Shown here: piece by piece, positions 1-64,000 of the stretch
Layout of the letters: the number at the start of each line of letters is the position of its first letter
Numbering within the stretch: the first letter of the stretch is position 1
Source of the DNA: Antrihabitans auranticaus
Lineage (GTDB): Bacteria > Actinomycetota > Actinomycetes > Mycobacteriales > Mycobacteriaceae
DNA length: 64,000 nucleotides
Assembly: GCF_016481275.1 (NCBI RefSeq)
Contig: NZ_JAEMNW010000001.1
Span: forward strand, 248,001-312,000
Direction of reading: 5' to 3'
Made by a program: the position numbers and the translations under genes
The notes under the pieces: model-generated
Told to the model about the DNA's origin: nothing
Databases searched by the model: none
Seen by the model: only the letters and a program-made list of their open reading frames with translations

Positions 1-370
1 GCATCGACCAGCCGACCTCGTGGCCGTGGGTGCTCGCGACGACACGCTGCGCGCCCGCCCGCCGAACGACCGGTGCCAGCAGTGCCAGCGGCGCGGCCGC
101 GCCGAACCAGGCACTGTCGCACCCGGTCGACGTCATGAGCTGCGCAGCCCGGCGGGCGACGAACGGGGTCGGGACCATGAGGGTCGTCGGGTGACGGACC
201 ACCTCGAACGGCTGCTTGGCGTCGAACTTGATGTGGCTGTCGCCTCGCCAGCGCGGCGCGTAGACGACGAGGTCGTCGGCGGGCAGCTTGCCTGCGAGCG
301 TGTGCAGGTAGGACTGGATGCCTCCGGGACGCGGCGGGAAGTCGTTGGTCACCAGGAGGGTGCGCGGCAT
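1..370 (-). CDS. pimB: PimB'-like phosphatidylinositol mannosyltransferase, N-terminal part
   Basis: Partial gene: it starts with ATG at 370 and runs off the left edge, leaving about 123 residues. The translation opens MPRTLLVTNDFPPRPGGIQ, the glycine-rich start of GT-B glycosyltransferases (family GT4), and continues with WFGAAAPLALLAP and ASTHGHEVGWS. These segments are familiar from PimB' (Rv2188c of M. tuberculosis), the GDP-mannose-dependent enzyme that adds the second mannose to phosphatidylinositol monomannoside at the cytoplasmic face of the membrane. The following genes match the Rv2189c-Rv2191 order, which supports the assignment. The donor-binding C-terminal half lies outside the window, so catalytic residues there cannot be checked. 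Confidence 0.88.
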   Translation of the reverse strand, partial: MPRTLLVTNDFPPRPGGIQSYLHTLAGKLPADDLVVYAPRWRGDSHIKFDAKQPFEVVRHPTTLMVPTPFVARRAAQLMTSTGCDSAWFGAAAPLALLAPVVRRAGAQRVVASTHGHEVGWSM

Positions 371-379
371 GGGGTGACC

Positions 380-1744
380 TTACCCAGGAGCATTCGACAG
401 AAGTCGGCTGCTTGTCCATTTACGCCAGCCGTCCAGGAAATCGGCCGTCCCCATGCCGAGAACCGCTCGAAAGGCGGCGTCCACCCCTGCCTCGTCGACC
501 GGTCCGCGGGCGAGTTGCCGATAGAGGTCGACCAGGGCGCGCTCGCCGAAGTCGGCCGCCAGGTATGCGCACGCGGACCACGCCGTCTCGTACGCGAGCC
601 CAGCGCTCTCTGGAGCCGCGAAGTCGGCGTCGGTGGGCAACGAGGTGGGCAGCGCGCCGTTCGCGACCTGACGCGCCAACGTCGGGGCTGTGCGCGCAAA
701 CGCCAGCTCCGAGTCGCGATAGCCCGAATAATCGGCAAAGCCTTCCAGGATCCACATGGGCGATCCGTCGACGGTCGCTGCACGCGCCGCGACGTGCGTC
801 AACTCGTGCCGCAGCACCGATCGCCGGGTCACAACGGTCAGCCGATCTGCCGATTCGGGGCTGAACACGATCCGCTGGCCGGTCACGGGCGAACCCTGCG
901 TGACCGCGTCGGATACCGACACAGCCGCGACATCGAGGCCGCTGCGGGGCGCTCCGGCAAGGGCGGCGAACTCTTCCTGGCTCGCCGCCGCAAACACGAG
1001 CGCGGAGCCCACCCACCCCGGCCCCCACAGGGACGACACTGCCGGGACCGCGGTCGCCAGCTCAGCCGCGAGGGCGTCGACGGTCTCGTCGGTGTGGCCG
1101 AGCACGACCGATGTCCGACCATCGGCCGTCGGGACCGAAACAGCGGTGAGCGGCCCGAAGTCCCACGGCCCACGCCAGGTGGTCCTGCCGCCTGCGGGCG
1201 CGTCGGACACCAACTTCCAGCCATCGCCCCGCCGCGCCACCGTCAGAGCGACAGGTTTGCGCGTCGGCATTGTGTCCGGTCCGGCCACTGCGTACCGCAG
1301 ATAGACCGGCGGAGTCCAGACGTCGGCGGCACCGAGTGCGTCGGCAACGGCCGGATCGACGGGTTGCTCGGGTTCGGAACCGATTTCGAAGCCCCAGTCG
1401 GCAAGCGGAACGCCGGCGAGGTTGTGCGCACGTGCAATCTCGCGGTCCAGGAAACCGGGTTCGGCCTGCACATCGAAGAGCGGTAAGAGCGCGTCTGCGT
1501 CATCGGCACGCACAGCCGCTGCCCAGGCGTCGAGGACGGTCTGCAGCCCCTGGCGGCGTTGTTCTTCGTAAGGATTCGACGATGGCGTGCGGGTCGCCGG
1601 ACCCGTGCCGGCCGACTCGGTCGAACCGCGCACAAAGACCATCACCGTGACGGTCAACGCCACAACGAGCCCGAAAAGTGCTGCAATTTCCCAGCGGCGA
1701 ATGCGCCGCTTACCGGAGTTGAACGAATCCGTTTCGGTCGTCAG
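380..1744 (-). CDS. Membrane-anchored gluzincin-like protein (Rv2189c-type)
   Basis: Conserved protein of unknown function beside pimB'. The reading frame begins with a basic stretch (GKRRIRRW), then one membrane segment (about residues 20-42), then a large extracytoplasmic domain. Near the middle is HELTH followed about 20 residues later by EGFADY, the HExxH...E arrangement of gluzincin zinc peptidases, so a peptidase role is plausible but unproven. The first ATG/GTG/TTG in frame is a GTG at 1663, which would cut through the membrane segment. The charged N-terminus needs a start near 1744, where a CTG overlaps the TGA of the upstream NlpC gene. I therefore place the start there, with moderate certainty. 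It probably shares an operon with the upstream NlpC/P60 gene. Confidence 0.7.
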   Translation of the reverse strand: MTTETDSFNSGKRRIRRWEIAALFGLVVALTVTVMVFVRGSTESAGTGPATRTPSSNPYEEQRRQGLQTVLDAWAAAVRADDADALLPLFDVQAEPGFLDREIARAHNLAGVPLADWGFEIGSEPEQPVDPAVADALGAADVWTPPVYLRYAVAGPDTMPTRKPVALTVARRGDGWKLVSDAPAGGRTTWRGPWDFGPLTAVSVPTADGRTSVVLGHTDETVDALAAELATAVPAVSSLWGPGWVGSALVFAAASQEEFAALAGAPRSGLDVAAVSVSDAVTQGSPVTGQRIVFSPESADRLTVVTRRSVLRHELTHVAARAATVDGSPMWILEGFADYSGYRDSELAFARTAPTLARQVANGALPTSLPTDADFAAPESAGLAYETAWSACAYLAADFGERALVDLYRQLARGPVDEAGVDAAFRAVLGMGTADFLDGWRKWTSSRLLSNAPG

Positions 1745-2799
1745 TATCGGCGAGCGCCGTAGTACGGGCCGCCCGCGCTGAGCGGGACGATCGCGACCGG
1801 CACACCGAACGTCGAAGCGTGCAGCAGCATGCCGTTACCTGCGTAGATGCCCACATGCGACGCGTCGGAATAGAACCCGACGACATCACCCGGTTGCAGA
1901 TCCTTCTTGTCGACCGGCGTGCCCCCGGCCATCTGAGCCTGGCTCGAACGCGGCAAGTTCTTGCCGATCTGGCGATACGCCCACACGACGAGTCCGGAGC
2001 AATCGAACGAACCCGGACCTGTCGCACCCCACGAGTAGGGGCTGCCGATCTTCGTGATGCCCGCGCGCAGCGCGTCGACCCCCCCGCCGGTCAAACCCTG
2101 CAGCAAAACGAGTGGATCGAACCCGGGTGGCAGCGCCGAGCCGGCAAACATTCCCTGTTCGGCGGTCGAGAGCTGGGTCCAGGCCTGCAATACCTGCGCG
2201 ATCGACGCGTCCAGTTCGCTCTGCTTCTTCTGCAGCTCGTCACTGACGGCCTTCGCCTGCTCGACGGCCCCGCGTGCCGCCTCGGCGGATGCGCGGGAAG
2301 CCGATTCGGCCGTAGCTGCGTCGGTGCGAGCCTGTTTGAATTCGCCGACCTGCTCGGCGGTCGATGTCGAGATGACGTTGAGCATCGACATCTGATCGAG
2401 CAGCTGCTGCGGCGAATCACTCGTCAGCACTGCGAAAAGGCCGGTGGTCGATGCTCCGCGATAGTTCGCGACGGCCACGCTGTCGATGACCGGCTGGTAT
2501 TCGGCGATCTTCGCGTTGACCGATTCGAGCGCCTGCTGATCTGCCACGCGTTTGGTTTCGGCGGTGTTCTGGTCGGCCAACTTCTTGTCGAGTTCGATCT
2601 GTGCGTTGTGCAGTGACTCGTTGAGTTGCTCGGACTGGCGGGCCAACTCGGTCAACTGCTGTATCGCGTCGTTCGAATTGCCCGGCGTCGAAGCTGGGTC
2701 CGCAAGCGCGGGCCCGTTCGGGAGAGTCACCACCGCGATCGACAACAAGCTGACAGCAATAGCGCCGGCTGCCGTTCGGCGCACGCTTCGCATTGCCAC
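1741..2799 (-). CDS. Secreted NlpC/P60 peptidoglycan hydrolase with coiled coil (Rv2190c/RipC-like)
   Basis: About 352 residues: a signal peptide (MRSVRRTAAGAIAVSLL...ALA), then a long charged helical region (about residues 45-210) rich in Gln, Glu, Lys and Ala that looks like the PcsB/RipC coiled coil, then a C-terminal NlpC/P60 domain. The catalytic Cys is in FDCSGLV, with His in SHVGIY and a third polar residue in LLHAST. Such enzymes cut the D-Glu/mDAP bond of peptidoglycan stem peptides, and the coiled coil is usually a control segment, for example for FtsEX. GTG at 2799 is chosen because GGAG lies 8 bases upstream; ATG at 2793 is the alternative. An upstream element at 2970-2999 is shared with the next NlpC gene. 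Confidence 0.88.
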   Translation of the reverse strand: MAMRSVRRTAAGAIAVSLLSIAVVTLPNGPALADPASTPGNSNDAIQQLTELARQSEQLNESLHNAQIELDKKLADQNTAETKRVADQQALESVNAKIAEYQPVIDSVAVANYRGASTTGLFAVLTSDSPQQLLDQMSMLNVISTSTAEQVGEFKQARTDAATAESASRASAEAARGAVEQAKAVSDELQKKQSELDASIAQVLQAWTQLSTAEQGMFAGSALPPGFDPLVLLQGLTGGGVDALRAGITKIGSPYSWGATGPGSFDCSGLVVWAYRQIGKNLPRSSQAQMAGGTPVDKKDLQPGDVVGFYSDASHVGIYAGNGMLLHASTFGVPVAIVPLSAGGPYYGARRY

Positions 2800-2969
2800 G
2801 GATCGAACTCCGTTCCATTCCGTCGTGCTCGGTTCGCATGTGGGCATGAACCGGACCCGCCACAGATCAGCGCCCGCGCGCGGGGTCCAGCCGAGTACAT
2901 CGGTCTACGTTGCCCGACGCTCTCCTAGCGGGGATAGCGCATCGACTCGATGACGCCGAGTCCGGAATC

Positions 2970-2999
2970 GCCCGCAAGGTCTCGGACAGGTTACGAAAG
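2970..2999 (-). promoter_or_regulatory. Upstream element shared by both NlpC/P60 genes (copy 1)
   Basis: About 21 of 28 positions match the sequence at 3891-3920, which sits in the same orientation upstream of the second NlpC/P60 gene. The shared core reads TTCGTAA(C/T)CT followed by CGAGAC and TTGC. It is either a common promoter or the operator of a shared regulator. MtrA regulates cell-wall hydrolase genes in relatives, but the match to its box is not convincing. About 170 bases of leader separate this copy from its gene, and no riboswitch is recognisable there. Confidence 0.45.
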
Positions 3000-3063
3000 T
3001 GCGTACGTAGATGTCCAGCGCGGACACGAATTGATTACGCCCATCCCGTCGTCCGGACAACGC

Positions 3064-3100
3064 CGAAGGGGCGGTCCGGATAACCGAACCGCCCCTTTCG
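3064..3100 (-). terminator. Rho-independent-type hairpin after the small NlpC/P60 gene
   Basis: Inverted repeat CGAAGGGGCGGT ... ACCGCCCCTTTCG, with arms of about 12 pairs and a 12-base loop, starting about 24 bases beyond the stop codon at 3124. There is no U-tract, which is common for actinobacterial terminators. Confidence 0.75.
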
Positions 3101-3123
3101 GTGGCAGTAGAACTGCGGATGGA

Positions 3124-3684
3124 TCAGATGCGGCGGGCCGCCATGATGGACATCGAGTGCAACGGCGCGTACTGCACCGGCGTGCCGGAGGTCGACGCGT
3201 GGATGATGTTGCCGTTGCCGGCGTACATCGCGGCGTGGCCGCCACCGTTGTAGATCAAGATGTCGCCGGGGCGAAGGTCGTCAAGCGAAACCGCGTAGCC
3301 GGCGCCTGCCTGCGAACCACTGGTGCGCGGCACGCCGATTCCGGCCTGGCTGTACGCCCACTGGACGAGACCCGAGCAGTCGAACGCGTCCGGGCCGGAG
3401 GCGCCGTAAACATAGGGCGAACCGAGCTTGGACTGCGCCGCGGCAAGCGCGCGCTCTCCGACTGCCTGGACGGGCGCGATGGGGGTCGGCAGAGCGAACG
3501 GGGCGGGCAGGTTCGAGATGCCGGGGATGCCGGCGACACCTGGGATGTCGACAACTCCGAAGCCGGGAACGTCGACCGGTTCGGCCATCGCGGGGGCGGC
3601 AGTCGGGACAATCATCGCGCCGAGTGCGAGGGCCCCGGCGACGGCAGCCCGACGCGCGGGTCGATGCGTGGTGTTAAGCGCCAT
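3124..3684 (-). CDS. Secreted NlpC/P60 peptidoglycan hydrolase, small form
   Basis: 186 residues: a signal peptide (RRAAVAGALALGAMIVPTAAPAMAEP), a Pro/Gly-rich linker of about 45 residues with repeated PG and IPG steps, and a C-terminal NlpC/P60 domain. Catalytic Cys lies in FDCSGLVQW and His in GHAAMY; a third polar residue is in IIHAST. The family cleaves gamma-D-Glu/mDAP bonds in peptidoglycan. It has no coiled-coil regulator, unlike its neighbour. Control appears to be by a c-di-AMP riboswitch in the leader (3713-3859) and by the promoter element at 3891-3920. It ends before a strong hairpin, so it is probably transcribed alone. Confidence 0.9.
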   Translation of the reverse strand: MALNTTHRPARRAAVAGALALGAMIVPTAAPAMAEPVDVPGFGVVDIPGVAGIPGISNLPAPFALPTPIAPVQAVGERALAAAQSKLGSPYVYGASGPDAFDCSGLVQWAYSQAGIGVPRTSGSQAGAGYAVSLDDLRPGDILIYNGGGHAAMYAGNGNIIHASTSGTPVQYAPLHSMSIMAARRI

Positions 3685-3712
3685 GAAAAGTTGTGCTCCG
3701 TTTCTTCCGTTC

Positions 3713-3859
3713 GTCCACCGGCCGGGTTAGCTGACGGGTTCGGGCTCGGAAGTGCCCTACCCACCGAGTCGCGCTGTACGCGGTCCGGCGGGATTCACCC
3801 CAGTCGAAACCTGGGTTCCCGGCTCGTTCGCTCATGAGAGCGTCCGATTAGGCGGTGAC
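3713..3859 (-). ncRNA. c-di-AMP riboswitch (ydaO/yuaA class)
   Basis: The minus-strand leader carries the class hallmarks in order: CCGGGAACCCA, then CTGGGGTGAAT, a variable stem, GGGTAGGG, and CCCGAACCCGTCAGCTAACC. A closing helix can form between GTCACCG (3853-3859) and CGGTGGAC (3713-3720) with one bulge. In actinobacteria this riboswitch commonly precedes cell-wall hydrolase genes and usually switches them off when c-di-AMP binds. Here it sits 28 bases before the NlpC/P60 start codon. I see no classic terminator, so the output mechanism is unclear. Confidence 0.92.
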
Positions 3860-3890
3860 CTGCAGTGCTGCACGAGGTAGTCCAGCAAGA

Positions 3891-3920
3891 CTCTGCAATG
3901 TCTCGAAAAGATTACGAAGC
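3891..3920 (-). promoter_or_regulatory. Upstream element shared by both NlpC/P60 genes (copy 2)
   Basis: Partner of the element at 2970-2999 (about 21 of 28 matches, same orientation). It lies about 30 bases upstream of the riboswitch, where the promoter should be. Confidence 0.45.
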
Positions 3921-4417
3921 GATATCTGCCGCGTCTAACCGTCGACCGCCGATTCGCTGTCGGCGGCTAATTCAACTTTTGATCGGTGCGACCGCCGTCA
4001 CGTTTTCGCCGTTCGGAGGTTTCGCCGGGGCAGCCACGGGGAATAGAAGGGGGGAGCAAACGCAATTCGAGCGCATATGCACTGCCTTATCTCAGGCAGT
4101 ATTCAGCACATCACTGCAGGTCAGTGACATTTTCTCGCAGCCTGGAACCAACTGGTCGGTTACGCGGTGGGCAATCGGCTGGAAATTCGGACAAATCCAC
4201 GCCCGCACGCAAGAACGTCGATTGCCGACTCGGGGAGCATTGATTCATTTCGTCGATGACTGTGATCCGCGCCTCCAATCGCAGCCAGAGCCGTTATTTG
4301 GCGAATGATCACGTAAAAGCATTCGCGAATACCGCGAATTCGAATTTGCGCGATCAGGACTATTCGCCGCGGCGCGTCCACGAGAGCCTGTCGGTGCCCG
4401 GTCCTACTCTGACGTTC
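3921..4417. other. Noncoding region of about 500 bases with two adjacent small hairpins
   Basis: This lies between the divergent NlpC/P60 and nuclease genes and is visibly more AT-rich than its surroundings. It contains two neighbouring inverted repeats: ACTGCCT...AGGCAGT (4081-4100) and TCACTG...CAGTGA (4111-4127). An open frame crosses the region (3865-4308, +), but it begins inside the riboswitch region, has no ribosome binding site and gives no recognisable protein. I treat the stretch as noncoding, possibly with a small RNA or regulatory role. Confidence 0.4.
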
Positions 4418-6229
4418 GTGAGCTTGCCGATCCCCTGGGACAGTCGTCCGAGACGCGCGTCGAGCTCCACATTCTCGGGATACGACCAGGTTGCCGGCTG
4501 GCAAGGTCCCGCGCGCCAGCTCGCGTTCGACGAACTGGACACTCCCCTCTGCGATACGACGTTCGTCGTCGTCGACCTCGAAACGACCGGTGGGAGCAGC
4601 GAGAACGACGCCATCACCGAGATCGGCGCGGTCAAGATCCGCGGCGGTGAGGTTATCGGCGAACTCGCGACCCTCGTCGATCCTGGCCGCTCGATTCCGC
4701 CTCTGATCGTCGAGATCACCGGGATCACCACCGCGATGGTGATGGGCGCGCCCACGATCGATCGCGTGCTTCCCAGCTTCCTCGAGTTCGCGAAGGGCGC
4801 CGTGCTCGTGGCGCACAATGCGCCTTTCGATGTCGGTTTCCTGCGTGCCGCCGCGGCCGAACGCAACATCCCATGGCCGCAGTTCAAGGTGCTGTGCACT
4901 GTGAAGCTCGCGCGCAGGGTGCTCACCCGCGACGAGGCACCGTCGGTCAAGCTCTCCGCTCTCGCTTCGCTCTTCCGCGCGACGACCCAACCTACGCACC
5001 GGGCACTCGACGACGCCCGCGCAACCGTGGACGTCTTGCACGCTCTACTGGAACGCATCGGCAATCAAGGCGTCCAGAGCTACACCGAACTCGTCGACTA
5101 CCTGCCGGCCGTTTCTGCCGGCCAGCGGTCCAAGCGCGGGCTGGCGGCCGGCCTACCGCGAACTCCGGGGGTCTATCTGTTTCGTGGGCCCGGCGACGAG
5201 GTCCTCTATATAGGCACCACCGTCAACCTGCAGCGACGCGTGCGCAACTACTTCACCGGCTCCGAGACCCGTGGCCGGATGAAGGAGATGGTGGCCCTCG
5301 CCGAGCGGGTCGACCACGTCGAGTGCGCGCATTGGCTCGAGGCGGGGGTACGGGAGCTCCGCCTTCTGGTCGCGCACGCCCCGCCGTACAACCGCCGTTC
5401 GAAGTTCCCGAAACGCGCATGGTGGGCAACGCTCACCGACGAGGCTTTTCCGCGATTCACCCTGACGCGCAAGGCCAGCGCAGGCTCACTGGGCCCGTTC
5501 GGATCGCGCGCGCACGCAGCCGATGTGACGGCCACGATCGGCGAGTTCTGCGGCATCCGTACCTGCACCGCTCGCATCCCGGCGGGCGAAATGCACGGTA
5601 GGGACTGTCCCTACGCCGTGGTCGGCGGTTGTCCCGCATCGGCACGTCAGGCCTTCCAAACGGCCGAAGAGTACAGCTGCTCGGCAGCGGCGGTCCGCGA
5701 CCTGATCGCAGGTCGCGACGACGAACCGCTCCGGCGCATGCGACACCGGATCGAACAGCTCGCGGACGCCGAACTCTTCGAAAGTGCTGCGCGCCTTCGC
5801 GATCGGGCCGCGGAGGTCGTCCACGCAGTGCGTCGCGTCCAACGCCTTGCGGCAATCGCGGCGATCACCGAACTGATCGCCGCACGGCGTGCTCCCGACG
5901 GCGGCTGGGAAGTGGTGGTGGTCCGCTCGGGAAGGCTCGCGGCCGCTGGAGTTGCCGCTCGCAACGTCCCGCCGATGCCGGTGATCGACGCCATCGCCGC
6001 GAGCGCGGAAACAGTGATCCCCGACGACTCTCCACTACACGGTGCCCTGGCCGAGGAGGTCGGGCTGGTCGCAAGTTGGCTCGATACTCCCGGCGTGCGC
6101 ATCGTGCGCACCACCGAGGGATACGCCGAACCCGCCTACGGCACCGGCCGCTGGCTCGGTTGGGCGGAATTGGCTCGCGATGCGGTCCGCGCGGAGTCCG
6201 CCGGTGCCACCTACCTGCGCCTGGCCTGA
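4418..6229 (+). CDS. DEDDh exonuclease fused to GIY-YIG (UvrC-like) nuclease
   Basis: 603 residues with two nuclease modules. An N-terminal DnaQ-type 3'-5' exonuclease (about residues 45-215) has motifs FVVVDLETTGG, VAHNAPFDVGFL and HRALDDA, which give the DEDDh residues. A GIY-YIG domain (about 250-335) has GVYLF, LYIGT, RRVRNYF and PYNRR, as in the UvrC N-terminus or Cho. A UVR-like helical segment follows near 440-475. The UvrC C-terminal endonuclease is absent. Relatives such as Rv2191 have the same layout, and a DNA repair or proofreading role is inferred. The GTG at 4418 gives the normal family length; TACTCT lies about 8 bases upstream with no ribosome binding site, which suggests a leaderless mRNA. 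The longer frame from 4256 adds a non-conserved tail. Confidence 0.88.
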   Translation: MSLPIPWDSRPRRASSSTFSGYDQVAGWQGPARQLAFDELDTPLCDTTFVVVDLETTGGSSENDAITEIGAVKIRGGEVIGELATLVDPGRSIPPLIVEITGITTAMVMGAPTIDRVLPSFLEFAKGAVLVAHNAPFDVGFLRAAAAERNIPWPQFKVLCTVKLARRVLTRDEAPSVKLSALASLFRATTQPTHRALDDARATVDVLHALLERIGNQGVQSYTELVDYLPAVSAGQRSKRGLAAGLPRTPGVYLFRGPGDEVLYIGTTVNLQRRVRNYFTGSETRGRMKEMVALAERVDHVECAHWLEAGVRELRLLVAHAPPYNRRSKFPKRAWWATLTDEAFPRFTLTRKASAGSLGPFGSRAHAADVTATIGEFCGIRTCTARIPAGEMHGRDCPYAVVGGCPASARQAFQTAEEYSCSAAAVRDLIAGRDDEPLRRMRHRIEQLADAELFESAARLRDRAAEVVHAVRRVQRLAAIAAITELIAARRAPDGGWEVVVVRSGRLAAAGVAARNVPPMPVIDAIAASAETVIPDDSPLHGALAEEVGLVASWLDTPGVRIVRTTEGYAEPAYGTGRWLGWAELARDAVRAESAGATYLRLA

Positions 6230-6277
6230 CGATGCCAGGCCTAGGCTCTGATTCAGCCGCCGAAACGAAGGGGTTCC

Positions 6278-6553
6278 ATGATCACCGCCATTGTCCTGAT
6301 CCACGCAGACGCCGCACGCATCCCCGAAACCGCGCAAGCAGTCGCAGACACGTCCGGCGTGGCGGAGGTCTACTCGTGCGCGGGTGACGTCGACCTGATC
6401 GCGATCGTCCGGGTCCGCGATCACGAACAGATCGCAGGCGTCGTGACCAGCGGAATCAACAAGATTCCCGGTGTCACGAAGACGGCGACCCACATCGCGT
6501 TCAAGTCCTATGCGAGCGCTGACGTGGAAGCCGGATTCTCCCTGGGCGACTAA
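6278..6553 (+). CDS. Stand-alone Lrp/AsnC ligand-binding (RAM) domain protein
   Basis: 91 residues starting [17 protein letters not shown], with [20 protein letters not shown] and [16 protein letters not shown]. This is the alpha/beta RAM domain of Lrp/AsnC regulators without the DNA-binding helix-turn-helix. Such small proteins form dimeric or higher barrels that bind amino acids; their partners are not known. AAGGGG precedes the ATG by 5 bases. Its stop overlaps that of convergent trpD by two bases (6551-6552). The pairing with trpD is typical of mycobacterial relatives, so a role in amino-acid sensing is reasonable but unproven. Confidence 0.85.
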
Positions 6554-7626
6554 TCCGAGCCGAGTGCTGCGGTCAGCGTCTTCCAGCGGTCGAGCAACGC
6601 CGTCGCCGCACCGTTGTCCAACACTTCGGCGGCACGTTCGATGCCGCGAGCCAGAGCAGCCTCGAGGTTGTCGCCCACACCCTCGAAGGCCGCGATTGCA
6701 CCCGCCGCGTTGAGGAGGACCGCGTCCCGGACCGGACCTTCGACGCCCGCGAAAACCGCGCGCGCAACTTCGGCGTTCGCCTGCGCATCTCCACCGCGAA
6801 GCGCGTCGAGGGGAACCCGGGCGATGCCGAGGACGGTCGGGTCAAGCGTGTACGGCGTCACCTTGCCGTTTTCGACCACGAGAACTTCGGTCGTCGTAGA
6901 TGTCGTCATCTCGTCGAGGCCGTCGTTTCCACGCACGACGAGAGCGCTGTTGCCCCGATCGGCGAAAACGCCGGCAATGACGGGCTGCAGATCTGCAAAT
7001 GCGCAGCCGACCAGGCCCGCGCGCGGCTGTGCGGGGTTCGTCAGCGGTCCGAGGACGTTGTAGACGGTCGGGATGCCGACCTCCTTGCGCGCCGGACCGG
7101 CAAAGCGGAGCGCGGGATGGAAGACCGGTGCGAAGCAGAACCCGATGCCGACCTCCTCGACGCAGCGCGCGACGCTCTGCGGCCCGAGGTTGATCTTGAC
7201 GCCCAGCGCCTCGAGCACGTCGGCACCGCCGCTTTTCGACGATGCCGCACGGTTACCGTGCTTCACGACCCTGATGCCCGTGGCCGCAACCACGATTGCG
7301 GACATGGTCGAAATGTTCACGGTGCCGGATCGATCGCCACCCGTGCCGACCACGTCGACCGCGTTGTTGTCGACGGGTACGGGCCGGGAGTGGGCGAGCA
7401 TGCCCTGCGCCAGCCCGATCAGTTCCTCTGGGGTGGGCCCTTTCATCTTCAGGACCACGCCGAACACACCGATCTGAGCGGACGTCGCGTTGTCGGACAT
7501 GATCTCGTTCATCGCCCACGCCGCGTCAGCGCTGGACAGGTCGCGCTTGTCGCTCAGCAGACCGAAGATCTGCTGCCAGCTGCGCACGGAATCGCCTTCA
7601 CCTGAGATCTCGAGGCCCGTCGTCAT
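6550..7626 (-). CDS. trpD: Anthranilate phosphoribosyltransferase
   Basis: 358 residues, the usual TrpD length. The enzyme transfers phosphoribose from PRPP to anthranilate, the second step of tryptophan synthesis, in the cytoplasm. The PRPP-binding VVGTGGD motif is clear, followed by [22 protein letters not shown] and [10 protein letters not shown], all standard family blocks. The ATG at 7626 ([17 protein letters not shown]) gives the expected N-terminal helix. No strong ribosome binding site is seen. As in M. tuberculosis, this trpD lies next to the cytochrome oxidase genes rather than in a trp operon. The gene upstream on the same strand is a small uncharacterised protein. Confidence 0.95.
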
Positions 7627-7693
7627 CGCGCGCACCCAGTCATTCGTCGCCTGCCCTCCAGGAATCGTTGCGTGCAGCTTAGTCAGCCGCCCC

Positions 7694-8182
7694 TCAGGAC
7701 TCTTTACGGAGGGAATCGGCACCGGGTTGAAGCGACAGGGGTTGAAGCACTTCCCAACCCAGGCAGTTGCCGTCGTTGCGTTGGGCGAGACCGACCATCC
7801 GCGACCGTTCCTGGGAACAGTGCAGCGCGTCGACGAGTTGCACCCGCTGCAGCGCCAGCGCCACCATCCCGGCAACCGGCTCCGGAATCGGTTCCAGAGG
7901 GCGGTAGTCCTCTTGCGCGGCAACGGCAATGACGCCCGGAACGGCGGCGGCGGGCAGCTCGAGCCGGTGCCGCAACACCGCTTCGCGCGCCGGATCCGGC
8001 AGCGGCGCACCGCCGACCGGGCGCAGCAGCGCCTCCGAACAGGCCTCCGCATCGTCGAAGCTCGCGGCGACCACGATCAAGTCCGGGCGTCCTGGATCGA
8101 GAGATTCGCGGCCGCCGCGGCGCGGCAGCAAACGCCGCCACCAACGGTCGGCGCGTCGTATTCCAGTCATGCCTGCAACCAT
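7694..8182 (-). CDS. Uncharacterised 162-residue protein upstream of trpD
   Basis: I do not recognise a family. The N-terminus is basic ([18 protein letters not shown]). A compact region follows with [19 protein letters not shown], then [20 protein letters not shown] and a helical segment rich in Val, Leu and Gln ending [18 protein letters not shown]. There is no signal peptide or membrane segment. The start is ATG at 8182, with ATG 8170 also possible; neither has a good ribosome binding site. It lies 67 bases before trpD on the same strand and diverges from ctaE, 114 bases away. The coherent composition, unlike the overlapping antisense frames, supports a real gene. Confidence 0.6.
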
Positions 8183-8296
8183 CGCATGGCCGTCGACCTG
8201 CACAAATACCGAGGCTGACGACGCAGACAAAAATCTTGGCGAACCAATTTTCCACCCCCGCACATCTTTCGTACTACGACGGGTCATACTTCTCTT

Positions 8297-8908
8297 GTGA
8301 CGACCGCAGTAGGCACTCAAGGATCGGCAATCACCCAGCGCGTGCACTCGCTGAACCGACCCAACATGGTCAGCGTCGGTACCATCGTCTGGCTGTCGAG
8401 CGAACTCATGTTCTTCGCAGGGTTGTTCGCGATGTACTTCGTCGCGCGCGCCCAGGCACCGAGCGGATGGCCGCCGGAGCCGACAGAACTGAACATGAAG
8501 CTCGCGATCCCGGTTACGGCCGTGCTGATCGCGTCGTCGTTCACGTGCCAAATGGGCGTCTTCGCCGCAGAGAAGGGTGATGTCTTCGGCCTGCGCCGCT
8601 GGTACTTCATCAGCCTGATCATGGGCGCGATGTTCGTCGCCGGTCAGGGCTACGAGTACTACCACCTGGTTCTCGAAGGCACGTCGATCTCGAGCAGCGT
8701 CTACGGCTCGGTCTTCTACATCACTACCGGCTTCCACGGCTTGCACGTCATCGGCGGTCTCATCGCCTTCATCTTCCTGATCGCCCGCACGATGGTCAGT
8801 AAGTTCACTCCAGCGCAGGCCACCGCCGCGATCGTCGTCTCGTACTACTGGCACTTCGTCGACATCGTGTGGATCGGGCTGTTCGCGACGATCTACTTCG
8901 TCCGCTAG
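8297..8908 (+). CDS. ctaE: Cytochrome c oxidase subunit III (aa3)
   Basis: 203 residues with five or more hydrophobic helices, including [16 protein letters not shown] near the N-terminus and [17 protein letters not shown] near residue 155. This matches the short actinobacterial CtaE. It is the third core subunit of the aa3 oxidase, which reduces oxygen at the cytoplasmic membrane and forms a supercomplex with cytochrome bcc. GTG at 8297 has no ribosome binding site; CATACT/TACTTC hexamers about 8-12 bases upstream suggest a leaderless mRNA. It heads the ctaE-qcrC-qcrA-qcrB operon, with 63 bases to qcrC. Confidence 0.95.
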
Positions 8909-8971
8909 CACCACACCAACCAGTCGGCCCGTCGGTCCCCCAACAGCCCCCGCGACAAAAAGGGATACCAG

Positions 8972-9853
8972 ATGAGTTCCTCCCCACCGTCAGAAGCAGA
9001 GCCAAGCCGCCCGGGTGACACCCGAGCGGCCGCAAAGGTCCGTCGGCAACGCAAGCTTCGGCGCCGCGTTGCAGGTGCGATGGTCCTTCTGCTCGGCCTC
9101 GCGGGTGCTGGGCTTCTCGCCTCCGTGTTTACGCCGACCCCCCAGGTCGCAACCGCGGACAAGGATCAGCAGGCGCTGATCCGCGAAGGCAAGCAGCTGT
9201 ACGACACCTCGTGCATCACCTGCCACGGCGCAAACCTGCAGGGTGTGACGTCGCGCGGCGGCCCGAGCTTGATCGGCGTCGGTGAGGCAGCGGTCTACTT
9301 CCAGGTCTCCACCGGACGCATGCCCGCAGCTCGCAACGAAGCGCAGGCCGAACGTAAGCCGGAGAAGTTCACGTCCGAGCAGATCGACGCGATCGGCGCG
9401 TATGTCGCGGCGAACGGTGGCGGCCCCAGCGTCGTGCGGGAGAAGAACGCCGAAGGCGAAGAGGTACTGGCAATGCAGTCGTTGCGCGGCAACGACATTG
9501 CCCGCGGTAGCGAACTGTTCCGCTTGAACTGCGCGTCATGCCACAACTTCACCGGTCGCGGCGGCGCCCTTTCCTCCGGAAAGTACGCTCCCCCACTGGT
9601 CGAACCGAACGAGCAGCAGATCTACACCGCGATGCTGACCGGACCGCAGAACATGCCGAAGTTCTCGGATCGCCAGCTCACGCAAGAAGAAAAAGAAGAC
9701 ATCATCGCCTACGTCAAGTCAGCGACCGAGACCTATCCGCAGGGTGGATACGGCCTCGGCGGATTGGGCCCGGCAACCGAGGCTCTCGCGATTTGGGGCA
9801 TTGGAATCGTCGCCGTCGTCGGCGCAGCACTGTGGATCGGAGCAAGGTCATGA
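8972..9853 (+). CDS. qcrC: Cytochrome bcc complex dihaem cytochrome c subunit
   Basis: 293 residues. An N-terminal membrane anchor ([21 protein letters not shown]) follows a basic cytoplasmic tail. Two cytochrome c domains follow, each with a CxxCH haem site: SCITCHG near residue 80 and NCASCHNF near residue 190. A C-terminal hydrophobic helix ends the protein. The two haems carry electrons from the Rieske centre directly to the aa3 oxidase, replacing a soluble cytochrome c in actinobacteria. AAAGGG precedes the ATG. The stop overlaps the qcrA start by four bases (ATGA), so translation is coupled. Confidence 0.96.
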
Positions 9854-11055
9854 GCGACGCCGGACACGGCGCTGACGAGCCCAAGAAGGACTACACCCGC
9901 GAAGAGCTCGAGAACATGAGCAGCGAGGAGTTGTTCAAGCTTGGCACCGCGCTGGACGGGGTGGATGTCGTATTCCGCCGCGACCGCTGGCCGGTCAAGG
10001 GCACGATCGCCGAGAAGCGAGCCGAGCGAGCCATTGCTCTCTGGTTCACGATCGCCGGGCTTTCGGGCCTGGCATTTGCGGCTGCCTACATCTTCTGGCC
10101 ATGGGAATACCGTGGTCAGGACGACGACGGCTACATCATGTACACCCTCGCGACACCGGTCTACGGCCTCACTCTGGGCCTCGCGGTCCTGGCCATCGGC
10201 ATCGCGGCCGTGCTGTACACGAAGAAGTTCATTCCCGAAGAGGTCTCGATCCAGGACCGCCACGACGGTGGTTCGACCGAGGTCGACAAGAAGACCGTCG
10301 TCGCCGTCCTCGGTGACTCGTTGCAGACCTCGACGATCGGCCGTCGCAAGATGGTCATCGGCAGTGGTCTCTTCGCGGTCGGCGCAGCCGGTCTCGCCGC
10401 GGTGCTCCCCTTCGTCGGGTCGATGATCAAAAACCCGTGGGCCAAGGGCGACGATTCGCCGCTCTGGGTCTCCGGCTGGACCCCGAAGTTCAAGGGCGAA
10501 GCGATCTACCTGCGTCGCGACACCGGTCGTCCGCACGATCCGGTCGAGCTCGTCCGTCCGGAAGATCTCGATGCCGGCGCGATGGAAACCGTATTCCCCT
10601 TCCGCGCAACGGATCTCGTCGACGATCCGCACGACGACCCGCACGGCGAGTCGAGCGAGGAGAAGCTCTTCAAGGCGCTGCGCGGTATTCGCAATTCCGT
10701 GATGCTGATCCGCCTCCGCACCGACGACGCCAACAACGCGATCAAGCGTGAGGGCCAGGAAAGCTTCAACTACGGCGACTACTTTGCGTACTCGAAGATC
10801 TGCACGCACCTCGGTTGCCCGACCTCGTTGTTCGAGCAGCAGACGAACCGCATTCTCTGCCCCTGCCACCAATCGCAGTTCCTGGCAACGGAGTTTGGAA
10901 AGCCGATCTTCGGACCCGCGGCCAGGGCATTGCCCCAGTTGCCGCTCACTGTGATCGACAAGGGACCCAACGGCGAGCCTGGACCGTTCCTCGTTGCCGC
11001 TGGTAACTTTATAGAACCCCTCGGTCCGGCATTTTGGGAGCGCGAAACAACATGA
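9850..11055 (+). CDS. qcrA: Rieske iron-sulfur subunit of cytochrome bcc
   Basis: 401 residues. A hydrophilic N-terminal region is followed by three membrane helices (about 57-80, 97-120 and 170-190), the actinobacterial Rieske arrangement. The C-terminal domain binds the 2Fe-2S cluster through CTHLGC (near residue 318) and CPCHQSQF (near 338). It accepts electrons from menaquinol and passes them to QcrC. The ATG at 9850 overlaps the qcrC stop; the open frame reaches further upstream to 9538, but that part lies inside qcrC. Its own stop overlaps the qcrB ATG. Confidence 0.96.
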
Positions 11056-12743
11056 GCATCAAGGAAGCCGTAAACCAGAAAGCCGCCGACCAAGCCGAGG
11101 CAGTCGACTCTCGCTACCACCTCGCCGCCGGCCTTCGACGCCAGGTCAACAAGGTATTCCCCACGCACTGGTCGTTCATGCTCGGCGAGATCGCGCTGTA
11201 CAGCTTCATCGTCCTGCTGTTGTCCGGCGTGTATCTGACCCTCTTTTTCGACCCGTCGATGGCCGAGGTCACCTACAAGGGCGCCTACGAGCCGCTGAAC
11301 AACGTCGAGATGTCGAAGGCGTACGCGACTGCGCTCGACATTTCGTTCGAGGTCCGTGGCGGTCTCTTCGTCCGCCAGGTCCACCACTGGGCAGCTCTGC
11401 TGTTCGCGTGCTCGATCATCATTCACCTGCTGCGCATCTTCTTCACCGGCGCGTTCCGTCGTCCGCGTGAAGCCAACTGGGTGATCGGCTGCCTGCTGCT
11501 CGTGCTCGCCATGTTCGAGGGCTTCTTCGGCTACACCCTGCCTGACGACCTCCTGTCCGGCACCGGTCTCCGCGCCGCCATGGGCGGTATCACGATGAGC
11601 ATCCCGATCATCGGTACGTGGTTGCAGTTCGCGCTGTTCGGCGGGGACTTCCCAGGCACGATCATCATTCCGCGCCTCTACATGTTCCACATCTTGTTGT
11701 TCCCCGGCATCATCCTGGCCCTGATCGGTCTGCATCTGGCACTGGTCTGGTACCAGAAGCACACGCAGTTCCCCGGCCCGGGACGCACCGAGAGCAACGT
11801 CGTCGGCGTTCGGATCATGCCCGTGTTCGCTCTGAAGGGCGGCGCGTTCTTCGCGCTGGTCGTCGGCATCATCGCGCTGATGGGCGGTCTCGTTCAGATC
11901 AACCCGATCTGGAACCTGGGGCCCTACAACCCCGCTCAGGTTTCGGCAGGATCGCAGCCTGACTTCTACATGATGTGGACGGACGGCATGGCCCGCCTCT
12001 GGCCGGCGTGGGAAATCTATCCATTCGGTCACACCGTTCCGGCTGTGTTCGCTGTCGCTCTGATCATGGGCTTGGTCTTCGGTTTGCTCTTCGCCTATCC
12101 GTGGATCGAAAAAGCGCTGACCAAGGACGACGCGCACCACAACCTGCTGCAGCGCCCGCGTGACGTTCCCGTCCGCACCGCCATCGGTGCAATGGCCGTC
12201 TCGTTCTACCTGCTGCTTACACTGGCGTGCGTCAACGACATCATCGCGCTGAAGTTCGACATCTCGCTGAATGCGACGACGTGGATCTTCCGCATCGGCT
12301 GCCTCGTCGTCCCGCCGATCGCCTACTACGCCGCCTACCGCCTCTGCTTGGGCCTGCAGCGCGCGGATCGTCAGATCCTCGAGCACGGCATCGAGACGGG
12401 CATCGTCAGGCGTCTGCCGCACGGCGAGTACATCGAGGTCCACCAGCCGCTCGGCCCGGTCGACGAGCACGGCCACCCGATCCCGCTCGAGTACCAGGGT
12501 GCCGCGGTTCCGAACCGGATGAACAAGCTTGGGTCTGCCGGCAAGCCAGGATTGGGCAGCATGCTGCGGCCCGACCCCAAGCACCAGGCCGAGGCGATCA
12601 TCGCCGCCGAGCACGAAGCCGAGCACCGGCAGCTTGCGATCCTGCAGGCCTACCAGAACAAGGTGCATGGCAACCGCAACGGCTCCTCACCCAACGGGTC
12701 GTCGGGCAACGGGTCGTCCGGTAACGGCGACAGCCACCACTGA
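11052..12743 (+). CDS. qcrB: Cytochrome b subunit of cytochrome bcc
   Basis: 563 residues with about nine membrane helices. Haem-binding His residues are in [19 protein letters not shown] and in MFHILLFPG followed by GLHLAL. The quinol-site region includes an NPIWN segment. The hydrophilic C-terminal tail is typical of actinobacterial QcrB and ends in a low-complexity Asn/Gly/Ser run ([16 protein letters not shown]). It oxidises menaquinol and pumps protons; the homologue is the target of telacebec (Q203) in mycobacteria. The start is the ATG at 11052, overlapping the qcrA stop. A strong terminator follows at 12759. Confidence 0.96.
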
Positions 12744-12758
12744 TCCGCAACGCGTCGT

Positions 12759-12794
12759 AGAAGGGCCCGAGTCCACACGGACTCGGGCCCTTCT
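12759..12794 (+). terminator. Strong hairpin after the ctaE-qcrCAB operon
   Basis: Perfect inverted repeat AGAAGGGCCCGAGTC ... GACTCGGGCCCTTCT, 15-base arms with a six-base loop, 15 bases after the qcrB stop, followed by TTCT. Confidence 0.92.
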
Positions 12795-12852
12795 GCTGTG
12801 TACAGCCCCATACGCCCCCTCCCCCACCGAGACGTGCGTAACGTGTGCTGAC

Positions 12853-13224
12853 GTGGCCGTAGCGCGCTTGTGGTCGATCACCCTGGACTGCGATGACCCC
12901 GGGAGCCTCGCGGGCTTCTGGTGCGCGCTCCTGGACGGTGAGATCGCTGCCGCTACGGAGAAGTTCGTCGCGGTTCGCACACCTCATCTGCTTCTGACCG
13001 CCATTCGAGTACCCGACTACCGACCGCCCTCGTGGCCTGAGAACACCGTGCCCAAACAAATCCACCTGGATATCGCGGTTGACGATCTCGACGCCGCAGC
13101 CGACCGCGCAGTGAGCCTCGGCGCAACCCTCGTCGCCTTCCAAGCTGCACCCGACCGGTGTCGAGTCCTGCGCGACCCTGCCGGTCATCTCTTCTGCGTT
13201 TGTATTCCGCCGGCAGGCATGTAA
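12853..13224 (+). CDS. VOC-fold (glyoxalase/bleomycin-resistance-like) small protein
   Basis: 123 residues with the two half-sites of a vicinal-oxygen-chelate fold: LWSITLDCDDPGSLAGFWCALL at the start and KQIHLDIAVDDLDAAADRAVSLGA in the second half, ending RVLRDPAGHLFCVC. Metal-binding candidates are the His of QIHLD and acidic or aromatic residues in matching positions, but the substrate is unknown. The GTG at 12853 gives the normal domain length. TAACGT lies about 9 bases upstream with no ribosome binding site, which suggests a leaderless mRNA. An alcohol dehydrogenase follows 26 bases later, so the two are probably co-transcribed. Confidence 0.82.
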   Translation: MAVARLWSITLDCDDPGSLAGFWCALLDGEIAAATEKFVAVRTPHLLLTAIRVPDYRPPSWPENTVPKQIHLDIAVDDLDAAADRAVSLGATLVAFQAAPDRCRVLRDPAGHLFCVCIPPAGM

Positions 13225-13250
13225 CCCGTCCAATCCCGAGAAGGAGCCCT

Positions 13251-14423
13251 ATGAAGGCCGTCAGCTGTCAGAACGGCGACCTCACGGTCGTCGACCGCCC
13301 GACGCCTGTGCCTGGGCCCGGCCAGCTACTGATCGAGGTGCTGCGCTGCGGTATCTGCGGCTCGGACCTCCATGCGCGGCGTAGTTGCGACGAACTGGCC
13401 GACATCGCAGCCGAGATCGGCTACGACGGTGTGATGCGGTCGGACCAGTCCGTCGTCATGGGACATGAATTCTGCGGCGCGATCCTCGAGCACGGACCGA
13501 AGACTCGCAAATTCGACAAGAGCGGCACGCGGGTGGTCGCGTTTCCACTGCTGCGGTCGGGCGATCAGGTCCACACCACCGGCCTGTCGGCCGCAGCGCC
13601 CGGCGGCTACGCCGAGCAGATGCTCGTCGAGGAGTCGTTGGCGCTCGCTGTGCCCAACGGTCTGTCGACCGAAATGGCTGCTCTGACAGAGCCGATGGCG
13701 GTCGGCTTGCATGCGGTACGGCGCGGGCAGGTCGGCAATGGGCAGGTTGCCATCGTGATCGGTTGCGGACCAGTCGGCCTTGCCGTAATCGCCATGCTCA
13801 AGGCGAACGGTGTTCGCACCGTCGTCGCGAGCGACTTCTCTTCGGGCAGAAGGACTCTCGCACGTACCTGCGGCGCCGATATCGTCATCGATCCTGCCGT
13901 GGACTCACCGTTCACCGCCACGACGGGCCACGGACATTTCGACAGTGCACCCGCGTTGTTCGATCTCGCCGTCTCGAGCATGGAGAAGCTGCGTCGAGTC
14001 CCGCTGTGGTGGCACGTCTTCCGCGCCGCGGACGTAGCCGGGCTGACCACACCCAAGCATCCCGTGGTGTTCGAATGCGTCGGAGCTCCCGGCGTACTGG
14101 AGAACCTGATCAGCGCAGCTCCGATCGCAGCGCGCATCGTCGTGGTCGGCGTGTGCATGGAAAAGGACAAGATCCGCCCGGCAATGGCGATCAACAAGGA
14201 GGTCGACCTGCGGTTCGTGCTCGGCTACACCCCGTTGGAATTCCGGGATGCCCTCTACCTGCTCGCCGACGGCAAGGTCGACGGCAGACCCGTATTCACC
14301 GGCGAGGTCGGCCTCGCGGGCGTCGAGAACGCGTTTGCCACGCTTGCAGATCCGGAAACGCACGCAAAGATACTGATCGACCCTTCGAGTGGCGCGACCG
14401 AACCGCAACTCGCGAAGGCCTAG
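13251..14423 (+). CDS. Zinc-dependent alcohol dehydrogenase family protein
   Basis: 390 residues of the medium-chain dehydrogenase family. The N-terminal catalytic domain has CGICGSDLHARR and GHEFCGAI, giving the catalytic zinc ligands Cys and His-Glu. The nucleotide-binding domain has VIVIGCGPVGLAVIAM (a GxGxxG-like loop). The four-Cys structural zinc lobe of classical alcohol dehydrogenases is not visible; only TGLSAAAPGGYAEQM stands in that region. An NAD(P)-dependent alcohol or polyol oxidation is expected, but the substrate cannot be named. ATG at 13251 follows GAGAAGGAG by four bases. It ends before a bidirectional hairpin shared with ctaF. Confidence 0.85.
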   Translation: MKAVSCQNGDLTVVDRPTPVPGPGQLLIEVLRCGICGSDLHARRSCDELADIAAEIGYDGVMRSDQSVVMGHEFCGAILEHGPKTRKFDKSGTRVVAFPLLRSGDQVHTTGLSAAAPGGYAEQMLVEESLALAVPNGLSTEMAALTEPMAVGLHAVRRGQVGNGQVAIVIGCGPVGLAVIAMLKANGVRTVVASDFSSGRRTLARTCGADIVIDPAVDSPFTATTGHGHFDSAPALFDLAVSSMEKLRRVPLWWHVFRAADVAGLTTPKHPVVFECVGAPGVLENLISAAPIAARIVVVGVCMEKDKIRPAMAINKEVDLRFVLGYTPLEFRDALYLLADGKVDGRPVFTGEVGLAGVENAFATLADPETHAKILIDPSSGATEPQLAKA

Positions 14424-14429
14424 AAAGTG

Positions 14430-14465
14430 CTCGAGGGGTGCCTGGAGATCCAGGCACCCCTCGAG
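14430..14465. terminator. Bidirectional hairpin between the alcohol dehydrogenase and ctaF
   Basis: Perfect inverted repeat CTCGAGGGGTGCCTGG ... CCAGGCACCCCTCGAG, 16-base arms and a four-base loop, between convergent genes. It could stop transcription from both sides. Confidence 0.92.
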
Positions 14466-14481
14466 GTAAGTCAGTTGCGGG

Positions 14482-14898
14482 TCAGTGCTTCTCGGGTCCG
14501 ATGTGGTACTCGAAGAGCAATCCACCGACCGCGAACAGCACACACAGGACGCCGACCGCGATGAGCCACGGCTCGAAGAACGCCAAGCCTGTCGCCGTCA
14601 GTGCGGCCGCAGCAGCCAGCGTGACGGGCCAGAAGCTACCCGGGCTGAAGAAGCCGAGGTCGCCGGCGCCGTCGATGATCTCGGCATCCTCGTAGTCCTC
14701 AGGACGCAGGTCCAGACGCCGTGCGACGAAGCGGAAGTACGTGCCGATGATCAGGCACAGGCCGCCGGTGAGCACGATGGCGGTCACGCCGGCCCACTCG
14801 ACACCTGTCCGCGATACGCCGGTGAAGATCGCGTAGATGACGGCAACGAGAAAGGCGAACAGCGTCAACAGCTCGAAGAGTCTTGCTTCGATCTTCAT
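14482..14898 (-). CDS. ctaF: Cytochrome c oxidase subunit IV (actinobacterial)
   Basis: 138 residues with four hydrophobic helices and a middle acidic stretch ([15 protein letters not shown]). The start [25 protein letters not shown] matches the small CtaF subunit found only in actinobacterial aa3 oxidase. It lies 50 bases after ctaC on the same strand, as in M. tuberculosis Rv2199c-Rv2200c. It stabilises the oxidase in the bcc-aa3 supercomplex and has no known catalytic residues. Confidence 0.95.
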
Positions 14899-14948
14899 CG
14901 AATTCGCGTCCTTACTGAGATTTCCTGTTGGTCAGGTCGTGAGCCGGA

Positions 14949-16016
14949 TCAGTTGTCGTCGCGAACGACAACGGACTTCAAGTCGCGCTTGGCACTGAAG
15001 GGGTACGTCGTCGTGGCGGTCGGGCTGCAGAGCTCACCGCACTCCGGGTTCTCCTCGCCGAGCTTGGTCAGCGACATTGCGTTGGAAAGACCCGACATCC
15101 GGTACTCGACATACTTGTCGAACATCTCGGGCTCGATCGCCCGGACCTCGAAGTTCATCATCGAGTGGAACGTGCCGCACATCTCGGCGCAACGACCGAC
15201 GAACGCACCGGTCCGTTCGATCTCCGTGATCTGGAAGACGTTCTCCGAGTGGTTCTGCTCCGGGTTCGGGTTAACGTCACGCTTGAACAGGAACTCCGGC
15301 ACCCAGAAAGCGTGGATGACATCCGCGGAAGCGATGTGGAACTCGATCACACGGTTCGTCGGGAGGACGAGAACAGGGATCTCTTCGCTGGATCCGATGG
15401 TCTCGATCTTGTCGTAGCGCAGGTAGGAAAGGTCGTACGGATCCTTGCCGTGGACCGAACCGGGCCGCGGGTGGCCTTCTTCGTTCGTCCGCTCGGCCGC
15501 CTCGGCAGCCGCGTCGTCGAGCACCTTCTCGGCTCCCTGGTCCGAGAGATCCGGCTCGGTGGGCGTGCTGCGGTAGCCGAACTTCCAGTTCCACTGGAAT
15601 GCCGTGACATCGACGACGACCGCGGGATCACGATCGTTCGTGTTCACGTCGTTCTGCACGAGAACGGTGAAGTAGAAGAGGACCGCGATGATGACGAACG
15701 GCGCTGCGGTGTAGCTCAATTCCAGCGGCACGTTGTAGCCCGTCTGGCGGGGGAAATCGGGGCTGTCGGCCTTCTTGCGGTGGAAGGCGACGGTCCAGAA
15801 CGTCAAGCCCCACACGATGACACCCATGACGAGCGCCGCAATGACCGACCACGTCCACAGTTCACGCATTTGGTGCGCTTCGGGGGTGACGCCGGAAGGC
15901 CAGCCGAAGCGGAGGACCTCGTTGTCGATGGAACAACCCGAAAGCACCAACGCGGAGAAACCGAGGGATGCAGCTAGCCCGGCTCGCCGAAGTATCCGAC
16001 TGTGCGCCACGTTCAC
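14949..16016 (-). CDS. ctaC: Cytochrome c oxidase subunit II, lipoprotein precursor
   Basis: 355 residues. The N-terminal signal ends in a lipobox (LVLSGC), so the mature protein should be lipid-anchored at that Cys. Two membrane helices follow (about 57-80 and 107-128). The periplasmic cupredoxin domain binds the CuA centre through CAEMCGTFHSMM near residue 285, with an upstream His in DVIHAFWVP. A long acidic insertion between helix 2 and the cupredoxin core is typical of actinobacterial subunit II. It accepts electrons from QcrC. It is transcribed with ctaF and diverges from asnB across a 230-base spacer. Confidence 0.96.
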   Translation of the reverse strand: MNVAHSRILRRAGLAASLGFSALVLSGCSIDNEVLRFGWPSGVTPEAHQMRELWTWSVIAALVMGVIVWGLTFWTVAFHRKKADSPDFPRQTGYNVPLELSYTAAPFVIIAVLFYFTVLVQNDVNTNDRDPAVVVDVTAFQWNWKFGYRSTPTEPDLSDQGAEKVLDDAAAEAAERTNEEGHPRPGSVHGKDPYDLSYLRYDKIETIGSSEEIPVLVLPTNRVIEFHIASADVIHAFWVPEFLFKRDVNPNPEQNHSENVFQITEIERTGAFVGRCAEMCGTFHSMMNFEVRAIEPEMFDKYVEYRMSGLSNAMSLTKLGEENPECGELCSPTATTTYPFSAKRDLKSVVVRDDN

Positions 16017-16246
16017 GCCTTCCTTTATCGCCGCTTTTCGATGGCCGAGTTACGAGTGCAAGCCACCCGGGATGGCTCGAATACTACGCAGCGTAGACCA
16101 AGTCCGGGGGCGGTTCGGCGTTGGGTCTGGACCGACACTCCGGACCGGTTACGGCATACTCGGCGTGGAGTTTCGGCGAAACCCCCGCTCCTGGGCGATC
16201 GACCTGCCGATTCGACTTCGAAAGCTATGAGGAGGGGCGAAACGCA
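16017..16246. promoter_or_regulatory. Divergent promoter region of ctaC and asnB
   Basis: 230 bases without a gene. CGGCATACTC near 16153-16162 offers a TACTC-type -10 for asnB, and GAGGAGG at 16229-16235 is its ribosome binding site. No operator repeat was recognised. Confidence 0.4.
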
Positions 16247-18172
16247 ATGTGCGGACTGCTCGGATTTCTGACGTCGAACGGAACGAGCGACGACGCCGTT
16301 GCGCAGGTCGATGCAGCCATGCACTGCCTGCGGCACCGCGGCCCTGACGAGCACGGCACGTGGCATGACGACGACATAGTGCTCGGCTTCAACCGCCTGT
16401 CGATCATCGACATCGAGCATTCGCATCAGCCGCTGCGCTGGGGTCCGCCATCCAACCCCGATCGGTACGCCCTCACCTTCAACGGTGAGATCTACAACTA
16501 CCTCGAACTGCGCGCCGAACTGACGGAAAAGCACGGCGCACAGTTCCATACGGAGGGTGACAGCGAGGCGATCGTCGCAGCCTTACATCATTGGGGCCCG
16601 ACGGCGGTCACGAGATTGCGCGGCATGTTCGCGTTCGCGATCTGGGATACCGAGACGCGGGAACTCTTCCTTGCGCGCGACCCCTTCGGCATCAAGCCGC
16701 TCTTCCTCGCGTCCGGGCCGAACGGCACGGCGTTCGGCAGTGAGAAGAAGAGCCTCCTCGAACTGGCACCGCTCATCGGGATCGGCACCGATCTCGACCC
16801 GCGCGCAATCGAGCACTACACGGTACTGCAGTACGTGCCCGAGCCCGAATCCCTGCACAAAGACATTCAGCGTCTCGAATCGGGCAGCTACGCCCACGTT
16901 CGACCTGGTGACACCCCAGAGGTGACGCGCTATTTCCAGCCGAAGTTCCGGGTCCGGCCGTTCGTCAAGGGCACAGAGGCCGCGCGCTACCGCGAGATCG
17001 CGGATGCGCTCGAAGATTCGGTCGCCAAGCACATGCGCGCGGACGTCACGGTCGGGTCTTTCCTGTCCGGCGGAATCGACTCCACGGCGATCGCCGCGCT
17101 GGCGATGCGGCACAACCCGAAACTCATCACCTTTACAACGGGTTTCGAGCGGGAGGGCTATTCGGAGGTCGACGTCGCAGCCGAATCCGCTGCAGCGATC
17201 GGCGCCCGCCACATCGTCAAGGTGGTCAGTCCCGAAGAGTTCGCAAACGCCATCCCCGAGATCGTCTGGTATCTCGACGACCCGGTCGCGGACCCCGCGC
17301 TCGTGCCGCTCTACTTCGTTGCCAAGGAAGCGCGCAAGCACGTGAAGGTCGTGCTGTCCGGTGAAGGCGCAGACGAGTTGTTCGGCGGATACACCATCTA
17401 CCGGGAACCGCTGAGCCTCAAGCCGTTCGAGCGCCTCTCCCCCGGACTGCGCCGCACCGCCGCTCGGCTCTCGGACAAGATGCCGGAGGGCCGCCGCGGC
17501 AAAAGCTTGCTGAACCGCGGCTCGATGACGCTCGAGGAGCGCTACTACGGAAATGCCCGCAGCTTCAACGACGCCCAGTTGCGCAGGGTACTGCGCGACT
17601 TCCGGCCCGAGTGGACCCACACCGATGTCACCGCACCCATCTATGCGCGCTCGGAGGGCTGGGATCCGGTCACACGAATGCAGCACCTCGACCTCTACAC
17701 CTGGCTGCGAGGGGACATCCTCGTCAAAGCCGACAAGATGACGATGGCGAACTCGCTCGAGCTGCGCGTGCCGTTCCTCGACCCCGAGGTGTTCGCGGTG
17801 GCCGAGCAGATCCCGCTCGAGCAGAAGATCACCAAGGACACCACGAAGTACGCCCTCCGCCAGGCACTCGAAGGCATCGTTCCCGGCCACGTACTGCACC
17901 GCGCGAAGCTGGGCTTCCCCGTGCCACTACGGCATTGGCTGCGCGGGCCGGAGCTGTTCGACTGGGCGCACCAGCAGATCGACGAATCGCAGACCGATCA
18001 CCTGCTCGACAAGGCCGCCATCAAGAGCATGCTCGACGAGCACCGGGCAGGCACCACAGACGCCAGCCGGCGTCTGTGGACACTGCTCGTCTTCATGATC
18101 TGGCACGGCATCTTCGTCGAGAAGCGGATCGTGCCGAACATCCAAGAGCCCGAGTACGAGCTGGCACCTTAG
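16247..18172 (+). CDS. asnB: AsnB/LtsA glutamine amidotransferase (peptidoglycan mDAP amidation)
   Basis: 641 residues. The N-terminal class II glutaminase starts MCGLLGF with the catalytic Cys directly after Met, which fixes the ATG at 16247; RHRGPDE and NGEIYN follow. The C-terminal synthetase domain has the PP-loop SFLSGGIDST (near residue 278) and LSGEGADELFGGY. Although annotated as asparagine synthetase, the actinobacterial 640-residue form (LtsA in Corynebacterium and Rhodococcus, AsnB in mycobacteria) amidates meso-diaminopimelate in peptidoglycan precursors and affects lysozyme and antibiotic resistance; I infer that role here. GAGGAGG lies 11 bases upstream. The stop overlaps that of the convergent acyl-CoA synthetase. 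Confidence 0.92.
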   Translation: MCGLLGFLTSNGTSDDAVAQVDAAMHCLRHRGPDEHGTWHDDDIVLGFNRLSIIDIEHSHQPLRWGPPSNPDRYALTFNGEIYNYLELRAELTEKHGAQFHTEGDSEAIVAALHHWGPTAVTRLRGMFAFAIWDTETRELFLARDPFGIKPLFLASGPNGTAFGSEKKSLLELAPLIGIGTDLDPRAIEHYTVLQYVPEPESLHKDIQRLESGSYAHVRPGDTPEVTRYFQPKFRVRPFVKGTEAARYREIADALEDSVAKHMRADVTVGSFLSGGIDSTAIAALAMRHNPKLITFTTGFEREGYSEVDVAAESAAAIGARHIVKVVSPEEFANAIPEIVWYLDDPVADPALVPLYFVAKEARKHVKVVLSGEGADELFGGYTIYREPLSLKPFERLSPGLRRTAARLSDKMPEGRRGKSLLNRGSMTLEERYYGNARSFNDAQLRRVLRDFRPEWTHTDVTAPIYARSEGWDPVTRMQHLDLYTWLRGDILVKADKMTMANSLELRVPFLDPEVFAVAEQIPLEQKITKDTTKYALRQALEGIVPGHVLHRAKLGFPVPLRHWLRGPELFDWAHQQIDESQTDHLLDKAAIKSMLDEHRAGTTDASRRLWTLLVFMIWHGIFVEKRIVPNIQEPEYELAP

Positions 18173-19767
18173 CGGGACCGCAGCACGAACCGCTGGACCT
18201 TTCCACTAGGCGTCTTCGGCAAGCCGTCGACGAAGTGCACGGTCCGCGGGTAGGCGTGGGCCGCGAACTTCTTCTTGACGAGGGTCTGGAGTTCGGTTTC
18301 GAGTGCCGGCGTCCCCGCGTAACCGTCGCGAAGGACCACGAACGCTTCGAGCACCTCGCCGCGCAGCTCGTCGGGCATGCCGACCACTGCGGCCTCCGCT
18401 ACCGAATCATGCAGTACCAGAACGCTTTCTACGTCGAACGGCCCGATGCGGTAGCCGGCCATGATGATCACGTCGTCGTCGCGCGCGGAAAAGAAGTAGA
18501 ACCCTTCGTCGTTCACCATGCCGGCGTCGCCGGTGATGTACCAGCGCCCGTCCGCCGTGTAGCGCGACGCCGTCTTTTCGGGCGCGTCCAGGTAGCCGGA
18601 AAACCACAGCAGCGGACTGTTCGCACAGTCGATCGCGACCCGGCCCATCTTTCCGACCGGCGCGACGTCGTCGGAGCCGTCTTCGAGCACGCCCGTCGTC
18701 CAACCGGGCAGCGGTCGGCCCATCGATCCGGCCGGGACGTCGCGACCGACCTCGTCGTGCCAGCCGTTGGCGATGAACATGCCGTGCTCGGTCTGCCCGT
18801 AGTGGTCGCGGACCGCAACACCCAGCGTGTGCGCCGACCACGACACGACGTCGGGTGTGAGCGGCTCCCCCGCCGACGACGCGCGGCGCAGCGACACCGC
18901 CGGACTACCGCCCGCCGCGCGCAGGCTCCGATAGACGGTCGGGGCGGCCGCGAAGTTGGTGACGCCGAACCGCTCGATCACTTTCCAGGTGAGGTCGGCC
19001 GAGAAGCCGGCGTGCAGCAGGATGCTCCGCACGCCCGCGGCCAGCGGCGCGATGAGCGCGTAGTAGAGGCCGTATGCCCAGCCGGGGTCGGCGGCGTTCC
19101 AGAACACGTCGTCCTTGCGGACGTCCAACCCGAACTCCTGATACGCGTGGAACGACGCCAGCGCGCGGACCGGTACGGGCACGCCCTTCGGCGTTCCAGT
19201 GGTGCCGCTCGTGAAGATTTGCACCAATCGCGCGTCGGCTCCCATCGCCGCTGCCTCGAATTCCGGTGAACCGGCGGCGAGCAGGTCTGCGAATCGCAGC
19301 TCAGCGCCTGTCCCGGCACCCGCGGCGATAACCCGCCACGGCGCATCTGCGGGCATGTCCTCGCCCGGTTCGAGCTTGGGCAGCTGATCCGTGTCCGCGA
19401 CGACGACCTTCGCGGCGCTGCTCTCGAGGCGGAACGCGATCGCCGGGGGCGCAAACGCGGTGAACAGCGGCACGTGGACCGCACCGAGACGCCAGATTCC
19501 GACCAGGGCGACGACCAACTCGGCCGACTTGCCCATCAGCGTCGCCACGTGGTCGCCGGGCTCGACGCCGAGGTCTGCCAGCGCGGAGGCGAAGCGAGTC
19601 GACTGCTCTTGCAGCTGACCGAACGTCAGGTCGGTCGAGGTCAGGTCGCTTTCGACGACCGTGAATGCGACGTCGGCGCTCGGGTGGCGGTCGCACAGCA
19701 GGTACGCCGCACAGGCGTCGGGGGTGTCGTACTGGGCAAGCAATTCACGCACACGTGCAGCCGTCAT
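18169..19767 (-). CDS. AMP-forming acyl-CoA synthetase (ANL family)
   Basis: 532 residues. The P-loop-like motif IFTSGTTGTPKG is near residue 190, the central WNAADPGWAYGLYYALIAPL resembles acetyl/propionyl and medium-chain acyl-CoA synthetases, and DHYGQTEHG and the hinge ITGDAG follow. The C-terminal Lys for adenylation is in PKTPSGKVQR. It activates a carboxylic acid as acyl-AMP, then acyl-CoA; the chain length or aryl substrate cannot be read. AAGGAG precedes the ATG at 19767. It diverges from a LuxR-type regulator, with a direct-repeat site between them, so local regulation is likely. It could supply the acyl group to the nearby NRPS, but that is speculation. Confidence 0.85.
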   Translation of the reverse strand: MTAARVRELLAQYDTPDACAAYLLCDRHPSADVAFTVVESDLTSTDLTFGQLQEQSTRFASALADLGVEPGDHVATLMGKSAELVVALVGIWRLGAVHVPLFTAFAPPAIAFRLESSAAKVVVADTDQLPKLEPGEDMPADAPWRVIAAGAGTGAELRFADLLAAGSPEFEAAAMGADARLVQIFTSGTTGTPKGVPVPVRALASFHAYQEFGLDVRKDDVFWNAADPGWAYGLYYALIAPLAAGVRSILLHAGFSADLTWKVIERFGVTNFAAAPTVYRSLRAAGGSPAVSLRRASSAGEPLTPDVVSWSAHTLGVAVRDHYGQTEHGMFIANGWHDEVGRDVPAGSMGRPLPGWTTGVLEDGSDDVAPVGKMGRVAIDCANSPLLWFSGYLDAPEKTASRYTADGRWYITGDAGMVNDEGFYFFSARDDDVIIMAGYRIGPFDVESVLVLHDSVAEAAVVGMPDELRGEVLEAFVVLRDGYAGTPALETELQTLVKKKFAAHAYPRTVHFVDGLPKTPSGKVQRFVLRSR

Positions 19768-19806
19768 GTCGTCTCTCCTTCGATCGCCACGGGGTGTGGC
19801 TCGGGC

Positions 19807-19838
19807 TTCAAATGGGAAGCTCGCACTTTCAAATAGGA
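19807..19838. promoter_or_regulatory. 21-base-spaced direct repeat, candidate LuxR-type operator
   Basis: TTCAAATGGGA at 19807-19817 and TTCAAATAGGA at 19828-19838 match at 10 of 11 positions, 21 bases apart start to start (two helical turns), in the divergent region between the acyl-CoA synthetase and its neighbouring regulator. The second copy overlaps TAGGAT, a possible -10 for the regulator gene. Confidence 0.5.
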
Positions 19839-19954
19839 TGTAGGTCACACCGGCCTGCCCACCACCCCCGGAAAGGGGTATCCCCTCGCCCACCCGACCG
19901 ACCGCCCTGCTGCGACCACGAGACGGCGACGCGCTGCGCGCCGAGCTCCGGCTG

Positions 19955-20746
19955 ATGGCTGCCCAGATCGATACCCCCGTCCTGTTCGGTGGCGAGGTAC
20001 AGAACGGTCACCTCCAGCTGACTGAATTCGTGGGTACCTGGACGAGTGGCTTGAACGGTTTGGTCATCCCCCCACGCTCGGGTCTCGGCGGACGTGTGAT
20101 GGACCAGTTGCGCGCGGCATCGGTTGCCGACTACGCCAACTCGTCGTCGATCACCCATCACTACGACGGCCCTGTTCTCGGCGAACGCATCCGTTCGGTG
20201 CTGGCCGTTCCGGTTGTCGTCGACGGCAAAGCCCGCGCGGTTCTCTACACGGCCGATCGCGGGACCACGCCCATCGGCGACCGTACGGCGGACCACGTGA
20301 TCGGCGCGTGCCGTCGGCTGGCCACCGAGATCGCGATTCGCGACGAGGTCGACCGCCGGCTCCGCATGGTCGACGCGGCGGCGACGGAGCGAGCGGTCGA
20401 CGGCGTACAGACCGAAGAACTCCGCGGGATTCATGCGGAGTTGCGCGGCATCGCGCAGGGCGTCGACGACGCCGGCCTGCAGCGGCGCCTGCGCGCAGTC
20501 AGCGAAAGGCTCGCGCGCTCGATCGCGGGTGATGTAGCTCCCGGGGGTGCTGTTGCGCTGTCGCCCCGCGAGCTGGACGTCCTTTCTCAGGTCGCACTTG
20601 GCTGTACCAATCAGCAAGCAGCGCAACGACTGTCGGTCGGACCGGAGACGGTGAAGAGTTATCTGCGCAGTGCGATGGCAAAGCTCGACGTGCGGTCGCG
20701 CAACGAGGCCGTCGTTGTTGCGCGGCGACTGGGACTACTGCCCTAG
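19955..20746 (+). CDS. GAF-like sensor with LuxR/NarL-type DNA-binding domain
   Basis: 263 residues from the first ATG. An N-terminal GAF-like sensory domain (about 10-130, LFGGEV ... SGLGGRVMDQLRAASVADYAN ... IRSVLAVPVVVDGKARAVLYT) precedes a helical linker and a C-terminal LuxR-type helix-turn-helix (about 195-260: LSPRELDVLSQVALGCTNQQ ... ETVKSYLRSAMAKLDVRSR). There is no phosphoacceptor receiver domain, so a small ligand is the likely signal. The coding look extends about 15-20 codons upstream (ALLRPRDGDALRAELRL) without an ATG, GTG or TTG. The true start may be a CTG at 19907 or 19910. It probably controls the divergent acyl-CoA synthetase. Its stop overlaps that of the convergent exporter permease. 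Confidence 0.8.
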   Translation: MAAQIDTPVLFGGEVQNGHLQLTEFVGTWTSGLNGLVIPPRSGLGGRVMDQLRAASVADYANSSSITHHYDGPVLGERIRSVLAVPVVVDGKARAVLYTADRGTTPIGDRTADHVIGACRRLATEIAIRDEVDRRLRMVDAAATERAVDGVQTEELRGIHAELRGIAQGVDDAGLQRRLRAVSERLARSIAGDVAPGGAVALSPRELDVLSQVALGCTNQQAAQRLSVGPETVKSYLRSAMAKLDVRSRNEAVVVARRLGLLP

Positions 20747-21606
20747 CGCCGACTTGCGCGGAAGTATCCGAGCAACGCCGGAGCACCGAAGACGGCGATC
20801 AAGCCCGCCGACCACAGCAGGGACCCGATGAGCGGACCCTGGACGGGTCCGCCGAGCGACAGGCCCTTCATCGCCTCGATCGTCAGCGACATGGGCTGAT
20901 ACTCCACGACCGGCTTGATCCACAGCGGGAACGCGAAGACCGGGACGAAGCCCGTGCTGAAGAACATCATCAGCGAGCTCAGCAGCGAAATCGCTTCGAC
21001 GAGTGTTGCTTTCGCCGTGAAGACTGCCGCGGCGGTCACGAGAACCGAGAACGCGATGCCGAACATCAGCGGCACCAGGATGAACGCGACGGCAGGCAGA
21101 AAGCCCTGATCGAACCGGAAGCCGAGGGCGATGCCGGCGATGAGGAGCACGATCGTCGTCAACAGAATCCGCACACCCTCCGCGACGATTCGGGCCAGCA
21201 GCCCGGACGCGCGATGGACGGGCAGTACCCAGAAGCGAGCGAGCAGACCCGAATCCCGTTCGCGGCCGAGCGCGACCGCACCGGCCATGGAACCGGACAT
21301 GACGCCGACGAGGGTCGTCATCGGCACAGTGCCGTAGAGGGCGTTGTAATCGGCGTACTTCGTGATCTGGTTGCCCAGCACGGTGTTCAGCATGATCAGC
21401 AGAAACGCTGGGAAGACCAGGGCCTGCAGGACGGTCAGCGGATCACGCGACCAGCGCAACAACAATCGCTGGGTCTGCACGAACGTGTGCGGGATGAGCA
21501 CACCCAGCGCGTTCTCGCGATTTCTACGATGACGCGAGTGTGGCTTGTCGGGCACCGACTGCGTCTCGAGCGTGTGTTTGGCGACTCCGGGCTGCGCGGT
21601 CATCAT
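20743..21606 (-). CDS. ABC-2 type export permease (second permease, DrrC-like)
   Basis: About 287 residues. A basic N-terminal cytoplasmic tail of about 45 residues is followed by six hydrophobic segments, with the ABC-2 signature region FPAFLLIMLNTVLGNQI at the first helix and MMFFSTGFVPVFAFPLWIKPVVEYQPM before the last. It pairs with the neighbouring permease and the ATPase to form an exporter, most like daunorubicin DrrAB(C) or the mycobacterial DIM exporter. GAGGAGG ends two bases before the ATG at 21606; a second ATG at 21603 has more usual spacing. Start and upstream stop overlap (ATGATGA). It is last in the NRPS operon. Confidence 0.88.
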   Translation of the reverse strand: MMTAQPGVAKHTLETQSVPDKPHSRHRRNRENALGVLIPHTFVQTQRLLLRWSRDPLTVLQALVFPAFLLIMLNTVLGNQITKYADYNALYGTVPMTTLVGVMSGSMAGAVALGRERDSGLLARFWVLPVHRASGLLARIVAEGVRILLTTIVLLIAGIALGFRFDQGFLPAVAFILVPLMFGIAFSVLVTAAAVFTAKATLVEAISLLSSLMMFFSTGFVPVFAFPLWIKPVVEYQPMSLTIEAMKGLSLGGPVQGPLIGSLLWSAGLIAVFGAPALLGYFRASRR

Positions 21607-22421
21607 GGCCTCCTCGATGTCACGTAAACCGCGAACGGCGCGAACACGACGACAAGCCCGATGACCCACGCGAGCGGTGGGCCCATTGTCGGCCAGTCGA
21701 CGACTCCGGCGCCGTCCGTGGTGTCCCCGGCCAGCGCACGCATGCCGTACGCGAACTGTGAGACGGGCTGGTTTCGCACGAATCCTTCGATCCAGTCCGG
21801 GAATTGGCTGGCGGGCAGGAAGCCGGCGGACAACATGCCCAGGATCAACTGGGGCAACGTCAGCGACTGGGTGGTCGCTTCGGGGCTCTTCGACAGCGAA
21901 CCGATGACGTCTGCGCCGAGCGAGAGCGCCGCGCCGACCGCGAGCGCGAACAAGAGGAAGCCGGCCGTATAGAGCGGGCCGTTCTCGAACCTGAACCCGA
22001 TCACGTACCCGCAGACGATGGCCGCCGCGATCGAGATCACGCAGCGGTACATGTTCGCCGACATGCGCGCCGCGAGTGGTACGCCGGTACCGATCGGCAT
22101 CGAGCCGAAACGCTTGTTGATGCCGTCGACCGTGTCCGTCGCCGCCCGGAAGGCCGCCGAGATCGCGCTGAATGCGAGTGCCTGCAGCACGATCATCGGC
22201 ATCAGGAACTGCGCGAAGCTGCTCATGTGATGCGGCGGGTTGTCCTTGGGGAACGACATCACGAGGTTCAGCGGAATGTAGAAACCCACGGTGAAGACAA
22301 CTGGGGTGAGAATCGCGGTGAACACCTCGCCGTTGCGCAACGTCGGCGTGATCAGTCGAACGGTCAGCACCCACCATTGGCGGAAAACCGAAGGATTCCG
22401 GTCGATCGTCATTGCCGTCAC
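21603..22421 (-). CDS. ABC-2 type export permease (first permease, DrrB-like)
   Basis: About 272 residues with six hydrophobic segments. FRQWWVLTVRLITPTLRNGE precedes the first helix, and AGFLPASQFPDWIEGFVRNQ before the last helix is the family's conserved loop. It should form a heterodimer with the following permease. The GTG at 22421 overlaps the ATPase stop (GTGA) and lies 10 bases after GGAGGAGG; an in-frame ATG at 22412 is an alternative. The open frame extends upstream to 22700, but that part lies inside the ATPase gene. Confidence 0.88.
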   Translation of the reverse strand: MTAMTIDRNPSVFRQWWVLTVRLITPTLRNGEVFTAILTPVVFTVGFYIPLNLVMSFPKDNPPHHMSSFAQFLMPMIVLQALAFSAISAAFRAATDTVDGINKRFGSMPIGTGVPLAARMSANMYRCVISIAAAIVCGYVIGFRFENGPLYTAGFLLFALAVGAALSLGADVIGSLSKSPEATTQSLTLPQLILGMLSAGFLPASQFPDWIEGFVRNQPVSQFAYGMRALAGDTTDGAGVVDWPTMGPPLAWVIGLVVVFAPFAVYVTSRRP

Positions 22422-23398
22422 GATGCGTTCACCTCCTCCGGAACCTCGGCCGCATGCCCGGTCAGGCTGAGGAACACGTCGTCGAGCGATGGCCGCCGCA
22501 GCGCGATGTCGACGAGTTCGATCTGTTCCTGATCGAGGCGGCGCAGCGCCTCGGCCAGCGTCTTGGCGCCGTCCGGCGCGGGTACGGCGATCCGGTCGGA
22601 GCTGTCGGTGAGCGCCGCACGGTATTCGTCGGGCAGCAGCGAACCGAGCGCCGCGACGATCTGCGGAATGTCCTTGAGCCGTTGCGGCACGATCTCGCAA
22701 TAGCTACCGCCGGTGCGCGCCTTCAGCTCGTCTGCCGTGCCTTCGGCGATGACGGTTCCGTGATCGATGACGATGATCCGGTCGCTCAACGCGTCGGCCT
22801 CCTCCAGATACTGGGTCGTCAGCAGTGTGGTGATGCCCAGGTTCTTGAAATTGGTGACGAGGTCCCACACCGCTTGGCGGCTGCGCGGATCGAGGCCGGT
22901 CGTCGGCTCGTCGAGGAAGACGACCTCGGGCCGGACGACCAGACCGCACGCGATGTCGATGCGCCGGCGCATACCGCCCGAGTAGGTCCCGACTCGACGG
23001 TCCGCAGCGCCGACGAGGTCGAATTCCTCCAGCAGCTCCTTGGCACGAGTCCGCGCGACGGATTTCCGCATACCGAGGAGGCGACCGAACATGAGGAGGT
23101 TCTCGTAGCCCGTGAGCAGGTCGTCGAGCGAGGCGTGCTGGCCGGTCAGCATGATCGACCGGCGCACGCCGGCGGGGTCGCTGACCACATCGTGACCGGC
23201 GACGATCGCCCTACCGCTGTCCGGACGCACCAGAGTCGACAAGATGCTGACCGTGGTCGTCTTGCCCGCACCGTTGGGTCCGAGCACGCCGAGGACCTCG
23301 CCCTTGGCGACCTGGAAGCTGATCCCGCGCAACGCATGGACCTCGCCGAACGACTTCTTGATCTCGTCGACTACGACGGACGGTTCTGATTCCCGCAT
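22418..23398 (-). CDS. ABC exporter ATPase (DrrA-like)
   Basis: 326 residues. Walker A GPNGAGKT is near residue 40, followed by a Q-loop region (MLTGQHASLDDLLTGYENL), the signature YSGGMRRRIDIA, Walker B VVFLDEPTTGLDPRSR and the switch His region in TTLLTTQYLEEAD. The roughly 90-residue C-terminal extension with LRRPSLDDVFLSLTG is the DrrA-type tail that contacts the permease. It powers export of the product of the preceding peptide synthetase, an inference from its position 33 bases after the NRPS stop. GGAGA lies nine bases before the ATG. Confidence 0.92.
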   Translation of the reverse strand: MRESEPSVVVDEIKKSFGEVHALRGISFQVAKGEVLGVLGPNGAGKTTTVSILSTLVRPDSGRAIVAGHDVVSDPAGVRRSIMLTGQHASLDDLLTGYENLLMFGRLLGMRKSVARTRAKELLEEFDLVGAADRRVGTYSGGMRRRIDIACGLVVRPEVVFLDEPTTGLDPRSRQAVWDLVTNFKNLGITTLLTTQYLEEADALSDRIIVIDHGTVIAEGTADELKARTGGSYCEIVPQRLKDIPQIVAALGSLLPDEYRAALTDSSDRIAVPAPDGAKTLAEALRRLDQEQIELVDIALRRPSLDDVFLSLTGHAAEVPEEVNAS

Positions 23399-23431
23399 GT
23401 GATTTTCTCCAACAGGTTCGGTGGTCGGGGG

Positions 23432-26400
23432 TCAGGACGCTTCGCGGACGGCCGAATCGGCGCGCAAGCGCCGATCCAGAACCGCTGCGATGTCCGCAAG
23501 GGCACTCGGTGTCGTCATGTCGTCGTGGCCGGCGTCGACATCGTGATTTTCGCGTTCGCCGGTGACGTAGGGCTGCCAGCTGTCGACAGCCGTACCTGAC
23601 GCGTCGGGTTCGGCTGCCGCAGTGAAGAAGAGCAGGTCACCGTCGAATACCTCCGGATCATGTCGAGCGAGCATATGCGCGGATTGGTTGTAGGCAGCGG
23701 TCATTCGCACCAAATGTCCGGAGTCGACGAACCCCGCGCCGCCGATGCTGCTGCGCACGATCTCCGCAGCTTCCTCGGCGGTCAAGTTGGGCGGGATGTC
23801 GTCGAAGCCGAACACCTTGCCGAACTCTGCGAAGAACCCACCCACGTCCAGCGGTTCGGGCGCGGGCAGATCCCGTACGCCGAGATCGGCATCGAGCAGA
23901 GCCAGCAACGACACCGTCTCGCCGAGGCTCTGCAGCCGAGTCGCGACGGCCTGCGCGATGAAGCCACCGAGCGACCAGCCCAGGATGTTGTACGGACCGT
24001 GCGGCGCAACGGTTCGAATCGCGAGCACATAACGGTCGGCGAATGCCGCGATCGTTTCCGGACGTTCCTCGACGCCTTCTAGTTCCGGGCTCTGCAATCC
24101 GTAGATCGGGACATCCGGGTCGATCAACGCCGCGAGACCGGCGTAACTCCACGCCAGACCCGATGCGGGGTGGATGCAGAACAAGGGTGCGGCCGAGCCC
24201 GAGGTGCGGATCGGCAACAGCACCGCCAACGGCGAGGCTGCCGGTTCGGCCGCACCGTCGGAATGCCGGGCAATCCGGCGCGCGAGGGCTTCCACCGTCG
24301 GATCGTTGAAGATCCACATCACCGGAACATCCAATCCGACAGCAGATCCCACGACATCGACGAGCTTCGTCGCAATCAGGGACGTGCCGCCGAGATCGAA
24401 GAACGATTCGTCGATACCGACGGCGTCGAGTCCGAGCACCGCGGCGAACGCTGCCGCCACCGCTTCCTCGAGCGGCGTCCGTGGCGCGCGGACCGTCCGT
24501 GAGCGTGCGGAGAAGTCCGGCGCCGGAAGCGCTTTCGTGTCCAGTTTGCCGACCGGTGTGAGCGGAATCGACTCGAGGACGACGATCGCCGACGGCACCA
24601 TGTAACCGGCGAGCGATTCCGCGATCTGGTCGCGGACCCGATCGACGTCGATTTCGACACCCGGTGCAGGCAAGATGTACGACACGAGAACGGTGGCACC
24701 GGTCGGTCCGGGCACGCCCATGGTCGTCGCGAACTCGACGTCCTCGACGGCCGTCAACGCGGCATCGATCTCGCCCAGTTCGATGCGGAAACCACGGATC
24801 TTGACCTGGAAGTCGTCGCGACCGATGTATTCCAGTTCACCATCGCCGTTCCAGCGGACCAGGTCACCCGTCCGGTACATCCGTTCGCCGCCGGAACCGA
24901 AGGGATTCGCGACGAACCTCCCGAACGTCAGGTCGGGCCTGTTGCGGTAACCCCGCGCCAGCGCCTCGCCCGCGAGGTACAACTCGCCGACCACGCCGAC
25001 CGGCACCGGCCGCAACCAGGCATCCAGGACGAGCAGCGACGCCCCACGAATCGCCGTACCGATGGTGACCGGTGCGCCCGGCGCCATCGCACCGGTGCCG
25101 GTCGCCCAGATCGTGAATTCCGTCGGGCCGTACAGGTTGGCCATCGTCCGGTCGGATGCCCACCGAGCAACCAAGTCCTGCCCGACCGCCTCACCGGCCA
25201 CGGTGAGCACGCGCAGGCACTCCAACCCAGCGGGTTCCATCGTCGACAGCGCTGCGGGGGTGATCACCATGTGCGAGACCTGCTCGGCGGCGATCAGGTT
25301 CGCCAGTTCGCGTCCGCCGAGTATCGACGGCGAGACCGCGACCAGTCGCGCACCCGACCCGTAGGCCATCAGCGCCTCGAAGGCAGACGCGTCGAAACTC
25401 GGCGACGCGAAGTGCAAGACCGCCGCGTCCGCGGTGATACCGAGCGAATCCCGCTGCGCGCGGACAAGATTTGCCAGCCCACGATGGGTGACGGCGACGC
25501 CCTTGGGCACACCGGTGGAGCCGGACGTGTAGATCAGCCACGCCGGCTGGTCGAAGAGCATGGGAGTTATTCGGTCCGAGTCGGTGATCGGATCGGATGA
25601 TTCAGCCCACACTGCGGCGACGACCGCCGGATCGTCGAGCACCAGCCACTCGGTCGTGTCGGGCATCGGCTCTCGATGAGCCTCGACGGTGACCCCGACG
25701 ACGGCGCGCGAGTCGTTCAGCATGTGCGCGATCCGGTCGGCCGGGTGCTTCGGGTCGACGGGCACGAATGCCGCGCCGGTCTTCGCAACCGCCCACATGG
25801 CGACAATCGATTCGACCGACCGCGTCAACGCCAGCGCGATGACCTTCTCAGGTCCGGCTCCCGCGGCGATGAGCAACCGGGCGAGCCGGTTGGACCGCTC
25901 GTCGAGTTCGGCATACGACACGTGCACGCCGTCCGCAGTCAGGGCGATTCCGGTCGGGTTTGCCGCCGCGGCTGCGGTGAACACCTCCGCGAGGGTGACG
26001 GGTTCGAGCGGCGCGTCCGTCGTCGGCGCGGTCAGCTGTGCCCGTTCTTCCGGCGAGAGTAGTTGCAGCGCGGCGGTGTTGACGTCGGGTCGGGTGGCGA
26101 ACGCATCCAGAATCCGCGCCAGGCGATCTGCAAGTACCGCCACCGCGGCCCGGTCGAACACCGCGGCAAGCGATTTCAGCTCCAGCTTCAACTGCTCACC
26201 CGGCATCGTCAGCAGTGTGAGCGGATAGTGCGTGTCATCGAATGCCGCAACGTCACCGACCCGCATGCCGGCGATGTCCATCGTCTGCAGCAGTTCGTCC
26301 TGGTCTATCGGGTAGGACTCGAAGACCGTCACCGTGTCGAACAACGCGCCGACGCCCACCGCATGCTGAATCTCCGCGAGACCGACGTACTGGTGATCGA

Positions 26401-29400
26401 GCAATGCGGTCTGCTGACCTTGAATCCGATCCAGCAGGGCAGCAATCGATTCCGCCGGGTTCAACTTCACGCGCATCGGCAACGTGTTGATGAACAGCCC
26501 GAGCATCGATTCGACGCCCGCGATCTGCGCAGGCCTGCCGGAAACGGTAGTACCGAAGATCACGTCGTCCCGACCGGTCATGCCGGCGAGCAACACGCCC
26601 CACGCGGTCGACACGATCGTGCTGAGCGTGACGCCCTGCTCCCGCGAAAGCTCTGTCAGGGCCGTCGTTTCCGCGACAGGTAGTTCGATCGTCACGGCCA
26701 CCGTTTCGGGCGTGTGCGCCTCGTTCGGATCGAGCGCAGGCGCAACCAGGGTCGGCTCGTCCACTCCCGCAAGCGCATTCGCCCATGCCGCATGAGAAGC
26801 GGGCCTGTCCTGCCTGCCGAGCCATGCGAGGAAGTCCCGGTACGACCGCACCGGCGGCAGCACCGACGCATCGGCATTCGCGGCATACAGCACGAACAGA
26901 TCCTGGATCAGCAGCGGCATGGACCAGCCGTCGACGAGGATGTGGTGGCACGAGATCACCAGGCGGTAGGACTCCGCAGCTGTTCTGACGAGCCGCAACC
27001 GCAGAAGCGGCGGCTTCGACATATCGAACCGTTCTGCCCGGTCGAGTCCGAGCACGCGGTCGATCTCCGCAGGTTCCGCAGCGGTGCAGTCGTTGTGCCG
27101 CACGACGAGCCGAGCGTGCGGTAGCACCACCTGGACCGGGTCACCACCCCGGTCGAGGAAGGCGGTCCGCAGGTTCGGGTGCCGATCGATCAGTGCCTGC
27201 CCGGCGCGCTGCAGCCGGTCGGCGTCCACAGGACCCTCGAGATCGAGCACCATCGACACGGTGTACGGGTCCACGCTCTCACCTGCGAGGAGTGCATAGA
27301 ACAGCAACCCGGCTTGCAGCGGCGCCAGCGACCACACATCCTCGAAGCCCGGGAATTGCTGCTCCCAGCCTTCGATTTCGGTCTGCGTCGTCGAAACGAG
27401 AGCAAGATCCGACGGCGTGAACCCACCGGCGTCCTCGGATGCGCTGTGTTCGGCCAGCGCCGCCAGCGCGTCTTCCCACAGTTGCGTCAGGGTTGCCACC
27501 TGCTCGGCGTCGAGCAGGCCCGCCGGGTAGCGGAAGGTTGCGGTCAGTTGCGGACCGTCGGCACCCTCCTCGGTGACCGCATCGATGGCGATGACGGCAG
27601 TAGCGGGCATCTCGTCGTCGTGCGTGCCGTCGAACGCCTCGCGACCGGTGACCGGCAGGAACGGTCCCTCGGGCAGGGCGCCACCGGTACGGCCGAGGTA
27701 GTTGAAGCTGATCTGGGGGGCACTCAGTTCGCGCAGGAGTGCACTCGTCGACCTGTTGACGTAGCGCAGCAGACCGAACCCGATGCCCTGATCGGGCACC
27801 GCGAGCAGCTGCTCCTTCACTCGCTTCACTGCGGCCCCAGCCGCCTGGCCGCCCGCGAAGGCCTCGTCGAGGTCGATGTCCGCGACGTCGAATCGGACAG
27901 GGAACACCGAGGTGAACCAGCCTGCCGTCCGCGAAAGATCGGCTCCGACAACCTCTTCCTGCCGGCCGTGCCCCTCGAGGCTGAGCAGCACCGAACCCGC
28001 AGCCGCCTCACCCCGCCAGCGCTCCACTGCCAGGGCGAGTGCCGCGAGCAACCCATCGTTGACGCCGCCGCGGAATTTCTCCGGCAGCGTCGTGAGGAGC
28101 CGATCCGTGACGTCGACAGGAATCCGGACTCGAATCTGCTCGACGGTCGACGCCGTGTCCAGTGCTGGATCGAGGCCGCGACTGCCGATCGTGGGATCGG
28201 GGCCGCCGAGAATGTGGTGCCACATGTCCAGTTCGGCAATCCGGGCATCGGAGTTGGCAACGTCGACGAGTCCGTGCGCCCACCGGCGCAGCGAGGTGCC
28301 GACCGGCGGCAGCACCGGTTGCTTGCCATCGACGACCTGCGCCCATGCCGAAACGAGGTCCGGTATCAGGGTGCGCCAGGTGACTCCGTCGACCGCGAGG
28401 TGGTGGATCACGAGCCACAGGCGCGGCTCGCCCTCGTAGCTGTCGGTCGGGTCGAACCAGACCGCCTGCACCATCCGGCCCTCGTCGGGCTCCAACTGAT
28501 CGGCGGCAATCGAAAGTTCGCGCGCCGCAACGGTGTCGAAGTCGGTCTTACCGCTGACCCGAACACGGTGGATGATGCCGTCGGCGGCGACAGACCCCAC
28601 CGGCAGCACCTCGAACGACCATTCGCCGTACTCGCGAACGAGCTTGGCGCGCAACGCGTCGTGATGATCGAGGACAGCCTGCAGTGTGGCCGCGATCGTC
28701 GCCCGCTTGATCCCGGTCGGCAGCGACAGCATGACGGCCTGGCTGAATCGATCGAAGCTCGCTTTCGAGTCGACGAGCCACGACACGATCGGCGTCAGCG
28801 GAACGGCGCCGACGCCACCACCCGGAAGTTCGTCGACGACGTCGATGCGGTGATCGGCATCGCCTCTGGCACCGGCGATCTCCGCGAGGCCGGCAACGGT
28901 CTTGCGTTCGAACACGTCACGGGGAGTGAAGTGGACACCCGCCGCCTTCGCCCGCGAGACCAGCTGAATCGACATGATGCTGTCCCCGCCGAGCGCGAAG
29001 AACGAATCGTTGACACCGACCTCGTCCATACCGAGGGTCTGGGCGAACAGCGCGCAGAGTTGCACCTCCATCTCGTTGGCCGGAGGGCGCGAGGCCGCAC
29101 CGACCTTGACGAACGTCGGACGCGGCAACGCCTTTCGATCGAGCTTGCCGACCGGAGTCAACGGGATGAAGTCGAGAAACTCGATCGCCGTCGGCACCAT
29201 GTAGGACGGCAACGACTTCCCCACCAGGTCGCGCAGCTCCTCGCCGTCGACCTCGGAATCCTTCGCCGCGAGCACGTAGGCAACGAGAACCGTAGCGCCG
29301 GTGGGACCTTCGACGCCGATCGTGGTCGCGAACTCGATACGCGGGTCGGCGGTCAGCGTCGCGTCGATCTCGCCGAGCTCGATCCGGAAACCGCGGACCT

Positions 29401-32400
29401 TCACCTGGAAATCGCTGCGGCCCAGGTACTCCAACGCACGAGAGTCGGTCCACCGGACCAAGTCCCCCGTGCGATACATGCGCGCACCGGGCGAACCGAA
29501 CGGGTTGGCGACGAAACGGCCGCCTGTGAGGTCCGCGCGATTGTGGTAGCCACGCGCCAGGCTCGGGCCCGAGAGGTACAGCTCCCCCACGACGCCTGCC
29601 GGGACGGGTCGTAGCCAGGTGTCGAGGACGAGCGCGGTCGCGCCTCGAATCGGACCACCGATGTCGATCGGCTTGTCGGCCGCCATCGCGTCGGATCCTG
29701 TTGCCCAGATGGTGAATTCGGTCGGACCGTAGTGGTTGAGCATGGTGCGGCCCGTACTGTTTTCCCCTCGCTCCGCTCCACCGCCCGACCAGCGCGCGAC
29801 CACCTCCTGCCCGACCGCCTCGCCGGCCACCGCGAGGAACCGCACACATTCGAGGTCCGCCGGATTGACCGTTGCCAGTGCCGCCGGCGTGATGATCATG
29901 TGCGATACCTCTTCGGTGGCGATCAGCTGCGCCAGATCGTCACCGCCGAGCACGGTCGGCGGCACGATGACCAGCCGGGCACCCGACCCGAATGCGAACA
30001 ACGCCTCCGAGACCGACGCATCGAAGCTCGGCGACGCGAAGTGCAGGAATCGCGAGTCGGCGGTCACCGACATTTCGTCGTGTTGTGCACGAACGAGATT
30101 CGCGAGTCCGCGATGAGTTACCGTCACACCCTTCGGCACACCTGTCGATCCCGAGGTGTAGATCAGGTAAGCCGGATGATCGATGTGGAGCGGGTCGATT
30201 CGCTCGTCCGGAGTGACCGGCGCCGTGGATTCCTTGGCCAGCAGCCGGGACGTCCACGGATCGTCGAGTTCGAGCCAGTCGAGCTGACCTGGCAGACCTG
30301 CCCTGATTTCCGCCGTCGTCACGCCGACCACAGCGCCGGAATCGGTGAGCATGTGGACGATGCGATCTTCCGGATGCTTCGGATCGATCGGCACGAACGC
30401 GGCACCCGTCTTGGCCACTGCCCACACCGTCGACACGGACTCGATCGACCTCGTCAACGCGACGGCCACGAAGGTCTCGGACCGGGCGCCCGACCGGATG
30501 AGCACCCGGGCAAGCTGATTGGACCGCTCGTCGAGTTCGCGGTAGGTCACCGATGTGCCTTCGAAACGCAGCGCGACGGCGTCAGGATCGAGTGCGGCTG
30601 CGTCGGTGAGGATTTCGGGCAGCGTGCGCAACGGAAGCGCTTCCGGCCCCGACATCGAGGTCAGCTCAGCACGCACCACCGGCTCGCAGGGCTCGATCAC
30701 CGCGACGCGGGTATCGGGCGCGGTCGCCATGAGATTCAGGTAACGCACGCACCGCGCGACGAGTTCCTTGGCACCCGCATCGTCGATGGCCGCTGTCAGG
30801 TACTTGAGCGTGACCGTCAAAGACTGACCCGGAATGACCATGACGCTCAACGGATATGGCGTTGCGTCCGAACCGTCGGCATCGAGCACTCGCATGCCGG
30901 CGATGTCGAGCGATTGGGCGAGCGCCTTGCGGTCGACGGGATAGGACTCGTAGACCGTCAGCGTGTCGAACAACTCGTGCAGACCGACCGCCTGATGGAT
31001 CTGCGACAACCCGACGTGCTGGTGATCGAGTAGTGAACTTTGCTCGATCTGGATGCGGGTGAGCAACTGCGCCAACGTTTCCGCGGGATCGAGCGCCACA
31101 CGGACCGGGAGCGTGTTGATGAACAGACCCAGCATCTGCTCGACGCCCGCGAGCTGCGGGGGCCGCCCGGAGACGGTGCCGCCGAACACGACATCGGTGC
31201 GGCCGGTCAGCGTTGCGAGCACCATCGCCCACGCCGCCTGCACCGCGGTGTTCATCGTGACGCCGTATTCGCGCATCCGTGCAGTGAGCGCGGCAGTCGT
31301 CTGCGCACCGAGCCCGAGACTCGTTGCGCCCGCCTCGGAAGTGGCGACGAGGTGGTCGGTCGACATCACTCTCGTGGCGGAGTCCACGCCGGCGAGCGCG
31401 TCCTTCCATACGGCGAGGCTCGCAGCCTGATCCTGCTTGCCGAGCCACGCCAGATACTCCTTGTAGGAGCGGGCGGGCGCAATTTGGCCGACACCTTCGA
31501 ACGCCGCGTACAGGCCGAGCAGTTCCTGCACCAGCAGCGGTGTGGACCAGCCGTCGAGCAGAATATGGTGACCGGTCATGACCAGCCGGTAGCGATCGGC
31601 AGCGGTGCGAATCAGCATGAACCGCAACAGCGGTGGCGTCGCCGTGTCGAAACGCGTGGTGCGATCCTCTGCGAGGAGTCGCTCGATCTCCGCGGCGCCC
31701 AGCTCCTCGTCGAGATCGCTCAGGTCGACCGATCGCCAGAGCACCGCGACGTCACCGAGCACGATCTGGCGCGGTCCGTTCGGAGTCTCGAGGAACGCCA
31801 CTCGCAGATTGTCGTGCCGGTCGAGCAGAGCCTGTGCTGCCGCTCGCAGCCGTTCCTGATCGACGGTGCCGGCCAAGGTCAGGATCGACTGGTCCGTGTA
31901 CTCGTCGGTGCTGCCCGCGGCGAACACCGCGTGAAAGAGCATGCCGGTCTGCAGCGGTGACAACGGCCAGACATCGGCGAGCGACGGGTAGGCCCGCTCC
32001 CACAGTTCGATCTCGGGCTGGCTCGTCGGCACCAGGTCGAAGTCCGATGGCGTGTGACCGCCCGCATGCGGCGACTTGGCATGGGCTGCAACGCCACCCA
32101 GTGCCACCATCCACAGGTCGACGAGCTGACGCACGTCTGCCTCGCTCAGCACACCGGTCGCATAGGTCCAGGTGACAGCGATGTGCTGCCCATCGGGTCC
32201 GTCCTCGACGAGCGCGTCGACCTCGATCGCCGCCCGCAGCGGCAACAGCGAGTCGCGAACGCTGACAAAGGAGGTCGGCCGCCACGCACCCTTGGTACCC
32301 AGTCCGGTCCGGCCGAAGTACCCGAAGCTGATCTGCGGCAACGGTCCTGCCGCCAGGTCTGCACCTGTATCGGCATCGGCAGCGCCATCGGCATCAGCAT

Positions 32401-35400
32401 GGGTATAGCGCAGCAGGCCGTAGTTCAGGCCCTCGTCCCGAACTGCTCGCAACTGTTCCTTGATCTGCTTCAAGGCGATTCCGGCGTGCCTGCCGCCAGT
32501 GAAGGCGTCGTCGAGATTGACCTCCGCCAGGCTCAACCCGGCGGGGTGCGCTGTAGCGAAGGCCCCGACGGTACGTGCCATGTCGGCGCCGACACCGTCC
32601 AGCGCGTGGCGTCCGCCGCCGGAAACGGACACGAGCAGCGAATCGCATACCACGCCGCGCTCCCGCCGGAACCGGCTGACCGCCATCGCGAGTGCGGTGA
32701 TCAGGCCATGCGACGGATCGCTGTGGAAGCGGTCGGCGAGGACATGGATCAAGGTACGTGTGAGGGCCGACGGCACCGAGACATGCACCTGAGCCGACGC
32801 TTCGACGACGTCGATCCCCGGATCGAACGCGCGAACGCCGAGCACAGGGTCGGGCGTCTGCAGTACCCGCCGCCAGGTATCGAGCTCCAGAAGCCGTTCG
32901 GCCACAGCAGCTTCCGAGCTTATCGCGTGCGACCAAGCCCGCAACGACGTACCACCGGCTGCCAACTCCGGTTGCGCGCCGGTGCTGATCTTGTTCCACG
33001 CCGCTGCCAGATCGCCGACCACGCTGCGCCAGGAATCGAAATCGATGACCAGCCTGTGGATGACGAGCCAGAGCAAGCCCGTCCGATCGTCCTCCGGATC
33101 GAGCCAGACCGCCTGCGTCACCGCACCCGCGGTCGGGTCGAGTCGACCGGTCGCGGCATCCAGTTCACGCTGCGCGAGCAGGCGCATGTCCTCGCCCGGT
33201 GCCGCACGAACGTGGTGGAGTATCGCGGCTGCGCTCACCGAACCGACCGGGCCGACGTCGAGCATCCAGTCGTCGAATTCGCCTTCGTAGCATTCGGTTT
33301 CCTGCTCGGTGCCCGAAACGATGACACGCATTGCGGCGCGCAGCATGTCGTGCCGATCCAGCACGGCCTGCAGGGCTGCGGTCAACTTTTCCGCATCCAC
33401 GTCGGCGGGCAGCTGCAGCAGAACCGCCTGTGCGTCGCGGTCGAACGGTGCGTCGCGGGACAGCATTTCGAGCGCATTCGGTGTCAGCGCAAGATGACCC
33501 ACCGCGCCACCCGGCAGCTCCTTGAGTCGACCAGCTGCTTCACCGAGGTCCGTCGCCACCGCGGCAAGGCCGGCAACTGTCTTGAGCTCGAACACATCTC
33601 GTGCCGTGAATCCCAAACCTGCTGTCTTGGCGCGCGATACGAGCTGGATCGACACGATACTGTCGCCGCCGAGTGCGAAGAAGCTCTCGTCGACACCGAC
33701 CGTCTCGACACCGAGGACCTCGGCGAACAGCTTCGCGATCGCATGCTCGCGCGGTGTGGACGGCGCACGTCCGAGACCGCCCGTCGGTGCGAATATCGGC
33801 TCCGGCAGAGCTTTTCGGTCCACCTTGCCCGAAGGGCTCAGCGGGACCGTGTCGAGCACCATGATGACCGACGGCACCATGTAGGAGGGCAAGAATTCTT
33901 CGACGAAATGCTTCACGGCCACCGTGTCGACCTTGGCGTCGGGGACCGCGCTCACGTACGAGACCAGTACGGTCGCACCCGCGGGCGTCTTCGCACCTAC
34001 TGTCACCGCAAAGTCCACCGAGGCGTGCTGCGCGAGAGCGGAGTCGATTTCACCAAGCTCGATCCGGAAACCGCGGATCTTGACCTGGAAGTCGGTGCGT
34101 CCGACGAACTCCAGATTCAAGTCTGCGCCGATCCCCCTCGCTCCGCTCGGCCGTTCCGTCCAGCGGACGACGTCCCCGGTGCGATACATCCGCTCCCCCG
34201 GCTCGCCGTACGGGTTCGCGACGAACCGGGATGCCGTGGTGGCGAACAGATTCGCGTAGCCACGCGCAAGTCCCGGACCGGCAAGGTAGAGCTCGCCACC
34301 GGCGCCGACCGGCACAGGCTGCATCCAGCGGTCCAGCACGACGGCGCGCACTCCGCGCAGCGGCCCACCGATGGTGACCGGCTCGCCGGGCAGCAGGACC
34401 GCCGAGGTTGCCGTGATGGTCGCTTCGGTCGGTCCGTAACCGTTCGTCATCCGGCGTGTCATGGCCCAGCGCGCGACCAACTCCGGCGGGCAGACGTCAC
34501 CACCCACGACGACAGCCTCGATGTCGGGCAGCACCGCCGCATCGAGGGACGACAGCATCGCCGGTGCGACGTCGAGATGGGTCACCCTTTCCGCGCTGAG
34601 TACGTTGCTCAGCTCCTCGCCGCCGATGATGCCCGGCGGAACGATCACCAGCGTGGCGCCGGTTCCGAACGTCACGAGCAACTGCTCGACCGACGCATCG
34701 AAACTCGGCGAATAGGCGTAGGAGATACGGGATTCCGGGGAGACACGCAGGTCGGAACGGCGGTCGTCGATGAGGTTCGCAAGGCCACGGTGCGTGACGA
34801 ACACACCCTTCGGCAGCCCCGTCGATCCCGAGGTGTAGATGACGTATGCGGGGTTGCCGACCCGCACCGGCGCACGGCGGTCGGCGTCGGTGATCGGCTC
34901 GCTCGATAGTTCGGCGACGAGTTCTTCGGTCGCCGGATCGTCGAGCACGACCCAGCTCAGGTGATCCGGCAGTACGGCCTGCGACGCGGTCACCGTGATG
35001 CCGACGACAACGCCGGAATCTGTGATCATGTGCTCGATACGGTCGGCCGGGTAGGTCGGGTCGACGGGTACGAACGCAGCACCGGACTTGGCCACAGCCC
35101 ATACCGACAGCACGGACTCGATCGATCGCGAAACAGCGATGGCGACTGTGGATTCCGGTCCGGCGCCGCCCGCGATGAGCAGTCGCGCCAGCCGCGACGA
35201 CCGTTCGTCGAACTCTCGGTAGGTCATGCCCCGATCGCCCTGCGACAGCGCCTGACCGTCCGGATTCGCCGCGACACCGGCTGCGAGAACCGCCGGGAGG
35301 GTGCGCTCTTCGAGGTCCGCCGGACCGCGCACGGGAAGGAGCGTCTCGCGCTCCTCATCGTCGAGTAGCGGCAGCGACGACAGCAGGCAGTCCGGTCCGC

Positions 35401-36715
35401 CGGCGAGGAAGCGTTCGAGATAGGCGAGGAAGCGACCGTGCTGGCGGCGCAGGTCGTCGTCGGTGTACAGGTTCGGGTTGGCCTGGAAGTCGATGTGCGT
35501 ACGTTCCTCGCCCGCTGCGGGATACACGTTGACGAACAGGTCTTCCATGAGGCCGGAGGTGAGGACGTTCAGCCGGCCGACCACCGAGCCGAGAGAGATG
35601 TTGTCGAACATCATGATGTTGACCGACGGACCGAACGACGCGGCCTCGTCGGGTGCGTAGCCGAGATCCCGGAAGATGTCTTCCTGCCGATACCGCTGCC
35701 GGCGCAACGCGCCGGTGAGTTCCAACTGAGCGGACCGGATCAGCTCCCCGACCGTGGAATGCGAGCCGATCGTCAGGCGCAACGGGACGACGTTCGCGAC
35801 CATGCCGCCGGAACGGCGCAGCACCGCGGTCGTGCGCGCGGATACCGGCAGGCTCAGCATCACATCGTCGGTACCGGTCATCCGGCCGAGGAACGCACCG
35901 AAGGCCGCGACGATCACCGGTGCAATGCTGGCGCCGCCGCCGCTGGCGACCGACTCGAGCAGATCGGCCGTGTGGTCGGGCAGGCCCGCACTGAACAGGC
36001 GGGGGTGCGCGTTCGGCGGGGCGGTCCGACCGGCGAGGCTGACTGCCTGCGGCGCGCCGGCGAGATGCTCGGCCCAATATTCCTTGTCGTTTCCGAACCG
36101 GTCCGATCCGCGGTATTGCATGTCGGAGGCCACGATTGCGGCCAGGTCCTCGGCGCGACTCGCGGGCTGGGGGGCACCCGCGACCGCAGCGCTGTACAAC
36201 TCGGCGGTTCGTTGCACGAGCGTCATCGCCGCAAAACCGTCGAGCGCGATGTGGTGGATGCGCGTGTACCAGAAATAGTGGTCGTCCCCGAGTCGCAGCA
36301 CCGTCGAGTTGACGAGGCGATCCCGCAGCAGATTGAGCGGGGCGGTGAACTCCGCCCGCATCCACTCCTTGGCTGCCGCAATCGGATCCGGCGTGGCTTG
36401 CGCCAGATCGAGGTACTTGGGCTTGGCGTCGAGCGTCCCGTCGACCATCTGGAACGGCACGCCGTCGACCTCGATCAGCCGCAGGAAGCCGGACCCGAAC
36501 TCCTTACCCGACTGCACACATGCGTTTTCCAGCGCCTCGATATCGAGCGCACCGACGATCTCCACGTACTGCGCGATCGAGATCGGCGCCGAGCCCGCAA
36601 GGTGCTGGGCAAACCAGATCCCGCGCTGGGCGGCCGAAAGCGGAAAAGCTCCCGGTGGCACACCGGGTAATAGCTCCGTCGGTGAGGTTGATCGCTGCTG
36701 CATGTCTTCTCTCAT
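23432..36715 (-). CDS. Three-module nonribosomal peptide synthetase (C-A-T-E-C-A-T-E-C-A-T-TE)
   Basis: 4427 residues on one chain. Module 1 has an EntF-like starter condensation domain (about 15-450; HHIALDG at 154-160), adenylation (about 472-985), carrier Ser1019 in LGGDS and an E-type domain (about 1070-1520). That domain has HRLVIDF (1220-1226) instead of HHxxxDG, so it is probably inactive. Module 2 has condensation (HHILLDG, 1716), adenylation (about 2028-2540), carrier Ser2579 and an intact E domain (HHLAVDG, 2771-2777). Module 3 has condensation (HHILVDG, 3257), adenylation (about 3572-4075), carrier Ser4112 and thioesterase (GWSLGG, Ser4248). An N-capped tripeptide is predicted. Hand-derived pocket codes are DAEDVGGIT, DASIAAHIW and DAFVTALIW. 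The first suggests a cationic residue; the other two look apolar or aromatic. GGAG lies five bases before the ATG. No MbtH gene is in the window. Confidence 0.95.
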
Positions 36716-37044
36716 TCGAACTCCAAGTCAAAACTCGGACAGAAAAACGCACTCTCTTGCAATCTCGTCCGGTTCCGCCTGTTGCGACACCAACCCCAGT
36801 GCTGGCACCGCGAACCCGAGGGGTGAGGGATTCCCACCCAAAGGGTCCGCGGTCGGGCTGCCTGGTAGGGCCTACTCTGCCCCGATCCGGGCACGTTGTC
36901 ATCGGTTTGCAGGTGTGTACGGTCGGCGGGATTTCTGCGCCGTTGTGGCTGTTGTCGCTGAAACTACTTCGGCCGCAACCAGCCGTGAGTGGATATGATC
37001 TAGATCACATGTGCGATCTCGGACCCAGCGGGAAGAGGCGAGTG
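36716..37044. promoter_or_regulatory. Divergent promoter region of the NRPS and APC permease operons
   Basis: 329 bases without a gene. It holds an 11-base palindrome GTAGGGCCTAC (36865-36875), about 150 bases before the NRPS start, and a 12-base perfect palindrome TGATCTAGATCA (36996-37007) overlapping a good -10, TATGAT (36994-36999), for the permease. No iron box was seen, so control of the NRPS by IdeR is not supported. Confidence 0.5.
36996..37007. promoter_or_regulatory. Palindrome over the -10 of the permease operon
   Basis: Perfect 12-base palindrome TGATCTAGATCA overlapping TATGAT, 38 bases before the permease ATG. The position fits a repressor site; the regulator is unknown. Confidence 0.45.
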
Positions 37045-38463
37045 ATGACCGATTCAGGCAAAAGCGGCACGGCAACCGAGGAGCCCACCCTCAAAAGAGT
37101 TATGGGGCCGGGTCTTCTGCTCTTGTTCATCGTCGGCGACATCCTCGGCACCGGGATCTACGCGCTCACCGGACGCGTTGCCGGACAGGTCGGTGGCGTC
37201 GTGTGGCTGCCCTTCCTCGTCGCGTTCGTCGTTGCGCTGATCACAGCCTTCAGCTACCTGGAACTGGTCACAAAGTATCCGCAGGCCGCCGGCGCTGCCC
37301 TGTACACGCACAAAGCATTCGGCATCCAATTCGTGACGTTCATGGTCGCGTTCGCCGTCATGTGCTCGGGCATCACGTCCGCATCGACGGCGTCGCGAGC
37401 ATTCGCGTCGAACTTCTCCAGCGCATTCGAACTCGACCTGAAGACCGGCGTGTGGATCACAGTGATCGGCTTGCTGTTCATGGGCGTCGTTGCCGCCGTC
37501 AACTTCCGCGGTGTCGGCGAGAGCGTGAAGTTGAACGTGCTGCTGACGTGCGTCGAACTTTCCGGGCTGCTGATCATCATCTGCATCGGTGCGTGGGCAC
37601 TCGGTATCGGTGACGGCGACTTCTCGCGGGCAACCGAATTCGACACCGGCGACCGCACCGCACTCGGCGGTGTGATCGCGGCGAGCACGCTGGCGTTCTA
37701 TGCGATGGTCGGCTTCGAGGACTCGGTGAACATGGCCGAAGAATGCAAGCAACCGAGCAAGATCTTCCCCAAAGTGCTACTCGCCGGACTGATTACGACC
37801 GGCATCATCTACATGCTCGTATCGATCACATCGGTGGCCCTGGTCCCCCACGCAGAGCTGATCGAAACCGACACGCCCCTGCTGTCGGTCGTCGAACGCG
37901 GTGCACCGGCCTTCCCGACGGACCTGTTCGCCTACATCTCCATGTTCGCGGTTGCGAACTCGGCGCTCATCAACATGCTGATGGCGAGCCGACTGCTCTA
38001 CGGCATGGCGCGCCAGGGCGTAATTCCGCGCGTGCTCGGCAAGGTTCACCCGACGCGGCGAACCCCGTACGTATCGATCGGATTCACGACGCTGCTCGCG
38101 TTCGGCCTGATCATCTTCGTCGGCGAAGTGCCCGCACTGGGCGGGACGACGTCGTTGCTGCTGCTGTGCGTGTTCACGGTGGTGAACGTCGCGTGTCTCG
38201 TCCTGCGTAAGGACCCGGTCAAGCACAAGCACTTCAGGGCGCCGACCGTGCTGCCCGTGGTCGGCGCACTGGCGTGCGCGTTCCTCGCGACGCCGCTGAC
38301 CGACCGTCCGGTCGCGGAATACAAGGTAGCCGGAGTCCTGCTGGCAATCGGACTCGTCCTGTGGGCGATCACCCACTTCATCAACAAGCGAACCGGCGCG
38401 ATGTACGTGCACATCGACCCGGAAACCCTGCTCGACGAGGACCCGGTGGAGACCCAGAAGTAG
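37045..38463 (+). CDS. APC-family amino-acid/polyamine permease
   Basis: 472 residues with about 12 hydrophobic helices. The first helix carries the GDILGTGIYALTG motif of the amino acid-polyamine-organocation superfamily (substrate-binding G-x-G-I-Y-type unwound helix), and ELVTKYPQAAGAALYTHKAFG forms the conserved loop after helix 2. FYAMVGFEDSVNMAEECKQP is the helix 6 region. It should import an amino acid or amine with protons; the substrate is not readable. The ATG at 37045 (GTG at 37042 is possible) follows GGGAAGAGG. It heads a tight four-gene operon with 9-base, 8-base and overlapping junctions. The open frame extends upstream to 36520 but is non-coding there. Confidence 0.88.
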   Translation: MTDSGKSGTATEEPTLKRVMGPGLLLLFIVGDILGTGIYALTGRVAGQVGGVVWLPFLVAFVVALITAFSYLELVTKYPQAAGAALYTHKAFGIQFVTFMVAFAVMCSGITSASTASRAFASNFSSAFELDLKTGVWITVIGLLFMGVVAAVNFRGVGESVKLNVLLTCVELSGLLIIICIGAWALGIGDGDFSRATEFDTGDRTALGGVIAASTLAFYAMVGFEDSVNMAEECKQPSKIFPKVLLAGLITTGIIYMLVSITSVALVPHAELIETDTPLLSVVERGAPAFPTDLFAYISMFAVANSALINMLMASRLLYGMARQGVIPRVLGKVHPTRRTPYVSIGFTTLLAFGLIIFVGEVPALGGTTSLLLLCVFTVVNVACLVLRKDPVKHKHFRAPTVLPVVGALACAFLATPLTDRPVAEYKVAGVLLAIGLVLWAITHFINKRTGAMYVHIDPETLLDEDPVETQK

Positions 38464-38472
38464 GCTGGCCGG

Positions 38473-38955
38473 ATGCCGGACCTGCATCCGAATCTCACGC
38501 CGCTCGCGCCCCTGCTCGGCACCTGGGCGGGCAAGGGCGAAGGCGAATATCCGACGATCGAATCTTTCGGCTACCTCGAGGAAATCACCTTCGGTCACGT
38601 CGGCAAACCTTTCCTCGCCTACGGCCAGAAAACGAAGGCGGCCGACGACGGACGTCCGCTGCATGCAGAGACCGGTTACCTGCGCGCGCCCGCCCCCGGC
38701 CGGGTCGAACTGGTCCTCGCCCATCCGACCGGGGTCACCGAAATCCAGGAGGGCACCGTGACCGTCGGTGCCGACGGCGCGCTGGAGTTGGAACTGAACG
38801 CGACGGCGATCGGGCTGACCGGTACTGCCAAAGAAGTTACTGCACTTGGCCGTTCGATCCGCGTGGTCGGTGACGAACTGACCTACACCCTGCGTATGGG
38901 TGCGGTGGGTCTGCCACTGCAACACCATCTCGCTGCCACCCTGCACCGTCGATAA
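38473..38955 (+). CDS. Nitrobindin-like haem-binding beta-barrel protein
   Basis: 160 residues. [19 protein letters not shown] at residues 16-34 is the nitrobindin (formerly DUF1794, THAP4-like) signature, followed by [19 protein letters not shown]. The C-terminal [10 protein letters not shown] carries the conserved His expected to bind ferric haem. Family members (Rv2717c, human THAP4 domain) form small fatty-acid-binding-protein-like barrels and isomerise peroxynitrite to nitrate. No signal peptide is present. It starts 9 bases after the permease stop with no clear ribosome binding site, and the serine hydrolase begins 8 bases after it. Confidence 0.88.
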
Positions 38956-38963
38956 GGAGTCTC

Positions 38964-40265
38964 ATGCGACTGCCGTTTCAAGCGGAACAGCCGCCGGTCC
39001 GCCGTGTCGCGGTACCGGCCGATGTGAACGCGGTCTCACGGCGCGGGGAAGAAGTCGAAACGACCATCGACGTCGACCGCATCTGGGCAGCAGTCCGCGA
39101 GTGGTACGGCGTCGGGGTGAATCCGGCGATCCAGTTGTGCCTGCGCCGAAACGGCGACGTCATTCTCAACCGATCCATCGGGCATGCCTGGGGTAACGCG
39201 CCGACCGATCCCGAGGACGCCGAGAAAATCGTCGTCACCCCCGAGACGCCGTTCTGCGTGTACTCCGCGGCCAAGGGCATCACGACGACGCTGATGCACA
39301 TGCTGATCGAGCGCGGTTCGCTCGGCCTCAGCGACCGCGTGTGTGACTACCTGCCGGACTTCACCAGCCATGGGAAAGACCGCATCACGATTCGGCACGT
39401 CCTCACCCACAGCGCAGGCATGCCGTTCTTCTCGGTCGGCGGCGGCCGTAAGAACCTGGATCGCGCGGGAGATTCCGAATTCGCCGTCCGGGCCCTGTGT
39501 GAGGCGAAGCCGATCTACCGGCCCGGGCTCTTCCACGTCTACCATGCGCTGACGTTCGGGTTCCTGACGCGCGAGATCGTCCGGGCGGCGACAGGCCGCA
39601 GCATTCGTGACGTCCTCGCCGAGGAGATCCTCGACCCGCTCGGCTTCCGGTGGACCAACTACGGCGTCGCACCCGCGGACGTTCCTGCGGTCGCGCCGAG
39701 CCACGCCACGATGCGCGATGTTCCCGAACCCATCGCCACCGCCTTCCGGAAAGCGATCGGCGGCACGCTGTACGACATCATTCCCGTCACCAACGACCCC
39801 CGTTTCCTGACGTCGGTCATCCCGTCGAGCAACACCGTCTCCAACGCCTTCGAGTTGTCCCGGTTCTACGAAATGCTGCGGCGCGGTGGCGAACTCGACG
39901 GCGTACAGGTCCTCGAACAGGAGACTCTGCGCCGCGCGGTCACCCCTGCAACCCGCATGCGCCCCGATGTCTCCACCGGCCTCAACCCCATGCAGTGGGG
40001 TGTCGGTTTCATGTTGGGCGGCAACAGGTTCGGACCGTTCGGCCGGAACACCTCGACAGCGTTCGGGCACATGGGTCTCATCACCGTTGCGGGCTGGGCG
40101 GACCCGCAGCGCGGGCTCGCGGCCGCACTGGTCACCAGCGGAAAGCCCGGCATGCACAAGGAGGCCGACCGCTACCCCGCGCTCATGAACCTGATTGCCG
40201 CCACAATCCCCGACATCCCCGAGCGCGAGCGTCCGTTCGTGCGCAACGTGAGTCTGCGCGCGTGA
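38964..40265 (+). CDS. Serine hydrolase, class C beta-lactamase/esterase family
   Basis: 433 residues. The SxxK catalytic motif is SAAK (Ser101, Lys104) in CVYSAAKGITTTLMHMLIE, and the second motif Tyr is in FHVYHALTFGFLTREIV. This is the esterase/beta-lactamase fold of EstB- and LipL-type actinobacterial enzymes. There is no signal peptide, so it acts in the cytoplasm and an esterase role is more likely than beta-lactam resistance. AAGGAG lies five bases before the ATG. Its stop overlaps the GTG of the following FAD enzyme. Confidence 0.87.
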   Translation: MRLPFQAEQPPVRRVAVPADVNAVSRRGEEVETTIDVDRIWAAVREWYGVGVNPAIQLCLRRNGDVILNRSIGHAWGNAPTDPEDAEKIVVTPETPFCVYSAAKGITTTLMHMLIERGSLGLSDRVCDYLPDFTSHGKDRITIRHVLTHSAGMPFFSVGGGRKNLDRAGDSEFAVRALCEAKPIYRPGLFHVYHALTFGFLTREIVRAATGRSIRDVLAEEILDPLGFRWTNYGVAPADVPAVAPSHATMRDVPEPIATAFRKAIGGTLYDIIPVTNDPRFLTSVIPSSNTVSNAFELSRFYEMLRRGGELDGVQVLEQETLRRAVTPATRMRPDVSTGLNPMQWGVGFMLGGNRFGPFGRNTSTAFGHMGLITVAGWADPQRGLAAALVTSGKPGMHKEADRYPALMNLIAATIPDIPERERPFVRNVSLRA

Positions 40266-41674
40266 CCACGGCGACCGTCGTCGGGTCCGGACCGAACGGC
40301 CTGGCGGCGGCTGTCCGGCTCGCGCAGCATGGGATCGACGTGACCGTGCTGGAAGCCAAGGACGAGATCGGCGGCGGGACGCGGTCGGGCGCCGCGATCG
40401 TGCCCGGCCTGATCCACGACCACTGCTCTGCCGTCCACACGATGGCGGTCGGTTCACCCTTCCTGACGTCCATAGACCTCGCACAATACGGTCTGGAATG
40501 GTGCTGGCCCGAAGTCGACTGCGCCCACCCGCTCGACGACGGCACAGCCGGGGTGCTCTACCGGTCGATCGAGCAGACGGCAGCCGGACTCGGCGTCGAC
40601 GGCGGTCGCTGGCGGCGCTCGTTCGCCCGGCCGGCGGCAGGCTTCGACGAACTCGCGGAGGACATCATGGGTCCTCTGCTACGGGTGCCGTCGCATCCGA
40701 TCGGGTTGGCCCGCTTCGGCATTCCCACCGTGGCACCGGCAGCACTCTATGCGCGCCGGTTTCGGACCGAGCAGGCGCGAGCATTGTTCGGTGGCGTCGC
40801 CGCACATACTTTCCGGCCGTTGCACCTCCCACTGACGTCAGCGATCGGGTTGGGCATCATCACGGCCGGTCATCGGCACGGTTGGCCGGTCGCCGCGGGC
40901 GGTTCGAGCGCGATCACCGCGGCCCTCGCTCGAATGCTCGTCGCGCTCGGCGGAAAGATCGAAACCGGGGTGTGCGTCCGCGCCTTCGCGGAACTACCCG
41001 TCGCGGACGTCACGATGTTCGACCTCGCGCCGGAGGAGGTCGCCGACATCCTGGGCGACGCACTGCCGCGGCGGACCGCTCGGGCCTACCGCCGATTCAG
41101 GCACGGGCCAGGTGCGTTCAAGGTGGATTATGCGGTCACCGACGGCGTCCCGTGGACGAGTTCCGCGGCGCGTCAGGCCGGAACCGTGCACGTCGGAGGT
41201 TCGTTCGCCGAGATCGCGGCAGGCGAGCGCCAGATTCACGCGGGAAAGATGCCCGATAAACCGTTCGTCCTCGTCGGACAGCAATATTTAGCCGATCCAC
41301 AACGGTCGGCCGGCAACGTCCATCCGCTATGGACGTACGCACACGTGCCGAACGGCTTCACCGGTGACGCCACCGAAGCGATCACCGCCCAGATCGAGCG
41401 GTTCGCGCCCGGCTTCCGGGACCGCATTGTCGGGACAGCCGTCCGTACGACGACAGAGTTCGCCGCCTACAACCGCAACTTCATCGGCGGCGACATCATG
41501 ACCGGCGCCAAAGACATTCGCCAACTGGTGTTCGGTCCACGAACAACGTTGCAGCCCTACAGCATCGGCATCCCGGGCGCGTTCATCTGCTCCGCCGCCA
41601 CGCCGCCGGGGCCGGGCGCGCACGGCATGTGCGGCTCCAACGCAGCCGACGCCGCCCTGCGCTATCTGGCGTGA
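40262..41674 (+). CDS. FAD-dependent oxidoreductase (phytoene desaturase/PYROXD2-like)
   Basis: 470 residues starting VTTATVVGSGPNGLAAAVRLAQ, a dinucleotide-binding GxGxxG motif, followed by an acidic residue at the end of the second strand (TVLEAKDEIGGGTRSG). The C-terminal block GAFICSAATPPGPGAHGMCG contacts FAD in the carotenoid desaturase/amine oxidase superfamily. The substrate is unknown; no other carotenoid genes are nearby. The GTG at 40262 overlaps the hydrolase stop (GTGA). The open frame reaches back to 39650, but that part lies inside the hydrolase gene. It ends two bases from the stop of the convergent PBP gene. Confidence 0.87.
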   Translation: MTTATVVGSGPNGLAAAVRLAQHGIDVTVLEAKDEIGGGTRSGAAIVPGLIHDHCSAVHTMAVGSPFLTSIDLAQYGLEWCWPEVDCAHPLDDGTAGVLYRSIEQTAAGLGVDGGRWRRSFARPAAGFDELAEDIMGPLLRVPSHPIGLARFGIPTVAPAALYARRFRTEQARALFGGVAAHTFRPLHLPLTSAIGLGIITAGHRHGWPVAAGGSSAITAALARMLVALGGKIETGVCVRAFAELPVADVTMFDLAPEEVADILGDALPRRTARAYRRFRHGPGAFKVDYAVTDGVPWTSSAARQAGTVHVGGSFAEIAAGERQIHAGKMPDKPFVLVGQQYLADPQRSAGNVHPLWTYAHVPNGFTGDATEAITAQIERFAPGFRDRIVGTAVRTTTEFAAYNRNFIGGDIMTGAKDIRQLVFGPRTTLQPYSIGIPGAFICSAATPPGPGAHGMCGSNAADAALRYLA

Positions 41675-41675
41675 A

Positions 41676-43499
41676 TCAGTACTGCTCGTACTCGACCGGC
41701 AACGCCGCGAACATGTCTGTGGTGACCGCAACCGCGTTGTCGGAACTGCCGCCCCGGACGACGAGAGTCGCGAACGCGAGATCGCCGCGGTAGCCGACGA
41801 ACCAGGCATGCGATCCGCCCGCGACCTCTGCCTCGCCCGTCTTGCCGTACACCTCGCCCATCTCCGAAATGCGGGTGGCGGTACCGCTCGTCACCACGAG
41901 TCGCATCATCCCGCGCAGCCCGTCGACCATCGCCGGCTTGATCAGTGGACGCTCACCCTCGATCGTCGTCGGGAAGCCCGCGATCAGCTGCGGTGTCGGA
42001 GTCACCCCGTGCGCCACGGTCGCTGCTGCGAGCGCCATCCCGAACGGGCTGATGACCACCTTGCCCTGGCCGAACCCGTCTTCGGTGCGCTGCGTCAGAT
42101 CGTCAGCTGGCGGCACCGAGCCCGAGTCGGTCGGCAGGCCGACGACGTTGTAGTCCGGGCCGATTCCCATTTCGGATGCTGCGACGTGCAGCGCGTCGGG
42201 ACGCATTTCGCTCGCCAGCTTCGCGAACGACGTGTTGCACGACCGCGCGAAGGCGGTCGCCATCGGGACTGTGCCCAGCGCGAATTCGTTGTAGTTCGGA
42301 ATACTGCGTTCGCCGATCTCGATCCGGCCCGGGCACGGGACCAGCGTGTCCGGCGTCGCCAAGCCACCGTCGATCGCCGCAGCCGCAGTAATGATCTTGA
42401 ACGTCGATCCCGGTGGATAGAGGCCGGTCGTCGCTACCGGTCCGTCGCGGTCGGCTGCTTTGTTCTGTGCGACCGCCAGGATCTCACCGGTCGATGCCTT
42501 GATCACGACCATCATGGCCTGGTCGGTCCGTGCGTTCACGGCATTCTGTGCGGCGTCCTGGATCGGCCGGTCGAGCGTGATCGTGAACGACGCCACCGGC
42601 TGCGGCGCGGTCTCGGTCAGCACATCGGTATCCACGCCGTTCGCGTTGACCGTGACGACGCTCCAACCGGCCTTGCCGTCGACGTCGTCGATGATCTTCT
42701 TCTTCACCTGACCGATCAGGTCGGGCGCGAAGTTACGGTCCGTCGACACGAGGTCGGCTTCGTCGTTGACCGAGACGCCGGGAATCGCGGCGAGTTGCAA
42801 TTGGACGACGTCGAAGTCTTCTTGCTTCAGCGTGGCGACGTGGTAGTCGCCGCGCGTCGCGGTTGCCGACTCGACGATCGACTGCGCTGTCACCGTCTTG
42901 TCGAACGCACTCAGGATTCTGGCGAGCGTATTCGCCACTGCGACAACGTTTCCCGCCTTCGACGCGTCCAGCTTGATCCGGTGCACGACCCCCGGAACCA
43001 GAACGTCCGAGCCGGAATGCTCGTTGACTCGAGCGCGGGGCGCGGGCGTCGAGCGCAGCGACAGGGTCTGCGTTTCGCCCAACCGCGGGTGAACGTCGGT
43101 CGATGTCCAGCGGACCGCCCAATCGCCGTTCTTGCGGCCCATCTGCAGCTCGCCCGAGTAGGCCCACACGCGACCCTTCGGCAGGTGCCACTCGTAGGTG
43201 TACTCGACGGTCGCGGTGTCGCCGCTGACGTGGACCGAACCGGTCGAGGCGGTCAACGACTCAGCCTGCAGGTCCTCCCACGTCCGTGCGAGAACAGCGC
43301 GGGCGCGATCGGGCTGATCCGTCGTCAGCGCCGCGAGATCGAAGTCACGCTCGGCGAAGGCATCGACGAAATCGTCCGCTGCGGGCGACGGACCGGCAGG
43401 TTTGGGAGTACACGACGCCAGGCCGACTGTCAGGGCCGCCGCAGCGCCGACCACGACGACGCGCGTCGCGAACGACCAGCGGAAACGGCGGATACTCAT
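41676..43499 (-). CDS. Penicillin-binding lipoprotein, transpeptidase (Rv2864c-like)
   Basis: 607 residues. The signal ends in a lipobox (VGLASC), then an NTF2-like MecA_N-type domain (about 40-150), a dimerisation-like domain and a transpeptidase domain. Active-site motifs are STFK (Ser365, Lys368), SCN in FARSCNTSF and KTG in YGKTGEAEV. It crosslinks peptidoglycan at the outer face of the membrane and should bind beta-lactams. TACTAT just upstream and no Shine-Dalgarno suggest a leaderless mRNA from the ATG at 43499; ATG at 43508 lies inside that -10. The order PBP, GNAT, ispG, rip1, dxr matches M. tuberculosis. Confidence 0.93.
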   Translation of the reverse strand: MSIRRFRWSFATRVVVVGAAAALTVGLASCTPKPAGPSPAADDFVDAFAERDFDLAALTTDQPDRARAVLARTWEDLQAESLTASTGSVHVSGDTATVEYTYEWHLPKGRVWAYSGELQMGRKNGDWAVRWTSTDVHPRLGETQTLSLRSTPAPRARVNEHSGSDVLVPGVVHRIKLDASKAGNVVAVANTLARILSAFDKTVTAQSIVESATATRGDYHVATLKQEDFDVVQLQLAAIPGVSVNDEADLVSTDRNFAPDLIGQVKKKIIDDVDGKAGWSVVTVNANGVDTDVLTETAPQPVASFTITLDRPIQDAAQNAVNARTDQAMMVVIKASTGEILAVAQNKAADRDGPVATTGLYPPGSTFKIITAAAAIDGGLATPDTLVPCPGRIEIGERSIPNYNEFALGTVPMATAFARSCNTSFAKLASEMRPDALHVAASEMGIGPDYNVVGLPTDSGSVPPADDLTQRTEDGFGQGKVVISPFGMALAAATVAHGVTPTPQLIAGFPTTIEGERPLIKPAMVDGLRGMMRLVVTSGTATRISEMGEVYGKTGEAEVAGGSHAWFVGYRGDLAFATLVVRGGSSDNAVAVTTDMFAALPVEYEQY

Positions 43500-43568
43500 C
43501 GCCGCCATAGTAATTCGGTGGCCTGCCCGAAACCGGGAGGCAGGGCCGTGACCGGCCCGGCAACTGGG

Positions 43569-44405
43569 TCAATCCAGCAACACCGTCGAGAACGTCGCGA
43601 TCTGCGTGAACCCGACTCGCTCGTATGCGCGCCGCGCGCCGCGATTGAAATCGTTGACATACAGGCTCGCTGTGCGGCCCGACGCGATGATCGCGTTCAC
43701 GACGGCCGCCGTCCCGGCCGCACCGATGCCGTGCCCGCGATAAGAGGGGTGCACCCAGACACCCTGAATCTGGCCGACCGTTCGCGAGAGCGCACCGACC
43801 TCGGCCTTGAAGATGACCTCGCCGTTCTCGATCCGCGCCCATGCGCGCTTGGTGGCGATCAGGTGCGCGACGCGGCGCCGGTAGGCACCGCCGCCGTCGT
43901 TGCTACGCGGGTCGACCCCGACCTCTTCGATGAACATCTCGATCGCCGCGCTGAGATACGGGTCGAGTTCCGCCGCCGTCGCGTTGCGCACCAGCGTGTC
44001 CGCCGCAATCACCGATGGCCGCGCGATGGCGAGCAAAGGTTGCGTGAAACGTAACTCACGGGCCGGACCCCAGCCATCTTCGAGCAACTCCCACAGGGGC
44101 ATCGCGAGTTCGCGTCGGCCGACGATCGACGAACACATCCGCGGGCCGCGACTCGCCCGTTCTGCGAACGCGCGCAGATCATCGGAATCACCGCGCAGCG
44201 GAACGAGATTGGCGCCCGTGTAACACAGGGACTCGCTGGGACCTCCACGGCTCCACAGCTCCCCGGGGAACATGCTCGGGTTCAGCCCGAATTCCTCGAC
44301 CCGGGCCGCAACCATGCACGACGCGACGGGATCAGCGTCGAGTACCCGGAGAACGTTTGCCTCGTCCCGGCTCCCCAGCTGCCTCGCACCGAGCAGTTTC
44401 AGCAC
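43569..44405 (-). CDS. GNAT-family acetyltransferase, tandem copy 1
   Basis: 278 residues. The C-terminal GNAT domain (about 170-278) has the acetyl-CoA loop region in YRGHGIGAAGTAAVVNAI and ends YERVGFTQIATFSTVLLD. The N-terminal half (MLKLLGARQLGSRDEANVLRVL ...) is the conserved DUF4081-type domain of Rv2867c relatives. The acceptor is unknown. A gene of exactly the same length and clearly related sequence lies 95 bases upstream, so this is a tandem duplication. No strong ribosome binding site was noted. Confidence 0.88.
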   Translation of the reverse strand: MLKLLGARQLGSRDEANVLRVLDADPVASCMVAARVEEFGLNPSMFPGELWSRGGPSESLCYTGANLVPLRGDSDDLRAFAERASRGPRMCSSIVGRRELAMPLWELLEDGWGPARELRFTQPLLAIARPSVIAADTLVRNATAAELDPYLSAAIEMFIEEVGVDPRSNDGGGAYRRRVAHLIATKRAWARIENGEVIFKAEVGALSRTVGQIQGVWVHPSYRGHGIGAAGTAAVVNAIIASGRTASLYVNDFNRGARRAYERVGFTQIATFSTVLLD

Positions 44406-44500
44406 GGCGAAAATCCCCAGGTCGGATCGGGCACATCACCAGCGTGCCATGAACACGGGCTGAATGGGATACTTCTGTGCCATCTGTGCTGCAGGCGTGT

Positions 44501-45337
44501 TCAGTCCAGCAAGATCGTCGAGAAGTCCGCCACCCGAGTGAAACCGACTCGGTCGTAGGTCCGCCCAGCCGCAACATTGGAGTCGTCGAAGTACAGGCTC
44601 GCCGTACGCCCGGACTTCACTATTGCGTCGACGACCGCAGCAGTTCCGGCGGCGCCGTGTCCTGCACTGCGGTGCTCCGGGTGTACCCACACCCCCTGTA
44701 TCTGCCCGACTGCGCGCGACAAAGCACCGATCTCTGCCTTGAAAATCAATTCGCCGTCTTGATACCTCGAAAACGCACGGCCACTACCGATCAATTGCTC
44801 GATCCGCTGCCGGAAGGCATTCCCACCGTCGTGCGTAGTCGGATCCAGACCCGTCTCTTCGATGAACATGGCCAGCGCGGCAGCCAGGTAGCCGTCCACC
44901 TCTGCCGGCGTCGCGGTGTGCACCAGCGGATCCGGTGCAATTGCCGGAGCCGTGGAGATAGCCAGCAGCGGCTGCTCGAATCGCAGCTCACGCGCCGGAC
45001 CCCAATGCGGTGTGAGCGATTCCCACAGCGGCATCGTCAACTCCCGCCGGCCGACGATCACAGAGCACTTCCGCGGAGTGCGAGTCACGCGATCGGCGAA
45101 GGCTCGCATGTCGCCGGCATCGCCGCAGAGCGGCATGACGTTGGGCCCCGAGTAGCACAGCGACGAACTCGGCCCGCCCCGACTCCACAGCTCACCCGGA
45201 AAGGTGTGTGGGCTCAGGCCGAACTCCTCGACCCGCGCGGCAGCCATGCACGACGCAACCGGATCGGCGCCGAGGACCCGGAGAACCTTTGCCTCGTCGC
45301 GCCTTCCGAGCTGCCTCGCGCCGAGCAGCTTCAGCAT
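44501..45337 (-). CDS. GNAT-family acetyltransferase, tandem copy 2
   Basis: 278 residues, the same length as its downstream paralogue, sharing MLKLLGARQLG, ADPVASCM, AARVEEFGL, FPGELWSRGGPS and VGQIQGVWVHP. It retains the acetyl-CoA loop (HRSAGHGAAGTAAVVDAI), with a slightly altered first arm compared with copy 1. The ATG at 45337 is chosen because it aligns with the paralogue's start; the open frame continues to 45397 without conservation. It starts 69 bases after the stop of ispG on the same strand. Confidence 0.88.
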   Translation of the reverse strand: MLKLLGARQLGRRDEAKVLRVLGADPVASCMAAARVEEFGLSPHTFPGELWSRGGPSSSLCYSGPNVMPLCGDAGDMRAFADRVTRTPRKCSVIVGRRELTMPLWESLTPHWGPARELRFEQPLLAISTAPAIAPDPLVHTATPAEVDGYLAAALAMFIEETGLDPTTHDGGNAFRQRIEQLIGSGRAFSRYQDGELIFKAEIGALSRAVGQIQGVWVHPEHRSAGHGAAGTAAVVDAIVKSGRTASLYFDDSNVAAGRTYDRVGFTRVADFSTILLD

Positions 45338-45406
45338 GTCTCTAGCGCTTCGCGCCTGTGCGCTGTCAGCGGGTCCGGAGGCTCCCCAACCGCGCACGGG
45401 GTCCGG

Positions 45407-46564
45407 TCAACTGACGCTGACAACCGGCGATCCCGCTTCCGCGTCCTCGCCGTACTCCTCCGCGATCCGCATAGCTTCCTCGATCAGCGTCTCGACGATC
45501 ATCGCTTCCGGCACAGTCTTGATGACCTGCCCCTTCACGAAGATCTGCCCCTTGCCGTTGCCCGAAGCGACACCGAGGTCGGCTTCACGAGCCTCGCCCG
45601 GACCGTTCACGACGCAGCCCATGACCGCCACGCGCAACGGAATCTCCATGCCTTCGAGCCCGGCTGAGACCTCGTTGGCGAGCGTGTAGACGTCGACCTG
45701 CGCACGACCGCAAGACGGGCAGGAAACGATCTCCAGCTTGCGCGGGCGCAGGTTCAGCGATTGCAGAATCTGATTGCCCACCTTCACCTCTTCGGCGGGC
45801 GGGGCGGAAAGCGACACCCGGATCGTGTCACCTATGCCGCTCGACAGCAGCGCACCGAATGCGACGGCGGACTTGATCGTGCCCTGGAACGCGGGGCCCG
45901 CCTCTGTGACGCCTAGGTGCAGCGGATAATCGCACTTTGCGGCGAGCTGGCGATACGCCTCCACCATGATCACCGGGTCGTTGTGTTTGACCGAGATCTT
46001 GATGTCGCCGAAACCGTGCTCTTCGAACAGGCCCGCTTCCCACAGCGCGGATTCGACGAGTGCCTCGGGCGTCGCCTTGCCGTACTTCTGCAGCAACCGG
46101 GGGTCGAGCGAACCTGCGTTCACACCGATCCGGATCGGAATTCCGGCAGCACCGGCGGCCTTCGCGACTTCCTTCACGCGACCGTCGAATTCCTTGATGT
46201 TGCCCGGGTTGACCCGGACGGCGGCGCAACCCGCGTCGATCGCCGAGAAGATGTACCGCGGCTGGAAGTGAATATCGGCGATGACGGGGATCTGGCTCTT
46301 CTTCGCGATGATGGCGAGCGCGTCGGCATCTTCCTGCCGTGGACATGCCACGCGCACGATGTCGCAGCCACTCGCGGTCAGCTCGGCGATTTGCTGCAGC
46401 GTCGCGTTGATGTCGTGTGTCTTGGTCGTCGTCATCGACTGCACAGAGATCTGGTGGTCGCTTCCCACACCGACCGACCCCACTTGCAGCTGACGGGTCT
46501 TGCGCCGCGGCGCAAGCACCGCCGCGGGTGGTGTCGGCATCCCCAATCCAACAGCGCTGGTCAC
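45407..46564 (-). CDS. ispG: 4-hydroxy-3-methylbut-2-en-1-yl diphosphate synthase
   Basis: 385 residues of GcpE/IspG, the penultimate enzyme of the MEP isoprenoid pathway, which reduces methylerythritol cyclodiphosphate with a 4Fe-4S cluster. The TIM-barrel domain starts [14 protein letters not shown] and [10 protein letters not shown]. The C-terminal cluster domain has [10 protein letters not shown] and [12 protein letters not shown] with the three Cys ligands and conserved Glu. The GTG at 46564 follows GAAGGG. dxr, another MEP gene, lies about 3.8 kb upstream on the same strand, with rip1 and an M23-family lipoprotein between them. Confidence 0.96.
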
Positions 46565-46617
46565 ACGGCATCCCTTCGTCGCTGGCTCGTAGCCGATTCT
46601 ATGCCAACGCGCGCGCC

Positions 46618-46650
46618 GCACCGCCCGGCGAGAGCCTCGCCGGGCGGTGC
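46618..46650. terminator. Hairpin between the M23 lipoprotein and ispG
   Basis: Perfect inverted repeat GCACCGCCCGGCGAG ... CTCGCCGGGCGGTGC with a three-base loop, just after the stop of the minus-strand M23-family lipoprotein gene. Confidence 0.88.
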
Positions 46651-46658
46651 GAGCAGCA

Positions 46659-47897
46659 CTATTCGCCTGCCGTTAACTTCATCACGTCGAGGAACAGCGG
46701 CAGCTCGTCGGTTCGGGGGCCGGTCGCGACTCCGGCGTCGTACTCCGCCTTTCCCCCATCGGAGATGGTGTCGATGGTGTCCTCCGACGCGAGCCTCGAC
46801 TCGAGCTCGAACTCGGCGAACTCGAACGGCAAACCGTTGGCGTTCAACGGGTCCGGTCCGTCCATCACGTGGAAATGCAGGTGTGGAGCATCGGTGTTAC
46901 CCGAGTTTCCGAGCAGTCCGATGACCTGGCCGGTCGACAATTGGTCGCCTACCTTCACCTTCACCCCGTCGCCCGGCTGCAGGTGCGCATAGAGCACGAA
47001 GTGCCCGTCACCGATGTCCTGCACGATGTGGTTGCCGCCATACTGATCGAGCGGCAGACCGGTCGGACTCGCCCCGGGAACCTGCTCGGGAAGATCGTTG
47101 ACAACGGCGACGACCTCGCCGTCTGCGACAGCGTGCACATTGTCACCGAAGTACGCATAGCTCTCGACCTTGGTCTTGTCACCGGTGAAGAGCAGTCCGG
47201 CGTCGTCGAGCTGCACCCAGTCGATCGCAAAACGCTCGGCTACCCGGAACTGCCCGTTGATCGGATTCATCGCCGTCCGGTGCGGGGTCGGGATGCAGCA
47301 ACCGTTGGCGTCGGTCCAGTGCGGTCCGTCGAGCGGAGGGGCAATCACCACCGGGGCCGTCTTGTCGACTTCGACCGGCGCGATCGTCTCGCTGAGGGTA
47401 GGCGGAATCAACGGGGGATCCGGATTCGCGATGTCGATGTCGATCACGTGCTCGATCCGATCGGGAACGTCTGCCTCGTTCTCGACGGTTGCATCGATCC
47501 ACACGACGGCAGATTGCCCAGGTCCGAGCACCGCGCCCGGTGCCGTCGCGCCGTAGACACGCATCCACGTCTCGAGGTCCGCTCCGGTGATCTCTTGCAG
47601 CGTCTTCCCGCCGGCCGTTGCCTTCACCGACTTCACTGTCACCGGCGACGTATAGAGATTCGTCAGGAAAAGCTCGTACGCCATGTGCGTGCGCTTGTTC
47701 GCCCCGGTGACCGGGATAGGCGGCGCGACAACGGAACCGATCATGGGCGTGATTTCGGGTGGCTGTTCCGACGTCGTCGACGGTCCGGAGGTGGCAGTGG
47801 TTTCCGAATCGGACGAATCCGAATCCGAACAGGACGCGATGACGAGACAAGCAGCCGTGCCAAGGACGAGGGCTGCTCCGCGGAAGCTGCGATTCAT
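46659..47897 (-). CDS. M23-family (LytM-like) lipoprotein
   Basis: 412 residues. The signal ends at a lipobox (LVIASC) followed by a Ser/Asp/Thr-rich linker ([20 protein letters not shown]), then a beta-rich domain (about 60-200) and a C-terminal LytM/M23 fold with HLHFHV. The usual first zinc motif HxxxD reads RFAID (in AERFAIDW), so the His ligand seems replaced by Arg and catalysis may be reduced or lost. It is probably a cell-surface peptidoglycan-binding or hydrolase-activating protein, as with other degenerate LytM proteins. A strong hairpin follows it. Confidence 0.82.
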
Positions 47898-47965
47898 CGG
47901 CCGATGCTAGCCCTGTCGGACGGCCTTCGACACGACTTCGTTCAAACTTCCACTACACGCGCGAA

Positions 47966-49180
47966 CTACTGGAACAGCTTGATCGGATTCACGATGTCGG
48001 CGGTCAACGTGAGCAGCATGTACGCACCGCCGATGACGATCACGACGTACGTGGCGGGTAGCAATTTCAGATAGTCGACCGGAGATCCCGGCGGCAGACC
48101 CTTGCGTGCGCGACGGGTGTCACGGACCTTCTCGTACGCGGTCACGGCCATGTGCCCACCGTCGAGCGGCAGCAAGGGCAACAGGTTGAACGCGCCGAGG
48201 AAGAAGTTCAGGCTCGCGAGCAGCAGAATGAACACTTCCCACAAACCGCGCTCGGCGACCTGACCGCCGATGACGCTCGCGCCGACCACGCTGATCGGAG
48301 TCTCGGGATCCCGCTCGCCGCCGGTCACCGCGCCCCACAGGTCGACGACCTTCGCGGGCATCTGAGCGAGACCCTGGACCGTGCGAACGAACATGTCACC
48401 GGTGAATACTGCTGATGCCGGAATTGCGGTGATCACGTTGTACTGAATCGGCAGGTAGTAATCCGAACCGACGCCGACCGCGCTGACCGTCTTCAGGTAC
48501 TTCTCGCCGGTGTCGTTGTCGAGGACGAGCCGCGTCACCTGCTGCGGGCGCACAGTGACCTGCAGCGGCGTGCCGTCGCGCTCGATGTCGTAGACGATCG
48601 GACCGGTCTGGCTCTGGGTCTGCTCGAGCAGCTCCGCCCACGACGACACAGCGACGCCGTTGATCTTCTCGACGACATCGCCCTTCTGCAGACCTGCCTG
48701 CTCGGCAGGACCGGCGCCGGTACATTCCGAAAGTTTGCCCTGCGCATCCTGATTCGCGACGCAGCTCGTGTCACCGAGAGCGGTCGCGGGTGGTTCTGCG
48801 AGGTTGGGAAGACCCCAGCCGACGGCGAGCACCATGATCAGGACGAAGCCGAGAACGAAGTTCATCCCGATTCCGGAGATCATGACGACCTGACGCTTCC
48901 ACGTCTTCTGGCGATACATCGCGCGGTCGAGCTCTTCGGGTTCGAGTTCGTCGAGCGCGGTCATCCCCGCGATATCGCAGAAGCCGCCGAACGGCAGTGC
49001 CTTGAGGCCGTACTCGGTCTCACCGCGCCGCCACGAGAACACCTTCGGCCCGAAGCCGATGTAGTACCGGCGCACCTTCATGCCGAGGCGTTTGGCCGCC
49101 CACATGTGCCCGCACTCGTGCAGTGCGATCGACGCCGCGATACCGAGGGCGAACAGCACGACCCCCACAACGAACACCAT
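47966..49180 (-). CDS. rip1: Site-2 intramembrane metalloprotease (Rip1/RseP)
   Basis: 404 residues. The zinc-binding HECGH motif is in the first membrane helix (near residue 21), one PDZ domain occupies about residues 165-255, and NLLPLLPLDGGH in a later helix supplies the LDG aspartate ligand. These proteases cut anti-sigma factors and other membrane proteins; Rip1 (Rv2869c) controls envelope composition and several sigma factors in M. tuberculosis. It lies 6 bases after dxr on the same strand, the conserved dxr-rip1-ispG arrangement. Confidence 0.95.
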   Translation of the reverse strand: MVFVVGVVLFALGIAASIALHECGHMWAAKRLGMKVRRYYIGFGPKVFSWRRGETEYGLKALPFGGFCDIAGMTALDELEPEELDRAMYRQKTWKRQVVMISGIGMNFVLGFVLIMVLAVGWGLPNLAEPPATALGDTSCVANQDAQGKLSECTGAGPAEQAGLQKGDVVEKINGVAVSSWAELLEQTQSQTGPIVYDIERDGTPLQVTVRPQQVTRLVLDNDTGEKYLKTVSAVGVGSDYYLPIQYNVITAIPASAVFTGDMFVRTVQGLAQMPAKVVDLWGAVTGGERDPETPISVVGASVIGGQVAERGLWEVFILLLASLNFFLGAFNLLPLLPLDGGHMAVTAYEKVRDTRRARKGLPPGSPVDYLKLLPATYVVIVIGGAYMLLTLTADIVNPIKLFQ

Positions 49181-49186
49181 TCGGCG

Positions 49187-50338
49187 TTAATCCTCCTGCT
49201 TGACAAGTTCCCGCGCTCGCGAGCGCGCCCAGCCGTCGGCTGCGAGCACATCGTCCAAGGTAGCGGGTTCCACAGACCACTGGTCGGCTGCACCGAGCAC
49301 GCGCTCGACCGTGCGCACGATCGCTGGGAATCGGACCGCGCCTTCGAGGAACGCCTCGGCCGCGATCTCGTTGGCCGCGTTGTAGACCGCTGTCGAGCAG
49401 CCACCGCGCTGACCTGCCGCTCTGGCGAGGTCGACGGCGGGGAAGACGGTTGTGTCGAGCGGTTCGAATTCCCACGTTGCGGCCGTGGTGAAGTCGCAGG
49501 CCCCTGCGGCACCGGCAACTCGGCTCGGCCAACCGAGAGCGAGCGCGATAGGCAACTTCATGTCCGGCGGGCTGGCCTGGGCCAGCGTCGAACCGTCGGT
49601 GAACGTCACCATCGAGTGAACGATGGACTGTGGGTGGACCGTGACGTCGATCCGGTCGTAGGGAATGCCGAAGAGCAGATGCGTCTCGATGAGTTCGAGC
49701 CCCTTGTTCACCAGTGTCGCCGAATTGAGCGTGTTCATCGGTCCCATCGACCAGGTCGGGTGGCCGAGCGCCTGGGTCGGAGTGACGGATTCGAGCTGCT
49801 GCGCCGTGAACCCGCGAAACGGACCTCCGGAGGCGGTGAGCACCAACCGGTCGACCTCGTCGGCGGTCCCGCCGCGCAGGCACTGCGCCAGCGCGGAGTG
49901 CTCCGAGTCGACGGGCACGATCTGGCCGGGCGCAGCTGCTTTCGTGACGAGCGATCCGCCCGCGACCAGCGATTCCTTGTTTGCCAGAGCCAACCGCGCA
50001 CCCGACGCGAGGGCCGCGAGTGTCGGTTCGAGCCCGAGCGAGCCGACAAGCGCATTCAGGACGACATCCGCTTCTGTGCGCTGGACCAGTTCGGTGACCG
50101 CCCCCGGACCCTTCAGCGGGGCATCGAGGCGTGCACCTGCGCCCTCGTCGGCTATCGCGAAGTTCTTCACACCGGTCGCTGCGAGCTGCTCGCGCAGCAG
50201 GTCCAGCTTTCCACCGCCCGCCGCCAGGCCGACGACCTCGAACTTGTCGGGGTTGGCGGCGACGACCTCGAGTGCTTGGGTGCCGATCGAGCCGGTGCTG
50301 CCGAGCAGAAGCACGCGGGTCCGCGCATGAACAGTCAC
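49187..50338 (-). CDS. dxr: 1-deoxy-D-xylulose 5-phosphate reductoisomerase
   Basis: 383 residues. It catalyses the second step of the MEP isoprenoid pathway with NADPH. The N-terminal nucleotide loop is [16 protein letters not shown]. Substrate and metal-binding blocks include [32 protein letters not shown] and [21 protein letters not shown]. The GTG at 50338 is the best start; a TTG at 50368 would add 10 residues. No ribosome binding site is visible, and AATAGGT just upstream may be a -10 of a leaderless mRNA. It is followed closely by rip1. Confidence 0.96.
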
Positions 50339-50466
50339 GGACCTATTGTTCCCGATGGCGCCCGCCAACCCGAATCCCGGCGGCAGCGGGTGGGTTCCGT
50401 AGCTACGACGACCAGTCGTATGTCACGATATGGCGAGCACATTCACATGTCAGCAGAGGAGCGATC

Positions 50467-50727
50467 GTGGCGGGCACGGAGTTGGAGCAGGCCAAGAAGG
50501 TCAAGGCCACCGTCGATACTGTCGAGGTTCCCTCCGCCGAATGGGGCTGGAGTGGCGAGGCACCGAGGTTCTTCCGGTTCATGGGCTGGTTCGTCGCTGT
50601 GGCGCTCCTGACGATGATCATCGGCAACCACACCGGTCGCGTCGAGGACCTCTATCTCGTGGGATTCTCCGCGGCCATCGTCGTCATTCTCATCCGCGAC
50701 ATCGTCCGGCGACGTCGCGATACCTGA
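50467..50727 (+). CDS. DUF2631-type small membrane protein
   Basis: 86 residues. A polar N-terminus (AGTELEQAKKVKATVDTVEV), then EWGWSGEAPRFFRFMGW, and two membrane helices (about 40-58 and 66-80) before a basic end (RDIVRRRRDT). This resembles the DUF2631 family of mycolic-acid actinobacteria, whose function is unknown. GAGGAG precedes the GTG at 50467; the longer open frame from 50131 runs through the antisense of dxr. It is convergent with rlmN, 3 bases away. Confidence 0.8.
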   Translation: MAGTELEQAKKVKATVDTVEVPSAEWGWSGEAPRFFRFMGWFVAVALLTMIIGNHTGRVEDLYLVGFSAAIVVILIRDIVRRRRDT

Positions 50728-50730
50728 AGC

Positions 50731-51840
50731 TCAGTTTTCGGCTGCGAGCTGCCCGCAGGCGGCAGCAATTTCCTGACCCCGCGTATCGCGCACCGTGCAG
50801 GACACACCCTGGGCGATAACCCTGCGCACGAACTCGCGCTCGACCGGCTTCGGGCTGGCATCCCATTTGCTTCCAGGAGTCGGATTCAGCGGAATCAAGT
50901 TGACGTGGACCCGCGCGCCCAGCGCCTTGTGCAATTTCTTGCCGAGTAGATCGGCGCGCCACGGCTGGTCGTTGATGTCCCTGATCAGCGCGTACTCGAT
51001 CGATACGCGACGACCCGTCTTGTCGGCGTAGTACGTCGCGGCGTCGAGGACCTCGGAAACCGACCACCGATTGTTCACCGGCACGAGCGTGTCCCGCAGT
51101 TCGTCGTCGGGCGTGTGCAACGACACAGCGAGCGTGACGGACAGCCCCTCGTCGGCCAGTTTGCGGATAGCCGGTGCCAGGCCGACGGTCGAAACCGTGA
51201 CCGACCGTTGCGAGATTCCGAGGCCGTCCGGTGCAGGCGAGGTAATTCGCCGGACCGCGGCAACAACCCGCTTGTAATTGGCGAGCGGCTCCCCCATGCC
51301 CATGAAGACAATGTTCGACAGCCGTCCCGGCCCGCCCGCGACCTCGCCGTCGCGCAACGACGCGGCCGCCGCGCGCACCTGGTCGACGATCTCTGCCGTC
51401 GAGAGGTTCCGCTGCAGACCGGCTTGTCCGGTCGCGCAGAACGGGCACGCCATGCCGCAGCCGGCCTGACTCGAGATGCACAGGGTCGACCGGTCCGGGT
51501 AGCGCATCAGAACACTCTCGAGCAGCGTCCCGTCACCTGCCTTCCACAGCGTCTTGCGCGTCTCTCCAGAGTCGCAGACGACATGCTTCAGCGGCGTGAG
51601 CAGCGTCGGAAAGAGCGCGGCGCCAACCTGTTCCCGGACGGCCGCCGGGAGATCGGTCATCTTCTCCGGGTCTGCTTCCAACCGCGCGTAGTACTGGCGC
51701 GCGAGCTGGTCGGCACGAAAACCCGGCAGACCAAGTTCCTGAACTGCGGCGCGACGCTCGGCAGAATCGAGGTCGGCGAGGTGCCGTGGCGGCATGCCGC
51801 GCCGGGGAGCGTCGAAAACAAGCGGAAGCGAAACAGCCAT
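50731..51840 (-). CDS. rlmN: Dual-specificity 23S rRNA/tRNA adenine-C2 methyltransferase
   Basis: 369 residues. It is a radical SAM enzyme with the cluster motif CGMACPFC (CxxxCxxC) near residue 120 and downstream [14 protein letters not shown]. The C-terminal Cys of [11 protein letters not shown] is the methyl-carrying Cys in RlmN, which adds C2 methyl to A2503 of 23S rRNA and A37 of some tRNAs. The ATG at 51840 ([15 protein letters not shown]) gives the family length; the open frame from 52023 is longer but overlaps the neighbouring gene. Confidence 0.95.
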
Positions 51841-51943
51841 AGTGAGGTCCAGTGTCCCACTGCACTGGGCTGCGGACCCAATCGTGACTTGTGCCTCCGC
51901 CGAATCGCTTTCGCGCGGGTCCGCCGTGCGACATGATCGTTTC

Positions 51944-52261
51944 ATGGCGCTACCTCCCGAACCCATGCCCAACGACCCGGGTATCGGCGCGATTTCCGAC
52001 CTGGGACCACCCGTCAAAATCACCCAGACGCGCGCGAGCTATGCCTGGATCGGCCTGGTGATCAGCATCGTCGCGGGCATCTTCCTGTTGATTTTCATCG
52101 TGCAGAATTCCGAAACCGCACAGGTAGATCTTCTCTTCTGGGACTTGCAGGTGCCGCTCGGAGTCGCGCTGCTGATCGCGTCCGTTCTCGGCGCGTTGAT
52201 CACGGCAATCGTCGGCGGAGTCCGGATCGTGCAGATTCGCCGCGCCGCGAAGCGAATGTAG
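51944..52261 (+). CDS. LapA/DUF1049-type two-helix membrane protein
   Basis: 105 residues. A proline-rich N-terminus is followed by two membrane helices (about 34-55 and 70-92) joined by [19 protein letters not shown], the lipopolysaccharide-assembly protein A / DUF1049 signature. The role in Gram-positive actinobacteria is unknown. CATGAT sits six bases before the ATG at 51944, with no ribosome binding site, so it is probably leaderless. The next gene begins 5 bases after its stop. Confidence 0.85.
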
Positions 52262-52266
52262 GCGTT

Positions 52267-53091
52267 GTGGCCGGCCATCGGATCCCAGCCGAGCTCGCCC
52301 GTTCCTGGCTGCTCGTACCCGCAACCAAACCGGAAGCTTTCGCGCCGGTACCCGAGGACGGCGTCGACGCCGTCATCATCGACATCGAAGACGCGGTCTC
52401 ACCGCCGCAGAAGGCTGCGGCGCGCCGGAGCGCTGTCGACTGGCTGAACAACGTCGGCAATGCCTGGGTCAGGCTGAACGACGCAACGACCTCCTTCTGG
52501 GCCGAGGACCTCGAAGCCCTCGCCGCGTGCAAGGGCTTGGCCGGTGTGATGCTCGCGAAAGTCGAGAGCGGCTATCAGATCGAGGCCACCGCCGACCGCC
52601 TGCCCGAGGGCACACGAATTCTCGCGCTGATCGAATCTGCGATGGGACTGGAAGCCGCACCGGAGATCGCGCGCGCAAGCGGGACTTTTCGGCTTGCGTT
52701 CGGCAGCGGTGACTTTCGCCGCGACACCGGTATGAGCGACGATCCCGCGGCCATGGCCTACCCGCGTGCTCGGCTCGTCATCTGCAGTCGTGCAGCGCGA
52801 CTACCTGGGCCGATCGATGGTCCGACCGTCAACCGCAACGAAAGCATCCTTCGCCGCGACTCGGCGCTGGCTGCGTCCATGGGCATGACCGGTCGACTGT
52901 GCATGCATCCTGAACAGGCGCTCGCGGTCAACCAGGGCTTGAGTCCCAGCGCCGACGACGTTGTCTGGGCGCGCGACGTGATCACCGAGTTGGGCGAAAA
53001 CGGCGAGCACGTCCGCGACGGTAGCGACAAGCCGCGCCTCGCGAAGGCGATAAAGATCAGGACGCTGGCGACGGCATTCGGGATCGGCTGA
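52267..53091 (+). CDS. CitE-like HpcH/HpaI aldolase family protein
   Basis: 274 residues. WLLVPATKPE, DAVIIDIEDAVSP, ALIESAMGLEAAPEIA and RLAFGSGDFRRDTG are the HpcH/HpaI/CitE blocks; the Glu of LIES and Asp of GDF bind Mg2+. Stand-alone CitE-like enzymes cleave or form acyl-CoA C-C bonds, for example malyl- or citramalyl-CoA, but the substrate is not shown here. GTG at 52267 has no strong ribosome binding site and probably relies on coupling with the LapA-like gene. Confidence 0.85.
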   Translation: MAGHRIPAELARSWLLVPATKPEAFAPVPEDGVDAVIIDIEDAVSPPQKAAARRSAVDWLNNVGNAWVRLNDATTSFWAEDLEALAACKGLAGVMLAKVESGYQIEATADRLPEGTRILALIESAMGLEAAPEIARASGTFRLAFGSGDFRRDTGMSDDPAAMAYPRARLVICSRAARLPGPIDGPTVNRNESILRRDSALAASMGMTGRLCMHPEQALAVNQGLSPSADDVVWARDVITELGENGEHVRDGSDKPRLAKAIKIRTLATAFGIG

Positions 53092-53096
53092 CCGCG

Positions 53097-53792
53097 CTAG
53101 AGCAGCAATCCGTGCGGCTTCTGCTTCAGGTGGATCCGGTAGCGCACGTCGAGCGCGAGCCCCTGCGTCGCTGCTTCCGCACGCGCTGCGGTCTGCTTGG
53201 TGAATTCGATACCGAGCACGGCGCGCAACGCCTCGCGGGTCGGGAACACCCACCGCGTGTCGACGCGCCGAGTCGTGAAACCTGCTGTGGTGAAGAAACT
53301 TTCGACCGCGACGGCGTCGTAGTGCGGTAAATCCGCCCGCATCCACGAACCGTAGTCGTTTGCGGTGGCGTCGAGGTCGACGATCGCCAGCCGACCGCCC
53401 GGCCGGAGCACTCGTTCGGCCTCGGCAATACCGGGTCCGCAGCGACGATCGAAGAAGTACGCGGTGCGCGCGTGGACGAGGTCGGCACTGGCATCCGGAA
53501 GCGGGAGGGCTTCCGCGGACCCGTGTAGCACCGTGACGTTCGAACCGGCTCGCTTCGCGGCGGACCTGAGCAGTGGACGATGCGGCTCGACGCCGACCAC
53601 AGATCGCGCGGTCGCCCCGAACTCCGGTAGGTGGAAACCGGATCCGCAGCCGACGTCCACCACGTCCTTGCCTGCCCAGTCGGCGAGTTCGCGCAGCACG
53701 TCGAAGATGGCGCCCTCGACGTCTTGCGCACGATTCTCGAGTTCGTAGACATCGGGCCAGTGCCAGATGTTCGGGCTCGGGATGATGCCCAC
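53097..53792 (-). CDS. Class I SAM-dependent methyltransferase
   Basis: 231 residues. Motif I is VVDVGCGSGFHLPEF (near residue 45), followed by VVGVEPHRPLL, the acidic end of strand 2, and ERVLRPGGRLAIVDLD (motif III). It belongs to the ubiE/methyltransf_11 type. The substrate is unknown. The GTG at 53792 lies 10 bases after the cdsA stop, so it is probably the last gene of the pyrH-frr-cdsA operon. Confidence 0.87.
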   Translation of the reverse strand: MGIIPSPNIWHWPDVYELENRAQDVEGAIFDVLRELADWAGKDVVDVGCGSGFHLPEFGATARSVVGVEPHRPLLRSAAKRAGSNVTVLHGSAEALPLPDASADLVHARTAYFFDRRCGPGIAEAERVLRPGGRLAIVDLDATANDYGSWMRADLPHYDAVAVESFFTTAGFTTRRVDTRWVFPTREALRAVLGIEFTKQTAARAEAATQGLALDVRYRIHLKQKPHGLLL

Positions 53793-53802
53793 AGCCGAAC
53801 CG

Positions 53803-54786
53803 TCAGACGAAAGCGGTGAGGATCGCCCAGGAGACGAAAGCCGACGGCAGCATCGAATCGAGCCGGTCCATGATGCCGCCGTGGCCCGGCAGCATGGTCC
53901 CCATGTCCTTGATGCCGAGTTCGCGCTTGACCTGCGACTCGATCAGGTCGCCCAGGGTCGCGACAACGACGAGCGACACACCGAGCAGTACACCGATCAT
54001 CGAGTTCGCGTCGAGCATCAGCGTGACGGTCAGCAGACCGCCGATGATGGCGAAGACCAGCGACCCGGCGAAACCCTCCCACGACTTTTTCGGGCTGATC
54101 GACGGCACCATCGGATGCTTGCCGAACAGCACGCCCGCGGTGTAGCCGCCGACGTCCGAGCACACGACGCCGATCATGAAGACGAGGACGCGCTCGCCGC
54201 CGTTGTCCTGCAACACGAGCAACACGGCGAACGCAGCGAGCAGTGGCACCCAGGCCGCAACGAACACGGCAATCGCCGTGTCGCGAAGGAAATTCTTCGG
54301 TGCAACCTTGAGCCCGTGGTCGAAGAGACGCCAGACCATGCAGACGAGAACTGTGGCCGCAAACGCACCCAGAACGCCGATCGGACCTTGTGGCCACCCC
54401 AGCCAGATAATCGCCTGCCCACCGAGGAGCAACGGAATCCGGGGCACAAGAACGTCCGCCTCGCGCAGCCGCTTGGCGACCTCCCAGGTCGCGATCGCGA
54501 CGGCCACCGCCACGACCGGAATCAGTACCTTGGGCACGAACACGAGCAGCAGCACCAACGAAACGCCGAGCGTCCCACCCACCCCGATCGCTGCGGGGAG
54601 GTTACGGCCGGCCCGGGACTTCTTGGGCTCAGGCTCGGCAGGCGGCTGCGGGTCGGCGACAGCACGCTCCTCGTGTGCTGGCGCTTCCGGTGCGGTGTCG
54701 GCGCCCACGGGTGGCTGCGCCAGATCGGTCGTCGACTCGACCCGGTTCGATACCCCGCCTGCAGTTGCCTCGTCAGTCACCGTCAT
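53803..54786 (-). CDS. cdsA: Phosphatidate cytidylyltransferase
   Basis: 327 residues. A polar Pro/Glu-rich cytoplasmic N-terminus of about 60 residues is followed by at least seven membrane helices. The CDP-DAG synthase signature lies near the C-terminus: SQVKRELGIKDMG, then LPGHGGIMDRLDS. The enzyme makes CDP-diacylglycerol from phosphatidic acid and CTP, the precursor of phosphatidylinositol (and hence PIMs), cardiolipin and phosphatidylethanolamine. It lies 73 bases downstream of frr, the conserved bacterial order. Confidence 0.95.
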   Translation of the reverse strand: MTVTDEATAGGVSNRVESTTDLAQPPVGADTAPEAPAHEERAVADPQPPAEPEPKKSRAGRNLPAAIGVGGTLGVSLVLLLVFVPKVLIPVVAVAVAIATWEVAKRLREADVLVPRIPLLLGGQAIIWLGWPQGPIGVLGAFAATVLVCMVWRLFDHGLKVAPKNFLRDTAIAVFVAAWVPLLAAFAVLLVLQDNGGERVLVFMIGVVCSDVGGYTAGVLFGKHPMVPSISPKKSWEGFAGSLVFAIIGGLLTVTLMLDANSMIGVLLGVSLVVVATLGDLIESQVKRELGIKDMGTMLPGHGGIMDRLDSMLPSAFVSWAILTAFV

Positions 54787-54859
54787 TGATCCCGTCGTTC
54801 CACTCGCACCGCCACATGTCCCCCAAACGTTCCTACCGAGTAGTGTCCCGCAAACCGGG

Positions 54860-55417
54860 CTATACCTCGAGCAGTTCGGCTTCCTTGTGTTTGACGAGAT
54901 CGTCGATCATGCCGACGTAGCGCGAAGTGACCTTGTCGAGTTCCTTCTCGGCTCGCTTCACGTCGTCTTCGCCGGCGTCGCCATCCTTCTCGATCCGGGC
55001 AAGCTCGTCCATCGCCTTACGCCGAATGTTTCGTAGCGAGATCTTGCTGTCTTCACCCTTCGACTTGGCCTGCTTCACGAGGTCGCGGCGTCTTTCCTCG
55101 GTCAACTGCGGCACCGAAATCCGGATGATGTCGCCGTTGTTGGTCGGGTTGACGCCGAGGTCCGAGTTCCGAATCGCCGTCTCGATCTGGCCGAGCTGCG
55201 ACTGCTCGTACGGCTTGATGACGACCATGCGCGGTTCGGGCACGTTGATGCTCGACAGCTGCGTGATGGGTGTGAGCGTGCCGTAGTACTCGATCACGAT
55301 GCGCTGGAACATTCCGGCGTTGGCCCGACCCGTGCGAATCGACCCGAGATCGTCCTTCGCCACCGAGACGGCTTTCTCCATCTTCTCCTCGGCGTCGAAG
55401 AGAGCTTCATCAATCAC
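54860..55417 (-). CDS. frr: Ribosome recycling factor
   Basis: 185 residues, the standard length. The start [17 protein letters not shown] and the blocks [30 protein letters not shown] and [21 protein letters not shown] are typical. With EF-G it splits post-termination ribosomes. It lies between pyrH (48 bases upstream) and cdsA. Because of the strict family length and start, there is little doubt. Confidence 0.97.
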
Positions 55418-55465
55418 GGCCGTGCCTCCAGTTTTGTGGCCGGCTGGTAATCCTCCGGCTGCGAG

Positions 55466-56200
55466 TCATGACTTGACCAGCGTTCCGATCTTCTCACCGG
55501 ACACCGCTCTGGCGATATTCCCCTCGGTGAGCAGATTGAACACGAGCATCGGCATCTGGTTGTCCATACAGAGGCTGAAGGCGGTTGCATCGGCAACCTT
55601 CAGACCCTTCTCGATGACCTCGCGGTGCGAGATCTCGGTAAACATGGTTGCGGTCGGGTCGAGCCGCGGATCGGCCGAATACACGCCGTCGACGGCTTTC
55701 GCCATCAACACGACCTCGGCGCCGATCTCGAGTGCGCGCTGCGCGGCCGTCGTGTCGGTCGAGAAGTACGGCATGCCCATGCCGGCCCCGAAGATCACGA
55801 CGCGCCCCTTCTCGAGGTGCCGACGCGCACGCAACGGCAGGTACGGCTCCGCGACCTGGCCCATCGTGATCGCCGTCTGCACGCGAGTGTGCACGCCCTG
55901 CTTTTCGAGGAAATCCTGCAGCGCAAGGCAGTTCATCACCGTTCCGAGCATGCCCATGTAGTCCGACCGTGCCCGTTCCATGCCGCGTTCCTCGAGTTCG
56001 GCGCCGCGGAAGTAATTGCCACCGCCGATGACGACAGCCACCTGCACGCCGGATTTGACCACCTCGGCGATCTGCGCGGCAACGGTGGTGACCACGTCAG
56101 GGTCGAGGCCGACTTTCCCGCCACCGAACATCTCGCCACCGAGTTTGAGCAGAACACGCCCGAACCCCGGTCGTTCGTCAGCCGTGTCCAGTTCGCTCAT
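55466..56200 (-). CDS. pyrH: UMP kinase
   Basis: 244 residues of the bacterial amino-acid-kinase-fold UMP kinase. The nucleotide-binding motif is [30 protein letters not shown] and [16 protein letters not shown] are standard substrate blocks. It phosphorylates UMP to UDP and in bacteria is allosterically controlled by GTP and UTP. The ATG at 56200 gives the normal length with a short actinobacterial N-terminal tail ([14 protein letters not shown]). It starts about 155 bases after the tsf terminator and probably has its own promoter. Confidence 0.96.
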
Positions 56201-56354
56201 GGAACTCCTCGCGATGCTCTAGGCGACGCCGTTTACATGAAAGGGCCATCACAGCAAGCACGCCGGATGGCTGCACCTATCCTGCCTTATCGGCGCGGAA
56301 TCGATTCAACCAGGCACACCAATCCGCCGAGAGTGCAGGCCCGGTGCAACGGCA

Positions 56355-56388
56355 AAGCCCCACCGTCCGGGACCGGAGGGTGGGGCTT
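56355..56388 (-). terminator. Hairpin after tsf
   Basis: Inverted repeat AAGCCCCAC ... GTGGGGCTT with paired inner GTCCGG/CCGGAG-like bases, starting about 19 bases beyond the tsf stop. It separates rpsB-tsf from pyrH-frr-cdsA. Confidence 0.85.
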
Positions 56389-56406
56389 CGACGGGACTTC
56401 AGCAGA

Positions 56407-57231
56407 TCAGCTTGCGCCGACCTCGAAGCGTGCGAAGCGAGTGATCGTCACGCCTGCCTCGTCGAGAATCGACTTGACGGACTTCTTCGAGTCCTGGACC
56501 GACGACTGCTCGAGCAGGACGACGTCCTTGTAGTAGCCGTTGACGCGGCCTTCGACGATCTTCGGCAGCGCCTGCTCCGGCTTGCCCTCTTCACGAGCGG
56601 TCTGCTCGGCGATGCGGCGCTCGTTCTCGACGACGTCGGCGGGGACCTCGTCGCGCGTCACGTACTTCGCCTTGAGCGCCGCGATCTGCATCGCCGCACT
56701 GCGAGCGGCTTCGGCAGCTGCGTCGCCTTCGCCGGTGTACTCGACGAGCACGCCGACAGCCGGCGGCAAGTCGGAGGAGCGCTTGTGCAGGTAGGTCGCG
56801 ACCGGGCCGTCGAAGGAAATGACGCGACGGATCTCGAGCTTCTCACCGATCTTGGCCGAAAGCTCCTGCACCGCGGCGTCGACGGTCTTGCCGCCGAGGT
56901 CGATTGCGTTGAGGGCTTCGATATCGTTCGGCTTCGCTTCCGCGGCAGCCGCTGCGACCGAGTTGGCGAAGTCCTGGAACTCGGCGTTCTTGGCGACGAA
57001 GTCGGTCTCGCTGTTGACCTCGATCAGGACGCCACCGTTGGCGACGACCAGGCCTTCGGCGGTGGTGCGCTCGGCGCGCTTGCCGACATCTTTGGCGCCC
57101 TTGATGCGGAGCTGCTCGACGGCCTTGTCGAAGTCGCCGTCATTGTCTGCCAGTGCGTTCTTGCAGGCGAGCATGCCTGCACCAGTGAGCTCGCGGAGCC
57201 GCTTGACGTCAGCGGCGGTGTAGTTCGCCAT
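56407..57231 (-). CDS. tsf: Elongation factor Ts
   Basis: 274 residues. The start [20 protein letters not shown] and [19 protein letters not shown] give the N-terminal UBA-like domain, and [12 protein letters not shown] is the signature of the core domain that contacts EF-Tu. It exchanges GDP for GTP on EF-Tu. It lies 102 bases downstream of rpsB, with a hairpin between them, and ends in a terminator. Confidence 0.97.
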
Positions 57232-57275
57232 TATTGGCGAGCCTCCTTTGGTATGGAAAAGGTGGTCTGAACCAT

Positions 57276-57313
57276 CCTTGCCGACCCTCCCCTGGTGGGA
57301 AAGGCCGGCAAGG
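57276..57313 (-). other. Hairpin in the rpsB-tsf spacer
   Basis: Inverted repeat CCTTGCCG ... CGGCAAGG with a partly paired interior, 20 bases after rpsB and before tsf. It may weaken read-through into tsf or stabilise the rpsB 3' end. Confidence 0.55.
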
Positions 57314-57333
57314 TGAACAACGGATCGAGCGGA

Positions 57334-58206
57334 TCAGGCGTCGGCCGCGGGAGCCGCTTCGGTTGCTGCTTCTGCGGGGGCCGCTTCGGCTGCCGGAGCC
57401 GCTGCTGCTGCCGGTGCTGCTTCGGCTGCCGGTGCTGCCGAAGCAAGCAGTTCCTGCTCCCACTCCGCGAGCGGTTCGCCGGCGCCAGCCTCGGGCTTGT
57501 CGTCGGAAGAACCGATTCCCGCACGAGCCTGGACGCCCTCGGCGACCGCGGAAGCGACAACCTTGGTCAGCAGTGCGGCCGAGCGGATCGCGTCGTCGTT
57601 ACCCGGGATCGGGTAGTCGACGAGGTCGGGATCGCAGTTGGTGTCCAGGATCGCGATGACCGGGATGTTCAGCTTGCGGGCCTCACCGACGGCGATGTGC
57701 TCCTTGTTGGTGTCGACGACCCAGATCGCCGACGGCACCTTCGCCATGTCCCGGATTCCGCCCAGCGTGCGGTCCAGCTTGGTCATCTCACGCGTGAGCA
57801 TGAGGATTTCTTTCTTGGTACGACCCTCGAAGCCACCGGTCTGCTCCATGGCTTCGAGTTCCTTCAGGCGCTGGAGGCGCTTGTGGACGGTCGAGAAGTT
57901 GGTGAGCATGCCACCGAGCCAGCGCTGGTTCACGTACGGCATCCCGACCCGGGTTGCCTCGGCCGCGATGGACTCCTGCGCCTGCTTCTTGGTGCCGACG
58001 AAGAGAACGGTGCCACCGTGGGCGACGGTCTCCTTGACGAACTCGTACGCCTTGTCGATGTAGGTCAGCGTCTGCTGCAAGTCGATGATGTAGATGCCGT
58101 TGCGGTCGGTGAAGATGAATCGCTTCATCTTCGGGTTCCAACGGCGGGTCTGATGCCCGAAGTGCGCGCCGCTGTCGAGCAGCTGCTTCATTGTTACAAC
58201 AGCCAT
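57334..58206 (-). CDS. rpsB: 30S ribosomal protein S2
   Basis: 290 residues. Start [20 protein letters not shown], with [25 protein letters not shown] and [17 protein letters not shown] as family blocks. The core ends near residue 240; an Ala/Pro/Glu-rich tail of about 40 residues (repeats of AAPAAEAAP type) follows, an extension frequent in actinobacteria. ATG at 58206 gives the conserved N-terminus; the open frame to 58365 covers the untranslated leader. The leader holds a notable hairpin at 58280-58309. Confidence 0.97.
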
Positions 58207-58279
58207 AGCTGTCTGCTTCTTTCTGTTGCCGGTTGCCGCAGGATGCCCCGGTGGACTCCTGCCCTGGCGCCCACCGTCC

Positions 58280-58309
58280 GTCGGACCCGAAAATTCGGGA
58301 CCAGCCGAC
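58280..58309 (-). promoter_or_regulatory. Stem-loop in the rpsB leader
   Basis: Nested inverted repeat: outer GTCGG (58280-58284) with CCGAC (58305-58309), inner CCCGAA ... TTCGGG with a two-base loop (58286-58299). It lies about 75-100 bases before the rpsB ATG, downstream of a possible -10 TACACT. S2 feedback control through a leader is known in other bacteria; whether this structure serves that role is unknown. Confidence 0.4.
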
Positions 58310-58419
58310 GACACACTGCGCAAATGCACAGAACGCGGGCGCGCGAAGTCGGACTGTGCAAGCACAGACCGCAGTAGGCAGTGTACGGCGTCGCTCGTCG
58401 GACTCCTAATGAGGTTCGA

Positions 58420-59169
58420 TCACGCGGCAGACTCGGCTGCAGCCAGCTCCGATTTCCACACCCGGAAACCCTCTTCCGTGCGGCCGCGCCGCCAATAACC
58501 GGAAATCGACGCCCACTCGGCCGTGACCCCCTTCTCCTTGCGCACGTACCGCCGCAAGTCGTGCATGACAGTCTGTGCCTCGCCGTGCACGAACACGTGC
58601 ACACGTCCGGGCAGCCACTCGAGTTGCCGCACCGCCAAAGCCAATCCGGACGCCGACGGATCCGCGTCGCGAACAATCCAGGTCAGGTCGACGTCGCCGG
58701 CAGACTGCAACTCGACTGCATCGCGACGATCGCCGATCTCGACGAAAACCTTCGCCCGACTGCCGGGCGCCAACGCCTCGAGCGCCGCTGCGATCGCGGG
58801 CAGTGCCGACTCGTCACCTGCGAGGAGATGCCAGTCGGCGTCCACACGCGGTGAATACGAGCCGCCGGGACCGAGAACGTCGATCACCGCGCCAGGCTGT
58901 GCGGCCGCCGCCCACGGCCCGGCGATGCCTTCGTCACCGTGTACGACGAAGTCGATCGCGAGTTCGCGCGCCTCCACGTCGACCGCGCGCACCGTGTACG
59001 TCCGCATCACCTCACCGGAAGCGGTCGGAAACACCAGCTTGACGTAGGAATCGGTGAACGTGCTGGGCGCGAATGCATCGAAGCCCGGCCCACCGAGATG
59101 AACTCGGACCATATGCGAACTCAACTGCGCGGTGCACAGCACTACCAACGTTGTTCTCGACCTTGCCAT
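58420..59169 (-). CDS. viuB: Siderophore-interacting protein (ViuB-like ferric reductase)
   Basis: 249 residues. An FAD-binding ferredoxin-reductase-like fold with RTYTVRAVDVEARELAIDFVVHG as the flavin-binding block and HLLAGDESALPAIAAALEAL in the NAD(P)H-binding half; the end GYWRRGRTEEGFR is typical of the SIP family. It should release iron from ferric siderophores by reduction in the cytoplasm. The ATG at 59169 has GAGGGG eight bases upstream. Two overlapping IdeR-like boxes lie 24-52 bases upstream, so iron repression is likely. Rv2895c (viuB) lies in the same neighbourhood in M. tuberculosis. Confidence 0.9.
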   Translation of the reverse strand: MARSRTTLVVLCTAQLSSHMVRVHLGGPGFDAFAPSTFTDSYVKLVFPTASGEVMRTYTVRAVDVEARELAIDFVVHGDEGIAGPWAAAAQPGAVIDVLGPGGSYSPRVDADWHLLAGDESALPAIAAALEALAPGSRAKVFVEIGDRRDAVELQSAGDVDLTWIVRDADPSASGLALAVRQLEWLPGRVHVFVHGEAQTVMHDLRRYVRKEKGVTAEWASISGYWRRGRTEEGFRVWKSELAAAESAA

Positions 59170-59192
59170 GTATCGGCCCCTCACGTCCTCAA

Positions 59193-59221
59193 TTAGGTTT
59201 ACCTAACAAAGGCTACCCTAA
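59193..59221 (-). promoter_or_regulatory. Overlapping IdeR/DtxR iron boxes
   Basis: TTAGGTTTACCTAACAAAG (59193-59211) and CTAACAAAGGCTACCCTAA (59203-59221) each match 13 of 19 positions of the consensus TTAGGTTAGGCTAACCTAA by eye. They lie directly upstream of the siderophore-interacting protein gene, as expected for iron-dependent repression. Confidence 0.8.
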
Positions 59222-59234
59222 TCAGGATCTGGGC

Positions 59235-60158
59235 TCAGAACTCGACCGTCCTCCCCCGTGGAAGTTGAACGAGGCGCGTTCCGTATTTCGACGTCAGTTC
59301 GAGGCAGTCCTCGAGGAACACCGGCCACTCCAGGCGGGGAACTGGCTGCGGCTTGTCGTCGACCGGCTTCAAGAAGTTGTCGTGATGACACGGGATGATC
59401 ACCTTCGGCTGCAACTGACGGCCGAGGCGCGCGATGTAGTCCGGCGTGCCCTGTCGTGCTGCCAGGCACGCGATCACGACGTCGACAGGTTGCTGACGCG
59501 CGAACGGTTCGTCTTCGAATCCCGCACTGGTGTGCAGATAGAACGTCCTGCCGCCGAATGCGACACGGTACGAGAACACCTGACCGCGCGGCCAGCGAAA
59601 TGGGCTGCGCGGCATACCTGTACCGCGCAGCTCGAGGACATCGATCTTGTTCGCGATCGGCACGATGCCGTGTTGCGACGCAACTGCTTCGACGGTGAAC
59701 GGCCCGATCGTGCGGGTCTCGCCATCCACGACGGTGTGGACCTGCCGCTCCGAAACCCCTTGACGCCGACAGATCTCCGTCGTCGTCTCGCTGCCGTAGA
59801 CGACTGCGTCCGGGTTGCCGCGCGCGATCTCGGCAACGTCCATCGCGTGGTCCCAGTGCGTGTGACCGACGAATGCTGCCGCCACTCCCCCGAATGCTCG
59901 TTGCACCAGGTCGCTTTTCGACTTCGCGGGACGCAGCAACGCATCGACGACGCCCGGGTTGCTCACGAACGGGTCGAAACAAATCTTGGTGCCCTCGTAG
60001 TCGAGCACAATGCCGGCGCAGCCCGTCCACGTGATCGTGGCACCCAGCGCGTCGGGGCCCAACCAGCCCGGCGCCGGCGCCTGAGCCGGAAATATCTCAG
60101 GCCGAGCACTCGCGATCGGCGCAACCATCATCGGCCCGGTCAAGCATGCGAGACACAT
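59235..60158 (-). CDS. MBL-fold metallo-hydrolase
   Basis: Up to 307 residues. The metal motif HTHWDH (HxHxDH) is near residue 98, with later His residues in ASQHGIVP and IIPCHHDNF. This is the UlaG-like/L-ascorbate-6-phosphate lactonase-type branch of the metallo-beta-lactamase fold (TITWTGCAGIVLDYEGTKICFDPF). The substrate is unknown. The start is uncertain: ATG at 60158, or ATG at 60131/60128, which would remove a short Cys-containing lead. No clear ribosome binding site was found. It lies upstream of the iron-controlled gene on the same strand but is separated by that gene's promoter. Confidence 0.82.
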   Translation of the reverse strand: MCLACLTGPMMVAPIASARPEIFPAQAPAPGWLGPDALGATITWTGCAGIVLDYEGTKICFDPFVSNPGVVDALLRPAKSKSDLVQRAFGGVAAAFVGHTHWDHAMDVAEIARGNPDAVVYGSETTTEICRRQGVSERQVHTVVDGETRTIGPFTVEAVASQHGIVPIANKIDVLELRGTGMPRSPFRWPRGQVFSYRVAFGGRTFYLHTSAGFEDEPFARQQPVDVVIACLAARQGTPDYIARLGRQLQPKVIIPCHHDNFLKPVDDKPQPVPRLEWPVFLEDCLELTSKYGTRLVQLPRGRTVEF

Positions 60159-60239
60159 TCTTCATTCCCATCGCCGTTCACCCGAACAGCGCCATCGTAG
60201 GCGCCGGTCCGGACACGAAACGGCGCAATCAGCGACACC

Positions 60240-60265
60240 TGTGGATTACCGCCGAGTTATCCACA
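60240..60265. promoter_or_regulatory. Inverted pair of DnaA boxes
   Basis: TTATCCACA (60257-60265), a perfect DnaA box, faces TGTGGATTA (60240-60248), the complement of TAATCCACA, with eight bases between. Together they form an inverted repeat in the spacer upstream of the M23 peptidase gene. This is not near dnaA or any other origin gene in the window. Confidence 0.55.
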
Positions 60266-60329
60266 GCCGCGACTTTGCCGCTGGCGCGATGCGGCCGAAT
60301 CGAGAAGCCTGGCGGTAAAGGGGGTCTCG

Positions 60330-60821
60330 ATGCTGCGTCGACTGCTGCTGATCGTGTCGATCTGCGGATCCGCGTTCCTGGTCGCCCCGGGGCCCGCATC
60401 CGCGTGTGCCGACTACGACTGGCCACTCGATCCGCGGCCGACTGTTGCGCGGCCGTTCGACAGACCCGAACACAACTGGCTCCCTGGCCATCGCGGCGTC
60501 GACCTTGCCGGGCGACCGGGCCAGACCGTGCTCGCCGCAGGGGCGGGAATCGTCGTATTCGTGGGCGAAGTCGCAGGTAGGCCGGTGGTGTCGATAGACC
60601 ATCCGGGCGGCTTGCGGACCACGTACGAGCCGGTCGAGTCCACCGTCGCGGCAGGGGCCCGGGTCGCAGTGGGCACAGCACTCGGCACACTCCAAGCAGG
60701 ACATCCCGAGTGCGCCGCGACAGCCTGCCTGCACTGGGGCCTACGCCGGGGCCGCGAGTATCTGGATCCGCTCGGCCTGATTCATGCCGTCCCGATCAGG
60801 TTGAAACCTGTGCTGCGCTAG
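60330..60821 (+). CDS. Secreted M23-family peptidase (Rv2891-like)
   Basis: 163 residues. A signal peptide ([25 protein letters not shown]) leads to a compact LytM domain. The zinc motif HxxxD is GHRGVDLAG (near residue 53), and the second motif reads [10 protein letters not shown], with one His rather than HxH, as in many actinobacterial members of this group. It probably cuts peptidoglycan stem or cross-bridge peptides outside the membrane. AAAGGGGG lies five bases before the ATG. The DnaA-box pair at 60240-60265 lies about 65 bases upstream. Its stop overlaps that of convergent xerC. Confidence 0.87.
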
Positions 60822-61744
60822 GCACGCGGGTGCGCCTGATCGTGTACCGCGCGAAGCCGGGCCACGCTGACGTGGGTGTAGAGCTGGGTCGTCGCGAGGC
60901 TCGCATGCCCGAGCAACTCCTGCACGACTCGGAGGTCGGCACCACCTTCGAGCAGATGCGTCGCGGCCGAGTGACGTAGGCCGTGCGGACCGATGTCTGG
61001 CGCACCAGGTATCGCGGCGACCGTCTCGTGCACGATCGTCCTCGCCTGCCGCTGATCGAGGCGTTTCCCGCGCCTGCCGAGCAACAACGCGCGCCCGGAG
61101 TCGCCGTTCGCCAGCCCGGGCCTGCCGGCATCCAGCCAGGTCACCACCGCATCTGCCGCCGGTTTGCCGAACGGAACCGATCGTTCTTTGTTGCCCTTTC
61201 CGATGACGCGCACCAGATGCCGGTCCAGGTCGACGTCGTCGACGTCCAGACCGCACAACTCGCCGACCCGAATACCGGTCGAGTACAGCAGTTCCACGAT
61301 CAGGCGATCTCGCAAGGCGACCGGATCATGTTGTGCCGCACCGGATTCTGCGGCCGTCATCGCTTCGACCGCCTGCTTCTGCCGCAGCACGGCCGGTAGC
61401 GGCCGCCGGACCTTCGCCGCGGCGAGCCGAGTCCCGGGGTCGGCCGGGATCCGTCCGGTGCGGGTGAGCCAGGCTGTGAAAGTTCGCACCGAGGAGGTTC
61501 GGCGGGCCATCGTCGTCCGCGCGACGCCCTTCGCGGATTGCCGACCGAGCCACGACCGCAGCACCCGCAGGTCGATATCCGCGAGGCCTGCGCCCGGATA
61601 CTGCTCGTCGACGAAGGCGAGCAGCGAACCGACGTCGGCGACGTACGCGCGCACCGTGTGCTCGGAGCGCCCCCGCTCGAGCCGCAGGTATTGCGCGAAC
61701 GCGTCGACGTGCGGACGCATCTGCGCAATCGGTTCGGTCGCCAT
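60818..61744 (-). CDS. xerC: Tyrosine recombinase XerC
   Basis: 308 residues. The N-terminal SAM-like DNA-binding domain ([22 protein letters not shown]) is followed by the catalytic domain with Arg in [11 protein letters not shown], Lys in [10 protein letters not shown], the HxxR of [12 protein letters not shown], His of LGHASL and the nucleophile Tyr in TTQLYTHVS. With XerD it resolves chromosome dimers at dif. The ATG at 61744 follows dprA by 47 bases; the open frame to 61816 overlaps dprA. Because it adjoins dprA and comM, it is the chromosomal xerC and not a phage integrase. Confidence 0.95.
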
Positions 61745-61791
61745 ATCGCCACAGTCCCGGTCCGGCGGCGAGCGCGCAAGCTGGCGCGCCG

Positions 61792-62919
61792 CTACAAATC
61801 GCGGCGCCGATACCACCCCGTCTCGTCAGAGCCGACGAAGCCGGCAAGTTCGAGCATCGGAAGGGCTGCTCGCACACCGGCGATAGGGACACCCGACGCT
61901 TCGGACAATTCGCTTGGCGCACGTGAGCCGATCGCCGGCAGAGCTTCATAGACCAGCATCTGATCGCCCACAAGCCCATCCGTCGGACGGGGGCTGTCCG
62001 TCGCGTCGATCGGCAGCCGCAAAGGACCGGCCTCATCGATGACTTCGCTCGCCGTCGTGACCAGCCTGGCTTCGCCCTCCCGGATCATGTGATGACACCC
62101 GGTCGACGTCGTCGCGTGGACCGATCCGGGCACCGCCAGCGCGGGCCGTCCGAGCCTGCGCGCCCATTTCGCGGTATTTCGCGCGCCGCTTCGCCGACCC
62201 GCTTCAACGACGAGCACCGCATCGGACAGCACAGCCACCAACCGGTTCCTGGTGAGGAACTGGTATCGCGTGACCGCTGTGCCCGGCGCGTACTCGCTGA
62301 CGACAAGCCCGGTGCGCGCCACTTCCTCCAGCAACTTTGCGTGCGATTTCGGGTAGGGCGTATCGATTCCACATGCCAGAACGGCGACAGTCGCGCCTTC
62401 TACCGACAGCGCTGCCCGGTGCGCCGTACCGTCGATGCCGAACGCGGCGCCGGACACGACAGTCCAGCCGCGCGATGCCAGATCGGCGGCAATGTCTGCC
62501 GCCACGTACTCGCCGTAGTTGCTCGGCGCCCGCGTACCGACCACGGCCACCGACCGGTCCGTGAGCTCGGACAGCACCCCCGCCCCACGAACCCACAGCG
62601 CAAGCGGCGCGACGCACTCCCGATCTTTTGCCTCCGCACCGCCGAACGCAAGCATTCGCCACGTGGGCCATTCTTCGTCGTCGGGCGTCACGAGCCTGCC
62701 GCCGATCCGGTCCATCAGTTCGAGGTCGTGTGCTGCGGTGTCGAGGTGCCGCCTCGCTTCGGTTCGTCTCTGCAGCGCGGCGGGCAGGTCCCACTCCCGG
62801 ACCGCTCGCGCTGCTTCCTCCACACCGACGGCGGCCACCAGCTCGTTGACCGGCGCGCTCGGCCCCTGCAACACCCTGGACAGATACGCGTACGCCAACC
62901 TCCGCGCATCGCCGCTCAT
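61792..62919 (-). CDS. dprA: DNA-processing protein DprA
   Basis: 375 residues. An N-terminal helical region is followed by a Rossmann-like DprA core with [51 protein letters not shown] and [11 protein letters not shown]-terminal winged-helix-like segment ([22 protein letters not shown]) ends it. DprA binds single-stranded DNA and loads RecA in transformable bacteria; its role in this group is less clear. The ATG at 62919 overlaps the comM stop (ATGA). Confidence 0.94.
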
Positions 62920-64000
62920 CGCCGCACTCCGTCGCGAAATCCGAGGGCGGTCATCACGTCGAGCGAGTTCGGCCGTTCGCCACCGCGCAGGTCGCAGAGG
63001 GTCCACGCCAACCTCATCGCCCGGTCCGCGCCTCGCGAAGTGATGTCGCCGTGGCGCAGACAGTTGTCGATCGGCGCGATGATCTTGTACGGCAACCGGA
63101 AGCTCTTGCGGACGATGGGTCCCGGTACCTCCCCGTTCGTGGTGTAGCCGAACTTCGCCCAGCGTTGCCGCGCGGCCGTCCGAGCCGCGACTACACGTTG
63201 CCGCACGATCGCGCTGCCTTCCCCGCCGTCGTCGGTGAGGGCCGACGTCGCGCCACGCATCCGAACGCGGAGATCCACTCGGTCGATCAACGGACCCGAC
63301 AACTTGCCCAGATAGCGCCGCCGTGCGGTCGGCGCGCACACGCAGTCGGCCTCGCGCGCGGGCGCACACGGGCAGGGGTTCGCCGCAAGCACCAAGTGAA
63401 ACCGTGCTGGGTAGCGGGCGACTCCATCTCGTCGAGCAATGCGAACTTCGCCCTCTTCGAGCGGAGTACGCAGCGCCTCCAAGGTCTTCGAGCCCAGTTC
63501 GGCGCATTCGTCGAGGAACAGCACCCCGCGGTGCGCCTGGCTGATCGCGCCCGGCCGTGCCATTCCGGACCCACCGCCGACCAGCGCGGTGACCGTCGTC
63601 GTGTGGTGCGGGGCGATGAACGGCGGGAACGTGATGAGCGGATTCCGGTCGGTCAGCAATCCGGCTACGGAATGGATTGCCGTCACCTCCAGTGCCTCGG
63701 ATTCCGTCAGCGGTGGGAGCAGCCCTGGAAGGCGTTGGGCCAGCATCGTTTTCCCGATCCCCGGCGGACCGGTCAAGAGCAGGTTGTGTGCGCCCGCCGC
63801 CGCGATCTCGACCGCATGGCGAGCTTCCTCCTGGCCGACCACGTCGCTGAGGTCACCGAAGCACGGTTGCGCCTCGACCGCCTGACCGCTCGGTTCGGCC
63901 AATGCGGCGGTACCGCGCAGCCACGCGACGACCTGCCTGAGACTGCGCCCGCCGAGCACCTCGACCCCGTCGACGAGACCGGCTTCGGCGAGCGTCGCCT
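62916..64000 (-). CDS. YifB/ComM-type Mg-chelatase-like AAA+ ATPase, C-terminal part
   Basis: Partial gene: the frame stays open to the right edge, leaving 361 residues. The Walker A motif GPPGIGKTMLAQRLPGLLP is followed by HTTTVTALVGGGSGMARPG, the Walker B region GVLFLDECAELG and NPCPCAP, with a four-Cys cluster typical of the family, then the C-terminal domain with GPLIDRVDLRVR. ComM relatives are hexameric helicases promoting branch migration during natural transformation. The missing N-terminus carries the Lon-like fold; the visible start ATLAEAGLVDGVEVLGGRSL is its end. It heads the comM-dprA-xerC group. Confidence 0.94.
   Translation of the reverse strand, partial: ATLAEAGLVDGVEVLGGRSLRQVVAWLRGTAALAEPSGQAVEAQPCFGDLSDVVGQEEARHAVEIAAAGAHNLLLTGPPGIGKTMLAQRLPGLLPPLTESEALEVTAIHSVAGLLTDRNPLITFPPFIAPHHTTTVTALVGGGSGMARPGAISQAHRGVLFLDECAELGSKTLEALRTPLEEGEVRIARRDGVARYPARFHLVLAANPCPCAPAREADCVCAPTARRRYLGKLSGPLIDRVDLRVRMRGATSALTDDGGEGSAIVRQRVVAARTAARQRWAKFGYTTNGEVPGPIVRKSFRLPYKIIAPIDNCLRHGDITSRGADRAMRLAWTLCDLRGGERPNSLDVMTALGFRDGVRR

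Follow-up and report, generated by a model that had tools for sequence, protein, structure and literature searches.

At the locus considered here, which lies within a 64,000-nucleotide window of the genome of Antrihabitans auranticaus, a mycolic-acid-type actinomycete, four genes follow one another on the minus strand: a three-module NRPS of 4427 aa (23432..36715), a DrrA-like ABC ATPase (22418..23398) and two ABC-2 permeases, the first in the DrrB position (21603..22421) and the second, of about 286 aa, DrrC-like (20743..21606). The NRPS stop and the ATPase start are separated by 33 bp, the GTG start of the first permease overlaps the stop of the ATPase gene, and an ATGA junction (4-bp overlap) joins the two permeases. 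The second permease appears in the list of open reading frames as a 544-aa ORF (20743-22377) because its frame stays open upstream of the true start. Gene calls together with Pfam and TIGRFAM models agree with the first-pass annotation, which had described a four-gene NRPS plus DrrABC-like operon on one strand, with the same 33-base spacing and two separate, overlapping permease genes. Upstream, the NRPS gene is flanked by a divergent amino-acid permease gene. At its other end the operon converges with the gene of a LuxR-type, RamA-like regulator (19955..20746, plus strand), beyond which lies an acyl/acetyl-CoA synthetase-like gene (18169..19893, minus strand). A promoter and terminator scan gave no signal above chance.

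The domain order of the NRPS, read from Pfam, motif positions, a condensation-family scan of the own genome and an HMM parse, is C-A-T-E-C-A-T-E-C-A-T-TE, as originally proposed; Pfam matches Condensation, AMP-binding, PP-binding and Thioesterase, so that ordered C, A and T modules are followed by a TE. Module 1 consists of C1 (35330..36658), A1 (33812..35284), the carrier domain T1 (33551..33763) and E1 (32081..33508); module 2 of C2 (30680..32002), A2 (29126..30628), T2 (28871..29083) and E2 (27431..28828); module 3 of C3 (26030..27352), A3 (24527..25993) and T3 (24272..24484), with a terminal thioesterase carrying GWSLG (23444..24238), all on the minus strand. The pocket codes are DAEDVGGITK for A1, DASIAAHIWK for A2 and DAFVTALIWK for A3, at positions anchored on those of GrsA, the tenth letter (Lys) being assigned by convention and not read. 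None of the three codes was found printed in the literature searched, and the naming of substrates is therefore inferential. Acidic residues at 239 and 278 suggest a basic amino acid as the substrate of A1. A2 groups with the A2 domains of the g6 relatives (tree support 0.97), and A3 with the common DAFVAALIWK type.

C1 is an N-terminal, Cs-type condensation domain with an intact HHxxxDG motif (HHIALDG) and clusters with all starter C domains of related NRPSs (tree support 1.0). Most Rhodococcus NRPSs likewise start with a C-starter domain (PMC5550956). Among solved structures the rhizomide Cs domain ranks first for C1 (7c1k, E 3e-62), followed by the C1 of CDA (~1e-50) and then by EntF (3e-43), an order that favours loading of a fatty acyl group over an aryl cap. 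These likenesses, read with the terminal TE, lend support to the initial proposal of a synthetase for an N-capped tripeptide. Rhizomide RzmA and CDA CdaPS1 share the N-terminal acylating-type condensation domain; the present NRPS, however, has only three modules, and neither a dedicated ligase gene nor one for an acyl carrier is present in its operon. C2 and C3 cluster with condensation domains placed after an E domain, that is, with the DCL type.

The two E domains, both of which would be working ones on the domain list of the first-pass annotation, turn out to differ. In E1 the second, catalytic His of HHxxxDG is replaced by Arg1221 (33053..33055) and the catalytic Glu of EGHGR by Ser1365 (32621..32623); GWFT has become GAFA and FNYLG has become FGYFG. 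At the sites where E1 departs, related E domains read HHLxxDGVSWR, EGHGR and RTVGWFTSxxPV, and the solved E domain of PvdL has HH and EGHGR in the columns replaced in E1. E2 of the same protein, by contrast, keeps both the catalytic His (HHxxxDG) and the catalytic Glu (EGHGR). The only ortholog found, from a sister species (L020 in genome G003, NRPS 74% identical), carries Arg in place of the catalytic His and Ala in place of the catalytic Glu in its own E1, where the same motif sites are broken as well; since the loss is shared, a sequencing error is ruled out as its source. Both catalytic residues are present in 74 of 78 related E domains, the exceptions being the present E1, that of L020, E2 of L090 and E1 of L115, which makes such losses uncommon but not unique. 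E1 is thus very probably a non-catalytic pseudo-epimerase, judging from its residues.

Against L020, E1 is the least conserved of all domains (55-57% identity, the others 68-90%) and has the highest dN (0.355), with a dN/dS of about 0.19, a rough figure because dS is close to saturation. Together with the unbroken frame, this ratio argues that E1 persists as a folded domain. The AlphaFold model of E1 has a mean pLDDT of 88.8 and finds E domains as its best Foldseek matches, so E1 is predicted to fold and, on the rough estimate above, seems to be under purifying selection. No E1 relative above 46% was found outside the own genus, here represented by 4 genomes, in a search of ~400 genomes of the order. 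An in-line E domain without the catalytic motif, kept across related clusters, is also known from diperamycin/aurantimycin-type NRPSs (PMC10888640). There, however, the dead E domain follows glycine, whereas E1 here stands in a module whose pocket is of the basic type and is succeeded, one module later, by a working E domain. The degenerate E domains of L090 (module 3) and L115 (module 1), both from Nocardia-like loci, arose independently; the A3 code of L090 and the A1 code of L115 depart from the family consensus in the very modules concerned, and loss of E function may track substrate swaps.

The exporter genes are recognised with unequal clarity by family models. The ATPase scores 401 bits against TIGR01188 (drrA, cut-off 312) and has a weak match to the Pfam tail model DrrA1-3_C. 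Both permeases exceed the cut-off of TIGR00025; the drrC model TIGR01248 gives 161.9 against a cut-off of 165.65, and the first permease gives no match to the drrB model TIGR01247. When starter-C and DrrB homologs were tallied in 401 genomes of the same family, and the own genome was set aside, 29 of the 32 top-ranking starter-C matches had a DrrB homolog directly downstream on the same strand. A further set comprised 45 NRPS genes coding for 2000 aa or more; most of its loci were picked for having both a starter C domain and DrrB, and because of this choice for proximity it is informative solely on the tightness of the junction. DrrABC directly follows the NRPS in 44 of these 45 genes, and in 43 of the 44 the gap to DrrA is at most 50 bp or the genes overlap (median, a 4-bp overlap). 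In G002, where two NRPS genes stand in tandem, the first of them is the sole exception. The coupling of NRPS and exporter, put forward at the outset, is thus a conserved trait. The DrrABC systems of Streptomyces peucetius (daunorubicin) and M. tuberculosis (PDIM) also consist of an ATPase and two ABC-2 permeases beside a biosynthetic locus, but the present set is attached to an NRPS. A second, more distant DrrABC set, its DrrB 48-50% identical, occurs in the own genome (L024, contig C20, ~285 kb) near an extended NRPS array, one open frame of which spans 10,020 aa.

Taken together, the locus is best read as a single-transcript operon that makes and exports a small N-acylated tripeptide, with a non-catalytic E1 and a working E2, a reading to which we give a probability of about 0.7. 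The starter C domain would acylate residue 1, probably with a group taken from a primary-metabolism acyl-CoA; modules 2 and 3 would add two more residues, the TE would release the chain, and the DrrABC-type pump would secrete the predicted peptide. Since catalytic residues are lost in E1 and kept in E2, residue 1 would not be epimerized by E1 and residue 2 would be epimerized by E2, E1 itself being retained between T1 and C2, folded but catalytically silent. From the motifs one expects residue 1 to be L (or to keep the configuration in which it was loaded), residue 2 to be D and residue 3 to be L, where two working E domains would give D, D, L. Residue 1 could alternatively be achiral, be loaded as D or be epimerized in trans. 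The main unexplained mismatch is that between the type of C2 and the dead E1: C2 must take an L donor, or else E1 is not required for residue 1. Being well conserved and of the DCL clade, C2 may still want a D donor.

An acyl-D-D-L product made by two functional E domains is hardly credible: domain models do still label E1 an epimerization domain and C2 is of the after-E type, but the catalytic His and Glu are replaced in two species and three further E motifs are broken. A dispensable E1 that decayed because residue 1 is achiral or loaded as D, leaving the DCL-type C2 unchanged, would account for the clade of C2 and has a precedent in the diperamycin cluster, where an E domain lacking HHxxxDG follows a glycine module (PMC10888640); the deviating A codes of the L090 and L115 modules with dead E domains point the same way. 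The A1 code and phylogeny, however, side with relatives whose E1 is intact (L106, L021), and we consider this explanation unlikely.

The nature of the cap and the role of the pump allow two further departures from the N-acylated, exported tripeptide. The best NCBIfam matches of the whole NRPS include the EntF and MxcG models, and C1 is related in structure, though more weakly, to EntF, which would suit an EntF-like starter domain taking 2,3-dihydroxybenzoate or salicylate to build a catecholate or phenolate siderophore. This is doubtful at best, since the rhizomide and CDA starter domains outscore EntF, the operon has no aryl-activating or aryl carrier genes, and no siderophore uptake genes were seen in the scanned flanks. 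That DrrABC serves self-resistance or general lipid or drug export and sits beside the NRPS by chance could be argued from similar DrrABC sets elsewhere in the same genomes and from a DrrB-DrrC pair that N. farcinica retains at the equivalent site with neither NRPS nor DrrA. Set against this are the immediate adjacency of the genes, mostly overlapping, in 44 of the 45 selected loci and the tally of starter-C matches in other genomes, of which 29 of the best 32 have a DrrB homolog directly downstream; these render a chance placement very improbable.

Relatives of the NRPS differ mainly in where their E domains stand. The present enzyme and its G003 ortholog carry E after modules 1 (dead) and 2; those of G001, G002 and g19 have a single E, in module 1; a further NRPS gene of G002 has E additionally in module 3; the Nocardia-like g22 enzymes have E in modules 1 and 3; and those of g6 have mostly two modules with one E. 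The operon adjoins a nitrobindin-LipE-PBP-GNAT-IspG-RseP-Dxr block, and the same block adjoins an NRPS-DrrABC operon in G001, G002 and G021. In G003 the operon and its nearest neighbours are kept and the surrounding block is not adjacent; in the five Nocardia-like loci tested, NRPS-DrrABC lies at another chromosomal site. The N. farcinica pair (NZ_LN868939.1 'plasmid 2', L150 15100-18120) adjoins nitrobindin-PBP-GNAT-IspG-RseP-Dxr. With an operon beside the block in some lineages and a remnant in N. farcinica, the site looks like an old location for NRPS-DrrABC operons that were rebuilt or lost by lineage. Relatives at this site have an NRPS with an active E1 and no E2, so the position of the D residue appears to have moved between operons here. 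We tentatively propose, as a possibility that falls short of being probable, that the stereochemical programme shifted at one site: an ancestral NRPS with a starter C and an active E1 would have been rebuilt, with E1 losing its function and a module with a new E2 taking its place, and C2, still of the DCL type, would now accept an L donor or use the dead E1 as a structural spacer. If true, DCL gatekeeping becomes testable in a natural enzyme pair. On a G002 contig (C1; L023 and L123), two tandem starter-C NRPSs of 4389 and 3931 aa precede one DrrABC at the same chromosomal site.

By layout, the closest described relative is Nocardia GCF 5, whose trimodular NRPS bears one E domain in its first module and another in the terminal one, is found in 75 of 101 Nocardia genomes and has an unpredictable product (PMC7413640). 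It too is a widespread single-gene trimodular NRPS with E in module 1, but its second E domain lies in the terminal module, whereas that of the present enzyme lies in module 2 behind a dead E1, a placement that departs from the GCF 5 description. The three-module NRPS common to all strains of an earlier Nocardia survey (line 27), likewise of unpredictable product (PMC4035055), is probably also related. The Nocardia-like loci L085-L122 match the GCF 5 layout and have DrrABC directly downstream; this layout, together with similarity to N. farcinica at the DNA level, leads us to infer that g22 is Nocardia and that L085-L122 are GCF 5. Comparable operons that pair a trimodular starter-C NRPS with DrrABC are frequent in the family, and the present operon is one variant of a widespread, chemically uncharacterised acyl-starter NRPS-DrrABC group. 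Within the papers searched, which formed the whole of the comparison, the suggestion of a possibly undescribed product is supported, and none of them describes this architecture; the novelty of the operon had been overstated, GCF 5 being known. For the wider group, too, no product is known in the papers searched; it occurs widely among bacteria with mycolic acids, including Nocardia-like species, and its exporter offers a ready marker for genome mining. If the N-acylated tripeptide with a silent E1 is right, counting E domains mispredicts product chirality in this group, and a natural pair, in which the sister species has a working E1 at this site and the present one a dead E1, could serve to test whether DCL domains enforce donor chirality.

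Supporting functions come from elsewhere in the genome, as anticipated: no MbtH or phosphopantetheinyl transferase was found among the window proteins scanned, and the genome has one MbtH gene on contig C18 and two ACPS-family phosphopantetheinyl transferases on contigs C12 and C19. The acyl-CoA ligase gene at 18169-19893 was considered as a dedicated starter supplier and rejected as unproven, the ligase and LuxR pair not being tied to the NRPS in relatives: it stands beside the operon in G003, but lies well apart from the NRPS in the Nocardia-like G344, and in G392 its contig is not that of the NRPS. In the locus and the relatives compared, the operon has no acyl-CoA ligase linked to it. Because of these separate locations, and because the regulator resembles RamA of acetate metabolism, the pair was not counted among the pathway genes, and the LuxR-type regulator probably stands outside the pathway. 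Elsewhere in the window, a c-di-AMP riboswitch (Rfam RF00379, 71.3 bits, gathering 38) lies at 3700-3864 on the minus strand, upstream of a short minus-strand ORF (3124-3684).
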